Of a stretch of DNA of 64,000 nt, positions 1 through 64,000 are shown piece by piece. Numbering within the stretch: the first letter of the stretch is position 1; the number at the start of each line of letters is the position of its first letter. The notes under the pieces were generated by a model that saw only the letters and a program-made list of their open reading frames with translations, was not told the origin of the DNA and made no database searches. Made by a program: the position numbers and the translations under genes. This DNA comes from Chrysoporthe austroafricana (Eukaryota > Ascomycota > Sordariomycetes > Diaporthales > Cryphonectriaceae): assembly GCA_001051155.2 (NCBI GenBank), contig JYIP02000003.1:4898001-4962000 (forward strand). The letters run 5' to 3'.

Positions 1-566
1 CTGGATTGATGCAATTGGCAAGCTCATATATATGGAACTAGCATACAATAAGTGAGAGTGTGTGCAGCCCCTGAGGGCAATAGTGCTCTAATTGGCCCTC
101 CTAAGTGTCTATGCTCAACCTATTGTAGAATCGTTATGCCGCGACGATACACGTCGGACTGCAATATAATTGCCGTTATCCGACCTTCTCCGCCTTAGGA
201 GCAGCGGCAATGGGCCGGTGTGATGGTCCGAGATGCGGGCAGCCTCCTATGTGGCCACCTTCACAGCCAAGACCGGATTCGTATATTGTTCGACGCGGCG
301 TCTACTCACCGGCAGCTAGAATTTTATCTTCCAACCCAGAAGAGCAATGTTCAATATAAATTATAGTTTCGCCGGGCCCCTCCGCTTGTGCACTCCAATA
401 AGTAGCAGCGCTGCGACGTGCAAGCCCTAGATATGCCTCGATCGAGCAAGGCCCTGATCAATCACCCGCCACCAATCCTGACGATTTGAGCTCATATTCT
501 CAAAGTCTGCCTCGCCAAGCTCGACCTATCACTGTTGAAGAGACGTTCAAGGCTTCAGCCCAAGAG
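1..566. other. Intergenic, upstream of P450
   Basis: No supported gene. The stretch contains only short interrupted frames. The last 100 bases or so probably hold the promoter and leader of the P450 that starts at 567. A frame open from 486 precedes that ATG but has no upstream ATG, so I treat it as leader. Confidence 0.5.
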
Positions 567-2533
567 ATGGCCACCACACTCTCACCACCGGGAGACAGTC
601 TCCTCGGCCTGCTGGCGGCTGGAATGTTTACCGCCATCGTGCTCTTGGTGCATCGATTCAATTCGCAAAGTCAGCTTTCAGAGTTCCCTTTGCTCGGCAA
701 AGAATACGGCGGTCGTCGCAAGAGGATAAAGGCCTTCCTCTACCATCCACTCGAGCTGTACCAAGATGGCTATCGCCGGTTCAAGGATCAGATTTACCGG
801 CTCACAATGCCTGATGGTCAGTGACATCCCGGCACATACTGGCACAGCTTGTGACACCTCGTGCTCTTTGATGTTGGTGGTATTTACGGCGATCTACCAG
901 AAGTTGAACCATTGGGCTTCGCAGTTTGGTGCCTTTCCTTGCCTTAGTTGACCAATGTGCCTCCGTTCTAGGTGACCACCTTATCGTGCCAACGCGGTAC
1001 CTAGATGAACTAAGGCAACGACCGGACGATGAAATCGACGTCCTGAAATCTTTCCAGGATGTGAGGCTTCCTTGGTCAGATGATCCGAATAGACCTTGCG
1101 TAGGTTGACAGGATATCAGATGTTCGCAAATGATTACATCAAACTATTCCCACCGAAAGACAGAACGGAAGTGGCCAACAGCTTGGTGAAGGTCGAACTG
1201 ACAAGAAATCTAGGTATGCCTTTGATGTGAACCATCACGTGGAAGTGATAATCTCGCTGCTGACGCCGCAGGAACTCAGTCCACCTCAACCCGCGACTCT
1301 CGGCCGAAGTCAACAAGACAATCAGCGCCGAGATACCTCCCTGCGAGGACTGGACGCCCATTCAGGTATTTCCAGTCCTCCTACGCATCGTGGCCATCGT
1401 ATCTGGCAACCTGTTCGTTGGGCCCGACCTGTGCCGACACCCGGTTTATCTGACCTCAGCCCTCGACTTCACGAGCGATATCACTGCGGCAGCGCAAGAG
1501 ATTAAACGATGGCCCAAATGGCTGCGCTCCTTCGCCGTGTATTTCAACCTCGCGCCTGCAGTGAATAGGGGCCAAGAGCATCGGCGGCAGATGAGGGCGT
1601 TCCTGGAACCCATTGTTCAGGAAAGGAGACGCTTGATTCAGGAGGGTCAACAGGCACCAGAGGACCTGCTTCAGTGGATGGTTGAGAAGACAATGCAGCA
1701 TGGAATCAACGACATCGGGCACCTGACAGATATGCAGCTGCTGCTGACGCTGGCCTCCATTCACACGACCACCCTGTCTGCTACTGGGATGTAAGTGTGC
1801 CCCGGAGGGCGACGAGCAACTAGAGCTACCTGTGTTCTGACGAATCTTATCTCGCAGGTTGTACGATCTGGCCATGCGTCCTGAGGTGGTACATGATATT
1901 CGGAAGGAGATCTCCTCGGTCCTGGAAAAGACGGATGGTGTCATGACGTCCCAGGCCCTGTTCAACATGAAGCTCCTAGATAGTTTCATGCGTGAAAGCC
2001 AGAGGTTTACACCTCCCTTTGTCGGTCAGTTGCACCCAATTCTGCCCCTCATGCCTTGATTTCCTGACTGAAAACTGTCACGTTGAGCAGATTCATTCAG
2101 GAGGTACGTCCAGAAGCCTATAACACTTCGTGATGGAACTCGGATACCGGCCGGGACGTTTATCGAGACTCCAAGCCTTGTGGTCCTCCATGATCCGGCA
2201 CACTATGAAGACCCCAACGCCTTCGATGCGTACCGGTTCTATAATCTCCGAACGAACGACGATACACCAGACCCCAACAGCTTCAGAAACCGGGAGCAGT
2301 ACCAGTTCGTAAGCGTCACCAAGGAGAACACCAGCTTTGGATTCGGGAAACACGCCTGCCCAGGAAGGTTCTTTGCGGCCAACGAGATCAAGCTGATCAT
2401 GGCGAGGATCCTGCTCCAGTTTGACATCCGCTTCCCGCCGGATGTGAAAGAGCGCTACCCGAATTTCTATGTCGGCAGCGTCAGTGGACCGAGTGCGACT
2501 GGTGTTGTCGAGTTCAGGCGGATCAAGACGTGA
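567..2533 (+). CDS. Cytochrome P450 monooxygenase (multi-exon, possibly damaged)
   Basis: Haem-thiolate monooxygenase of the fungal secondary-metabolism type. Proposed exons are 567-816, 972-1060, about 1120-1213, 1272-1790, 1858-2024 and 2091-2533. The N-terminus has one hydrophobic anchor (LLGLLAAGMFTAIVLLVHRF), so it should sit in the ER membrane. The I-helix reads LASIHTTT, the ExxR motif is ESQR, and the haem loop is FGFGKHACPGRFFA with the Cys ligand. The PERF-like region and C-terminus are intact. Most introns are canonical, but the third junction is not: LTRNL should continue into NSVHLNPRL, yet the only GT..AG intron there (1214-1271) leaves two extra bases and shifts the frame. Either one base is missing in the assembly, the splice is unusual, or the allele is broken. 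No other biosynthetic gene lies next to it, so its substrate cannot be inferred. Confidence 0.8.
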
Positions 2534-3106
2534 CCTTATTTAGTTTGGCGGTGAGAGACTGACGGGGACGATGTATAAGTCTCGGCGGCTTTTTGTGTGC
2601 TCTAGGCCCTCAATTTTGACCTTGTGACCTAAAGATCCCCGAGCGTCCTCGGATTATTGGTGACAGCGGGTCCTCCGGGGCCATCGTTCGAGAATGACAA
2701 GCCTGCTCCAATCGTCGATGCAAATCTGGGCATAGGACGTGCGTGCATGCTGCCCCGGATATTCTATGCCTCGATACGACCCACCCCCACAGCCCCGTTA
2801 AGTCTTCCCCGCATTGTTTTTATACTGTGGGGAGGCATCCCCGGTTAACAACGTACCGACTTGTCATGACATACGAGGGTTGGGCGGTACTGTGGGGTGG
2901 CCAGGGCGACCGTGATAGCGACGTTTTCCCGACGGCTCGGTTCATTTGCAAGCGTAGTCTTTCGATGGCTTCGTCGTCCCACCTGGCTCTCTTCCATAAG
3001 AAATGGGCCCGCCTCCCCCAACATCGTCGTCCCTGATCCCTGTCTTCCCCGTCCCTGCCATGGTCATGAACTGTGCACCTGCGCATCAGCTAGCGCCCTG
3101 GACAAT
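2534..3106. other. Intergenic, P450 terminator side and fucosidase promoter
   Basis: No supported gene. An open frame runs into the fucosidase from 2897, but its first ATG followed by a signal peptide is at 3107, so this stretch is read as 3' and 5' untranslated and promoter sequence. Confidence 0.5.
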
Positions 3107-5780
3107 ATGAGAGTCACTACTTCGCTGCCCTTCGCCTTGGCTGGGCTCACGGCGGCTGCAGGGTCTGACTTCAGCCTCGTCGTCGACCCTAAGAACAGTC
3201 CCGGCATCAGTGGCGGCAGAGCCTCGCTGCCTATCGATATCTCAGGTCTGCGTAACAACCGCGGCTTTGCGATGAGCCCGAACGACGCAGATTTCGACGG
3301 CACAGGGTCAGGGTATCCAGCGCAATATCTGCCTGCTGAGAACTTTACGTACGGCGGTGTGGATTTTATATTCCCGCAGTACCAGGGTGACAACGGGAGC
3401 GACAATGTCCTGGCTCAGGGACAGATGCTCAACGTCACCCAGGGCCGATACGTCGGGGTGCACATGCTCGCGGCAGCGGAGAGCGCCATCGCTACCGGCT
3501 ACGTGAACGCCACGTATTCTGATGGGACGACCACGAGCGGGTCGGTTCTCGTCGATCCGTTCTGGGACTGGCCGTATCCGTACGGCGGGGATATCATCTT
3601 CCCCTACTACCTGACGAACCAGACTCTGGATTACAACCGCTCCATGATCTTTCACGTGGCGACGTGGCTGGACAGCACCAAGGACTTGACGAGCCTGCAG
3701 CTCCCAGACGTGACGACCGGCTCTAGCAGCGACCCGGGCGGCGAGGCGGAGGGCACCAGGCTGCACATCTTCGCCGTGTCTATGCTGCCGGCCGCTGGCG
3801 AGGGGGTCAGCCTGGACGTGCAGCTTGCCAGGAGCACGAACACGTGGTTTGAGGGGACCAACAAGACACAGATCTATGAGGCGACAGTCAACAACGTCGG
3901 GACGGAATGGATCTCGGCTAACCAGAGCGTGACGCTCACGATAGAATCGAGTGGTGTGACAACCGTCCAACCTGGGTATATCCGGCGACTCCGCCCAGGC
4001 GATCAAGCCCGCGTGCAGATCGGTGTTGTCAACGCAGACGGAGTTGCAGAAGGCACCAATGGGACAGCAACTCTGGTCATCTCCGGAGCAGGTCTGTCAA
4101 ATACAAGCTATACCTTCGACGCCACATACGGTATTCAGACATACGAGGCGACATACGAGAGCATCTACGCTCATGAGTCGCCGCCATGGTTCAACGACGC
4201 TAAGTACGCATTAGACACAATTCTTATCACATTATAGCCCTAATCACAGAATAGGTATGGGATTTTCATCCATTGGGGCGTGTACTCTGTGCCAGGATGG
4301 GGCAACACGGGCGATAATGAGACCTACGCTGAGTGGTACTGGTACGATATGAACCTGGGGCCGGACACAAAAGAAGAGACGTACCAGTATAACCTGCGAA
4401 CGTACGGGGAAAACCACACATATGACGAGTTTATCGCGAACTTCACTGCCTCAGCATTCGACCCCAAGGAGTGGGTAGATTTATTTGACGACGCGGGTGC
4501 CAAGTACTTTGTTCAGGTCAGCAAGCACCACGACGGGTACGCCATCTTCGATCTGCCTTCGAACGTCACTCAGCGCACGAGCGTGGCCCTCCCGCCTTAC
4601 AGGAATTTGCTCCAGGAGCTATTTGACGCAGCCGCTCAATACCAGCCTCAACTCCATCGTGCGACGTACTACTCACTGCCCGAGTGGTTTCATCCAGACT
4701 ATGCCCCGTTAGGCTTCGGAAGTTGGCCTGGGGGGAACGCGACGAACCCCTACACGAACGTCACCGAGCCCTACACTGGGTACGTGCATGTGGATGACTA
4801 TGTGGCCGACCTCATCCTTCCCGAGATGCAGGCCTTGGCAGCCATGGACACAGAGGTTCTGTGGTGCGACATTGGGGGGCCAAACTTGACCGCCGAGTTC
4901 GCCTCTGCGTGGTTCAACAGCGCCGCGCAGCAGGGGAAACAGGTCTCCACCAACAATCGGTGCGGCACGCCGGGCGACTTCGATACCCCAGAGTACGCCA
5001 AGTACGACTCTGTGCAGATGCGGAAATGGGAGAGCAACCTGGGAATGGACCCGTACAGCTACGGCTACAACCGGGCGACACCTGACGATGAGTATATCAC
5101 GCCGCAAGAAATCGTGACCACTCTGGTGGACATTGTCAGCAAGAATGGCAACTTCTTGCTGGACGTCGGGCCGCAGGCCAACGGTAAGCCCTCCTTTCTG
5201 TCCCGAGGTCGACAATATGAGAAGTGTTCTGAGTGCGTCTGACCGGCTCCGAAATGTAGGAACTATCATCGCCATCGAACAGCAGAACCTCCGCGCGGCA
5301 GGCGTCTGGATCAAATCCCACGCGGAAGCCATCTTCAACACAACGTACTGGACGATCACGCCGGAGGAGGGTCTCGCTGTGCGCTTTACACAGACCTCTG
5401 ACGCTTTCTATATCACAACGCTGTATGCGCCAAATAGTACCCTGATCTTGGACTCGCCGGTTCCATACGTGGCGGGCGACCAGATCACCGTGGTTGGCGG
5501 AAACATGTCTGGCACGGTGGTCCCCAGTGACCTGCTGGCAAACGGCAGTCTGAGGTTGAACGTCAGCGATGATGTGAAGAATGCAGACGAGTATGCATGG
5601 GTGTTCAAAATTTCTTATGAGACTTCCAACGGTACTTCAGGCTCGGGCTCTGGCTCAGGCAGTGGAAGCAGTGGTGGCTCAGGATCGACGAGTGGAAGTG
5701 TTTCGCAGCATGGATGGGGCACGTGGCCTTTGGCTACTGCACTGGTCCTCGGCCTCTTTAGTCTTGCGGTGGTTTGTTAA
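3107..5780 (+). CDS. Secreted, probably GPI-anchored alpha-L-fucosidase (GH29)
   Basis: Hydrolyses terminal alpha-L-fucosyl residues outside the cell. Exons 3107-4203, 4255-5183 and 5260-5780 join in frame into 848 residues; both introns are canonical. The start was chosen because MRVTTSLPFALAGLTAAAG forms a signal peptide. Residues about 20-350 are an N-glycosylation-rich beta domain. The GH29 barrel begins at YGIFIHWGVYSVPGWG (about 367-382) and includes the SKHHDGYAIF strand. The likely nucleophile is Asp571 in EVLWCDIGG. GH29 proteins are usually about 450-600 residues, so this is a long form. The C-terminus has a Gly/Ser linker followed by a 20-residue hydrophobic tail ending at the stop, the usual shape of a GPI attachment signal. 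That implies cell-wall or membrane retention rather than free secretion. The family call is firm; the GPI call is inferred. Confidence 0.92.
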
Positions 5781-7010
5781 AGGATCAGCTTCTTCGCTAG
5801 CCCTAGCGAAAGCGTCGACTCAAAGTACTATGCGGTAGTGAATCATGTCCTGCACGGAAAAGGGAACGATATATTTAGTCAAGATCAGCCCATCGCCTGA
5901 TGCGGCCGCGTCCTGTCAGCTCCCGGATTCCGAGGTGCTCTTTTGATGATACGATGCTTCAGTTGATCCGACCCTCTTTACATATCTCCTTCTGAAGGGG
6001 TTTCTGGTCACAGCCTGGGAGAATCCTGCTTCGCATGGATATTTCGCCGAGTGCTGCCAGCATCCCGCAGCGTGTCGACAAACCAGCACCAGGAACGGGC
6101 TTCAGAGACCTGCGGAGACGGCTCAGCGGTGGAGATGATCAGCATTGAGTCCACTGCTGGGATGTCTCCATGGGGTAGGGGCCAGTACTAATCCACATTG
6201 AATCTGGGGTTGGCGAGTGACGGCTTCCGTGAGGGCTGCTGATGGGTCGTCCTGGCGGGTCCAGGTCGAGTGTCATTCATGGGAATAAGACGTAAACATC
6301 ATCCAGAAGGAGTCTGTTCCTACGCAATGACATCATGCGGAGATTGTACACGTTTGAGTGCGGCCGGCCGCTGTCATCGTGGAATGGTGCATGACAGAGC
6401 ACTATGAAATTGATGTATCTTCTCAACTCCCACTTCTCCGCAACATTCCCCAGGCCCACTTGTTGACATGATGAGCGGCCTCCACCCTATGTACGGAAAA
6501 CCTGATCTAGGAATCCGGGGGCGGCTCACAGTGCCCTAGTACCTGATCACTTTCAGGGACCCTGGATACCTGTCAGCATATTACTCGGTTCTATCATTGT
6601 CTAGCCCGGAGACAAGCCGTCGACATGCACGAGAGTCACTATTCAAGTAAACATGTTCCCAATCGCTGTGCCTCATCACGTTCCGGGTCCACCTGAAGTG
6701 TCTTAGTATATAAGGATGATCATCCCCCGCCTCTGTCCAACCATGATTAGCTCAGGCTTTCTGCACTGTAGCTCGGGCTTTGCTTTCACTGCCGCTGTTT
6801 TAGCCACGTGAACTGCGCGCAGGTCTTTACTGACAAGAGTTGACTAGTTTGAATTAGCTTGCGCCTTGACAGAAAGATCATCGCTATACACAGTGCGCCC
6901 GCCTGTGCTTAGTGCTTGCTGCAATTTCTAGACGCTCGTTGTCATCTTTTACTCTCGGTGGGCGTCTGCCCAATTTCCTGCAGCATCAGTCCCAGCTTAA
7001 GCATCAGTCC
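5781..7010. other. Intergenic, fucosidase to MFS transporter
   Basis: About 1.2 kb without a supported gene. Only short interrupted frames are seen on either strand. The right half should contain the promoter of the transporter at 7011. Confidence 0.5.
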
Positions 7011-8780
7011 ATGCATTCGAACCTCACTAAGATGAAGGAACTTCGCGGAAGACCGCTGATGGTGGGCATCACCTCAGCATGTAGCATGGGCTTCCTGCTC
7101 TTTGGCTGTAAGCTCGAGACTCCTGATTTCTCCTCGGTTCGTCTCACTGAGGTTTGCAATGCTGACTCGTGTGACCCTTCCAGATGACCAAGGAGTGATG
7201 GGAACTATCATCAACTCTTCATCTTTCGTGAAGCAGTTCGACCACCCAACCTCTACTCAGCAAGGGCTTATAACTGGCCTATATGACGTGGGCTGTCTCG
7301 TCGGCTCTATACTAGCGTTTCTCCTGGGTGAAAAGCTCGGTCGAAAAAAGTCCATATACGTCGGCGCCTGGATCGTTATAATCGGAACCATCCTACAAAC
7401 CACGGCAGAGGTTGTCGTCCACTTGATTGTCGCCCGAATTTTTACAGGTATTGGCGTCGGCATCATGACTGCTGTTGTCCCAACCTGGCAAGCGGAGGTC
7501 TCACAAGCACACAACCGGGGAGCCATGATCACCATCGAGGCTGTCAACATTATAGTCGGTTTTGTGATGTCCAACTGGGTCTCCTTTGGTGCCAGTTACG
7601 CGGCGTCCAACTTCCAGTGGATTTTCCCGATATCCTTGCAAGTGGTCTTTGCCATCTACCTGCTCATTATTGGGCCATTCCTGGTGGAGTCGCCTCGATG
7701 GCTAGCGCACCACAAGGACATTCACCAGGCTACGCATGTGCTTGCTCGGCTACTAGATACTACCGAAGATGACACACGGGTACAGCAATCGAGGGCTGAG
7801 ATCGAGGAAGCCTTACGGTTGGAGGCCGGAGGCTCACTGCGTGAGACCTTCACCAATGGTGGCCAGCAAAACTTCCGACGGATGCTGCTTGGTGTTGGCG
7901 CCCTCTACTTTCAGCAAATGAGTGGTATAAATACTGTTGGCTATGTGAGTACACTTATGCATACGTCTGCCTTTTCTATCCCATTATACTAATGTAGAAC
8001 GACTTAGTACCTGCCTGTAATCCTCGAGGACCAAGTCGATATGAGCAACCGATTGGCCCAGATAGTTGCTGGCTGCGGTGCAATCTTCTACCTCATCGCT
8101 AGCCTCCCGCCTATCTGGTTCATCGACAGGGTTGGAAGACGACCTGCCATGATGTGTGGAGCGGCTGCCCTCACCATTGTCAACATCTTGCTCTGCGTTG
8201 GGTTCAACATTCCCGGTACAAAGGGAGTGATCCTCATTGTAGTCATGTACTTCTTTTACTACGCGGCCTTCGCTCTGAGCTTCTTGAACGTGTCCTGGAT
8301 ATATCCCCCGGAGATCAACTCCCTCAAAATGCGGTCGATGGGGGCATCGCTTGCCTCCTGCTCAAATTGGCTGTGTAAGTGTACAAATGATGGCGGGACA
8401 GATTTGTTGCCTTGCTGACCGTGTATAAAGTCAACGGCATCTCGGTCACTATCACCCCCATCGCTTTGGATAGCATCGGCTGGAAGTTCTATCTGATGTG
8501 GGCCATATTCAACTTCTCCTTCATACCGATGATATACTTTTTGTATCCTGAGACCAAAGGCCTCCACCTCGAGCAGATTGACCACATTTTCGAGGGCAAG
8601 GATTCAGGCCTGCGCTGTCTCACACAGGGCGTCCGCGAGAGAATCAAAAATCCGCCTGCCGTAGACCTGGAGGGAAGGCATAATGACGAAGAGAAGGCTT
8701 CTGGAGAGATGAGTGATCATACTTCTCAAAAGAGCAAAGGGGATACTGCAGCGGCTACGAATATTGAGGATGCCGCTTGA
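7011..8780 (+). CDS. MFS sugar transporter (hexose/quinate type)
   Basis: Plasma-membrane proton-coupled sugar or related polyol/quinate importer by family. Exons 7011-7107, 7184-7944, 8008-8374 and 8431-8780 splice in frame to 524 residues. The first junction restores FGYDQGVMG, the sugar-porter signature at the end of helix 1, which confirms the model. Further hallmarks are GEKLGRKKS in the loop between helices 2 and 3, VESPRWL after helix 6, DRVGRRP after helix 8 and PETKGLHLEQID after helix 12. Twelve hydrophobic segments can be counted, and the C-terminal tail is hydrophilic and charged. Two Mets (1 and 8) could start it; the first is taken. The neighbours are unrelated, so the substrate is not indicated. 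Confidence 0.93.
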
Positions 8781-10432
8781 AGGTCATACACGATGACTGG
8801 CTGGGAAGCTAATTACCTGGAGGGCTTTGGACCCCATGACCACCGGCCTAGGAGAGCCTGAAAGCTCAACATCACTTAGATGGCGTTCCTACTTCCCAGT
8901 CACATTCTAATCCTGAAGCTTGATTAGACCATCTGCCTTGAACTTCGATTCATGTCCATCAGAGCAAATTTGATCACATGATACAGTGTCATCCGTTCAT
9001 CTCTTGTCAGCCTTATTGAGTAACCATTATTGAAATGGGTGATTTCGAAGTCCACTTATTCTTAGCGATGTTATCCTCACCAATCTCGTTGGCTTCTCTG
9101 GAGTCATTCTTGACGGATTTTCTCATTCATCTATATGAGCTCTCAATATCCACTCCACGCCATACCGATCCGCATTGTGGTGGACTTCTTGATCCCAGGA
9201 GGCAGAATTTAGTGCATGAGGGTCCGTGGCTCGCAACCAATACTGTTAGAGCTCTTAGACCATGCCTCCTTTTGACCTGTGAATGGAGCCGGTGTAGAGG
9301 GATTAGCAAGTAATTATACCTAGACTAAGTCGTGCTTTGTGAATGATTCTCTCTGGATATCGGTACCTCAAGTCCTCAAGAGGCCCACTTTCGCAATAAA
9401 CTGGACATAGTCCTTTTTAGTTTCTATCCTTGTCGTGTCACAGGGCATTCGGACCCTGGCAGGTCGAATGGGACGATGCCTCAACCAACCACACTGTGAC
9501 TTGCACGAGTTCTTGAGACCATTTCTCCCAAAGCGCGGGGCAGCAAGCCACCAATTTCTGAGAAATGTCACGTTTGAGGTGGTCTAAAGCCTCACTGATA
9601 TTGCTGCTCTCAAGACTCGAGGGTCACAAGCGAAGCCGCTCCAGGACGATGACAGGCCCCACCTAGCCAACCACCAGGGTCAAGATGAGGGCCTGGTCAA
9701 GTTGCAGTTTGCAATTCCGCATTCTTGTAGTGTCACTCCTACAATCACCGTATTGTTAGTCAAGTCTTCGGGTCATTCTTTATGCGTGTCTTCATGTTTC
9801 TCATTCGTAGAGATCAATTGGCCTCAGGCACTATATTGAAGTGGCGCGCTACTTAAGGTCCCGATCACCAATCCCACAGCTGCATCTAAGGCGCTATCGA
9901 TTCGAGAACACCTTTTCGTGCCTCTATGCCTTCACAGTTAACATCATTGGAGGCCGTTCTCGAAGTCTAACCCCTCATTAAGCCGCTTTCTCGAACTGGT
10001 AATCGTCTTGTCTTTCAGCAGCGCCACGTTAACAGACGTGGCCAGACCAAACTGAAAGGTGTTAGTGGAATCACATGTGATGGGCAATTGGTGGGAATAA
10101 CATCGGACTCCTTTGTTTCCTTTACCTACATACTTGACACAGAGCGTCGGTCAACTGATGTAAAGCGAATTCCGCAATAGGACTCATCGTACGAGTGACA
10201 AGACACTGCAAGGATCTAAAAGCTTGACACACTTGACTGTCGAGTACTACCAGAAAGGGACTAGTAAAATCTGACAAATCATCTCAAATTTAATTAGTAA
10301 GAATCCATTACTTCTCCATGCTAAGTTTAGATTGTCGCGATATGGCGAAGAGAAGTTCTGTCAAATGAGATGCACGTTCTAGGCAGGGTGTAGGATGAAC
10401 ACACGACGGATGACTCGGCGAGTAACCGCGCG
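8781..10432. other. Gene-poor stretch
   Basis: About 1.65 kb after the transporter. Frames on both strands are short and broken, with no recognisable domain, repeat array or RNA gene. Confidence 0.5.
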
Positions 10433-10955
10433 TCACGATCCTATGAACCGATCGTGTAGGATTTCCATGTTTTCTCGGAAGCTCGGGTCGAGGCTTTTTA
10501 CCCAGTAGTGTACCTGCTTAGGCATCCAGGCAGTGCCAGGATATGGAGTATTTGTGGCGATCTCGAAACCACCCACACACACACGACCATCCTTGTTCTT
10601 GGCTTGGACAGCTCCGCTGCAGGTACAATGTAGTATTACAGTAGTGCCCTCTTGAGCCTCACCTCAAGCAGAGAGGCAGACTCTAGGTGTGTTGCATCCG
10701 ATCACGGCAGCCCGGCCTCGGGATTGTACTTGGCACCATCTGCCGACAGGAGGTGTGGCACACTACGTCCCGGAGGGCAAATTCTAGCATTTCGGTAGGA
10801 TCCTCTGCATTCACAGAAGACTTCCGTGCCTCGTGGATGGTGTTCATGAGTGATGTGTTTTCCCAAAAGCAAAGGGTGACCTCTTGGTAAACATGAGTAG
10901 ATTCCGCCGGATGATATCCTAAAACTATGGGGACTTGAATTCCTAGAACAGACAT
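10433..10955 (-). pseudogene. Unidentified multi-exon coding remnant or small gene
   Basis: Minus-strand sequence that looks coding but is not continuous. From 10955 downward a frame reads VLGYHPAESTHVYQEVTLCF and continues with charged helical-looking residues to about 10775. A second frame then carries LLSADGAKYNPEAGLP. A third stretch, 10616-10433, follows a possible acceptor (TGCAG) and encodes GGFEIATNTPYPGTAWMPKQ and a hydrophilic end closed by TGA. The parts could be joined by introns, for example donors GTAGTG near 10778 and GTGATC near 10700, or they could be the remains of a frameshifted gene. I do not recognise a family. No clear start was found, so limits and status are uncertain. 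Confidence 0.3.
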
Positions 10956-11439
10956 AAAATTTCAGTAACATCGGATAGCCTTCACGCTATATCGATCTTG
11001 CCAAACCTACACGGATAAATATAAATAGACCCATCACTACACAAAAGTGTTGCATTGAAGCGAACAAGCTTTTAAGCAAGCTTCTAGCAGCACCCAGTCA
11101 GAGGCGGCCGTACCTTGCAGGCGGGTCAGTACAAGCTACGGTGGAGCAAAGGGAACCCAGGCACACACGTGGTTGTTGGAACGGGGCTGTCGAGTTTCCC
11201 TGCCTCGCATCAATAGATTTCCTATCAGGGTGTTCCAGGGCCGAGAAGGCCCGAGGGAATGGTATCCTCGTCAGAGCTCGCTAACCTGAACTGTAAAGTC
11301 CGCCAAAGCGCAAATTACACGTGGTTCAACCTCTTCGTGTCCCAACTCAATTGCGTGTGCGGCCTTTCTTCCACTTACTACTATAGCAACTCAGTGTTTC
11401 AACGAAGTGGGCCGGATGATAACCCTGAGATAACCCGGG
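10956..11439. other. Gene-poor stretch
   Basis: No supported gene. A frame on the plus strand from 11259 runs across the poly-A and the N and is an artefact of the scar that follows. Confidence 0.45.
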
Positions 11440-11448
11440 GAATGAAAG

Positions 11449-11479
<31 letters not shown>

Positions 11480-11617
11480 NGGTCCCACCCCAAGTGCGTG
11501 TGCGGCCTTTCTTCCACTTACCACTAAAACAACTCAGGTTTTCAAAGAAGGGGGGCAGAAGAAAAACCTGAGAAAACCCGGGGAATGAAAAAAAAAAAAA
11601 AAAAAAAAAAAAAAAAC
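11440..11617. repeat. Poly-A runs around an N with a degraded near-duplicate: assembly scar
   Basis: A run of A ends in a single N at about 11480. The about 100 bases that follow nearly repeat the sequence just before it: GTGCGGCCTTTCTTCCACTTA occurs at about 11354 and again at about 11497, and both copies end in AACCCGGGGAATGAAA plus a poly-A run. The second copy differs mainly by A substitutions and extra homopolymer bases, as expected of a poor-quality read end. This is best read as two reads joined wrongly and not as a biological tandem repeat. Confidence 0.75.
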
Positions 11618-12303
11618 GGCGTTGACTGGAGCAAAGTCAAAGTGTTCCTTTACCTGCGCAGCCTGTTCACTTGAAACTTTCAATATAGGATCAGGTATAC
11701 AACGGACTTAGAAGTTAAGTCCGGTCACTCTTCGACTCTTTATCTAAGGAAAGTGTCCTGGTAACTGGTTGATTAGCTAGCGTGGCCATAATAGAATGTA
11801 ACTAACTTGAACGAACCCAGGGGGAATACTAAGTCTTCTCTCCTTTAACGCAATACAACTTTTAAATAAGGCTCTAGATTCGAGGCTTGTGTAAGGCCAT
11901 CGGATCACCTCTCAGTCGTTCCTTCGTGACATGTCAACTCAGCATGGCAAGCAAGTGCAGAGAAGCCTCCCACGCCGTGGATTAAGATCCCCGTGGGATC
12001 CTCAACCCAGCCCCTTGGAAGATAGCAGTTGCTAGCTTATCGTTCAAAGAGGGAATATCTTGAGCACCGATGTAATTTCTCGGCCCGATGCTCCATGCTC
12101 CATTTTTCTGCATAAAGCCTTCGAAATGCAGGATCCGAAACATTTCGGCATCTAGGTTGGTCGACCATAACCTGAGCCCTGGTGAGTGCCTAACTCAGCT
12201 GGGGTAAAAGTCGCAGGCCCTGGTCCGGAGGACGGCGGATCTGGGCTAGATGTGGCTTTGAAATGCTTGCGTTGACCATATTCACTCAAGAAAATGCACT
12301 TTT
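11618..12303. other. Gene-poor stretch
   Basis: No supported gene or RNA. Short broken frames only. Confidence 0.45.
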
Positions 12304-12663
12304 TTACATCGACAAATTTGGGGACCACAAAGCTCCGAAGATATCAGCCACAGCAACTAACAACCTTGAATTGCTCTTAGCGGAGCCATACATCAGAGAG
12401 ATGGCTTCGCTCGATTGACGAGACACATAGTAATACATTTGCCCGCGAGACGACGGCATGAGATGGTTGCGGCCTGAATATCCAAGGATGTTAGTGTGCG
12501 CATTGTCAGGCCACAACCCCTTCCAAGCATCTTCTGGGATCTGAGGATCAACTATCGAATTCACCTTTCTACATCGGGCCAATTCTCCAGAAGGCGCCAC
12601 ACGGATCCTCCCGTGATCGCTGGACGGAGTTATCCGTGACCGGCGAATCGTGCACGCGGTCAA
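12304..12663 (-). other. Unidentified open frame, 119 codons
   Basis: Minus-strand frame with a protein-like stretch around IPEDAWKGLWPDNAHTNILG and MYYYVSRQSSEAISLMYG. I recognise no family. It lacks a convincing start context and partner exons, and lies in a gene-poor region. It may be an exon of an uncalled gene, a remnant, or chance. Confidence 0.2.
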
Positions 12664-13594
12664 CTCGAAGATGGAACCTCAGCCGGTATCCGTGGTAGTA
12701 AGACGAGGCCACTGACAAGGGTGCAAATTCATCTGAACTTCGAGCAGAATCTCATGATGCAGCCTGATTGAGGTTCGACATCATTCCTGAACAATTAACG
12801 ACCTGTGCCTCGACTGCTGCGAATACACTGGACGGTTTAAGTGAGCTTCTTATACACTCACAAGAATCAAGGGAGAGCCTGACATAAAGGCTCTGTTCGA
12901 ACAGTCTTCAATTTTAATATACCAAACAAAAGAACGTGGGACTTACTAGTCCTCTTAGGTTGGTATCTCTATGGAAGATTTTCCTGTGATAGCCCACGCT
13001 TGATGAAGCCATCTTTTCGGATTATCAGGCATCTACATATTCTCTCTAGACTCGCTCGGATACAGCAACATCAATACGCTTTTACACCGGAGGATCGCTC
13101 TATTGCCTCCGTACTCGGCCTTGCTTCGAACGTTGGCTTCCTTCAGCGCCACAGCCCCCCATTTCCATCTCGCTAGGCCGGTCAAGGCCCTTGAGCATTC
13201 TGAATCCCTGCCATGCAAAGATCACTTACTGGTCCAAGGATGGCGGTGGCATGCCTTTCCATTCGGAGAGCAACAATACTCGTGGTATCCTACCACTTTG
13301 CCTCGGGAACGGCGGACATTGGCGGAAACTTACAGGACGAGGAGCTCACTGCGCATCGAGGCTGAAAGTGGCTGCCTGATGAATAGATATTGTGAAGGAA
13401 GACACAATATCGACGGTAATGCCTCAATTGTATAAGAATTCGCTTCCATGCCCCCCTTTGACTCCTCATATGTCTCCCCATCTCTACACTTCAACAATCT
13501 TCTTCCAACACAATTTTCTTTGGATTTCCTTCAGACAACACTCATTTATAGTTCTTCACACGCTTCCACTAGAAGCTCAAGATCCTCTGTCGAG
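12664..13594. other. Intergenic, upstream of thaumatin-like gene
   Basis: No supported gene. The last 150 bases are pyrimidine-rich (CCCC and TTC tracts), typical of a highly expressed fungal promoter and leader. The frames that cross it have no domains. Confidence 0.5.
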
Positions 13595-14619
13595 ATGAAT
13601 TCCTTTCAGTCCGTCGCTATCATTTCCTTTGTTGGCCTCAGCAACCTGGCCGTGGCCAGTCCTGCTGCCACCGCCACCGCCACCGCAACTTCCGGCGACA
13701 TCATCTCTCCCACTCTTGGAACGGCCATCCACGGCGCTCTGGACGACCCCATTCCAACAGTCAACCCTATCTACGCAGCGCTTAATCTGACCGATGAGCT
13801 GGGCCTCGAGAACCGTGCTCTTCAGAAGCGTATCGCCGAGGGTCCCGAGTACCTGACCATTAAGGTCTGGAATAATCACGGTAATCTTTTGGAAGCCTAA
13901 TAAAATAGCTCTAGCAGCGTACTGATAATGATTAAATTAGGTGACTCTATCACTACATCCCACGCCCGCAATGCGGGCAGCCCTACCGCTTCGGGAGGTG
14001 CCATTGCAGCCGGTGTCATTGCCAACGGTGCCACAGCCACGTTCGCAGTTCCCTCTGGATATGCGGGAAACGTCGCCGTCAACGACGGAAACTATGAGCT
14101 GACCGATGACGACTCTCTTATCGAGATATCCTACGTGGTGTATGTCCCCCTTCTCATCCCATGATGAAGCCTTCAGAGCCTGGTGGTCGCTGACCTATTG
14201 TGTAGCGCTGATGGTTACGATTTCCCCATCGCCGACGTTGACATTTCGTACGTCAACGGTTTCTCGGCTGCCATCACCTGCGCGTGTGCTGGTGTCTACG
14301 TGGTCGGTTGCAACACCAACCTCTTCACTACCGGCATCACCTGTGCCGACAACGACGGCGAGAACGCCTGTGTGAATCCTGAGCGTGCCTCCACCACCGA
14401 TACCACTGCCGCTCCCTTCTTCGCTCCTTGCGCGGGCGCTGCCTGTCAGTACAAAGCTCCACGGGATCTCTTTACTAGTTGGCATCATCCTGAGCCTTGT
14501 TGACAAAATACGCAGATACCTTCCCTAACGACAACGGTGCCAACTCCTGGGGCGCTTGCCAGAGCGGTACCATCGAGTGCTGTGTTGGCCACGACTGCCC
14601 TGCTTCTATCCTTCAGTAA
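13595..14619 (+). CDS. Secreted thaumatin-like protein
   Basis: Small extracellular protein of 275 residues, from exons 13595-13880, 13941-14139, 14206-14444 and 14516-14619, all with canonical introns that keep frame. It begins with a signal peptide (MNSFQSVAIISFVGLSNLAVA) and an Ala/Thr tract. LQKR near residue 79 is a possible Kex2 site, so a propeptide may be removed. The mature part starts with TIKVWNNHGDSITTSHARN. Its C-terminal part has Cys pairs and the thaumatin-family block FAPCAGAAYTFPND followed by SWGACQSGTIECCVG. The splice giving AAYTFPND supports the last intron. The family includes beta-glucan-binding and antifungal proteins. The molecular role here is not known. Confidence 0.8.
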
Positions 14620-15587
14620 AGCTGGGATGGTTTCGCTGCTCAGATTTCCAGCCCTAATTAATGTCGGCGCACTAAACTTTATTGTCGACCTCTTAATGCC
14701 TTCTTATCTAGATCTTAACATTCATGTATCTAAATTTTGATAAGTCGTTAGACGACTGGTAGTATATAATGCTTTCGTTGGAGGTAGGGACGAGGAGAAT
14801 GTCTATAATCACGTTGAAATATACTCTATCAACGAGCAACAAAGGCCCTTGCATGAAATCTTACGCCTTCACAAGCCATGATATGCCTATACTGCCTAGG
14901 TAGCCTCAGCCTCACTCTCACACTTCTTGACTGACGCTGAGGTGAGACTTTTAAGTCTAAACAGACAGACGCTTTGACTCTTGAATTGTTCTGAAATAAT
15001 CTGTCTGAACCGTTTTCCCACAAGTCGGACTAAAACTACGGCAAGCCTGTTGCCATTTGCCTGTAGTGATGTAAGTTGGTTAGGACACATTCCGAGATCT
15101 CAGTATCACAGGTACATGGCACTCAAGATTCCCATGTAAGCCTGCAGAAGAAAGGAGGTATACAACCTGTTCTGATATTTCAGGTGTAATTTAAGGCAAC
15201 TTCGCTGCCATTGGCAACTTTCAATAATGCCGTAGCTACGAATGGAATCTTACCTGACTCATTTATCACAAAAATAGCAAGATTCCATGCGTTATGTAGT
15301 CGTGGTTGGTTTCTGATGCGTACACCTGGCCTTGCCACGTGCACTGAAAAATGGAACGAAGCCTAGAAGGTAATTGCAGCTTAATTCTTAGCTGGCTGTA
15401 GAGTGCATTGACATGTTACAACGCTCAGGCCTAGCCAGGGCATCGAAGGCAATACATTGTAGCTAGTATTTGTTTACTAAAACGTAGCATCGACTGCAAT
15501 TACTTGCAGTTGGGAGCTGTGTAGTCAAGTGGCATTGTTGTATATTGCCACATTTGATTTGCTGGGCATCAATCAACCCTCTACCGT
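14620..15587. other. Intergenic between convergent genes
   Basis: About 1 kb, AT-richer than the surrounding genes, between the 3' ends of the thaumatin-like gene and the oxidoreductase. No supported gene. Confidence 0.5.
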
Positions 15588-15938
15588 CTATGGGTCTGCT
15601 ACTTTTACCGTGGCCTTGCCAAATGTCTTTCCTGTAAAAAGTGACAAGAATGCCTCCTGTACATTCTCAAACCCGCTGAAAGGGGTCGTTCTCGTCTTAA
15701 TCGAGCCCTCAGCGATCCACTTCGGCATCTTCTCCCAGAAGCTGGCAATGTTGGGTGTGTAGATATTTTCGTCCCAGAAGATGAAGCCCTGAATGAGAAT
15801 GCGCTTGCGGAAGATATCGGAGAGGTTCTTAACCCTGTACTGTTCCTCAGGGGGCTTATTGTACGCTGAGACCTAATAAGACAGGTTTGTCAGCCAGGAA
15901 TTGGGTCACGAAAAGGAAGGCGAAAGAAGAAGAGAAGA

Positions 15939-15986
<48 letters not shown>

Positions 15987-16922
15987 AACCCACCATTCCA
16001 CAAACGATGATGCGTCCATACCACTTGATGTTGTCAATCGCAGCCTCAAAGTGGTCACCACCGACGTTCTCGTAGACCACGTCAAGGCCCTCGGGCGCAA
16101 GCCTCTTCAGCGCATCGCTGCAGTTCTCCTTGGTGTAGTTGAAGCACTCGTCAGCGCCCAGCTCCTCGACGACGTACTTCGCCTTGTCGTCTGAGCTGAC
16201 GCTGCCGATAACGCGCATGCCTTCCTTCTTGGCGAGTTGCACCACAATCTCGCCCACGGCGCTGGATGCGGCGTTGACCCAGATCGTCTTGCCCTTCTCT
16301 GGCTTCACAAGGCCGAAGAAAGAGCACTAATTTACCTGCCTGTCAGTGTCCAATCTGCTCGTCGAGCTTGAGACCGCCCGCATATATTGATGGGAGACTT
16401 ACCCATGCAGTTTTTCCGGCCAAGCCGAGGGGACCGACCCAGTTCCCAAGATCGAGGTTGTATTTATTCTCGATCTTCTCAATCATATACGCAGCCATAG
16501 GCTTAGCCTCAATAAGCTTTATCCTTCCGGTCAGCATCTCTATATCATCTCCTAGCCGCCCGAATCTCCAATGCAAGACTAACCTCCTTAGGAATGATTC
16601 CATATTCCGCAATGGGCATGACGCCCGCCACAAGATCGCCAGCCTGGTACTTCTCGTGGTCGCTCTTGAGGACCTTGGCCACGGCGAATGTGTTCATGGG
16701 CTCGTCAGGTACGTAGCCCGGGACGTAGCTCTCGAAGGTGGGCCCCTTCATGCGGTCGCGCATGTGCGGGTCGAAGCCGATGACAAGTGTCTTGACGACC
16801 ATGCCCTGGGGAGGTGGTGTGAGTTCCACGGTCAGGTCCGCGAGGACCATGTCCACATTGGGCTTGATGAGGCCTTCCGGGACGCGCTTGTAGATGAGAG
16901 CCTTGCTGTTGACGGTGGCCAT
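15588..16922 (-). CDS. NADP-dependent medium-chain oxidoreductase (PTGR/leukotriene B4 12-hydroxydehydrogenase-like)
   Basis: Zinc-independent enoyl or quinone-type reductase of the MDR superfamily, expected in the cytosol. Four exons read down the minus strand: 16922-16584, 16516-16403, 16326-15994 and 15872-15588. All introns are phase 0, giving 356 residues. The N-terminal half has DPHMRDRMKG and the substrate-domain segment GNWVGPLGLAGKTAWCSFFG. The nucleotide-binding motif is NAASSAVGEIVVQLAKKEG, a Gly/Ala-rich variant usual in this subfamily. ENVGGDHFEAAIDNIKWYGR and the C-terminal FSGFENVQEAF and GKTFGKATVKVAD are family features. The zinc ligands of classical alcohol dehydrogenases are absent. 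The last intron carries an AG/CT microsatellite. The substrate cannot be inferred from context. Confidence 0.92.
15947..15983. repeat. (AG)n microsatellite inside an intron
   Basis: An uninterrupted AG run of about 18 units, next to an A tract. On the coding (minus) strand it is a CT tract in the last intron of the oxidoreductase, between donor GTGGGT and acceptor TTAG, and may act as an extended polypyrimidine tract. Confidence 0.9.
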
Positions 16923-18608
16923 GATGAAGGCTCGGGAGCGGGTATCACTTTGGAGTCGAGTCTTTGTTGAATCGAGGTTGTGCAGCCGGAGAGAAGAACG
17001 AGTACAGAAGAATGGTGCACATCCTCGGGAGGGTCATGGAGGGTTCAAATAACAAGGGTCCTGAATCGCGAGGGGCTCGAAGTGGCGGCGTCGCCAACTT
17101 CTATGGAGACATCACTTGGCCAGCGATCGCCACCGATGTAACGCGAACACGCCAAGCTAAAGGAGATACAAGGTCAACGTGGACTGGTTTACTGGGTAAA
17201 GAATTCTTCTTCACCCAATACTGTGGGCTCGACTCGCGACGTGGAGGGATTCGTAGCTGTGCCGAGGCTGGGCCCATTATAAATGTTGCAACTATTAATG
17301 TGGCCCTTGCGGAGGCTCGCGCAATGGAGACACATATTCAATCCCCCCGGCTGCGTACTTTTAAAATGTGCACCGAGTACAGGAGGATCTACTGTCTAGG
17401 TGCGTAACACATGTGTAGATGCCTGAGGCAGACGTCGAGAACCAAGGTCTATAAGTACGGCGGGAACGAGCCCGACGGATCAAGGATGGACCTGGTTCTT
17501 CAGCACTCCTTAGAACACCTTAACAGTTATCGTTGAATTGAGACCCCTCCAAGCCCAGAGAATCTGCCCTTGTAACAGTCCAGCTAATGACGGTCACTGA
17601 ACTGAAATCCAGCGCCCAGCATCACTCATAGTGCAACGGTAGAACCAACAACTCAACTGCTCTCTGAATGAGTTGGCTTCAGGGTCCACGAATACCCGCC
17701 TACCCTACACCTCTCTTTAATATTGGGCAACACGGTATGTGGGACATGGCTCCAGGTGAAATTAGACTGCCCAGGAACCACAGTGCTGGGATATGCATAG
17801 TAGACCCGGTAGAGGGCTGATCAAGGATGAGGGGTCGTTGACTCACAAGAGCCGATTATCAATGTTCTCTTATCAAGAACTGGAGCGTTGTGTGTGCATG
17901 ATATTGTTGGGTCCAATGCGGCGCGATTTAGACGCTGGTGGGACTAGCGTGACCATCATAGTGTATGAGCCTCTTGATTTGCCGCGACTCGGTGGACATT
18001 ACTCCTTTTGCTATGGTAGATGCCAAGGATCCCAATCAAGTCGGTCGAGCCTGATGCTCCACATATATTTAGTAGCATCGTGTCCTGTCGAGACGGCAGG
18101 AGGCTGCAATGGTGTGACGCATTAGAGAGACACGTGAGAGAGAGCCTCGGGGCGGGCCTTTCCGCAATTGGCTTGTTTGCGCTTACGTCCATATGTTGGG
18201 AGCATAAGTAGTTCTTGCGAGAGGCTTTTTGAGCACGCGCTGTGGTAGCCAGCACCATGGCATAAATTCTTAGGCTGACACTTGTCCGCTGGCGAGTGGT
18301 TAGCTTCAACGAAATCCTCAACAGGACGCTACCGCGAGAATGTAATTTGCGAGGCCAAAAAAAAAAAAAAAAAAACAGCTCGTGAAAAGAGATGCAGCAT
18401 CACTCAACCCGCAAGAGGATCCGCACGCTGACCCATTAATCATCAGGAGGCTGCCTATTTGGGACTACTAGCAAGCTCGAGGTCGAAATCGTACAGATGT
18501 CATGCCTCCCCCTCTGACGAAATATCCGCTAGGTCCTCGGTCTCGCCGGCCGAGATCAGCTCAAAGCAAGCCCCACGGAGTCCTGTGACGCTGGTGTTGG
18601 ACTGTTTC
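16923..18608. other. Intergenic
   Basis: About 1.7 kb with no supported gene. It holds a poly-A run near 18356-18375 and a tRNA-like but non-folding stretch near 17630-17700. The left end is the promoter side of the oxidoreductase. The right end lies beyond the 3' end of the methyltransferase-like gene. Confidence 0.5.
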
Positions 18609-19205
18609 CTAGGGCAGTGTGAGGGTCACGGTCGATGGCCTACGAATGACGGCCATGATTTCGTATTCGACCAGCCCGCAATTCTGCACAATCTCAAGAG
18701 ATCCAAAACCTGGTGCGTCGCGTAGACAACCCTCGAAAATCTGCCAGTCAGCCTGGGGGCCTAGCCATACCACCGTCCTCAAGAGGCTGTGCTCGTTTTC
18801 AGCTACCGCGAGCAGGTACCTTTTGATCAAGGTAGGCTCTCGCGGGTAGACGAAGATCAAGGCGCCCGCGGAATTGAGATCTGAGGAGAGCTCCCAGGTG
18901 CCTCTGACAGTGATGCAATTCTTCTCAGGGAGCCAGCGGTTGACAGGACGGGCGCCGGGTGCAGTGCGGATCTCGATACCTCGGATCTCGAGGCCACACT
19001 GGGAGTGAGATGACCAGTGAGCTTGCAGGTGAGCCTCCAAGAGCCCACTGCCACTCCCGACGGAGAGGACGAGGTTGGGCTTGGGTCTGTCGGTGCTCGA
19101 GTCGAGGATGTTCGTAAGAGAGTGGACGAGTCTGTTGGAGAGGCTGAGGCAGAGGTCCGAGTAGCCAATGGGTTCGTCACTCAGCGGCGGCAGGTCCGGA
19201 TCCAT
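18609..19205 (-). CDS. Conserved fungal protein with methyltransferase-like fold
   Basis: Single-exon gene of 198 residues, starting MDPDLPPLSDEPIGYSDLCL. The segment PNLVLSVGSGSGLLEAHL at about 44-61 resembles motif I (SAM-binding glycine loop) of class I methyltransferases. GLEIRGIEI, about 25 residues on, could be the motif II strand with the acidic residue that binds the SAM ribose. Later strands (ALIFVYPRE, LLRTVVWLGP, EYEIMAVIRR) fit the rest of the Rossmann sheet. No specific substrate-recognition motif is visible, and some fungal members of this type are not proven enzymes. Compositional bias and strand shape support real coding. The function remains unassigned. Confidence 0.75.
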   Translation of the reverse strand: MDPDLPPLSDEPIGYSDLCLSLSNRLVHSLTNILDSSTDRPKPNLVLSVGSGSGLLEAHLQAHWSSHSQCGLEIRGIEIRTAPGARPVNRWLPEKNCITVRGTWELSSDLNSAGALIFVYPREPTLIKRYLLAVAENEHSLLRTVVWLGPQADWQIFEGCLRDAPGFGSLEIVQNCGLVEYEIMAVIRRPSTVTLTLP

Positions 19206-20083
19206 GGCGGCATGAGCAGCGTTAGATGGCTACTGTTGCAGTCCTAGCCTCGAATCTCGCGGCCTTAAACGTAGCGGAGTGATTCAAACCAATGTAGTCT
19301 GTCTCGTGACAAGACACGCAACAGTTAAATGTCGTCGTCACGCTCGCCCAGAGGTACAGGGACGGGGTCCCAGCACGGATCCTATCCTGTTTCTGGCGCG
19401 TGCTCTGGGGATGCCGTGGTTTGATGCGATCAGTCGGTAGCGTTGGGAGGCACCCAAGGATAACTGAGGCTTGAAGGCGGAGATGGTCGATCAAGGGTAG
19501 ATGACTGTCCTGGCAGGGCGCACCTAGCCGTGATGTTTTTCGTGCTCGTTCCTGGCCCGGGGTTTACACACTGCTATCTCTTCCCAGCTCCTTATGTCGG
19601 AGCTCTTTCTCACCCTCCTGCATAACAGATGTTCCATTGGGACTCGGCCGTAAACAACTGCTTCATCTGCCTGTTTTGATGGTCTCGGACAGGGTTTGAG
19701 GCGTGAGAATCATGAAGACTGCTGGTGGGTTATGCGGGCTGATATGGGATGCAAGAATGTTCTAGAGCTCAGAAGTCTTATCGAAGCCTTATCGGGCGAA
19801 GCCAAGCGTGCCAGGCACAGGCAACGCGACTTCGGCTATCTTGGCAGGGTCAGCTGTGGCCAATCAGGCTAGATACCAACGAAAAGGTCTAGACCCACTT
19901 CACTCCACGCTTTCGCTCAGCCGTGAGGTGGCATTTCAGCAAAAGTATGCTGAGCTTCAATAATCGCCTCTCGCCGATTGCACTGCTCCATCGCCAGCAC
20001 CAGCTTCCCTCGCGACACTCGATCTCCGAGACCAACCTCGATTTCCCACCTCGCTCCTTAATTCCTCCTCGACAGCAGTCAAG
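19206..20083. other. Intergenic, divergent promoters
   Basis: Shared upstream region of the methyltransferase-like gene (minus) and PHO88 (plus). No supported gene in it. The final 150 bases are pyrimidine-rich, as expected for the PHO88 leader. Confidence 0.5.
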
Positions 20084-20870
20084 ATGGCCGGGCTCAGTCC
20101 TCAGATGTATGTCTCTGTCCTCTTCCGGGTTGCACCCACGACTGCGCGCTGCAGCTCAGGTCCAGCCGATGGCGCACGCGACCGCGGCGCAAGGCTGCTG
20201 TCACCGGCGCAACGATACTGACGCGATGCCTCTCTTCCAGCGTCAATGTTGTGATCATACTGGGTATGATGCAGGTGTCCAAGAGGGTCCCCTTTGACGA
20301 CCCAAATGTCCTCAATGGCGTCCGCGGGCTCTACGTCCTCAGCAATCTGATCATCATGGGCATTTACTACTTCATCAAGATCAAGATCGACAAGAAGAAG
20401 GGTGCGCATCTCTCTACACCCCGTAGCTGATCATCCCTGGCCTCGGACGAGGTGGTGCTGACGTTCGTTCTGCTGCAGACATGACCACGCTCAAGTACGT
20501 CGAGCCAGCCCCGATGGGTTCTTCGGAGGAGGGCAAGCCGGTGACGACCACGATCCACGCGTACGATACCGCTCAGCTCAAGCAGCTTTTCCGATCCCAG
20601 CTGATGGGCATGGGCATGATGGCCGTCATGCACCTGTACTTCAAGTACACCAACCCGCTGCTCATCCAGAGCATCATCCCTCTCAAGGGCGCCTTTGAGA
20701 GCAACCTCTTCAAGATCCACGTCCTTGGCCAGCCCGCCTCGGGTGATCTCAAGAGGCCCTTCAAGGCCGCCGGTGGCTTCATGAGCGGCATGCAGGGTCC
20801 TCCCGAGAGCGACCGCAAGGCTGTCGAGGCTGCCGAGAGGGCGGGTCGCGGCGGTGCCAAGGAGGAGTGA
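20084..20870 (+). CDS. PHO88: PHO88/SND3 ER membrane protein
   Basis: ER membrane component first linked to phosphate transporter maturation and, in yeast, to the SRP-independent (SND) targeting route for proteins with downstream membrane segments. Exons 20084-20106 (only 23 nt), 20241-20401 and 20479-20870 splice to 191 residues. The tiny first exon gives MAGLSPQI, continued by VNVVIILGMMQVSKRVPFDD, a close match to the family N-terminus. A membrane helix follows (GLYVLSNLIIMGIYYFI), then a charged loop. The block FRSQLMGMGMMAVMHLYFKY with NPLLIQSIIPLK is the conserved second half. Length agrees with family members of about 185-190 residues. Expected to be constitutively expressed. Confidence 0.95.
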
Positions 20871-21402
20871 TCCAGTGCAAGAGCTGGGTTCTACAATGTA
20901 GGGGTACTTCGACCTGCGGCCATGGACTCAGGCAAAGTACCGATGGCCTCGAATGGCATAATTCTTGCAGGGCCTTCGAGTCGCATGCCCTGCGACGGAT
21001 CAATGCCCAGGCCTCCGGTGTCGCTGCTGTGCGATAGGAGCATGTCACACGCAGGCTTACTAGAAATGGCGTCAGGATCTTTGTAAAAGGTGGTAAATAG
21101 TCAGTCTCCTCAATAAGAAGACCGCGTTCAGACCAGCACACTCTATGGGTGTCGCGCCTTTCTTCCAACTGTTGCCACTGGCATTCGTGGTAGATGCGGA
21201 ATCTCCGGGGTGGATGCCTGCCGCGTCCCGACCCATCCCAGGCGTCATTAGCACCCCTCGACTTTGACAGGAACGATATCCAACAATTCTCCCCTGCTCC
21301 TCTCCTCTCCTTACATCCTGTATCCTCGGCACTGTCCTCAAACTGGCGCTTCCTGACCTCTCTAGCTCTCGAAGTTTTCATGAGATCGCCACTTCGACAG
21401 AC
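20871..21402. other. Intergenic, PHO88 to RAD14
   Basis: No supported gene; the 3' region of PHO88 and the promoter of RAD14. Confidence 0.5.
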
Positions 21403-22733
21403 ATGGAACGCCCTTCCACTCCGCCACCGCGGTCTACCCGGGCTACCGAGAAGGCCGTGAATGCGTCACCTCCAACACCAGAAGTCACACGCAAGCTGGT
21501 ACGAGATCTCCCACAGCTCGCATGGAAGTCTGCTGCGTATTCTGACATATAGGTCAATCACAGGAGGAGTCTCGTCTCCGCGCCAAAGACCTCCGCACCC
21601 AAAAAGAAGCCCACGCCCGCGCAACCGGCACTGAGCCTACCATCCCCAAGACTTCCTCCGGCTTCGTCAACACACCTGATATCCATGTCGTCGCCGCCAC
21701 CAACAGGCAGCCGCGCAATAACAAGCGGCCTTACGAGTCCATTACGCAGTCTGAGGTTCCCGCCTCCAATCGCGACGGGCGGCCGGCGGCGAAGAAAGAT
21801 GGCGCGGCGGGGGACGGGGCGCTGCGGCCGGCGAGCAAGAAGTTTGCGCGGTTTGTGGATTACAACTTCAGCGCCATGACGGATACCAAGGGCGGTTTCC
21901 TCTCGGCGGAGGATGATCCCTGGAATAAGAGTATGTCCGTGGGCGGGCCCTCCAGGACCGGGGAGGGAGGGCCCGAGCAGGAGCAGAAGCCTAAACACAT
22001 GACGGCTGCGGAGTGGGAGAGGTTACAGCTGCTGCGAAAGCTGCAGAGGCAGAAGGCCGGGCCGTTCGAGCCTGGCCTGAGCGCGCTGACGGACAAGGAG
22101 GAGAGGAAGAAGTGTAGGGAGTGCGGGAGCCTGGAAATCGACTTTGTGTGGGACGAGGTGTTCAACTGCCGTGTGTGTAATGGCTGCAAGGAGAAGTTCC
22201 CGGAGAAATATAGTCTATTGACAAAGACGGAGTGCAAAGAGGACTATCTCATCACGGACTGTAAGTCGGCGCTCCTGCTCCCTTTCGCGATGGTTGGCCT
22301 GTGCTGACGCTAGGGCATAGCTGAGCTGAGGGACGAGGAGCTGCTCCCGCACCTCTCCCGACCCAACCCGCATAAATCCCACTGGCACGACATGATGCTC
22401 TTCCTGCGGTACCAGGTAGAAGAGTACGCCTTCAACACGAAGTGGGGCTCCGCCGAGGCGCTCGACGCCGAGTTCGAGAAGCGCGAGACCAACAAGAAGA
22501 AGCAGAAGGAGAAGAAGTTCAAGGAGAAGCTGTTCGAGCTCAAACGCAAGACCCGGACCGAGGCGATGCGACGCGGGGCCGGCGAAGGCGGCGGCGCGAA
22601 GAAGTTCGGCGACGAGATCGGCAGGTCGGGGCGCCACGTCCACGAGTGGGGACGGGCGGTCGAGAACGCGGACGGGGAGACCGTCAAGACGTGTGTCGGC
22701 TGCGGGATGGAGGTTGAGGAGCTGGAGTTCTGA
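21403..22733 (+). CDS. RAD14: Nucleotide excision repair protein RAD14/XPA
   Basis: Damage-verification and scaffold factor of nuclear nucleotide excision repair, which binds DNA, RPA and TFIIH. Exons 21403-21498, 21564-22260 and 22321-22733 join in frame to 401 residues. The first acceptor was placed at CACAG so that EESRLRAKDLRTQKEAHARA follows, the basic helical N-terminal region known in XPA. The zinc finger has exactly the XPA spacing C-x2-C-x17-C-x2-C at Cys216, Cys219, Cys237 and Cys240. YSLLTKTECKEDYLITDSEL and NPHKSHWHDMMLFLRYQVEE are the conserved DNA-binding core. The C-terminal WGRAVENADGETVKTCVGCGM with paired Cys is usual in fungal homologues. Position next to PHO88 and striatin marks a conserved core block. 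Confidence 0.96.
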
Positions 22734-24260
22734 TGCGCGGCGGGCCCGGTCGCAGTGAAGTAGCCCGCTTATCACTACGTACTCGACCATTTCTACGTAC
22801 CTGGTGGTATCAGATGAGCTGCTGTTGCTGGTCTTCACGCAGGACTGCAAGTGTCGATCTCATTAACCGTCCCTGCACCTCAGCAGCTGCTGCTAGCAGA
22901 CTAATCTCGCGGTGAAGTCACCTAGCATTGTACATACAGACGCGCAGCTGTCGTACACTATAAAATTCTTTATTCATACGACGTGAACAGGACGGAAATG
23001 CCCCGAAAACCCTCCCTAACCAAGGGTCCTACCAATCAGACGCATAGACAGGTTTGAGAACCTAGGTATGAATAGTTGCTTAGAGGATGGTTTACGGTAG
23101 GATTTGGTTTTGCAAATATCTCATGACAGCTAATTCGACGAGGTCAGCAGCCTGTCAGCTGAGTGGGATATATCCCTCGGAACCATTCTCGCAGTGGCAC
23201 CCCATCATATCCTAAGTATGCTCTGGCTGTCCGGACCTGATGATGAAGGAGGTGGTCTTTAGTCATCACCAGGGTTGGGGGTTCAGTATCGCACTTATCC
23301 GTACCTACTCAGTATCGTTGGGGGGGGGGTAACCTAGTATGTAAGTACGGACGTACATATTTACGTATTACGTACTGCTCCGGTACGTAGTGGTATGAAC
23401 CCAGGGGCATGGACCACTTGGTCCCTGTCAATTGGCGGTCTCCTGGCCCGTGCATGCTGGGTGGTGTCATAGTAGCACGGGGCATCTTGATTGGAGGAAG
23501 GGCTGCCTGGGGCTCCACCTTCGCTGTCCAGGACTCCAAGCTTGGCAGCCGCTACTACTCAAAGGTGCAAGGCGCAGGGTACAGCAGCAAGGCATTGCAG
23601 TGGTCAGCCACTGACTGCACAATCCCGGCGTTGGGGGTAGGTAGCTCTCGTGTGGCAGATGTGCTTTTCTGGGCATCACCACAGCAGGATCGGGTCAGAG
23701 GCCAGCACTTTTTTCTGCTGCCCCCAACTCTGCCACGGGCATCGATCTGTCTTGACGACGCGACGGCCTGACGACAAGAGACGACGATCCGATCGCCGTC
23801 TCGTCTGAACCTCGGCCGGACAGGGCATCCACGCGACGAGGCCATCTCGTTCTGTTGAGAAGAGGACTGTCTGGCCTGTGTGGTGCTGGCCGGCGTTGCT
23901 GTCACGCACCATCTCAGCCAGTTCGCGACCACACTACGTTCTTCTATCGAGCCAACAAGACCACGTCTTCCTCTCGCTCCTCTTTTCATGCCGGCACCTC
24001 TCCCTCTGATGCGATCGCGACGCCCGATATAGGCCCCACTATACGCGAGATCACCAGTGGGCGCACTCCCGATACGATACACGAATCCTGTTCTTCCACA
24101 CACGCGCCGGTCATTGGACTGAACGCGACCTTTGCATGATCTGTTTCCAACACGACTCCACAGGCACAGGTATTGTGAGCACGGGTGACCTCAAAACACA
24201 CACTGGGCCAGTTGGGGGTTTGGGCGCATCATACCCAGGCCGAAGGCGACAGGATCGGAC
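22734..24260. other. Long 5' region of the striatin gene
   Basis: About 1.5 kb with no supported gene. It includes a run of ten or so G near 23320 and a cluster of TACGTA/GTAC palindromes (23345-23391). From about 23800 there is a GC-rich stretch that reads as a long untranslated leader. Frames crossing it have no domains. Confidence 0.5.
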
Positions 24261-26928
24261 ATGGCCAACTCCATGCAGTCCGGCGGCCATGGAGGCGGCC
24301 CCGGCGGCATCAACAATGTCAACGCCGCCAACGGGCAACCTCATGCCACTGAGTACACCTTGCAGGGTGTTATGCGCTTCCTCCAGACCGAATGGCACCG
24401 GCACGAGCGCGATCGCAACGCCTGGGAGATCGAGAAGCAGGAGATGAAGGGCCGCATAGCAAACCTCGAGGGCGCAGCAAGACGCGCCGACGCAACACAG
24501 AAGGCGCTGAAGAAGTACGTCGCCATACTCGAGGCCAAGGTGAAGGACCAGGCCGCCCAGCTCAAGGCTGCCGCCGCGGGGGACAAGGTGGACGATGAGC
24601 CGCTCAGGCCCAAGAAGCTGGACAGGGAAGCCCTGATACAGGCCAAGCTACGATGTGAGTCTGCAGCTGTCCACCCTCCCATCGTATAATTCCATCCGGA
24701 CTCACTGACTGACGGGTGTCCTGCGCAGCCGCGACCGAGAAGAATTCGGGTGCGGCGAACGACCTGGGTATGGATCTGGAGCGGGTCGACGATGACGAGA
24801 CACACCGATCAGACCTCAAGACCTTCCTCGACCAGTGTCAGGCCGAGTTCACCTATCTTATGATCACGCCTGCCAACCCCATGCCGCCCCGAGACTCGCC
24901 ACCGCTTCCCATGTTAGAAGATCTCCGCGAGAGTGAGGGATACGGTTTGCCCAGCTCCCAGCAGGCAATGGAGCACCTCTCCGCCGCCAACCGCCAGACC
25001 CAAAACCATATAGTCTTCAGGCCTGGGCAGCCGGGCGCCAACCACGCGCAGCCTATACAGAGTCAGCCTCCCAGCCAATTGGCTGTCAAGCATCCCGAAA
25101 TCCAGCAGCCGCAGCCTACTGCAGTTCCGCAGGGTATCATGAGGTCGACCGAGAATCAGCAAGCCTTCGCGAATACCGTCGAGTGGCCTGGTCCGTCAGT
25201 CTCCACTCGAATGGTCGACGACGCCTCTCGGGAATCAAACCACAGCGTGAAACCTCTGACTCGAGCCGAGAGTGGCGGTGATGCTCCGAAGCAGGAAGGG
25301 GTCGATCACGATGCTTGGAACTTTAATGAGGGTTCTTTCCCCGAAGCTGCATCTCATTCCCAACCTGCTGGCTCGAACCGCCCCGACACCGACGTTTTCC
25401 CCGCGGCCGAGAATCTACCCAAGTCACCGGGTCGCGGACAATTGGTTCATCGTCGGAAGGCCTCTCTGGGACGGCGGAGAAGTTCCGACCAGGACATGTC
25501 TCTAAATGCCTTGGCACAAAAGGCCGAGAGTGGCAACTTTAAACTCCGATACGGTCTGCGTGGCCATTTGAACGCGGTGCGCTCGGTCATCTTTTCTGGA
25601 GGCGGCAGCCCTGGCGAGCCCGAGATTTGCACGGCCAGTGATGATGGCCTCATCAAGCGCTTTCATATCCCACGAAGCAGCCCACACATGTACAATGCCC
25701 TGTCAGACTTAGATGTACAGGCTGATTTCACTCACCGTGGACATAACGGTGCTGTACTTTGCTTGGCCTCATGGTCACAGTCACCGAACTTCACGACCGG
25801 GGGCCGAGCACTGGGCGATGGCTGGATATTTTCAGGTGGTCAAGATTCGACTATTCGCGTCTGGGAGCGCGGCAGGGTAGACCCAAAGGCGACCCTTGAC
25901 GGCCATACCGATGCTGTCTGGACCCTTTGTGTGCTACCTGCCACGCTCGGTGCTGTATTTGGACAGAGCAGCCCCTATGGCGCTGCTGATCGCATCCTTC
26001 TTGCTTCTGGTTCTGCCGATGGCACCGTTCGCATCTGGTCTGTGAGCCAGCCGCCACAAATGACCAGCCCTCAACCGCCTCCCACCTCAGCCGGACGGAG
26101 ACCTGGGTCTGGACGCGTCCGAGGCAACAGCATGAGCTCCGGGTCTGCATTCCCCAGCAGCCCGCAGCCGACTATGGCATCCAACAGCCCCTTCGACCAC
26201 ACGTTGGTGCATACCATCACGCGCGAGAATTCTAACGCATCACCGACTTGTATTACAGCGCTCAGCGCATCTGGCGAGTCGTTCGTCGTGAGCTACTCGG
26301 ATGCTGCTATCATTGTGTACGATACCCGGACAGGAGAGGAAATCGGCAGCATGGCGAGCCTGGAGACATACGACGGTACTATCAATACTAGCGTCAACGC
26401 AGTTGTCGCAACTACAGTTGGACTTGACCAGAGCCAACACCAGACCAATCATGGCACATTAAACATGAGCGAGGACGACTCCACCGGAGGCGGAGCAGGA
26501 CCGACAGGTGGCGGCAGGCAGATGGCGGGCAGCGGTGTTGAGGGTACCATCATCTCTGGCCACGAGGACCGCTTCGTTCGGTTCTTTGACGCCAACAGCG
26601 GTAAGTCGAACAAAGTCTTTGCGTAATGTAACCTTTGACTGTCGTGCTGACGAAGTTTCGCGCTCTAGGCCAATGTACCTACAACATGCTCGCTCACCCA
26701 GCTGCCATTTCATCTCTGTCCCTGTCGCCCGATGGACGCGAGCTCGTCTCGGCAGGTCACGACGCGTCGCTCCGTTTCTGGTCACTCGAGAAGCGCAGCT
26801 GCACACAGGAGATCACATCGCACCGCGTCATGCGCGGCGAGGGCGTATGTGCCGTTGTCTGGAGTCAAGATGGTCGATGGGTTGTCAGCGGGGGCGGCGA
26901 CGGTGTGGTCAAGGTCTTTGCCAGGTAG
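24261..26928 (+). CDS. pro11: Striatin-family WD40 scaffold (PRO11-like)
   Basis: Scaffold subunit of the STRIPAK phosphatase/kinase complex, which in filamentous ascomycetes is needed for hyphal fusion and fruiting-body development (known for Sordaria PRO11). Exons 24261-24654, 24729-26600 and 26669-26928 give 841 residues. Residues about 30-70 ([20 protein letters not shown] and following) are the conserved striatin N-terminal segment that leads into a coiled coil used for dimerisation and PP2A binding. A long disordered Pro/Gln/Ser-rich middle follows. From about residue 400, WD40 repeats begin ([52 protein letters not shown]), and the last are in exon 3 ([31 protein letters not shown]). 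The length fits fungal striatins. The symbol is by homology. Confidence 0.94.
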
Positions 26929-27803
26929 GATCTGGCCGACGTGGACAGGTCGCCTTCGCCGCCACCCCCACCGAAGCACGCCGATACGGGATTGAGAAGG
27001 ATGATTGTCTCCGTGGAGGGACTGGGAATCTTCCCAAGCTAGAGGAAGGGGAGCCGATGATTCCTAGTAAAGAACAAAAATGACTCGAGGGCCTGGGGTT
27101 TGCGGAAGGGCACGAAGGGCACTCATCACGATGCCCCAGTTGAGGGCATGGTGTGTAAATCTCAGCTTGGCTGGACATGTTGAACGGAACACTGGGAAAG
27201 CGCTGATACGGGGGAAGAGGCCCAGCGATATTGGCGGCGAAACTTGTACGGGCTGTGTACATGACGGCTACATGGGCGATATTCAATTCGGGGAGCATAA
27301 ACACCTTTCTTAGGAGCATACCTTCAGCTCGAGGATGAGGTCTTTGCTCGGCATGAATGAAGCAAGCCTATTTGCCGGAGCTTTATGGTCTCCATCTCCA
27401 GTTCCCTGGTTAGTTCAGCTCATGAGCAGCCTTGACCGACATTTTCACTATCAGCTGGTGGTCTTGAGATCAGCAACGCACCGCCGATCGGTGTGGGATT
27501 AGTACGACCCCGGCATTTATAGTTTTATATGGGAAAAGAATGCAATCCTCCAAGGCAGGCCAACCACACAGCCTGCAACACAACGTCACAGGATGGGATG
27601 CAGGCACTGGCGAGCCACCACTGCGCTACGTCTCGTGTCGACATCCGTAGAACAGCCTCCTCCAATTTCAACGTCTAACCCCCTTCATTAAATTAATTTT
27701 TCTGAGAGAAAGTCAGACAAGACGTGAAACGAAATTCAAAAAAGAGAGAAGAAAAACGTATCCGTCGCTATCGCCTGTACCCGACAGCCCTTCAGCATCA
27801 CCT
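26929..27803. other. Intergenic
   Basis: 3' region of striatin and promoter of the gene at 27804. No supported gene. An A/G-rich stretch precedes the next start. Confidence 0.5.
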
Positions 27804-28610
27804 ATGCTAAAATCCAACTTGCAGCGCCCCGGCTCGGCGAGGCTGAACGGCAATATGAGCCTCTTGCACCAGAAGGAACAGAATCAGCCAATGGCATTCG
27901 CAACGCCCACAGTGACATGCCACATCACCCGGACTCTCTCTGGTGTCCTCACCGTCACGCCATCGTTGCCGGCATACGACACCTACACCGTCATCCTCAC
28001 GCGTCCCAATGCCCACCACGACAACATCGACGTCTGCGTCAGGACAGAGTCCGGCGCCGCGGTGGGCCACTGCCTGATTCAGGTGTCCTCGAGGAAGTTC
28101 CAAGACTGTACGCTCGAGGGCGACGAGGGATATGGGGACTGCCACCGCAGCAGCGCCCTCGGCATCTCGCACGCTGGCCACGGCCGGAGCACCAGGTACG
28201 AGCTGTCCGCGCCGGACGGTAGGCTTGGGGGCGGGGCGCTGCGGTGGGTACACGACGCGGGCGGCCTGCACGGCGGGACCGTGAACGCCGACAGGCGGCT
28301 CCGGCTCGAGGGGAGCGGCACCGGCGCCGACCGGGCGGGGAGTGATAGCGGTGTCCTCGCGCGCTTCGCGGGGGTTGCTAGCGGCGGGGTGAGCGAGTTC
28401 GGGATGCTGGAGGTCTACGGTTCCGGCGAAGGGTGGGTGAGCGGGCCCGGTGGCAAGGTGGTGGGGGTGGACTGGTGTGGGCTGTTGGTCCTCACTGCCG
28501 TAGCTGTGTATGTGCAGGAGGAGAGGCACCGCGAGAAGAGGGAGAAGATAAAGGGGCGATGGGAGGTGATCGCTGGGATTGCGGATATTCTGGGGCTCGC
28601 TGGGTCGTGA
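27804..28610 (+). CDS. Hypothetical fungal protein, possible tubby-like fold
   Basis: Intronless gene of 268 residues. No signal peptide. It consists mainly of short beta-like strands (YDTYTVILTRPNAHHDNIDV, CLIQVSSRKFQDCTL, RYELSAPDG) and Gly-rich loops. The C-terminus WCGLLVLTAVAVYVQEERHR is a hydrophobic strand or helix running into a basic charged helix. This layout recalls fungal proteins with a LURP-one/tubby C-terminal-like fold, but I see no defining motif, so that is a guess. Met18 or Met30 are alternative starts. The very high GC third-position bias supports real coding. No operon-like or functional link to the neighbours is visible. Confidence 0.7.
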   Translation: MLKSNLQRPGSARLNGNMSLLHQKEQNQPMAFATPTVTCHITRTLSGVLTVTPSLPAYDTYTVILTRPNAHHDNIDVCVRTESGAAVGHCLIQVSSRKFQDCTLEGDEGYGDCHRSSALGISHAGHGRSTRYELSAPDGRLGGGALRWVHDAGGLHGGTVNADRRLRLEGSGTGADRAGSDSGVLARFAGVASGGVSEFGMLEVYGSGEGWVSGPGGKVVGVDWCGLLVLTAVAVYVQEERHREKREKIKGRWEVIAGIADILGLAGS

Positions 28611-29125
28611 GGGACTGTTGCTGGTGGTCTGGGATTTCCATGAGAGCCTCTGTCGCGGCTGTCAGGTCGGCTTATTCTTTCTACAGCTACATAAGTAGAT
28701 AGGCCTTGCATAGTCTCCTAGGAGTATTCCATGTGTCGATGACAGATTTAATTCCTAAGGTTATTGTCTGAAGAAGCGGAAGCTAGTGTTGATCCCGTCT
28801 CGACCTTCTGTTCTGCCAGAGCGATCCGTTGAGGCCCGGTAGTAGACGCCTAGTCAGGACTCCAGGCCCGAGGTTGGACAGTGGCTTATATATTCAGCTT
28901 GGCGAAGCTACTGCATGGCACCTGCAGCTTGACGTACTCTGTGTATGCAAATACCAAGCCCAAGTCAGCTATGTGGCGGAGGCGATGCAACATGACGAGA
29001 TGGCTTACATGTCAGCATCCAACATGTGAATTATCCTTAAATCTTCGCCATTCTTCATCCCACCGCACCGCATGACGATCACAGAGATCTAGTTTGAAGT
29101 GCTTCTATCTCTCCTCTGCATTACA
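28611..29125. other. Intergenic
   Basis: No supported gene; contains the promoter of the pseudophosphatase gene. Confidence 0.5.
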
Positions 29126-30322
29126 ATGGCTGACATCTTGGGGACTGTTCTCGATGTTATCGACGTAGTAAATAGGGCGGTCGAGGTCTTCCAGAAAGTC
29201 CAAGGCTGGCCCGACCAGATGCGCCTTATCGGGAAGCGTATGGAGCGACTGAACTCGAGGTTGACGGACATCGAGGTCTTTCTCCGAAAGCAGACGATCG
29301 ATGAAACTCGGACAGATGTCCTTCTGCTGATCGTCGAGAACATCCGCGAGGACAGCGAACGAATTGAGGCTCTCTTCACAAAGTGGAAGAACGACATGGG
29401 ACCTTTCAACATTCACTTCCGCTTCAAGACTCTGACCCAGGTATACTTCGCCCTGGGAAGCAATGCAGATGAGCTAAGGGACTTGGGCGAGGAGATCGAG
29501 AAGCACAGGCTAGACTTGGGAGACGAGCTACAGCTCATGATGGCCGTCGGCATCAACAACCTGCAGCTTCTTGTCTCCAAGCAGGACCAGAGCCAGGCAC
29601 CGGGAGTTGAAGGGCCGAGGCCACCCTCGCCATCCCCATCACCGGTCCCGAGCCGCCAAGACTACACCGTGATCTTCGTCGACCCTTACAACTTGTCTCG
29701 CAGCATCGTGGCGGAGGCATACGTGAAGCTCATTCGCGAGTGGACGGTCCGCACGGGTGGTGACTGGAAAATCAAATTCGCGCACTCGGCCGGCTTCTTC
29801 AACCGCAACCAAAGTCAGGTGACCGATACAGTCGAGAATATGCAGTATCTGTATCCTAGATACAAGCTGGGCATGAGAGACGGGTGTAGACCGCCCGAGC
29901 CCCTTGCCCTCGACGCGCTGTTCGACAACAAGATGTTTGACTACCCCTTCAAGCAGACTATCAAGGAGCAGATAGAGGCTTGGCGCTCGCGGGGCTTGTC
30001 CAAGACGATATTCAAGACGTATGACTTTATCCTCGTATTCCATCAGAGAGAACGCGATAATCTCATCCGAATGAAGAAGGCGTTGATTAAGAAAGAAGGG
30101 AAGGCAGCTGTGACAACTGGAGGGAAAGGCCGAGTAATACATCTCGGCAACTACCTGACACCGAATGGAGGCCTCCCGTGCGAGATATGGGCGCCCAAAG
30201 GAGACGTGGGCAGAAAGGAGTGGGACACCACGTGCGAACAGATCAAGACGGCTATCAGGAGATTCTTGAAACGGAATATGGGATGGGAACGACCGGCGAA
30301 AGATGCGAAGGTGCTCTACTAA
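29126..30322 (+). CDS. Helical signalling-like domain fused to a catalytically dead LMW-PTP fold
   Basis: Intronless gene, 398 residues. Residues 1-about 155 are amphipathic helices starting MADILGTVLDVIDVVNRAVE, with a heptad-rich middle. The layout is like N-terminal helical domains of fungal NLR-type and HeLo/SesA-related proteins. A Pro/Ser linker (about 160-177) follows. Residues about 179-390 follow the low-molecular-weight protein tyrosine phosphatase fold: TVIFVDPYNLSRSIVAEAYV matches the P-loop strand and helix, FKTYDFILVFHQRERDNL matches the conserved FDYIL-DESNL segment, and the last helix (TTCEQIKTAIRRFLKR) matches the family end. In active enzymes the P-loop is C-x5-R-S. Here it is D186-x5-R192-S193, so the nucleophilic Cys is Asp. 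The acid-loop Asp-Pro is replaced by Ala356-Pro357. It should bind a ligand or partner but not dephosphorylate. The fold calls come from motif reading only. Confidence 0.75.
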   Translation: MADILGTVLDVIDVVNRAVEVFQKVQGWPDQMRLIGKRMERLNSRLTDIEVFLRKQTIDETRTDVLLLIVENIREDSERIEALFTKWKNDMGPFNIHFRFKTLTQVYFALGSNADELRDLGEEIEKHRLDLGDELQLMMAVGINNLQLLVSKQDQSQAPGVEGPRPPSPSPSPVPSRQDYTVIFVDPYNLSRSIVAEAYVKLIREWTVRTGGDWKIKFAHSAGFFNRNQSQVTDTVENMQYLYPRYKLGMRDGCRPPEPLALDALFDNKMFDYPFKQTIKEQIEAWRSRGLSKTIFKTYDFILVFHQRERDNLIRMKKALIKKEGKAAVTTGGKGRVIHLGNYLTPNGGLPCEIWAPKGDVGRKEWDTTCEQIKTAIRRFLKRNMGWERPAKDAKVLY

Positions 30323-31620
30323 GAATGACCATCTATGTCTTTGTAGTATACAACAATGTCTCAGCGGCAGTAGGTAGTACCCCGATAATAGAGGAAAACG
30401 CTTGTAGGCCGCTACACGATTGAGCTACAGATCCGCTTGAAAACGCATTGATTAGCTAGGGAGATATGCCGTTGTTCTCCTGACTAAAGCTGGAATTGAT
30501 GGATTTTTGGTCTAAGACGACAAAAGGACCGCCATACGCACAGATATGATATAGACGCACATCCACCACAAGATTATTCTTCCAGAGAAAATTTTACGAT
30601 AGATAAGAAGACATTATATCCTACGAAAGTGCCTATTCAAAACACAATTGCTCTACGTGGTCTCCGTCCATCTAGTCCTGCAGGCGCATGGTGATCGACA
30701 ACAGCTTCTCTGACGTAGCGTCTACAAGCACGGCCCTATACTTATCGAGTAGCACTTTCCGGTCGTGGACGAAATGAGAGCCCGAGCTGACGCCGACACC
30801 GAGATAGAATGTTGTTGTTGTTAGGGTTCTTTCCGCAGCCCTACGGAGCGTCGGCATGCTTACGAAAGAATGGCAGCTAGACGTTACTGATGAGGCGCGG
30901 CCAGACGAGGCTGAAGCAATACTCTCATATAGATGAGAGCATTTGGCGTTATCTCCGTGGTGACTGGAGACAGCCTAAGTTCAATACAGACGAGACAGCC
31001 ACTATTATCAGGAACGTTGACATAGATTATGGTAAATGTAGGCGTGGATAGTAGGTTAAGGGATAAAGTAGGTTAAGGGATGAGAATGAGGAGCAGCTAT
31101 GGCAGAAGTCAATAGCTGTTAAGGTGTTGGACCTGGAATATTTCAGCATTGGGCCTTCATCAGAAATGCTGGTGGAGAGTAGTTCGAATGACTATAGTGA
31201 TACGAAGACATCGGTAATAAAAGGTTTTGCAGTCACTGTTCACACGTAATGTTTGACTACGTGCACATCGGGTACTTGAGTATATATAAAGATCCGGATG
31301 GTTCTCCACATAAAGACTATGACAGGGAGATCAAACCTCCTCCGCTAGATTCATTATTTAGAAGATAGATCTCGTAACCTTGACACAGACATCACACCAC
31401 TTGACATTTCTTCATTCGTCATTTCTCATCAGGTGCTTGAAAGCAGAGTCCAGGCGACCAGGTAACACTCCTTGCTAGTGAGAAGGCGGAACTGTTCCGC
31501 ATGACGATGAGCATCCTCGACGGCAACTGTGCGGGCATTTTCGAAGGTTAGCTCATCACTGCGACGTGCCGTGTGCAAAGCTGACAGCACGCGTTGGCTA
31601 GCCTGTGCAGCTTGAGCTGA
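30323..31620. other. Intergenic, AT-rich with short direct repeats
   Basis: No supported gene. Near 31045-31080 the phrase GTAGGTTAAGGGAT occurs twice in tandem. A 61-codon minus frame at 30672-30857 has no known domain. A tRNA-like A-box on the minus strand near 30400 lacks a T-arm. Confidence 0.45.
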
Positions 31621-33408
31621 TCAAGGGGCCGCCCCGGCTCCGGGAGACGCCTTCTTCCCCATTCCCTCACGCCTGTTTCTCTCCTCGTCCTTATGACACT
31701 GCTTCTCCTTTTCCTTGCGCTCCTTCCCTAACCACTCCTTGCCTCGCTTCCTAGTCCAAAAGTACATGATCTGGCTGCGACCTACAACACAATCTGTCAG
31801 CCTCCTGCCCGCAACGGGCCGGGGATGGACTTCATCGACGCCCATCAGACTCACGATTGACTTTTTCTGAGGATTCTTTATCATTGTCTTTAGATTGCTT
31901 CATCATCTTGGAAGACTCCGGTTTCTCTACAAACAATGAATCAGTAACGAGGCCGTAGATCCAAGTGCGTATAGATGCGCTATGTACATACGTGAAGAAC
32001 GGTTGAGAGCGTTGTGAATAATGGCGATGTCCCTGTGGACGGGCTTTCCACTGACCTTAGGGATATTCCGAAGCATCTGAGGCTCGCGGGACTCGTTGTA
32101 CGCATCGGCCTCGATCAGCCTGGATGCGACTTGGGTGAGCCACTCCTCGTTCGCGGGATGCTTTGGCAGGATAATGCGGGGCTGGCGCGTCGGTCTTCTC
32201 CGCCGGAGGCTATTAAGAAAGCACTGCAGAAGCAATGCTAAAGTCGTATCCTTCTTCTTTTTTCGTTGTCTCGTCATTTTGACCACATAATTCTCGCGAG
32301 CGTTGCCGAGAAGGACGGCCAGCTTGAAGAGGTCACCTGGTCGCACTCGCAGGTCACAGGGGGGCAGGCATTTCAAATTCGTGTCGATCTCGTCCGCCTC
32401 GTCATCCGTCCAGATGACCTTGCAGAGCCTGTAGAGGAGAATGATAACCTGCTCTGAAAAGTGATCCTCTGGCTCTGTGTTGGTAGCAAAATTGATCCAG
32501 AGCTCGGGGACCCACTGCATGAAGTGCAAGTAGGCAAGGAGACCGGTCTCAATGCATTCTTTGATGGTGGACGCAGAGCCGGAATAGTAGTGGGGAAATG
32601 AGAGGGCGCGAAGAGCTGGAAGGATAGCCTGGTGGTAATCCTTAGCCTCGGTTAGGTTAGAGACATCGATGCCCTCGAAAGTTCCCAGAGCCATTAGGAT
32701 CTCGTCGTCAAACTCACTGCCCACATACCGACCGTTTTTAAGTGGGTAGGGCGAGGTCACGCCTCGGTATCCGTTCGGATGCATCCTGGACCACTCCTCC
32801 ACCCAGATGGCCAGCGACCTTGTCTGTCGCCCTCCGTGTGTGACGAAACCGCCGTAAGGACATACAAGGCGGACACGTGGCTGATCTAGCATTGAGGATC
32901 CTGTAACGGCCAGTTCTCTGTTCTCACGAACCTTCTTCTTTATGGCAGATTTAGGAGCCTTAAAAGGCCAGTAGGGCTCGTTTTCTCGACAATGGCTAAC
33001 CATACTATGAGCTACGCGGCGCTCAGGCTCCTTGCGGGGTTGGGCAATATTACTAGGTAGGTTGGAAGGGCTGTTGCCTGTGGGACTATCGACATTTGTA
33101 AACCCGGAAGTAGAAATAGGCGTGTTGAGGTAACAAACAGACTCGTCAACGCGGCCGACTATATCGTCGAAGCTGCTAGTATTTTGAGATGAGCCGCCCC
33201 TCGAGACATTATTTTTATCCAGAGCTGTAAAGCCTCGGTACTCGAACTCTTTGATGGGCAGGATGGGAGGGAGGGCCGTTTGTTTGCGTCTCTTCTGATG
33301 GAGACATTGCTCGTCCTCCGAGGATGGCGGCGTGCCCTGGCAGAGCGAGCTGCTGCCACAGGCGTTCTTGTGTCTTCTCCGTGGCATCGTGAAATCTGTT
33401 GCATGCAT
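31621..33408 (-). CDS. Hypothetical fungal protein, basic C-terminus
   Basis: I do not recognise the family. Exons 33408-31992, 31926-31855 and 31781-31621 splice in frame to 549 residues. The N-terminal 170 residues are disordered and Ser/Pro/Arg-rich (PRRRHKNACGSSSLCQG). A folded centre starts about LVCPYGGFVTHGGRQTRSLA and includes WVEEWSRMHPNGYRGVTSPY, and helices rich in Leu and Trp (ETGLLAYLHFMQWVPELWIN). Two basic runs, RQRKKKKD and NSLRRRRPTRQP, could be nuclear localisation signals. The last exon is almost all Lys, Arg and Glu (LGKERKEKEKQCHKDEERNR), likely a charged helix. The nuclear location is inferred. Met8 is an alternative start. Confidence 0.65.
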
Positions 33409-36283
33409 GGCTCACCAACGGCCCTTCGTGTGCGAAGCACGAACATGATCTAGGTCAAATGTTGATTTGATGCAGCCGGAAGGACTGAGCACAGCAGTAG
33501 CTTCAATCATCAAATGCGGATATACTTATCAATTGTGAATGTGGTATTTAAAACCGAATAGAGGGAATACTGCAGAGAGTGAACGGAGGGGTACACTGGG
33601 CGGGGGAGAGGGGGATGAAGGAGGCACACGGCTGAGGGCCGTGCTTAAAAAATCAATTATAGCATTGTAGCAGAGGTAGAAGGCAGATGGATGAGGCACC
33701 ATGAGAAGCTTGTCTTACCTTATCAAAGGATCAAGAGCGAGGAACCTCGATAGACGCGATCAAAGTGAATGTGTACCTTGGATGTTGATGGATGTACAAC
33801 CGGTCACAAACTCTCAAAGTACTTTGGTTTGAAGAAGCAACATTCATGTAGCGACCATAGCCAGGTGGTAGGCCCGTGGGTAGTTCGCCGTTTGTCGGCC
33901 TACGGAACTACTACGAGCATAGTCCGCACTCCCGAGCAGTGCCATCTACCTAGGTACCTATATCTCATGGCACTCCCAATTTAGTCAGCCGCAGGAGACT
34001 AGGTAATAACCCAGATAATTGATTACAGTCTTAGTAAGCCTCAAATACGATCGTTCTTGATTTACGCCTAGGGAGTCTATGATTCAAACTTGGATGCTGT
34101 TCTTGGGGAGAAGCATTGAATACATAGCATAAGGTGGCCATAGAATCTCTAGTGGCGAGCGTGTACTAGGTAACTATTACATGAATCGTCGGGAGCGCTC
34201 CGCGATGGCCAATGAAACCCGAGATATTCTTAGCAATAGCTGACTGCATCATGCTTCGCGTGCATACTGTTTGAATAGCGGCCGTCCTTCTACCCGCGTG
34301 AAATGCTCTGGGTTGAGCAAGCGGCGCAGGTACACGGTATATGTCAGGACAGAAGAGTGAATTGTGCTGAGAAGAAAAGAGAGTGAATTCTAGGCTAGGG
34401 GCTAGCTAACAAACGGCCGCGTGCAACACGCAAGAACCAGACAGCGGCCCGTGCGCACTGTGTCGTGTTGTGACAAAGTCGGTGTGTCTCAGTTATAGAC
34501 TGAATTTGCAATACTAGCAAATTGTTGGAGCATAGTGCGGCTGTACTGAGCGTGACGTGCAGAACCATGGGTGCTCCAATTACTAAATCAGAGGCCCCGA
34601 GTTCAAATCGCGCCAATAGATACCAACTTAGTATCGAGCCTGGTCAGCTAGTCTAGACCAGCTTGAAAGCCGAGGCATTTCTACAAGTCTGGAGAGCAAG
34701 TAGATACTGCAGCGGTCCATCAAAGCGCAAGTCGATGACCTCGTCTAGCGGACACTGTCCTGGTCCTCACTGTTATGGAGATGAGCATTTCAAAGTCCCC
34801 GCCAGGCGCAGGATTGACATTATTCCCCGCCCCTAAATATTGCTCAGAATATCCAGTTGTAAGCCGGGTATTTCATTCATATGAGCCACTTGTGGCTCCT
34901 TTTTTTTTTCTTCTTTTTTATCTTCTTTTCCTTTTTCTTTCTTATGTTTTTCTTCTTCTCTTTCCCGTTCCACTGTCCACAGGGCTTACTTACGCCCTTG
35001 CTAATCACTCTGTCTCACTCATTTTCGAAAGCACTTAGAAATATCTTCACTTTCCGACTTTTGAATCATTGATGATCATTCTGACATACAAAAACGGCGA
35101 ACGCACTGCAGTCAACTTTCATCTAGATCGTCGATGATGAGAGTGGTTTAAATTGAAATGGGTAGGTATACGCTAAGGGTGTAACTGGCTAGCAGTGAGC
35201 GACTGCTGTGCCCGCAGTAATGTTTTGGTGAAGCATCACAGCAACCTCACAAAACCTTCGACTAGAGTACACACAACTTACATCTTCCACTGAAGAATCG
35301 GCGATGGCTCCACGTAGCTTCTTTGGATTCTGAAGTATGTTAGGTCTAGTGGAAGTTGACAGTCATCTAATCTCTCTGGGCCTCTGTGAGCAGCACTTTG
35401 ACTGCTTTGTCGTCGAAGACGCCCTAGTCCACACCAGGTGGCTGGCCCAGACCCTATTGGTCTTGCTCATATATCTTGCCCACTCTCTCACCCAGGTTCC
35501 TAACGCTGAAAGGCCTGGAATCCCAGTCTGCTTAGATACCTTTGCTGAATAGCGCACCTTCCATCGTCGTTGACGATGATCGATGATGGAGATAGTATCA
35601 TGAGCCACTTTGGGCTTCTGCGAATTGTCTCTGTATTCGGTGGTCATAGTAGGAGGCTGCGTCGCAACGACTGCCGACTTGCAAGGCCTTGGAGGCTTGA
35701 TTTTCCTTACGGCAGCCTCGGCGGCCTCTCATCTGCAGGGGGGACGTCCCTAGTGACATGAGGTGCGTGAGATCATTGATATGGACAGCGAGAGATTATG
35801 TCTTGTTCTGGTCGACGTGGTCAAGATCCGGGGATCACCTGGGGTGCAGAGTTCGGAGGCTAGCTTGAACGCTGCATTCAGTGGTGTGTATCTGGAAGCA
35901 ATGGTCTGGTCGGTCGAATGGGAAACGGCGGCACTCGTTCACACGAGCCTTTTCATTGTATCAGGACCCCTTTCTGCCATGTAGCGCTGTCAAAATTCTC
36001 TGCTTAATGATTTACGAGAGAAGGGGGAGGGGGTGGGGAGAGTGTGGGTACCTAGTCTTAGCTGTGCTCGTGAAAGCCGCTAACACGCACTATCTTAGCC
36101 AGCGCCAGCGATCGCACGACAGATGATGCGAGCGGTTAAGGTAGTCAGTGAGCTGTGCACCGCGATGTGCTGAATATTGTGCGGTCCACCAGCACCCTAC
36201 GACAATCCATCAGTGTTACCCAACGTCCTCTTCCCCCTGCAGAATACATACCTCCCCCAAATTTTGTATTCTGCGTTGGAATT
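33409..36283. other. 2.9 kb gene-poor stretch with polypyrimidine tract
   Basis: No supported gene. A C/T tract of about 75 nt lies at 34898-34975. A degenerate tRNA-like B box (GAGTTCAAATC) is near 34600, but its stem does not pair. Open frames of 60-95 codons on both strands have no domains. Confidence 0.45.
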
Positions 36284-37198
36284 ATGACGAGCCTTCCCCG
36301 GACCATAATTGGTCAGCAACGCGGTAACGACCTGCAGGCGTGTTTCCTGGACCTGGAACCATTAAGAAGCACAAAGAGAGACGACGGTCTGTGGGAAAGT
36401 ATTGAGGTGGACGACGGATCAGTTGCTGGGACACAGCCGCCCCCAGTTTCCATCACGACGGAGAATGCGCAAACTAGGCCCAGCGAATTGAGTGGGCAGA
36501 AGACGTCTCTTCACGATGTGAAGAGCACTGGCACGCAGACTGTGTCATGTAGCCCGCCAGCGTCGACCAGTAGACCTCAAGAAGCCGTAGTAGGGCGACT
36601 GAACCCCACAGGTATGGCGGCCCTGGCCCGACAACCTTTACACTGCGAGCTTCCGCGCCACGATCTTACGAGCATCGCAGAGGTCACCCTGGATCACCCG
36701 GCTCCGATCCGCAAAAGACGCAACAATCCTGCCACTTTTAGCCACCGGCGTCGCGTGCGCTTCTCCGACCCAGCACCGTCGGATGCCGAGCCAGAGTTGA
36801 GCTCACGAGACTCGCATGTCTTTGTGCGGTTTGTCAAAGTATTGATCGATATTCACGATCACCCGGCAGGTTCAAACACAGCTCGCCGGGAGGAGATGGT
36901 GTGGAACAATCGCTCGAAGGGATGGAGACGGGCTGGCATGCGTACGGAGGAGAACATCGCCGGACTGCCTGAGCTTTTCGAGTCGCCACCACGACCGGGC
37001 TTATCCCTTCGAGGCGTCGTCGCGCCGACGGAAGGCGGTGGCACCAGGCAGCCGGTCGAGGTGACGTGGAACGGGGCGAGAGGATGTTTCCTGGGCACCA
37101 ACCAGGACGGGGAGACGTTATCTGTCACGCTAGGCGAGATGAGGGACATGTCGCGAGATCCGTGGGCGAGGCAATTCGTTGGGTACGTCATGAGCTGA
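36284..37198 (+). CDS. Hypothetical protein with an RVxF-like motif
   Basis: Single-exon gene of 304 residues, starting MTSLPRTIIGQQRGNDLQAC. The frame is open from further upstream, but this is its first ATG. The first 150 residues are disordered. A basic patch at about 146-160 (APIRKRRNNPATFSHRRRVR) runs into RVRFSDP, which has the form of a PP1-docking RVxF motif. The second half is better ordered (HVFVRFVKVLIDIHDHPAGS, GARGCFLGTNQDGETLSVTL) and may fold as a small beta domain. I recognise no family. The PP1 link is speculation, since RVxF motifs occur often by chance. Confidence 0.6.
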   Translation: MTSLPRTIIGQQRGNDLQACFLDLEPLRSTKRDDGLWESIEVDDGSVAGTQPPPVSITTENAQTRPSELSGQKTSLHDVKSTGTQTVSCSPPASTSRPQEAVVGRLNPTGMAALARQPLHCELPRHDLTSIAEVTLDHPAPIRKRRNNPATFSHRRRVRFSDPAPSDAEPELSSRDSHVFVRFVKVLIDIHDHPAGSNTARREEMVWNNRSKGWRRAGMRTEENIAGLPELFESPPRPGLSLRGVVAPTEGGGTRQPVEVTWNGARGCFLGTNQDGETLSVTLGEMRDMSRDPWARQFVGYVMS

Positions 37199-38221
37199 GA
37201 TGGTAGAGTGCAGGCACGAGCAGGGCTAGAATTGTCAAGAATGGGTGATCGAAGACAAAGATTGTGCTTAAATTGAAACGATGCCATTTTTTCTTTTGTT
37301 GCTTTAAAAATAGAGAACGACTGAGGTCCACAATACAGGATCTTACGCCACCTAACTTCAGTGTTGCCGAGGCCACCGGGCATTTGTTTGCAGCGCAAAC
37401 TGAGGTGGATGATCTCCAACCGTAGCATGTGTAACCTTGATAAAGTGCACAACCATATGACCACACCGTCAGGTTCCTTCAGTGATTGACTCGTTTCACA
37501 AACTTCATGTCAAGTCCTCTTGGTTCAATGTGCTCGGCAGACATTACCACAAGGGCAATGACGAAGGGCAGAACCAGCCACACGCTCGTTCGACTTAAAT
37601 CTTGAACAGAGCCATTGGAGAGTTGGGAATGAATAGTTGACGTCGATTTTGGCTCGGATGCTTACGTGATCACCAGCAGGGATACTTACGTTATCCCTTG
37701 GAGGGCCTCCTGCATACGTCCGTAACGTCCGTATACCAAAGCAAGCCTGCAGTGCTATCTCGCGTACTCGTGCAGAACCCTGACGAGCTGACGACAGGGG
37801 AGGGGGAGCAGCTACCCCTCCAGGGAGAGCTCCACAAGCTTCGAGAGGTAACTCACCCCATCGAAGCTCTTCTTATCCTGACCCCCGACCTTTGACCTTT
37901 GACCTTTGACCTTCGACCTTCAGCCTTGCCATGACCACCGTCCCCAGCATTTATCTTCCATTGTTACTCATTGATGCGCCCGATTTCACATCAAGGTCAG
38001 GGTCCTCAAACCCTTTCTTCAAGCTTCCCAACCTCCTTTCCAGGTCCCGATCATTTCCACCGGCGAGTCGGTCGCGTTCGATGGTACATGCAACGCTTTG
38101 CTCTCTGAATCCTGACTCCCGTCTTTCTCTCCGCATGCCTGGCCTCGCCCTATGACCTGCTAGACCCTCCGCCACACCTCTCCAGTACCTATTGAAGGCG
38201 GTGGCTTCCTGGCCTGGCAAG
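37199..38221. other. Intergenic, RdRP promoter and leader
   Basis: No supported gene. Contains the heptamer array described separately. The final 300 bases should be the promoter and leader of the polymerase gene. Confidence 0.5.
37887..37921. repeat. Tandem GACCTTT heptamers upstream of RdRP
   Basis: Five head-to-tail heptamers, three GACCTTT followed by two GACCTTC, about 300 bases upstream of the RdRP ATG. Read on the other strand they form spaced AGGTCA-like half-sites. This may be a simple satellite or a transcription-factor array. Confidence 0.85.
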
Positions 38222-41200
38222 ATGGAGGTCCACATGCACGGTCTGCCCGAGTTCCTCCCGGTCGCGGCCCTGAAGAAGCGCCTTGACGACATTATGGCGC
38301 CCTTGGGCATCCCCGAGGATGCTTTCTCTTGCGAGAAGTACAGGAAGTCTAAATGGGCCAACATCACGTTTCGCGAGCACGCGCACGGCAAAGCCTTCCT
38401 CGAGAGGCATGGCGAGCAGCTACTCCCACCCATGGCACACCGATCTGGCCAGCGACCTTTCAACGCCAGCTCTGCCCGAGACTCCGTCAATGGATCGCCT
38501 CGTGGGTCGGCCAATCAATCCACCATCTCTGGCCTCAAATCCGCAGCACGCAATCAGCGGCCTCGTCGTCAGGCTAGATTAACTTTGGCTGGCATCCAAG
38601 TCTTCTGTTCGCTCAGCAAGAATCCTAATGACCCCCAGACCATTGCTGGGTTACCAAACCCCATCACTCTGAAAGCTTTGAAGTACGCTGCCGAGGAGAA
38701 GGAGAACCCCACGCGCAGCATAAAGAAGGAAAGCTCCCCCGAGGTCCTCAATCTTATTTCCCTCAGCTGCGGCCACAACGCCTTCGACGGCGACAAGCTT
38801 GTCTTCATCCCCGAAGTCGAGTATCGGGAGTCTGGAATAGCGAAATTCACCAAACGTACCCTGCTTATCAAGCTCAACAGTCATCACATCATCAAAATCG
38901 CACTCGACACGATCGTCAGCCTCATTTGCAGCTTCGGCCACATTCTGACTTTGACTCTTTCTGAGGAGCCGTCCTTCTTCCACGAGATGAACCAAGCTCC
39001 AGACACAAGTGACATGGGAACACTCCTGAAAGCGATGACGGTCATGTCTTTGAATAGCCAGACCGGTAAGAACGAGCCCACGCGGACCCGCCTCACCAGT
39101 CTAGACGAGAAGCACGCCAAGGTGTTGGGGCAATGTCTTGTCTACCAATTCCAGGTTAGAGGCCCGGACCTGGAAAAACGCATGAAGGTGCTCGAAGGAC
39201 ACGATGTTATTCCCTTCGTGCGCTTCCCACTCACAACGCAGCGAACGCCACCCCTACATCTCCGGGATTCGAGACATGCTATGGAGGTTTTACAGTCTGA
39301 ACTTGCTGCTATTCATCAGGGTAACCATTTGCCCTTTGGGATCCTCTTTCAGTTGCAAGCTCTGGCTTTCAATGCGTATCTCCACCCTGGAGTCGTGCTG
39401 GCGCTCACGCGGGAGCTGCGGCGCCAATTCAAATCAGATCGAGAAGCTGGGAGACGACCAATTTCCGCGGATGCCATGAGAATGTTGTTCAAGGAGATAG
39501 ACTGGCCAAAACCCCATGGAAATCCGTCGCACTTCGAAGTGAGGCCCATCATTTCTCTTCTCAGGAAGAAGGACGCCGAGTCTCGCAGCAATGTTAGCAT
39601 GCGACCAGCACTCTTCACACCTACCCTGAGTTTTGCCTCCATCTACCGGGTCACGGTCACACCTACGAGGATCACCCTACATGGCCCTGAGCTTGAAGCG
39701 AACAACCGAATCCTTCGAAAGTTTCCAAACCACCATGAATATTTCGTTCGCGTACAGTTTTGCGACGAAAATGGTCAGGATCTCTTCTACAGCCCCAGGA
39801 TCAGCCTTGATCCGATCTGGGACAGGTTCAAACATATTTTTAGCACGGGCATCCCGATTGCTGGACGAACATACTATTTCTTGGGATTCTCGCATTCTTC
39901 CTTGAGATCGCACAGCGCGTGGGTGAGTCGTCATATCTAGCCATCCATCCCACTTGATGCTGATCTCTTGGCTAGTTTTCTGCGCCATTCTTTGATGACG
40001 ATGGGAGCCTTCAGACGAATTTCTCGATCATCAAGGCGTTGGGACATTTCACGTCTATCCGTTCTCCAGCCCGGTGCGCTGCTCGTGTTGGCCAAGCCTT
40101 CTCCGAAACTCCGTTCGCAATACCCCTCGATGAGAACGGGATAGAGGTTGTATATATACCAGACGTCAAATCTGCAGATGGTATCCGCGTTTTCAGCGAT
40201 GGTGTTGGCACACTCACCTGGGAGGTAGTCTACAGGATCTGGGACGTCATACCTCAAAAGAAAGCAGCGCCAACGGCATTCCAAGTTCGCTATCGAGGCT
40301 CGAAGGGTATGCTGGCACTGGACAGCACTAGTGATGAGTCCGTTATTGGAATCAGACAGTCCATGGAAAAATTTGAGAGCCAAGACAAAAAGGTTCTTGA
40401 GATCTGTGACATGGCATCCAAGCCGATACCACTCGTTCTCAATCGCCAGATGGTCAAAATACTGGAAGATATGGGCGTCGAGCCGTCCTGGTTTCTCACA
40501 ATGCAGAGCCTGGAGCTGAAGCGGATTAGAGAGGTAGTGGCTGACCCGTACCATGTCGCAGAATTCTTGGAGCACAAGAACATCGCGGAAGGCATCAGGC
40601 TTTCTCGTCTTTTCCGACAAACAGCAAATATGGGAATAGATTGGCGCAAGGATAGCTTCCTGGCCTCGGTAGTACAGGCAGTCGTGCTGCGGGAACTGCG
40701 TCTCCTGAAGCACAAAGCTCGGATCCCTATCGAGAAGGGCATCACTCTCTTCGGTATCATGGATGAAACCGGTTTTCTGAAGGAGAACCAAATTTACATC
40801 ACCTACGATACAAAGGAAGGGCGTTTTGACCCGCCTCCGACCAGAGGCGAGGTGCTTGTCACTCGATCGCCTGCTCTCCACCCAGGTGACATCCAGAAAG
40901 CGCAGGCTGTGGTTCCGCCGAATGGCCACCCACTGCGGGACCACATGAACGTCATCGTTTTCAGTCGCCACGGCAGCCGAGATCTCCCTTCTCAGCTATC
41001 TGGCGGCGATCTAGACGGTGATATCTACAATGTGATTTGGGATGAACGGGCGATGCCCAAGAAGTTCTTTCCTCCGGCAGACTATCCACGGGCGAAACCA
41101 GCGGAGCTCGACCGTGACGTGACCGGGGATGACATGGCCAATTTCTTTGTCGATTTCATAAAGACTGATTACCTTGGTGTCATTGCAACGAGGCATATGA

Positions 41201-42197
41201 TCTTGGCAGACCAGCAAGAGGCCGGGACCAATGATCCAGGTTGTTTGATATTGGCAGCATTACACTCAACGGCCGTTGACTACTCCAAGACAGGTATCTC
41301 TGTGGACCTCAAGGCACTACCAAGGACAAATAAATTTAGACCCGACTTGTGAGTTCCCCTTTGCGACAGGCTGAATACAATGTTGTTCTACCTGTGTCCA
41401 ACGTGAAGCTGATCGGACTTCCATACAGCCTCGCTCCTGGGCCAGACGTTCGCGTCGTGGACAAATCGAATGTTGAACTGGACGATTTCATCCTCGAGTC
41501 CACCACTGATGATGAAGAGGATCAGTACTCTGCCCAACGCCACCGATACTACAAATCTGAGAAGATTCTTGGTCGTTTGTACCGCGCAGTCAATGAGGAA
41601 AAGATTTGGAAAGAGGACGTAAAGTCAAGGATTACGCCTCTAGGCGCCTCTTTCTGGGACGACTTCCTCAACGCCATTCGTCTACGCTATGAATCTGTTG
41701 TTGACCAGCCTGGCGAGTGGATTTCTCGTCTCGAGACTGCCCGGGAGATCCGGGGCTGGTACGAAGATGCCGTATCCAACGCAATGAACCAATATTCAGA
41801 GCATCCTATCAACCCGATTTCAGAGCTTGAGGTGTTTATCGGAAATATTCTCAATAAATCTGGCGTCCAAACCCATCGCCAGAGAGACCACAGCATCAAA
41901 CTCAGGGATGAGTTCGAGCGCATTTGTGATTGGGTCACAAGCCTGCTGCGGAAGGTGTCCCATGACCTAGATGCTCCACTGACGGGTTACGAAACTGAAC
42001 ACGACAGCTTGCATCTGTGTTTTGCCTGTGTTCAGGCAGGTAGTGAAAGGTCAACCAGCCTGAATGGACCGGCCTATGACAACATGCAGAGCTTCAAAGT
42101 TGTGGCGGCTTGTGCTCTATTATCGGAGCTCAAGAAATTCGAGCGTGGACAAAGGGGCGGTGGCTATATCGGCGTAAGGAGTGGCGGCAGGCGCTAA
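38222..42197 (+). CDS. RNA-dependent RNA polymerase of RNA silencing (QDE-1/SAD-1 class)
   Basis: Cell-encoded RNA-dependent RNA polymerase that makes double-stranded RNA for Dicer in quelling or meiotic silencing. Exons 38222-39922, 39976-41348 and 41429-42197 splice in frame to 1280 residues. The start MEVHMHGLPEFLP opens a short RRM-like N-terminal segment. The RdRP domain runs from about residue 540. The catalytic signature SGGDLDGDIYNVIWD has its metal-binding aspartates at 912, 914 and 916. FSDGVGTLTWEV, FQVRYRGSKGML, RGEVLVTRSPALHPGDIQKA and HGSRDLPSQLSGG are further conserved blocks. The acidic TTDDEEDQ stretch and YYKSEKILGRLYRAV toward the C-terminus are common to fungal members. 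All catalytic residues seen are intact. I cannot tell by eye which of the paralogue clades it belongs to. Confidence 0.95.
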
Positions 42198-43620
42198 CTC
42201 ACAACAGTGACGGAGCCTAATGAATTGTCCCTCCACTTAGAGGTGGACTCCGAGATTTTGTAATCCGCAAGAGCCTCGAGGCATCCATCGGCTGTGGACG
42301 GATATCGATGGCTCGGGGCGTCACGGAAAATAGAAGATACATGCGTCATCTGCTGTTCACCAGAGCTCTCTAAGGCAAGGTGTTGAAGTTGTCAAAGTGA
42401 GCCGCTCAGCTTATTGCAGCCTCCGAACGCAGCATTGGTCTGGGCTCGAGGAACAGCTCGGTCAGACGTGGGGAAGAGGACCAGCACTGGTACACCATTC
42501 GGGTCAGCTAAGCACGAAAGACATTCAGAAAACGCTCTGCCAGCGCCGTAGGTAGGTACCCGCCAGCACTATGGACGGGATATTCAGGGCAACAACTAAG
42601 ATTGGACTCAACTTTCAAGGAAGGGCATGACATTTCGTCGATTGCGGAAGGTCATATAGGTTTACATCGACTTTGAATGAATAATCATGACCATACACAC
42701 ACTGAGAGAGGCACTTGAGATAATCGTGCAGGGCCTGACCCTACTTCTCTCCATCCTGATATGGTACTGATTTTGTTGACTACACGTTGTCTCCTTCACC
42801 GCGACTTCGCAGGCTTCCTAAGCGATCAGGTGAGAACGGTCTTGCACCCGCCCCTATCACCTCATCCTCCAAGCCACCCAAATTCTTTGCCCTTTTTAAG
42901 GGTTCATTGATCTCCCCTAGGTGGCCCGCGCCGTGGGCATAGGTCTCGTCTATTGGCGCGGTTCAAGGAATTGGGGTCACAAGCTCAACCGCAAGTCAGC
43001 AAGTTTGGGTCAGCAAGTTGGGGAATGATTGAACAGTGTACAGTATTCCCGTCACTAAACTCTGCTCTCCGTAACCTTCTCTTCAGCGCGCGTTGCGAGT
43101 CAGGAGTAACGTTCCCATCTGTCAGCGACCCACTACACCTCGGCATTTGGATGCAGTCGCCCTGAACTTGCACCACTGATGTTGCACGGCATGCATTCTT
43201 CCTCTTGCCAAGGCCCACTCGGACCACGACTTGCCCCTTTCGGCCGTGTAGGGCTCGACCCTCGTGATCTCTCCTCTCTGAGCCTTCTCCAAGCTGGCCT
43301 ATGTTATCGTGACTATTTTCAGATGTGGATGCAGAAAGGATCCGGAAAGACAAAATGGAGGCACCGTGCTCCGAACTCCATAATGGACATACTATTGGCT
43401 TGGTCTGTTGAGTTAGGATCCCACCAATCACCCCACCAGCGAGTGTTTTCAGGGTGTTTATGACAAGCCGACGCTGAATATAATCATGAGTCGGTCGCAG
43501 AGTCCAAGGTCAGTGATGGCGGTGGAGGAGGAAGACGAGGAGGAAGAAACATTGTCGATCCCTCCCCGTTCGTGAATTATCCCTCCGCTTCTCTCCACGG
43601 CAAGACCCGAGATCGTCACG
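42198..43620. other. Intergenic
   Basis: About 1.4 kb, no supported gene. The right end is the promoter of the arabinanase; a GGAGGA/GAGGAGG purine stretch lies near 43520. Confidence 0.5.
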
Positions 43621-45041
43621 ATGTTCCTGAGCCGTCTTACCAAGAGGCTGTTATCCCTGGCCCTGCTGGCCCTGCCGGGCCTGGTCCGCGGCGCATATCC
43701 GGACCCCGGCGCCTGCAGCGGTGACTGCTGGACGCATGATCCGTCGGTCGTCAAGAGGTCGGACGGCACCTACTTCCGCTTCTCAACCGGCGGCGGCATC
43801 GGTATCTACTCGGCCCCCGCGCTGACGGGGCCATGGACATACGACGGCTATGCCCTGCCGAGCGGGAGCTCCATTGACCTGACTGGGAACACGGACCTCT
43901 GGGTATGTGACGACGGGCGTGTCCTACCCCTTCCCTCGGCCTTTGGAGGGTGGAAAGAGGCTGAAGGCGGCATTTCAAGTAGACTAATCAACCGCTCGAC
44001 TAGGCTCCCATGGTTATTCTGGTTGGCAGCACATATTACATGTACTACGCGATCAGCACATTTGGCACCCAGAACTCTGCCATTGGCTATGCGACGTCAA
44101 CGACAATGGAGTATGGATCCTGGACGGATCATGGCTCCGCGGGCATCTCATCTTCGTCGTCGAAAGCTTGTAAGTCAGATTCGTAATTATCATGTCGGCC
44201 TGTCTCAGCGTCCATCCCTACCAGGGTTACGCGAGAATCCTGTAGAACAGAGCCCCCCCTCCCACCTATCTTGCCTCAGCGCAACCTTCCGCCTCCCTCC
44301 CCAGCTTCCCTCCGGAGACAGGTCAGAAGTCCCGCAGACGAGTGGCTGCTTACGCAAGGGCCGTACTAGATAACGCTATCGACCCTGCGCTGGTCGAGGC
44401 CGCTGACGGCTCTTACTACATGACCTTCGGGTCGTTCTGGGACGACATCTACCAGGTGGCCATGACGAACCCGCCCACTGCCCCGTCCGGGTCGTCCTAC
44501 AACATCGCCTACAACGCCTCGTCGGACCATGCCGAGGAGGGAAGCTTCATCTACCTGCGCGGGTCGACCGGATACTACTACCTCTTCTTCAGCGCCGGAG
44601 CCTGCTGCGGCTACGACACGGACCTGCCGGCCGCGGGCGAGGAGTACTCGATCCGCGTCTGCAGGAGCACGAGCGTCTCCGGGCCGTACGTCGACGCGAA
44701 CGGCGTCGACTGCACGGAGAGCGGGGGGACCATGGTGCTCTCCAGCCACGACTACGTCTACGGGCCGGGCGGACAGGGTCTGCTGGTTGACTCGACATAC
44801 GATGGAGCTGTTCTCTATTATCACTATGGTGAGTCTCCCTCGGCCTCCGCACAGGTTTTTATAATCCAACAAAATCCTGGGAATTGGGGAAAAGGGGGAA
44901 AGAAAGGAAAGATAAAAGAGATCATGCTAACGTGATTCTGGTCTAGCGGATACGAACATCGGTCTCGCGGATGCGGACTACCAGTTTGGCTGGAACGAGC
45001 TGTCGTGGAGTACCGGTTGGCCGGTTGTTGCGGCTGCCTAA
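43621..45041 (+). CDS. Secreted endo-1,5-alpha-L-arabinanase (GH43)
   Basis: Cleaves alpha-1,5 arabinan of pectin outside the cell. Exons 43621-43902, 44004-44169, 44370-44828 and 44947-45041 give 333 residues with all junctions in frame. The signal peptide ends around LVRG-A, and the mature chain begins [20 protein letters not shown]. Asp40 in THDPSVV is the expected general base, Asp154 in AIDPALVEA the residue that tunes its pKa, and Glu206 in [10 protein letters not shown] the general acid, so the GH43 catalytic triad is complete. The second junction yields KAYNAIDP, which supports the third exon. The length is that of a single five-bladed propeller without a binding module. Together with the fucosidase it suggests a plant-associated or litter-degrading lifestyle. 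Confidence 0.93.
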
Positions 45042-46185
45042 CAGGACTTTAGGGATAGGTGCTTCTCTCGTAGCGAAAGTCTAGCGGCCAACGAAAGTCT
45101 TCTCTTTGCTCATGCCTCCGTGCGATCTTTGTAATGACCTGTCGTAGAGGGCACCGCTGCCTAGGTGTGCCACCGTCGAGTGCTACATCACTAAAGAAGA
45201 AAAAAGATATGGAAAAGGTGGAGGATATGCCACACTGCCTCTTATATTGGCTCCAACAAGAGAACCCCTGGCCTCATACCTTCCAGCCCACACCGCTTTC
45301 ATCATGGGTGAAAGACCATGGGTCGACAAGTTATGGATCTACCTTGGCTCCTTCAAGGAGCCGCTCCCCTAGGCTCCAGTCTTCCATATCGATGACTTGG
45401 ACCAAAGGTGAAGTGCCGCCAGTCAACACGATGCGATTGATCCTTATAAGAGGAACCTAGCTAGGCCAGAATCTACAGGGTACTATAAGAATTATACATG
45501 CATATAGTATCTTACGATTGCACCCCACTTCCGTCCACGAGGTCAAGCTTGGGACCATGGATGAAAGGCCATGCTATCCATTGCGATCGTGCCGTTGCTG
45601 ATGATAGGAATTGGGCTTGGGAAGTGGACTGGGAAAGTCATGACCAGTTGAGTAAACGAGCAGAGGCGTGGAGTAATCAGGGTACCAATGCTAACTCGGC
45701 GACAGAAACGGTATCACTCAAAGCAAGGACGGATCAGGAAGGCCTGCATAATCGCAGAATAAATGGCATGTTAATTGTGCGAGGGCGTTGAACTGTCGCT
45801 AGCGCTACGTTCAACATTGAACTTGTCCAAGCCTTTGCACTCCCGTACTTTGGCACACAGTAAGATAGACCATCTCTTTCGGATGAATTGCATACTTGTT
45901 GTCATTTATATAAATGTGCAGAGTTGATTTGACTGACATACAGGAATAGAAACCTCCTCATCGTACAGTATCTTGGTATATGCTAAGTCGCATCAATGCC
46001 AACGGTCTCTGTATCATGCTATCGTGTCACCGACATCGCTGACAAATGAAAACAACCCATCGTCACAAAGCCCCTCCGAATGCGCCATCCCAATCTTCCC
46101 TATTCATTCTAGTGTCATTTTCCGGCCGTGTCGTATCGTCATCATCAATGTCGTGTCAATCGGAATCCCATCCAGCGTCACTCCC
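45042..46185. other. Intergenic between convergent genes
   Basis: About 1.1 kb between two 3' ends. Short frames only; no recognisable feature. Confidence 0.5.
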
Positions 46186-47454
46186 TTACTTCCTCGACGA
46201 CTCGAAGTACGCCTGCGCCGCCTTGGTCAGGAACGGCACCGCCTCCTGCTTGATGACGGGGAACGCGTGCGTCATGAACAGCTTGCCGGCCTGCTTGCCG
46301 ATCGTCTTGCTCTTCTCCTTCTTCCGACCGCTGGAGCCCCCCGCCGGGGCGCCTGCGGCGCCGCCGTACGAGCCGCCGCCGCTGCGCGGCTGGGCATACC
46401 CGTCGTCGTCCTGGTATCGCCTCTCTCGGGTGTCATTGTATCCTCCGTACGCGCCATGGCTCGCGGAGGTCGCTCGTCGACGCGGCGGGCCATACGGATC
46501 CTCGGAGGGATCTTCGTACCGCATACGCGGCTGCGGCGGTAGGCTCTGACGGTGACGCGGCCGCGGCGCCGACGCATAGGGATCATCGTCGTAGTCCGGC
46601 GGCGCGGCGCGGTATTTGCCCCGTGGTTTGGGGGCGTAGCCTTCATCCTCCCAGCTGGGCCTGTCCTCGGCGTGCTTGCTGCGGCGCTCTCGTCGCGGAG
46701 GCTCGGGCTCGGGGTAGGAGCCATAGCCTTCGTAGTAAGGCTTCTCTCGGCCTCTGGAAGGCTTGCCAGCTTTCTCGTCCAGCGCCCTGGACGATGCCAT
46801 GGGCGATGACTTATACGGCGGGTAGTCCCCCATCGGCGGCGCAGGCATTCCCGTGGAACCGCTGCCGTATTCGTACGCGGTCTGGGCGCGACCTCGAGAC
46901 CTGCTCTGTCCGGCCCACGGCTCTTCCCCGTAGTACTGCTGGTCTCTGCTCTTGGTCGATGGTCGACGGGCGGGGGTCGCATAGTCAGCTTCCTGCCAGC
47001 CTGACCTTGGCGGTGCCTCTGTGGAAGTGCGCAGTGGGGCGTCTGTCTCCCTCGCTGCACTCCCAGGGCTGTAGCTCTTTGCTCTCCTCAGGCTCTGGCC
47101 TTCGTCCGTCTCATATGTCCCGCGCTTGTCCCTGAACTGCCTGTTCCTGTCGCTCGTCTTCGTCTCCACATCATGACGAGACGCCCCGACGAAAGGGTCG
47201 CGCGAGCTGCTCCCCCCATAGGGCTTCTCGAACCCGTCGTCCGATGCGACCACGTTGGCACGGCGTGCATGCCTCGAATCATCCAGAGTCGAATTCACCG
47301 GGACAGACTTGCGACGGTGCCGGTCGTAGGCAGCTGATGATGCCGGCGGGGCGTCATAGTAAGGTTGGTCGTAGACGTTACCGTAGTAACGGCGCGACGA
47401 ACTCGGCGGGTTGTCCCTGTTTCGACGGCTGGATCCGTTGTCGTAGGACCACAT
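46186..47454 (-). CDS. Disordered Arg/Tyr/Pro-rich protein with conserved C-terminal helix
   Basis: Intronless gene of 422 residues, starting MWSYDNGSSRRNRDNPPSSS. Nearly the whole chain is low-complexity, with repeated RR, YY, PPP, DDPY and SRGR patches, which points to an intrinsically disordered protein able to phase-separate or bind RNA. Only the last 45 residues look folded: SKTIGKQAGKLFMTHAFPVI and EAVPFLTKAAQAYFESSRK, an amphipathic helical tail. No domain name can be given. The shadow frames on the other strand are the result of its GC-rich repeats. Confidence 0.75.
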   Translation of the reverse strand: MWSYDNGSSRRNRDNPPSSSRRYYGNVYDQPYYDAPPASSAAYDRHRRKSVPVNSTLDDSRHARRANVVASDDGFEKPYGGSSSRDPFVGASRHDVETKTSDRNRQFRDKRGTYETDEGQSLRRAKSYSPGSAARETDAPLRTSTEAPPRSGWQEADYATPARRPSTKSRDQQYYGEEPWAGQSRSRGRAQTAYEYGSGSTGMPAPPMGDYPPYKSSPMASSRALDEKAGKPSRGREKPYYEGYGSYPEPEPPRRERRSKHAEDRPSWEDEGYAPKPRGKYRAAPPDYDDDPYASAPRPRHRQSLPPQPRMRYEDPSEDPYGPPRRRATSASHGAYGGYNDTRERRYQDDDGYAQPRSGGGSYGGAAGAPAGGSSGRKKEKSKTIGKQAGKLFMTHAFPVIKQEAVPFLTKAAQAYFESSRK

Positions 47455-49837
47455 AATAGTGAGGGGTCCGTACCAGACAGGTATGCGAGTAATGAAGAAT
47501 GCCGAGAAGTGCGAGTATACTTTGGTTCGTTCTCCCCTTCACCACAGCAAACGAGGCCGTGACTGTGCAGTGACGGGTAGGTAGTGCGTATCCTCAGCAC
47601 AAGTAGGAATCCACTTTCGAGTGAGAAAAAGGTAGGGTGGGTGTGATCCGGCCAGAAAGGGTGTGCAGAGGTGCTGCCAGAAAAAGGCACGACCCGTAAG
47701 GGATTAATAAGGTGACGTTTTGGCCCGCAAGGATGCAGGATCCAGCATTGAAACGGGCCCCCCAGCAGGCCGGCGTCCCAACCTCTTGGACTCGAGTTCG
47801 CGACTGTCGATCGCGTCGCACGCTACTGGGCAGATCGACGCTTGTGGCGCGCAACTCCAGCCAGTCGGCCGAGCAGGCCCCAGACCAAGCGGCTCGGGTC
47901 AGACGGGGCCTCTGTCGATGGTAAAATAAAGGTGCAGGATCCAGATGCGGCCCAGGGCGCGGCCGGATCTCACGGGTGGCCTGCTAATAAGAGGTGTGTG
48001 TGGCCCGTCTTATGGTATTGCGTAGCCAGAGGCTATACAGCTCGAGAGGAGGGAGGGTGAGCGACGCTGCAACCAGGTTCGGAAGCAGATCTAGGGGTCC
48101 TGCGGCTTTGCTTGTTCGGGTTGTTCGTTGCGGGGTGGTGGGAGGGCGACTGTGGGATCTAGAAGCACCAGGTGGGACTAGTAGTAGATAGAAGTGCAGG
48201 ACGAAGGATCAGCCTGGCGGGCTGGGCTGCCACTACAGCGGTGTATGGACCTTAATAGAGGCGGACGCAGAGGCGGACGCTGAGGCGACACAGCCCTGAC
48301 CTCGAGCAGAGCGGCGTTCTCGATCGTTCCGAGAGGCCTGCGAGGCTCGCAGCACAGCCGCGAGAGGCAGACCGGTAGGGGGCGCAGACAATAGGAGCAT
48401 GACACCTGTCCTGCTGTAGACGTCATCTCGTGGTCGGGTCGCACTGATGTTCACAGCTTACTTCCAGGACCAGATGATGCTGCGACATTGCTGGGGGCCG
48501 CCTGACTTCGACCCTCCGGGGCCGCTGCTGACGGCAACAAACCGGGAGACTGACCGTGGGCATATGACGTCGAGTCGCAGGTGCCCTGGTCCGTCTGAGA
48601 AGGCCTGGGTTGAGTGGAGTCAGTTGCGCCGCCCAGAGGGAGCACATAACGCCCAGATAGTCGCGTGACATAAGCCTCACCGTCTTCTCCTTCATTCTAG
48701 TGGCGCGCCGGCCTTCCCCTTCTCGATCGCCGGGCCTGACCTGCCCCATATCATGTGATCGTCGCCGACAGCTTGTCAACCAGCGCGCTGCAGAACCGTC
48801 CACGACCGCTTCGCCCCTCTTCATCGGCCTGGCATGTCTCGCCTTGCCAAGGCAGCGGGGAGAAACATGTAGCGACGCGGAAGACGGCGGGAGGAACGCA
48901 CGGCCAATGAACAGCAGTGATCCGCCCTGCCGCCCCAAGCAAAATGGAGTCATGACTTCATCTGCTCAGTATTATCTGGGAGAGCCAGCCGGATACCTCC
49001 CAACCACTTCCTCCCTGCCATCGTGGACTCGCATTGGGGAGCGGTGTCGTCCACCAAGTCCCCAGAGAGAGCGCGCGCGAAACCAAGACCCCAGCGCTGG
49101 GACGGGCGCCCCCTGTACCGGGTCTTCTTCGGGTCGAGGCAGATCATGCAGCAGGACCTGGCACCTAGACAACGGCGAGGCTCATGGCACGTATGTTGTT
49201 TCTAGCCGTGTTTTGACTAGGCGCTGCAATGCGGTGTACGCGCCGCACCCGAACAGTCCGGCGTCGACCTCTACGGACAGCAGTATCCCCTCTTCCTACC
49301 CAGCATGCGCATCTCCTTCAGAGGATCCCTCGGTTTCGAGCCGCGAGTCTATGACGTCCTAGCGAATGGGTGTCGACGTCGGTAGTGTGCTGTGCGGCGG
49401 TCAACGATGCAGATGGCCTTCCTCCACAGAGCCAAAAGGCCAGTCATGGCGTTGAGCTTTGGGGTGCTGATAGTGGTGGACTCTGTGATTCGTGCGTGGC
49501 TCTGTCCTACCCTCCCTCGGTCTTGAGACTGCGACGGCTCTGCTGCTGCCCACGCTGGCGGGCTGGGCGCTATTCCGTGCTATGTGAGGATGGGCCTGGT
49601 CAGGAGACAGGCGTGCTTGTGTCTCGGTACAGGCTTGGTGGGTAAGGCTTGACGTCGCTAGTGCGATGCCAGCGCCTGGCCTCAGACACATCACACAGGC
49701 AGGGCTGTTAATTCAGCTCCCGGGAGTTGGCCTTCAAAGGTACATACATCGTGTAGTTATTGAGACCCTTGGATCTTTAGTCAGATATGCGAGCTGCTAA
49801 GACGGGTATGGCCGCCAGATGAAAGACCCGCCTGCTG
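47455..49837. other. 2.4 kb GC-rich intergenic stretch
   Basis: No supported gene. Several long open frames (for example 48700-49362 on the plus strand) arise from high GC, lack domains and overlap equally long frames on the other strand, so I do not call them. The right end faces the 3' end of the O-methyltransferase. Confidence 0.45.
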
Positions 49838-51265
49838 TCACTTCTGAGGGTTGCCCTTCCATTCGGCCTCCATTATCCACAAGCCCGACCCTGGCGGCTG
49901 TTTCCCCCCTTTGAAGAGGAAGCCCGCATCAGCCTCCTCGAAGATCCTGGCCCATTCGGTCATTTCGCGATCACCTGAGTTGAACAGCACATTCATACTA
50001 ATGATACCGCTTCGCATGGCCCCCTCCTGTTGCTTTGGCACCTTGTCTGGCTCCGGAATGACGACATCGTCAAGGATAATCTTGGCGCCGGGCTTGAGCG
50101 CCGGGATGAGGTTCCGCAAGATGCGCACGGCATACTTGTCGGACCAGTTGTGGAAGATGGCGCGGAAGAAGTAGACATCAGCACCACGCACGGGCTGCTC
50201 CGTCAGGAAATCATGGACAGTATACTGGACGCGGTCGGCGACATCCGCCGGTCGTTGTCTCTCGGCTTCCTTGATGACAGCCTCGTCAAGGTCCTGCACG
50301 CTGTCAGCTCTTCAGGTCACTTCTAGGATCTCTCCAGGCATGGCGCAACGTAAAGTCGGCAGACAGACCTGGACGACGAATTTCAAGGACGGAAACTCGC
50401 GGGCAATAGCACAGGAGATAGCACCATGGGAGCCGCCGACATCGACAACGGTCGCCCCCTCAGGGAGCTCGCCCCAGGGATAACCGTGGACGACATGGTG
50501 AGGCTCGAGGCCAGGTCGGCGGGAGAAGAATCTCATCATGTCCGCAAACCGCTGCAGACTGCCTGGATGTTTAGACAGGTAGTTCCACATGCCTTCCCCG
50601 CCGTGGCCCAGTGCAAACCCCGTCTCATCTGGCTCACCCGAGTCGGGCCACTTTGCCATGGCCTCGCAGGTGTTGTACGCGCCGGCCCAGCCCTCCTCCG
50701 TCTTCCACGCCATCCACTGGTGGAGCAGCTGGTCTTCGGCCAGCAGGCGCGACGCCGCCGTGTGCACGACGACGCCCGGGCGGATCTCGCGGAAGAGGTG
50801 TTGCGACATGGCCAACCGCAGAAGCCTTCGCATGTGCGTCTCACCAATCCCGGCTCCGGCGGCGAGCTGAGCAAACGTCACCTCGCCGCCCACAGGAACG
50901 GCCTGAGCCAAGCCAAAGCGAGTTATGCCTTGAATACCAACCAGATCGGTGGCCTATAAGCCTGTCAGATACGGGTCAAGTGTCCTCCTTTCCTGATGTC
51001 TTCATGGGGACGATATGCTTACACTGAAGGCAGACAGATACTGGCTCGGGCCCTGCATCAGGATACGCAGCTCCTGGCAGTCGTAGATGACTGCCTGGCG
51101 CGCGGCTTCGATGTCAGGCTCCGTGTGGGGAGGGACCAACGACCTCAGGGGGCCAGTGTGATCAAACGAGGGCACGGGAAGGCTGTTGTCAAGGTAATAT
51201 TTCTTGACCTTTTCCGTGTTCGCTGCGATGCGGGCCGCTAGCTCGGCGATATCTGATGTCGACAT
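49838..51265 (-). CDS. SAM-dependent O-methyltransferase (COMT-type)
   Basis: Transfers a methyl group from SAM to a hydroxyl of a small molecule; the class is common in mycotoxin and polyketide pathways. Exons 51265-51023, 50953-50369 and 50293-49838 give 427 residues, all introns phase 0. The N-terminal part is helical (about 1-100). A winged-helix dimerisation domain follows (VTFAQLAAGAGIGETHMRRL). The SAM loop is VVDVGGSHGAISCAIA at about 250-265. The catalytic base is likely His324 in FFRAIFHNWSD, and PGAKIILDDVVIPE is the next conserved block. It lies on the same strand as, and 578 bases downstream of, the UstYa-like gene, and its upstream region carries one copy of the cluster motif. 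I infer tailoring of the cluster product; a stand-alone role is possible. Confidence 0.92.
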
Positions 51266-51843
51266 TGTTGAGGAGGTGCTGCTGCAGCTAAGGACAGCAC
51301 CACAGATGACGAAGACGAGGCTGGGGAAGTGAGAGAGATGAAGATATCGTGGAGTTGAAGTCCTGGGGGCGCAATGGAGAGAAGTATTTATTAAACGGCA
51401 CTGCAGAGAGAGCGAAGCAGCAGGTCAGTGGTCCCAGTACGGACGTAGTGAGTGAAGGGCCTTCTAGCAGGTAAGCACTGACGCTATCAGCTTGCTCCGT
51501 CAGGTACTACCTCCAGGTACTACCCCCTGTGGGAGACAGGTCAGCTCAGGCCGGCGGGCACTGGTAGCTGCCTATTCGGTAGGTAGTAGTAACACAAGGT
51601 GGGGGAGGGGCACATAAGTACCCAGTACCAACTGCAGGTGCATGTACATGCGGCGGCCCCTTGGTATTGCATTTGTAATATTGGGTCTATACTACATTCT
51701 CAGCCTAACCCGCACTGCCTGTGATGGGGGCCAAAATACTTCTGGAAGATGCCTCTCGACCCTGGGCACACTCTTGGGAGTCTCCACCTCTACAGCAAGG
51801 GACATTCCTGCGTATTTTCTCAGAGATGCGAACATGGCACTTC
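51266..51843. promoter_or_regulatory. O-methyltransferase upstream region
   Basis: Sequence between the methyltransferase start (minus strand) and the 3' end of the UstYa-like gene. On the minus strand a TAATAAATA stretch near 51390 could be the TATA element, about 120 bases before the ATG. One cluster-motif copy lies at 51724. Confidence 0.55.
51724..51733 (+). promoter_or_regulatory. Cluster motif, one-mismatch copy (ATGGGGGCCA)
   Basis: Nine of ten bases match TTGGGGGCCA, followed by AAAA as in two of the other copies. About 460 bases upstream of the O-methyltransferase ATG. Confidence 0.5.
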
Positions 51844-52988
51844 TCATCTACCTGTGGTTGTGGCCAGATCCGCCTCCGGAACGAGCACGCTCCTGTTGAA
51901 CAGATCCACATGCCGCGAAACGGCCCACGCCTGCAGCTTATCCCACTTCACGCAGCGATGTAGAGGATCGTGCTCCAGTGGGCTGGGCCCCAGGGTTACG
52001 TTCTCGTCGTCAGGGCTGTGCAGCCAGTGATATGGCAGCACGGTGATGTCGGCGTGGCAGAGGGACGATTTGCGCAGCGACTCGATGCAGTGCTCTACGG
52101 AGGGGGGTGAGGTCGTCAGCAATGGGCCCAGCAGGTTTGCGCAGCGGTTCCGACTGTACCTGTGTGTTCTCGTTGGATCGAGTGTTGTTTCTCGGTGAGA
52201 TTCGCAAAGTAGTAGTCTTTGAAGAACCATTGGCGTAACAATTTCTGTTCCAAAGCGTCAGCCTGTAATCGGTAAACAAGCCGGAACGAACGGAGTTGAT
52301 GACATACAACGCAGTGAAGCTCATGATAGACGGCCAGAGCGCCCACGTATCCCGAACCGTCGCTCAGGCGTAATGAGGTTGCTCCGACGCGTTCCATCTC
52401 GGAAGCAGAGATTCTCATGTTCATGCCTAGACACGGGATAATATTGGTCAGTGAACATCCATACACAAGCATGGCGCTGGCAAGACGAAAACTGACCTCG
52501 CATCATCTCGTCCCAGGCGGCTTCCGTCTCCGCGGAGGGCTCGCCGACGAAACTGCCCCGGTCCACGAAGGCATCCAGGCGTCGGTCTTCCCATTCAACA
52601 ATGTCCCTGGCGGGTGCTTGGTTTCAAACCATATCAGCAAACACGTATTTGTCCTGTGCTGTAGTATTCCACGTAGAAGCTAGGAGCATGAAAACTTACA
52701 CCATGGGCCATCCGCACATGAGCAAGGGTGTCGAGCGAGGCTGGCAGTGACGGCGAGCACGAAGAGGCACACGTTGAAGGTCAAGAAAACCAAATTTATG
52801 AACCAGAAAGCGCGGGACGGACGGCGACCTCCAAGCGATGTTTCGACTCTGCTGTCTGTAATTTTTGATGCGTCTTGCTTCTCTGCTGGCTCATCTTCGG
52901 TACCCTGCTCTCCTTGCGCATTCAGTAAAGGATGTGACTCGATATCAAATTCAGAATTGCGTGGGTTCTCATCCGGTCTGTATGCCAT
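51844..52988 (-). CDS. UstYa-family (DUF3328) oxidase/cyclase, copy 1
   Basis: UstYa proteins carry out oxidative cyclisation and other oxidations of fungal ribosomal peptides (ustiloxin, asperipin, phomopsin) and of some other metabolites. Exons 52988-52700, 52616-52497, 52426-52308, 52244-52160 and 52094-51844 splice in frame to 287 residues. A cytosolic acidic tail precedes one membrane helix (about 61-83, FWFINLVFLTFNVCLFVLAV). SPARDIVEWEDRR begins the conserved luminal domain. Both diagnostic HxxHC motifs are intact: HELHC at 171-175 and HTEHC at 203-207, followed by IESLRKSSLCHAD. The C-terminal extension after DITVLPYHW is about 60 residues. It is divergent with the seven-helix protein, and its promoter holds the cluster motif. 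Confidence 0.93.
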
Positions 52989-53689
52989 GATGCGTTGGTA
53001 GACAAGGATTTTGAGATGATATTTCTAGAACCGATATCCGTCGAAAGAGACTCGATAGGAAAATGGCCTTTGAAAGATAGAGCTGGTATACCGGGGCGTG
53101 CTGGGACAATTTCAAGCCGTATAGCCCCTAGCATAACCTGCACAGTATGAACAACTCCTCGCACGTCCATATCCCTGGCGAGAGAAAAGGCGTGGGAAGG
53201 ATAGTTCATGGTAAAGTCACCTTTGTGTAAACTATTGCGCGCGAACACGATAGCGAATGGAATCGAGAGAATTTGGAACACGAGATAAGAATTTTGGGGG
53301 CCAGTACCGGGGGGCTAGTGCGGCTTGTCGTGACGATGTAACCTTTCGCAGTCATGCAGCAGTAGTCTTTCCGTTCGAACGCATTAGGACTGTAAGGCAG
53401 AAACGTGTGATTGCACCTCACAGATCCTTCAGCTCGAATTTCAGCCACACCAAAGAATCCCACTGGCCGTGCCTCGCTTACTGCCCTCCAGCTACTCATT
53501 TGTGGTCGTTGCCCTCAGGATTTTCCATAGCTTGGGTTCCACGACAGACCATCCGAATTGAGTCCAGCGTCACGCGCTCTGTAATAATATAGCACAGGCC
53601 TTCCCCTACAGTCCCCTCACGATTTTCTGTCGTGTCTTATAGCTAGCCGACGAGTCTCTAGCCTGTTAAGCAACATTTGAACTTGTACC
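52989..53689. promoter_or_regulatory. Divergent promoter, UstYa copy 1 / seven-helix protein
   Basis: Seven hundred bases between two divergent starts, with no gene inside. It contains one exact cluster motif at 53294, roughly centred (about 305 bases from one ATG and 385 from the other), so it could serve both genes. Confidence 0.6.
53294..53303 (+). promoter_or_regulatory. Cluster motif TTGGGGGCCA
   Basis: Exact ten-base copy, preceded by TT and followed by GTACC. See the divergent promoter at 57404-58245 for three further copies. Confidence 0.6.
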
Positions 53690-55207
53690 ATGGCGCTTTC
53701 AATCGGCACAAACGTTGTGATCATCTCTGTTGTGTTCTCTGTTCTTGCCATATTGTCTGTTCTCCTGCGTTTCCACGTACGGCTTACACAGCGCATCCCG
53801 TTCAGCATTGATGACTACACCATTATACCTGGACTGGTAGGCCCTTCGCCTTTCATTCTTCTTTTGCGTTGAAGGACTCCATATTCTCGGGATCTACTTG
53901 GTTAACTCACATGGCTCGTCATCAAGATACTCACCGTGGGAGTCGGCGTGGCCAACTGCGTCAGTATGTATCCATCTCTTGCTACTTACGCCGAGAATTG
54001 CCATACGCCATCTATGGTTTCTTACAATTGGGAATGGCACAGGTGCTATTGCGGGCGATCTTGGAGTTCACATAAAATTAAACGAGAAGGGAGCTCCAGA
54101 GTACAATGGACGAACGGTCATCTTCATGAAGGTATGAGCCGAGACACGTCTTGAGATGTGCGACGAGCACCGCACAACGATGCTAAAGAGCCCTGCAGTG
54201 TCTGTTCTGCACCACGCTTTTGTCGACTCCTGCATTAGCCTTTACGAAGTGCTCGATTGTTTTCTTCTACCGCCGCATCTTCCGCGGGGCCAAGTTCAAC
54301 GTCATTACCATCTTGCTCATTATCTTCATCGCCCTATGGGGCCTGGCCATGTTCCTCGGTAACATCCTCACCTGTCGGCCAATCTCGGGAAATTGGGAGG
54401 CCTTCACCGCTGCACCCACTGAGGGCGGCAAAAAGGCGAAGTGCTTCAACCCAGTACCGAAATACTATACCTCCGCCGTTTGCGACCTTTTTGCGGATAT
54501 CATCATATTCATCATTCCCCAGCCCCTAGTATGGAGGCTTCAGATGCCAACGAGTAGGAAGGTAGCCGTGAGCGCCATCTTCGTAGTCGGAGCATTGTAA
54601 GTCTCCCCGCCCCATCATCGCTGAAGGCCAACTGCGTGCGTTGCTCTGGTCCGTGACGAGTCGACTGAAATTTGAATCAACAGTGTCCTTGGGATCAGTG
54701 CTGCCAAGATCTCCTTCTTTGTCAAAGCCGGGCGCGAGTCCAGCCGTAGCTACGACGTGACTTGTGAGTGATCGTTTAACCTTGGGCATACCCAGAATCT
54801 TTCCACTTAACTAATCCTCCTGTGCAGACGACCAAGCGCCGACTCTATACTGGACCCAGCTCGAATGTGCCATCGCGGTGATTTGCGCTTGCCTACCCAC
54901 TCTACGGATCACGGCGATGAACCTTACTGTCGAGAGGCTACGCAGCTACGCTAGCAAGCTCTCGCTGCGCAACAGGAGCACCAGGAAGAGCAAGGCCTCG
55001 TCTGAACGTAGTCTACCGCGCTGGGATGGAGATATTCCCGGGAAACAAGCGAGCGCCACATCCTTTCCCCCACCTACGGAGTATAGGGTTGAGGCAGTAC
55101 CGCTACAGCAGATCGGTAACGATCGGCAGCAGCCGCCGCATCATGCCGATGGCTCTGGGATTGTTGTGCAGAAAGATGTTTACCAACAGCGTGAGAATGC
55201 TGTTTGA
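53690..55207 (+). CDS. Seven-helix membrane protein of the fungal rhodopsin-domain/Pth11-related type
   Basis: Integral membrane protein of the large fungal family often annotated as rhodopsin domain-containing. Some members act as surface or nutrient sensors (Pth11), but most are uncharacterised. Exons 53690-53836, 53927-53963, 54043-54131, 54199-54596, 54684-54763 and 54828-55207 give 376 residues. Helix 1 is VVIISVVFSVLAILSVLLRF. The family block RIPFSIDDYTIIPG follows. FTKCSIVFFYRRIF, GNILTCRPISGNWE, CDLFADIIIFIIPQPLVW and ECAIAVICACLPTLRI are typical later segments. There is no CFEM domain. The tail of about 100 residues is Ser/Arg-rich and cytosolic. Its position inside the UstYa block, with a shared promoter, suggests co-expression; a role in export or sensing of the product is only inferred. 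Confidence 0.88.
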
Positions 55208-57162
55208 GGTAGCATACACCGTGCCTTTGTCTCAAGCTTGTAAATTACTTTTGATTGCCGTAAATCGTTCCGAGGGGCCTTGGTGGGCGGCCTCTGAGCA
55301 AGGATATGACACTCCAAGGCTATCTAGATACTTACTACGTAGCCAGGTTTAGCCAAACTCTTGATAAACTGTTGTTAAATACTATCCCAGGTTGGACGGC
55401 TCTTCTCACGAGACTTCTGATAATTCTTTACAAGCAGCTGAGAACTTGCGTGTTCGCATATTCGGAAGGACCAGGGACTCGCAGGGAGCGTGTCGCTCGT
55501 TGCATAGCTGAACAATCCCTGAATTTGTGTCAGCTTCGGACGAACTGTTCAACCATGCCACCATTTCACGGCCCGCTACCTCTCCGCTTACCCGCCGCCA
55601 ACTATGCAGACCTGCTGACCTTTGTGCCCTATGAAGCGAACCTATTGGATGAACCGCTCTTGTCCACCCTGGGATTAGGCACCCTCCTGAGGCTGCATCA
55701 TCCCGTAAGCTCCGGCTCGAAGCGCACAGTTGGCTCATATTCGACCTTCGTCCGGCATATCCTTGGCACCCATAAATACTCTGTAGCGTGGCCAATATAA
55801 GGCACTTTGTACCTGGATAGCCATTTATCACTTTCCATGTGAGAATGATCTGCGCTTATCGTGGTGCAGTGTCCCATTGCCGTCTGCTACCCAACGATGC
55901 CATCTGCTATACAAACATTGCTTCAGCTAGGCTCATTGCTTCTACAAGTTTCGAACTTTCCGAGCTAGAAGATTGTGTGTTATTGCCACTTTGAGCAGCT
56001 CCGGCGCAGGTATGGATCCCAGTGTGCAGAAGGATTGATGGTAACAGTGACTAGCCGGGGCTCGGATTATTTGCATGCTTGCGGGCGCAAAAATTGCGAG
56101 CGAGACCACCACATTCCTTTCAAAGCTTAGTACATTTAGACTTTGACGTTTCCCTGAAGGATGTAAATCCGGGCTTCGTGCATAGGCTGTGACCAATAGG
56201 AGCGTTGCATAACACAAAGCATGTCACGAGCTGCGGACTTGTGGTGTGTTTTACGGACGGCGGCCGCGTGCAGGTGTCATCATGCCACACGTTTTCTCTG
56301 CTTGACCGTACAAGCTTTCGACGGCCCGAATTGACTACCCCGGTAGTTGCCACATACCACCGTCAAAGCGATCCGTAGTAGTGTACGACCACGCCAGGTG
56401 GCGGAGCATAAGCATTGATCTTTGCGCGTGAATAAATGCCTGTGTGAACTCCCAAAAAAGTAAGCTGAAGATCTTTTGAGGGCCCATGTAAAGGTTGTGG
56501 TCCTGTTCCCAGCTACCAATGATTTGCCAGAAAGCTACGGTATCCTTGATGTTACCCAATCTATCGAGGTACAGCGCTGAACTTTGTGAACTCTGTTGAA
56601 ACGGGCTGGCTGTTTACGCATGTCCGTTGAGTGTTCATTTCCTCTCTTGGGGGACGGGACTCTTTGTCGTCATAGTCAATCCTTCGGCGCTGTCGACCTC
56701 GGCAGCCGTGCAATATCGGAGCCAAGCTACCCTGCCCGTCTTATGGACCTTTAGGCTGTCAGACTTTTCACGCATGGTGTTTTAACTGCGCCATGAGACA
56801 TTTGACGTAGACTTTTCTGCAGCTTGCTGTTCTGACACTTAATAGTACATACAACATACTGAGACTGGAGGAAGTACAGTAGGTGGGGAACTAGCCTGAC
56901 TGAGTGCTTCGAGACCACCTAGGTATTACGTACGATGGGCGCCGCTTGTCACACCAAGATGAATGCATACGTAGAAAATCATTTCATTTCTCGGCCAAGT
57001 AATGACTGCCTAGGAACACCTGCGCGCACTCAAGTAGGAAAGTCCATAGAGAAGCACTCGACACATCAGTCTCACCCTGAAGACCATCACATCCTGTTCT
57101 TGATAACCTGTCCGCTTCTACCCGACCTATGTGTCTGAATGGGCTCTCTCGATGTGCATGAA
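55208..57162. other. Intergenic inside the cluster, 2 kb
   Basis: No gene that I can support. The longest minus frame (about 56650-56335) carries the protein-like phrase DTVAFWQIIGSWEQDHNLYM but has no upstream ATG and no domain. The 164-codon plus frame at 55306 looks like chance. No second precursor-like peptide was found here. Confidence 0.45.
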
Positions 57163-57403
57163 CTAGGAGTCATCCTCGATGGTCCACGTTGCATAGACCA
57201 GAGAGTCATCCTCCGCCCGTGGAGCCTTGATGTCTGCATCGGCTCCGGGCTCTGTCATTAACACTCAGACTAAGTCTTCTCATAAAAAGGTTTGACCGAC
57301 CAAAGGCGCGGTCTTAGGGTGATGCACACTTACGGGGAGTGGGAACTGCCGCTACACAGCTGATAGCTGCCATGATGGCAATGAGGAAGGTCGTGGAGTG
57401 CAT
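57163..57403 (-). CDS. Candidate RiPP precursor peptide (52 aa, secreted, one intron)
   Basis: Two exons, 57403-57334 and 57251-57163, with donor GTAAGT and acceptor GACAG, encode 52 residues. Residues 1-19 are a classic signal peptide (MHSTTFLIAIMAAISCVAA), followed by VPTPQPGADADIKAPR. The C-terminus is AEDDSLVYATWTIEDDS, where the sequence EDDS occurs on both sides of the hydrophobic-aromatic octapeptide LVYATWTI. The repeat is also visible in the DNA (GAGGATGACTC twice). There is no KR dibasic repeat, so it differs from multi-core dikaritin precursors. It lies between two UstYa genes, divergent from the second and convergent with the seven-helix gene. A TATA box sits about 135 bases upstream and three cluster motifs are in its promoter. 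Alternative: a small secreted effector unrelated to the UstYa genes. No other part of the sequence shows the peptide being modified. Confidence 0.65.
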
Positions 57404-57535
57404 TCTGAGAGTTTAGAAGCGGATTCTGGCTTGTAATGCGGTTTTCGAAGTTATGCTGATCCTCTAGATAGACATCTAGGCTCTTGGAGGTGTGGATGAA
57501 ACCAGAGGAGAGGTAGGCGGCGGCTCGAGCCCCAT

Positions 57536-57541
57536 TTTATA
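57536..57541 (-). promoter_or_regulatory. TATA box of the precursor peptide gene
   Basis: TATAAA on the minus strand within CAGTCTATAAAATGGGG, about 135 bases before the ATG, leaving room for a leader of about 100 bases. Position and sequence are canonical. Confidence 0.6.
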
Positions 57542-57784
57542 GACTGCCAACAGCGCCGTCGCACCCGAGGTCGCCTTACAAGGCGTCTCGACGAACACCT
57601 GGCGAACAAGATCGATACGACCATCTTGTGAACACTCGAGCAAGATGACGATACGTGGTATTGAGCATTCATTTGGCGACACGGGTGGATGGAACCTGCC
57701 CAGGTCGGCTCCGGATGTGCGCTCGCTTCAATGCTCGTACTGCATACCAGTCACATCTTGGCGACTATTCCTGATCGTCCCTCT

Positions 57785-57812
57785 TTGGGGGCCAGAGACC
57801 TTTGGCCCCCAA
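57785..57812. promoter_or_regulatory. Inverted pair of the cluster motif
   Basis: TTGGGGGCCA at 57785-57794 and its exact reverse complement TGGCCCCCAA at 57803-57812, separated by eight bases. A perfect ten-base inverted repeat fits a dimeric regulator, as zinc-cluster (Zn2Cys6) activators of fungal clusters often are. It could also form a stem-loop, but single copies elsewhere argue for a protein-binding site. Confidence 0.65.
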
Positions 57813-57978
57813 CCAGTGAAACCTCGCAAAATATGCCCATATAAAGCTCATGGCACTAGCACGACCTGTCTACATATCCTGCCTTCTTTCGGATTGCTAT
57901 TGGATGGAACATAGGCTGATCCTCATGTCAGTCATCCCGCGGTTCTAACTATGCTCGGCAGTCCATTAAAGTTGCTTT

Positions 57979-57988
57979 TGGCCCCCAA
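57979..57988 (-). promoter_or_regulatory. Cluster motif, single reverse copy
   Basis: TGGCCCCCAA on the plus strand, that is TTGGGGGCCA on the minus strand, followed by AAAA in that orientation. About 260 bases upstream of the UstYa copy 2 start. Confidence 0.6.
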
Positions 57989-58245
57989 GAAGGATTATGT
58001 CGACGACCGTGTCTCGTTGAGGGTTTGCACTTTGTTGCTCTGCGCCCGTCCAGCGTGGCAACGTCAGCGAACAGTCGGACATCCGTCATTGGGTAACAAA
58101 ACTCCATGCTGCGCCTCTCAGTAATTACTTCATAGCCTACTCAGACGTGCAAGGGCCAATGTAGGCAGTAACTATTACATTCTTCCGCGGGGTTGCTGCT
58201 AGAGTCCCATTACGCTGTTGCTCACACATCATTTCGACCAGCACA

Positions 58246-59195
58246 ATGGCGTATCAGACCAAATATCATCGGATTGGCGCGAGCGATGCTGTCAGTCACG
58301 ACTCGAGGTCAGTCGTCGACTCGCATCGCAATTGTTTTTGCAGTCCATCTGCGATACATCGTACTGGATCAACGAGATTCAGTCTTGGCACTCTCATTAC
58401 GGTGACCATCATCGTGGCACTATTCTCTGGCACCGCCTGCTTTGCCTTTGGGAGACAGGGGCAGATATCGCGACAGATGGACGCGGAATGGATGTGTAGG
58501 GATCCTTCCGATCTGGCTCCAGGGCCTTGTGACAGTTGCTCTAACAGCCTTGAATGCGTCTAGCACCCCCAGGAGCACTGAGCACCACGTTCGAGTACCA
58601 GAAGGTGTTTGCCTTGAGATCTTCCAACGAGACCCAAAGACAATGGGCTGCCCTGTTCCCGCGTAAGCTGTGTGAATTCAAAGACATAAGACATGATGGT
58701 CTCTTGAGCATGCGATCATCAGACTGCACCGCATCTAACGGTAGTAACTTGTCTTTTAGTGGGCGGCGGCTTTGTACAGCATCCTACCCTCTCTCCTGAG
58801 ATGACCAGTCTCGCCGTCTATCACCAGCTCCACTGTCTGGTAAGCTATTGCCCTCCTCGCGGCCGGGGCCGACGAAGTGCTGTACGGCACGGTTGCATGA
58901 TCGGATATTCTCCCGCTGACGCTGGTGAGCTCTCCAGGACGCAATCCGGGCGTCCTACTGGGCCGCAATTGACGGCACCCAGGCCGATCATCACACCAGG
59001 GCTCCGCATGTCCGCCACTGCATCGACTACCTGCGCCAATCGCTCCTCTGCCATGCAGACGCAAACTTCGAACCCGTCAAGAAGGAGCTTGGCGGCGTGA
59101 CCGGGTTCGGGTCCCAGAGGAAGTGCAGGGATATCACGCAGCTGAGAGCTTGGGCGGAAGAGTGGAGGGCGAGTGATCATTTCAACGGCAATTGA
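58246..59195 (+). CDS. UstYa-family (DUF3328) oxidase/cyclase, copy 2
   Basis: Second UstYa-type protein, 228 residues, from exons 58246-58495, 58564-58662, 58760-58839 and 58938-59195. A short cytosolic tail (MAYQTKYHRIGASDAVSHDS, the usual start of this family) is followed by one membrane helix (about 47-68, LGTLITVTIIVALFSGTACF). The luminal domain begins at about residue 80 with SPPGALSTTFEYQKVFAL. MTSLAVYHQLHCL holds the first HxxHC motif (His138-Cys142). HVRHCIDYLRQSLLCHADAN holds the second (His167-Cys171). The C-terminus is shorter than in copy 1 (WAEEWRASDHFNGN). Sequence differences show the pair is not a recent duplication. Pairs of UstYa proteins acting on one peptide are known from ustiloxin (UstYa and UstYb), which supports a joint role here. 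Confidence 0.93.
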
Positions 59196-60841
59196 ACGGC
59201 CGACCCTCAGTCTGTCGATGTTGTTATCCTTCAGATTGACGTGCCGCCGTGCCATGGTGTTTCATATTAGAAGCAGAAATTGATGCTTCATGAATTCCAC
59301 GAAGCTGCTGAGCTGACGCTTAGGGAAGGTCCCTTGAAAAAGGCAAGAGTTGCTGATGATGCCGTTGGTAGAATTCTGCTGTATGCATGAACAGCCGGGC
59401 TTGTGTCAGTTCACATCCCTAGCCGCGTCGAGTCCTGCCTTGAGGACCTCCTAGGCTCTCAACTTTCAGTAATTGAGATAGGCGACATGCGAAAGCGCGT
59501 GTAAATGCATATGCCTGCCCTGCTGTATTTACCAGTGCATACTCCCTCGAGTTCAAGCTTGATGCCTTGAAGCCATTCTAGTGAGAGAGAATACCTTGGG
59601 CACGGGAGTAGGTAGGGGATGAGATGAAAATTATGGACTCATGAGTGAGTATTTCGGCAGGTTCCGATACCCTGTGTAGCACATCGTTGGAGGCTGCATG
59701 TGCAGTCTACCTGTGTAAAGAATCGGTTGTCGACGAGGGTCTGTGACCGTGATTGTCACAAGTAGTTACTCTCGTGTAGTGCTCGGCTGATCAACTGCAA
59801 GCTCAGTGGTCTCCCTATCTGAGGGTCTATTGTTTTCCGAGAAAGTTTAGACGCAGACCAGCTTCGTCCACATCCAGAGGCGCAGTGGCATGCGCCGTCG
59901 ACTGCATTTCCGCTTCCCACTTGTTCCGATACACGATCATACCCATAACCACGCCTCCCCAAGGTCTCCGGACCGAGTCGAATAATTAGTCAAACGAATA
60001 ATTGACCATAGCCAAGCCAAGACGGAAAAAATGCATCTGGGCTGTGTCGGCTCGTAAAGAGTGTCGTAAGAGTCGGTCTAGTTCCGGGCGGGCACAGACC
60101 ACCAAATTTGGCTTTGCCTCGACCGCCTTTTCTGCTCTCGAGGCGTAGCAATCCTCAATTAAGCTCACCACAGCCTAATTGCGAAGGGAGCCCTTCCATC
60201 TCCCCGGCTTCGCAGGCGGATCGAGGTGTGGAAGCGCGACCCGGCTCGGCGTCGGCCAGCAGACGCCTTCTGACGCCCTCTCTGTGGTGTTGAGGCCTAG
60301 GGTAGCCACGTGACTAGGACCCCTTATTAACGATCGTTATTTCAGGGGTCTCCTTTTCCCAAAGGGGGGGCTGAGGGGGGTGGGACTCTCCGGCATGACA
60401 CGTATCAGAAACAGGAGCGCTGGACCACTCGGGCGCAGTGCCGCAGACCCCCCCAAGTGAGCTTAGCCCAGCGGCTCAGGCGAGGCGGGGGTCTGGACCT
60501 CCACCCTCTGTGCATAGCTAGCAGCAGGGCAGCCCGTCACTACAGCAGCTAACTAACTCCCTACTGCGCCCGCGCCTCACCTCAGCTCCCCTCACCACCG
60601 TCGACCCACGGGAACAGGACGACCACGATCATTTAACGGGGACAGGAGAGCGCGCCGGCGACAGCTGCGAGGAAAATTGAATAATAAGGCAGCCTCTCGT
60701 TCCACATACATACCACGCTCCCCGGCCCAGCTCACTCTCATTCTTGACTTACAACCCCCCGCAACGGCAGCGAGGAGTCCACCCACGACCACCCATATAT
60801 TTAGAGCCAACCCACACAGACACACAACGCCATAAGCCAGG
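59196..60841. other. Intergenic, right edge of the cluster
   Basis: About 1.6 kb, no supported gene. It lacks the cluster motif, so the block appears to end here. The stretch from 60300 is rich in G and C runs and leads into the promoter of the SEC-C gene. Confidence 0.5.
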
Positions 60842-61456
60842 ATGTCTAGCGCCGCGAAGCAGTCGGTCCGCATGCAGTTCCTCTGCGAGAGGCGGCAGCT
60901 CGAGTTCCGCGAGGACGTGCCCAAGTCCCTCGTCGGGCCCGAGGCGGTGATGAACCCGGCCATGCCCCGGATGTTCGAGCTGACCCTGTCGCCCATCGTC
61001 ATGAAGCACGCCGCCGAGGCCCTGGACGCCTGCGAGGACAAGTGCTCGTCCAAGGACTGCAACAAGGACGCGACCACCATCGTCGCCACGCCCATGTCGG
61101 TGAGTCGTCGTCGTCGGCAGCAGCCCGGACAAGACCCCCCCCCCCACTCCCCCTCCCCCGCCTGGCTCTCTGGCCGTCTGGCATGTTTTATATATATGTA
61201 TATGTATATTGACATCCGGAACGCAAAGTATCTCCACAAGGTCGACGACCCGTTCGTCATCATCATGACCGTCGCCTGCTGCAACAGCCCGGTCTGCGAC
61301 AAGACGCTCAAGGAGGAGGCCAGGGCGCTCATGGTCCAGATGACCCAGGAGAGGTCGCAGGCCATCGCTAGCTTCGGGGTCCCGCCCATGTCGCGCGGGG
61401 CTAAGTGCTACTGTGGCTCTGGCCGTAAGTTCAAGAAGTGCTGCGGCAAGGCCGAG

Positions 61457-61487
<31 letters not shown>

Positions 61488-61522
61488 GGAGCGGCGCTGT
61501 CGGCAAGGTCGCCGCCGCATGA
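60842..61522 (+). CDS. SEC-C motif protein with in-frame intron
   Basis: Small Cys-rich protein. The frame is open throughout, but 61100-61228 (129 nt, GTGAGT..AAAG) looks like an intron: it is pyrimidine-rich, contains TATATATGTATATG, and its removal joins ATPMS to YLHKVDDPFVIIM. Spliced length is 183 residues, unspliced 226. The N-terminal part has no known domain but several Cys (CEDKCSSKDCNKD, ACCNSPVCDK), which could bind zinc. The C-terminus has the SEC-C signature CYCGSGRKFKKCCGK, a zinc-binding motif known from SecA and many accessory proteins. It is followed by a Glu-Gly tract from the hexamer repeat. Function unknown. Confidence 0.8.
61454..61489. repeat. GAGGGC hexamer microsatellite in coding sequence
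   Basis: Five perfect GAGGGC units and one GAAGGG, encoding alternating Glu-Gly near the end of the SEC-C protein. It keeps the frame and is likely to vary in length between strains. Confidence 0.9.
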
Positions 61523-61845
61523 GACGCTCACCCCCGTTCGAAGTGCCTGCCAGCGGGGCTGGTGCTACCTACCGTACCGCCCGCGCGCATAAAGGCTTAC
61601 CGGATGGGGACCAGGGCCGACAGCAAATGCCGAAGGGTCTTGACCGGTCTGCGTGTCTGTGTGTCTGTCTGTTCTTGCTGGTGAGATCATCATCACCCCA
61701 CTTCGTTTTGTATTTGACTTCTCGTTCTCGGGAGCAAGCATGGCCTGGCTGGGTTGGGACAAGAAACCAGATTGCAGCCCAGACATAGTACATATCGATC
61801 ACGTTCATCTCTCTCTCTTCCTGCCCACCCTGGGGGGAAGGCTTC
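61523..61845. other. Short gap between convergent genes
   Basis: Shared 3' regions of the SEC-C gene and the EthD/hydrolase gene; nothing else seen. Confidence 0.5.
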
Positions 61846-63477
61846 TCACAGGAACCCATTGACTGCTTCCCAGAAGGCCTCCGGGCTCTCACACATAGGC
61901 AGGTGTCCTGCCTCGGGCACGATCTTCAGCTCCACGCCCTTCTCGCCCACGCCGTCCTTGAACCCCTCCATCGCCTTGACCAGTGCGCCCTTGCCGTCGC
62001 CCTCGCCCACCACCAGCAGGCCCGGGACCGTGCACCCCTTCAGCTCCCCGCGCATGTTGTAATCCCACAGTGCCTGGCAGCCGTACCTGAACCCCTGGAT
62101 GTCGTTGTCGGCGACCATCTCCGTCATCCAGCTCGCGACGTCGATCTTGGCCGTCATGGTGTGCGGGTGGAACCAGCGCTCGACCGTCATGCCCGCCAGC
62201 TTCATGATGCCCGGCGTGCCGTCCTCGCCCGTGGACTCGGCGACCCCGATGCGGTCCTTCCACGCCTGCGTGTTAGCGTCGGAGCTGTTGACGTTGAAGT
62301 CGCAGGCGACGAAGCGGCCGAGCTTGCCCGGGTGCCTCAGCGCGAACCTGACGGTGGTGGCGCCGCCCATGCTGACGCCGACCAGCGCGTGGAGCCTGTC
62401 GAGCCTCAGCGCCGCCATCACCGCCGCCAGGTCGTCGGCGAGCATCTCCAGCGTCGCCGGCACCGGCGGCTCGGGGACCGCGTGCCGTCCCCGGGTGTTG
62501 TACCGCAGGATGCGGAACTCGGGCCGGTCCCTCTTCAGTATCTCCACCAGGGGATCCCACATGTGCAGGGACGTGAGGAGCGAGTTGCAGAAGGCGATGG
62601 TGGGGGCCTTGGGGTCCGGGTTGCCTTCCAGCTGGTACGGGATCGAGAGGCCGTCCTCGGTGGTGACGAAGGCCTGCAGCACTGGCTTTCCGCCGTTGGG
62701 TGTCGTCCTTATCCTGGCGTCCGACGACACGAATGCCTTCTCCGCCGGCAGCTTGGCCAGGGAGGCGAGGTCCCGCGGCCCCGGCCCGAACACGTAGAAG
62801 AGCGAGTACGTCCTCCTGTGCTTGCTGGCGATGACCTTGTCGAAGACCTCGTCCCTCCACTTCGTGCTCATGGCGGCCTTGTGCTCAGGCCCCCCAAGCC
62901 CGTTCTCTCGGGCGTACTCGTGGAGGATGAGGTACTTGAGGGGCGCCTCCTTGTCGAGGCTGGTCGACGTCCGGAAGCGGCGCGTCCGCAGCCAGCCGGG
63001 CACCTTGGACAGCATGGGGATGTGTTCCTCCTCGTACCACTTGTCCAGCGCCTGCTCGGCCCCCTCCACGGCGGTCACCGTGTTCTCGACGGCAACCAGC
63101 ACCTGGCCCTCGGCCTCGTCGTCGGTGAGCTGCTCTATGGGCCGGAAGAGGGGGGCCTTGCGCTCGGAGACGAGGTCGTAGAAGTAGCGCTTGACGTCGA
63201 CCTGGCCGATGGTGCCGGCCTCGCGGGGGCTCCTGTTCTCGCGCAGGGAGGTGTAGGTCGCGGCGTCGAGGTGGTGCATGGAGGTGACGTCGTAGGCGGC
63301 GAGGAAGTGCGGCTGCTCGCCGTCGGTAGCAGCGTAGCGCAGGCCGTTGCTGAAGATTCGAGGGAGCCGCAGGCGGGTTGGGCCGTGCTCGTTGTTATAC
63401 CACTCGTGGAACTGGTCGAGCGACAGGCCGGGCCTGGGCTGCATAGTCACGTAGAGGATGCCTGGGTTCTGAGACAT
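61846..63477 (-). CDS. EthD-like domain fused to alpha/beta hydrolase
   Basis: Single-exon gene of 543 residues. Residues 1-about 235 hold two ferredoxin-like EthD-type segments: GILYVTMQPRPGLSLDQFHE with WYNNEHGPTRLRLP, and ALDKWYEEEHIPMLSKVPGW. EthD-like proteins act in ring-cleavage and polyketide or aromatic catabolism. From about 265 an alpha/beta hydrolase begins, of the enol-lactonase kind: FCNSLLTSLHMWDPLVEIL, RYNTRGRHAVPEPP, and a nucleophile elbow GVSMGG with Ser369. GLLVVGEGDGKG is where the acid is expected, and the catalytic His525 is in EAGHLPMCESPEAF. A fused pair suggests two consecutive steps on an aromatic or lactone substrate. The frame is uninterrupted, so the fusion is not an annotation artefact. 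Exact substrate unknown. Confidence 0.88.
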   Translation of the reverse strand: MSQNPGILYVTMQPRPGLSLDQFHEWYNNEHGPTRLRLPRIFSNGLRYAATDGEQPHFLAAYDVTSMHHLDAATYTSLRENRSPREAGTIGQVDVKRYFYDLVSERKAPLFRPIEQLTDDEAEGQVLVAVENTVTAVEGAEQALDKWYEEEHIPMLSKVPGWLRTRRFRTSTSLDKEAPLKYLILHEYARENGLGGPEHKAAMSTKWRDEVFDKVIASKHRRTYSLFYVFGPGPRDLASLAKLPAEKAFVSSDARIRTTPNGGKPVLQAFVTTEDGLSIPYQLEGNPDPKAPTIAFCNSLLTSLHMWDPLVEILKRDRPEFRILRYNTRGRHAVPEPPVPATLEMLADDLAAVMAALRLDRLHALVGVSMGGATTVRFALRHPGKLGRFVACDFNVNSSDANTQAWKDRIGVAESTGEDGTPGIMKLAGMTVERWFHPHTMTAKIDVASWMTEMVADNDIQGFRYGCQALWDYNMRGELKGCTVPGLLVVGEGDGKGALVKAMEGFKDGVGEKGVELKIVPEAGHLPMCESPEAFWEAVNGFL

Positions 63478-64000
63478 GGCGAAGGCGGTCGAGGGGGTTC
63501 GAGAGGGTTGAGAGCTCGAGGGGATCGAGAGGAGGAGAAGCGCGGTCAGTCGGGCTCGAGAGGTCTGAGAAGAGAGACCGTACTCCGAGATCTGCTCGAG
63601 GGGAGGGGAGAGGAGGAGGAGAGGGCTCCGCGACCAAGCTTTTTCCTATCTTTGCCGAGGTGCCATCGTGCTCTTGTACCGGGTCGGCGTTCCTGGTAGG
63701 TTATCTACTACCTCTTAGCGGGCTGCTCGCCCCCCCGTGGGGTCTCCAGGATGACGTTGGGAGCTGCTGGCGGGGTTTCGAGCCCCTCGCGGCAGCGGGC
63801 GGAACAGAGATCACCCGGCAGGCAGGGGTCAGGGCAAAGCGCTTTTCCTCGCAGTCCGCAAAGGGAAACTCTCAGCCTCATCTTCCACTCCATTCATCCT
63901 CAACCTCATCCTGCGCTCTCTTTGTCCTGTCCTCTCCTCTGCTCTACTCTCCTCCTCTCCTGACACCTGGCTCCTGACTGCACCGATCTCGGTGCCATCA
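63478..64000. other. Right edge of window
   Basis: Promoter and leader of the EthD/hydrolase gene, GA-rich, then a stretch rich in CTC/TCC. No supported gene before the window ends. Confidence 0.5.

Follow-up and report, generated by a model that had tools for sequence, protein, structure and literature searches.

Which substrate do two UstYa-type (DUF3328) proteins serve when they are encoded beside an O-methyltransferase, a membrane protein and a small secreted peptide, and do such genes form one pathway? This question is raised by a five-gene locus at 49838-59195 of the window, the 64,000-nucleotide stretch of contig JYIP02000003.1 of Chrysoporthe austroafricana analysed here. The initial annotation had read these genes as a single RiPP pathway with the peptide as its precursor. 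Its placement of the five genes was borne out by Pfam matches and by spliced models, all of which have GT..AG introns and translate with zero internal stops (Table 1). A search with Rfam gave zero matches in the window.

Table 1. Genes and promoter intervals of the locus, in window positions.
Feature	Position	Strand	Details
O-methyltransferase, family 2 (PF00891)	49838..51265	-	427 aa; exons 51023-51265, 50369-50953, 49838-50293
Interval upstream of O-methyltransferase, downstream of UstYa1	51266..51843	.	single TGGGGGCCA copy at 51725
UstYa1 (DUF3328/PF11807)	51844..52988	-	287 aa; exons 52700-52988, 52497-52616, 52308-52426, 52160-52244, 51844-52094
Divergent promoter, UstYa1 / membrane protein	52989..53689	.	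TTGGGGGCCA at 53294
Seven-helix membrane protein, fungal rhodopsin domain (PF20684)	53690..55207	+	376 aa; exons 53690-53836, 53927-53963, 54043-54131, 54199-54596, 54684-54763, 54828-55207
Candidate precursor peptide	57163..57403	-	52 aa; exons 57334-57403, 57163-57251
Divergent promoter, peptide gene / UstYa2	57404..58245	.	TTGGGGGCCA at 57785, 57803, 57979; TATAAAA
UstYa2 (DUF3328/PF11807)	58246..59195	+	228 aa; exons 58246-58495, 58564-58662, 58760-58839, 58938-59195

Products of the five genes and their surroundings

Both UstYa proteins match PF11807 above its cut-off of 25 bits: UstYa1 scores 159.6 bits and UstYa2 85.4. The UstYa1 score was obtained with a 293-residue model, which was reduced to 287 residues when one splice acceptor was shifted under the guidance of an alignment to relatives. 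The two HxxHC motifs described as intact in each protein are indeed present in the spliced translations (HELHC171 and HTEHC203 in UstYa1, HQLHC138 and HVRHC167 in UstYa2), the second UstYa1 motif being interrupted by an intron and whole only once spliced. UstYa1 has a hydrophobic helix at its N-terminus and additional cysteines at 217 and 252, and the additional cysteines of UstYa2, at 181 and 206, are invariant when the protein is aligned to its relatives (24 of the 25 found). Membership in the DUF3328/UstYa family is assigned from the Pfam score; paired helices (143-163 and 173-188), each carrying one of the motifs, are predicted in a model of the UstYa2 relative P0003 rather than of the window protein itself (mean pLDDT 70, pTM 0.51). 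A fold search with this model returned 15 matches, the best with an E value of 2.8. The predicted model of a UstYa1 relative had a pLDDT of 38.6, too low for use, and no relatives of UstYa1 were found in the PDB. Hypoxylon rubiginosum has relatives of both genes, each listed on a contig of 68142 bases, and is the only organism named for UstYa2 relatives that recurs in the UstYa1 list; within the limits of that search, the pair is therefore not regularly retained together.

The O-methyltransferase matches PF00891 with 80.7 bits and contains VDVGGSHG and FHNWSD, which we take to be the SAM motif and to hold the catalytic-type histidine, respectively. The membrane protein matches PF20684 with 184.9 bits, and its hydrophobicity profile has seven peaks.

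The peptide gene is the sole result within 49000-60500 of a scan for products of 35-140 residues with at most one intron, a signal score of at least 7 and a codon score of at least 4. Its product consists of a signal peptide (12.2 by our own crude score), a short acidic region and the segment EDDS-LVYATWTI-EDDS, with a tyrosine in the candidate core. The in-frame codon score of 8.2 bits compares with at most 0.4 in the other five frames; with a second training set it is 12.6 when the stop codon is excluded and 5.3 when it is included. A TATAAAA box lies 138 nt 5' of the ATG, and 842 nt separate the gene from the divergent UstYa2. Pfam yields one weak match below the cut-off, of PF12393 to the signal segment (17.9 versus 25 bits). 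The 52 residues contain no KR, RR or KK, with one PR ahead of the first EDDS, and no repeated core, as there is one candidate core and only the flanking EDDS recurs; because it is without dibasic sites and repeated cores, the peptide is not a classical dikaritin or KEP precursor. A protein search found no candidate homologue with three five-residue words in common, a null result that carries little weight for so short a gene, and a search of its own genome returned no paralogue but the peptide itself.

The initial annotation had also reported that no NRPS, PKS or terpene synthase was present, and none of these domains was found in 33 flanking ORFs taken from the window and from 48 kb beyond its downstream end, a scan that covered these ORFs rather than a full annotation (121 kb contained 62 coding-like ORFs, counting the exons of the cluster). 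One flanking ORF is a short-chain dehydrogenase, which also matches a KR model. A genome search found no AMP-binding domain near the cluster among the 14 of 94 candidates that were scored. None of the 18 tyrosinase (PF00264) matches in the genome lies near the window, the one S41 peptidase (PF03572) match is on a different contig, and the five cluster proteins gave no Pfam match to a transporter or peptidase domain.

A shared promoter motif and two related loci

The 9-mer TGGGGGCCA has five copies in the window, all within the three promoter intervals of the cluster and three of them in the divergent promoter shared by UstYa2 and the peptide gene; elsewhere in the window (outside 51266-59195) it has 0 copies. 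Among 1000 shuffles none had a 9-mer present in all three intervals with at least five copies, and among 1000 random real triples one did; when any copy number was allowed, a 9-mer was present in all three in 20 of the shuffles and 35 of the triples. A 10-mer form of the motif has 144 sites genome-wide, and for the 95 of these on contigs C1-C17 the window cluster is the sole 10-kb stretch with more than two. We infer that the five genes are co-regulated through this motif.

The combination of UstYa, PF00891 and PF20684 matches was found at three of 29 UstYa loci, the window included, and in 0 of 20000 random placements; each of the three loci has at least two UstYa matches. The earlier claim of one pathway is strengthened by the two further loci, C1 and C18, and by the confinement of the promoter motif to the cluster within the window. 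The best paralogue of UstYa1 is a member of the C1 pair, and for UstYa2 the C1 pair provides the second-best single match, or the best once two exon matches are summed. The C1 methyltransferase was considered as the nearest paralogue of the window O-methyltransferase and rejected: C16:5092k and C21:2686k score higher, and the methyltransferase at C12:2874k is also more alike to the window enzyme (up to 58%) than that of C1.

At C1, a gene 522 nt from the UstYa1-like gene, and divergent from it, encodes a short, acidic, Tyr-rich peptide with a signal peptide and several xxYPD units, for which the genome holds no paralogue but itself. Local alignment of the window and C1 peptides is not significant, being equalled by 6294 and 3832 of 20000 shuffles. 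Only a likeness at DDSxVY (5/6 identity; 641 of 20000 double shuffles) is suggestive; in C1 it needs a splice acceptor that was dropped by an enumerator requiring a branch-point-like motif, and the codon score prefers that acceptor (19.5 versus 15.4). A phase-1 intron after the signal peptide, with an exon 1 of 70 nt in the window and 67 nt in C1, was rejected as a shared trait and given no weight, since two further candidate secreted peptides encoded close to UstYa genes have first exons of 79 and 73 nt.

C18 retains the UstYa pair, the methyltransferase and the membrane protein, and our scan found no peptide there; neither a relaxed version of the scan nor a single manually chosen start at 185219 on the minus strand yielded anything convincing as a precursor. 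Retention of the UstYa pair without the peptide in related genomes had been named as evidence against the original proposal, and C18, in the same genome, resembles this situation. Elsewhere, at C16:262829-263209, a classical KR-CSYNWI-KR precursor adjoins other UstYa genes, so this fungus does appear to act on ribosomal peptides with UstYa enzymes.

Comparison with known UstYa systems

The dikaritins (ustiloxin, phomopsin and asperipin-2a) have DUF3328 proteins with two HxxHC motifs, a signal-peptide precursor, a core tyrosine and a methyltransferase, all of which have counterparts here, the signal peptide by our crude score and the precursor as a putative role. They also have Kex2 dibasic sites and repeated cores, whereas the window peptide has a single core and neither, and by the older five-gene definition they include a tyrosinase and a transporter or peptidase, whereas the window cluster has none of these, nor an S41 peptidase. 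Ustiloxin has an N-methyltransferase where the window cluster has a family-2 O-methyltransferase, and the PF20684 membrane protein is a further difference from the dikaritins. The original analogy to ustiloxin and asperipin is looser than first drawn because the peptide has no KR-bounded repeats. KEPs, as presented in the relevant parts of PMC7329392, likewise have a secreted precursor adjoining DUF3328 genes and a core tyrosine, but consist of repeats bounded by Kex2 sites, which the window peptide lacks.

In the passages of PMC12048977 that describe lichen RiPP Clan R1, two DUF3328 genes accompany an O-methyltransferase, as in the window, and no repeated core was found; its authors leave room for a single-core precursor. 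The clan differs in its tyrosinase and FGE-sulfatase and in having no identified precursor, and PF20684 goes unmentioned in those passages (PMC12048977). This 2025 study also states that O-methyltransferases were unreported in dikaritin clusters before its lichen clan, which makes the presence of one at all three loci noteworthy.

The DUF3328 protein CctR is described in sections of PMC12435403 as a membrane-bound binuclear-copper enzyme that uses the HxxHC motif as a dimer; it resembles the window proteins in its TM helix, its HxxHC(x)nHxxHC arrangement and two more C-terminal cysteines, C190 and C213, which form inter-monomer disulfides and may be equivalent to the additional cysteines of UstYa1 and UstYa2. 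Unlike the window system, CctR is a hydroxylase that acts on cyclochlorotine, without a ribosomal precursor. Cyclochlorotine is a non-ribosomal peptide.

A proposed pathway and its alternatives

We propose, with a probability of about 0.62, that the five genes form a co-regulated UstYa-type RiPP pathway with a minimal precursor free of Kex2 sites. We infer a precursor role, a cross-link, an order of steps and a role for the membrane protein as follows. The 52-residue peptide would enter the secretory pathway. There UstYa1 and UstYa2 would be anchored in the membrane through their N-terminal helices, the HxxHC pair of each facing the lumen, and would use copper and oxygen to oxidise the short Tyr/Trp core LVYATWTI between its EDDS flanks; the tyrosine would most likely become cross-linked through an ether or C-C bond. 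The acidic flanks may serve as recognition and spacer sequence and, because the peptide has no dibasic site, would be removed by proteases encoded outside the cluster. The O-methyltransferase would cap a hydroxyl, phenolic or other, and the seven-helix protein probably senses the product or aids its movement.

The four larger genes might instead serve to modify a small non-ribosomal molecule whose synthesis takes place elsewhere, the peptide being an unrelated small secreted protein with a common promoter region. Small phenolics are the usual substrates of family-2 O-methyltransferases, which would suit such a role, as would the enzymes of C18 with no peptide found beside them. Parts of PMC12435403 also credit DUF3328 proteins with the hydroxylation and halogenation of other inert C-H bonds, for example in the cyclic peptide cyclochlorotine. 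We nevertheless regard this explanation as unlikely, given the lack of core synthases in the 33 flanking ORFs scanned and of nearby AMP-binding domains among the 14 of 94 candidates scored, the share of the promoter motif that falls between the peptide gene and UstYa2, and the comparable peptide at C1. The last two observations, with the placement of Tyr and Trp between EDDS flanks, lend circumstantial support, short of proof, to the original identification of the peptide as the precursor.

More doubtful still is a RiPP pathway with another precursor, unannotated or distant, in which the 52-residue peptide would be a co-regulated secreted effector or signal. The mean distance from a DUF3328 gene to a Kex2-repeat precursor gene is given as 3.09 genes in the relevant part of PMC7329392, so a precursor need not adjoin UstYa genes, and the window peptide is without the KR-bounded repeats of such precursors; however, no second small secreted ORF passes the scan in 49000-60500, and the identical scan recovers the classical precursor at another UstYa locus. 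A chance neighbourhood, in which the five genes are not one functional unit, is the reading to which we give least credence and appears highly improbable: PF20684 and UstYa are large families, with 160 and 50 matches in the genome, but chance would account poorly for a promoter motif that, within the window, occurs at the cluster alone, and for a gene combination that none of 20000 random placements reproduced.

Beyond the RiPP pathway proposed for the window, we tentatively suggest, at somewhat less than even odds, a distinct UstYa RiPP subclass that combines a UstYa pair, a family-2 O-methyltransferase and a PF20684 protein with short, acid-flanked precursors free of Kex2 sites, bearing a single LVYATWTI core in the window and several xxYPD units at C1 and in both cases divergent from a UstYa gene. 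Some UstYa clusters are without a recognised precursor because mining seeks signal peptides and KR-bounded repeats. If the subclass is real, KR-repeat mining would miss its precursors, and this could explain 'missing' precursors such as those of the lichen clans; the promoter motif offers a means of delimiting such clusters without expression data. If the peptide is the substrate, the locus would give a specific example of a different precursor pattern and, with five genes, a minimal system in which to study UstYa chemistry.

The five genes and the candidate precursor

All five genes of the cluster yield spliced models with GT..AG introns and clean translation in this genome of 48.15 Mb on 22 contigs, fungal to judge from introns and gene families, where the window occupies C16:4898001-4962000. 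Pfam families were assigned with certainty to the O-methyltransferase (PF00891), the two UstYa proteins (PF11807) and the seven-helix protein (PF20684). Both HxxHC motifs are retained in UstYa1 and in UstYa2; the second motif of UstYa1 is interrupted by an intron and is complete only in the spliced form, and one splice acceptor of this gene was adjusted on the basis of alignment with relatives. The five-gene description in the initial annotation, with intact motif pairs, is thus confirmed. On the C-terminal side of the motifs, each UstYa protein has two more cysteines (217/252 in UstYa1, 181/206 in UstYa2). PMC12435403 describes, for CctR, a binuclear copper site formed by the HxxHC pair and a dimer held by two C-terminal cysteines; judged by position in the sequence, the extra cysteines of UstYa1 and UstYa2 may be equivalents of the latter.

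The peptide gene has two exons, a TATAAAA box 138 nt upstream, and a 52-aa product whose signal segment is strongly hydrophobic and whose tail reads EDDS-LVYATWTI-EDDS. The reading frame has a codon score of 8.2 bits, the other frames at most 0.4; a larger training set gave 12.6 without the stop codon and 5.3 with it. In a scan for small secreted ORFs it is the only match in window 49000-60500; over 324,500 partly overlapping bases the scan gave 38 matches, at least one counted twice and several resembling by eye pieces of larger membrane proteins. As a positive control, the scan also picked up a classical repeat precursor of the form KR-CSYNWI-KR next to UstYa genes, at a locus that looks like a conventional dikaritin cluster. 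A protein search found no database homologue of the peptide.

Coordinates of the cluster genes and of other features in the genome
Feature	Position	Stretch handle	Observation
O-methyltransferase	window 49838..51265 (-)		PF00891
UstYa1	window 51844..52988 (-)		PF11807
Seven-helix protein	window 53690..55207 (+)		PF20684
Candidate precursor	window 57163..57403 (-)
UstYa2	window 58246..59195 (+)		PF11807
RNA-dependent RNA polymerase gene	window 38156-41349		PF05183, RNAi-type by family; upstream of the cluster, probably unrelated to it
Kex2-repeat precursor	C16:262829-263209	L024:1329-1709	three KR-CSYN(W/R)I-KR units; adjoins three UstYa matches, C16:257-262k
UstYa gene and tyrosinase	C16:42892-44324	L029	about 600 bases from PF00264; further ustiloxin-like candidate; no clear precursor identified
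UstYa array	C4:575530-581985	L025/L026	unusually dense, six matches within 6.5 kb
Small secreted-peptide ORF	C20:1889537-1889817 (-)	L035:6537-6817	close to a UstYa gene; extended DS/D-rich tail; possibly another acidic precursor
C18 locus	C18:170456-184161	L020-L022	UstYa pair, PF00891, several PF20684 matches
C18 ORF	C18:178197-178760		secreted esterase-like by eye
TTGGGGGCCA sites within 8 kb of other UstYa loci	C1:6063745; C17:1189045; C17:1789186; C2:70889	L019:4245 (C1 site)

Recurrence of the gene combination

The 50 UstYa matches in the genome merge into 29 loci. A PF00891 gene lies within 8 kb at three of these (0.22 genes expected), a PF20684 gene at six (1.3 expected), and both at three: the window cluster, C1:6055-6065k and C18:170-184k, each with at least two UstYa genes. 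Three such loci were reached in 0 of 20000 random placements, in a comparison that counts the window locus, which prompted it, and takes no account of contig ends or of general secondary-metabolite gene clustering; PF20684 positions were those of 128 genes among the matches listed, entered by hand with second exons removed. The best paralogue of UstYa1 is the UstYa1-like gene of the C1 locus (102.8 bits; the next, on C12, 50.9). For UstYa2, the best single match is on C18 (68.9 bits, against 53.2 for the C1 UstYa2-like gene), and the C1 gene ranks first once its two exon matches are added. The O-methyltransferase, by contrast, has closer paralogues outside C1.

The small secreted ORF scan returned no precursor at the C18 locus. 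At C1, a signal-peptide gene lies between the UstYa pair and the nearer methyltransferase, divergent from the UstYa1-like gene at 522 nt. Its model of best codon score, with the second intron positioned by eye, encodes 59 aa with FVYPD, AITYPD and YVIYPD units amid acidic residues; an intron enumerator requiring a branch-point-like motif retained the second intron and placed the first acceptor further downstream, which shortens the product to 49 aa and removes FVYPD. The C1 and window peptides are alike in size, acidity and freedom from dibasic sites, and a DDSxVY hexamer is common to the window peptide and the longer C1 model only. Because their alignment scores are no higher than those of shuffles, and 641 of 20000 double shuffles reach the same 5-of-6 hexamer identity, we claim from these sequences a parallel architecture, the homology of the peptides being unproven.

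In word-based protein searches, three relatives of UstYa1 were found among 1699 candidates and 25 of UstYa2, 17 of the latter from fungi that we take to belong to Xylariales. Hypoxylon rubiginosum is the only organism named for both; its proteins (identifiers 250328 and 250332) are each listed with a 68142-base contig, and the pair is therefore probably clustered there. For none of the remaining organisms named for UstYa2 did the lists contain a UstYa1 relative; as far as a word-based search can show, this speaks against obligate pairing. H. rubiginosum is credited with a ustiloxin-like RiPP cluster in a survey of Hypoxylaceae (PMC8403587).

A promoter motif in the cluster

The cluster has three promoter intervals: 578 nt upstream of the O-methyltransferase, 701 nt between the divergent UstYa1 and seven-helix genes, and 842 nt between the divergent peptide and UstYa2 genes. 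All three contain the 9-mer TGGGGGCCA, with five copies between them, and the rest of the window has none; another four copies were counted in 260,500 bases from other loci. Since the motif came from an open k-mer search, the control admitted any 9-mer: one present in all three intervals with at least five copies was seen in none of 1000 dinucleotide shuffles and in one of 1000 real-sequence triples, and one present in all three at any count in 20 and 35, respectively, 9-mers of two or fewer different letters being excluded from the real triples.

Only exact matches to the 10-mer TTGGGGGCCA stand out: with one mismatch permitted, the window has eight matches where 4.18 are expected. Genome-wide, the exact form has 144 sites, against 43 for the reversed pattern. 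Among the matches listed, which omit 44 of the 144 sites, 95 fall on C1-C17, and no 10-kb stretch except the cluster has more than two of these. A site lies within 8 kb of four of the 20 other UstYa loci on C1-C17 (1.03 expected, post hoc P 0.021) and within 5 kb of three (0.67 expected, post hoc P 0.031). This slight excess suggests that UstYa clusters may possibly have a regulator in common.

Relation to dikaritins and the proposed pathway

By the recent definition quoted in PMC12048977, where DUF3328 is the class-defining enzyme, the cluster is dikaritin-like; it departs from the older five-gene definition in the same source on repeated cores, tyrosinase and transporter/peptidase, and is not classed here as a classical dikaritin. 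Of the published arrangements consulted, the closest is that of lichen Clan R1, where two DUF3328 genes accompany an O-methyltransferase and no precursor was identified; the report on it states that O-methyltransferases in dikaritin clusters had never been reported before (PMC12048977). Titles and abstract openings in the open-licence literature, searched in general terms, describe no single-core UstYa precursor free of Kex2 sites.

The initial annotation had proposed a RiPP pathway with this peptide as its precursor. That the five genes form one pathway is supported by the promoter 9-mer and by the recurrence, while the identity of the precursor is likely but unproven. The secreted peptide would encounter UstYa1 and UstYa2 in the lumen, with the seven-helix protein, at a guess, as sensor or export aid; the LVYATWTI core would undergo oxidation at Tyr, or Trp, general proteases would strip the acidic flanks, and the O-methyltransferase would cap a hydroxyl.
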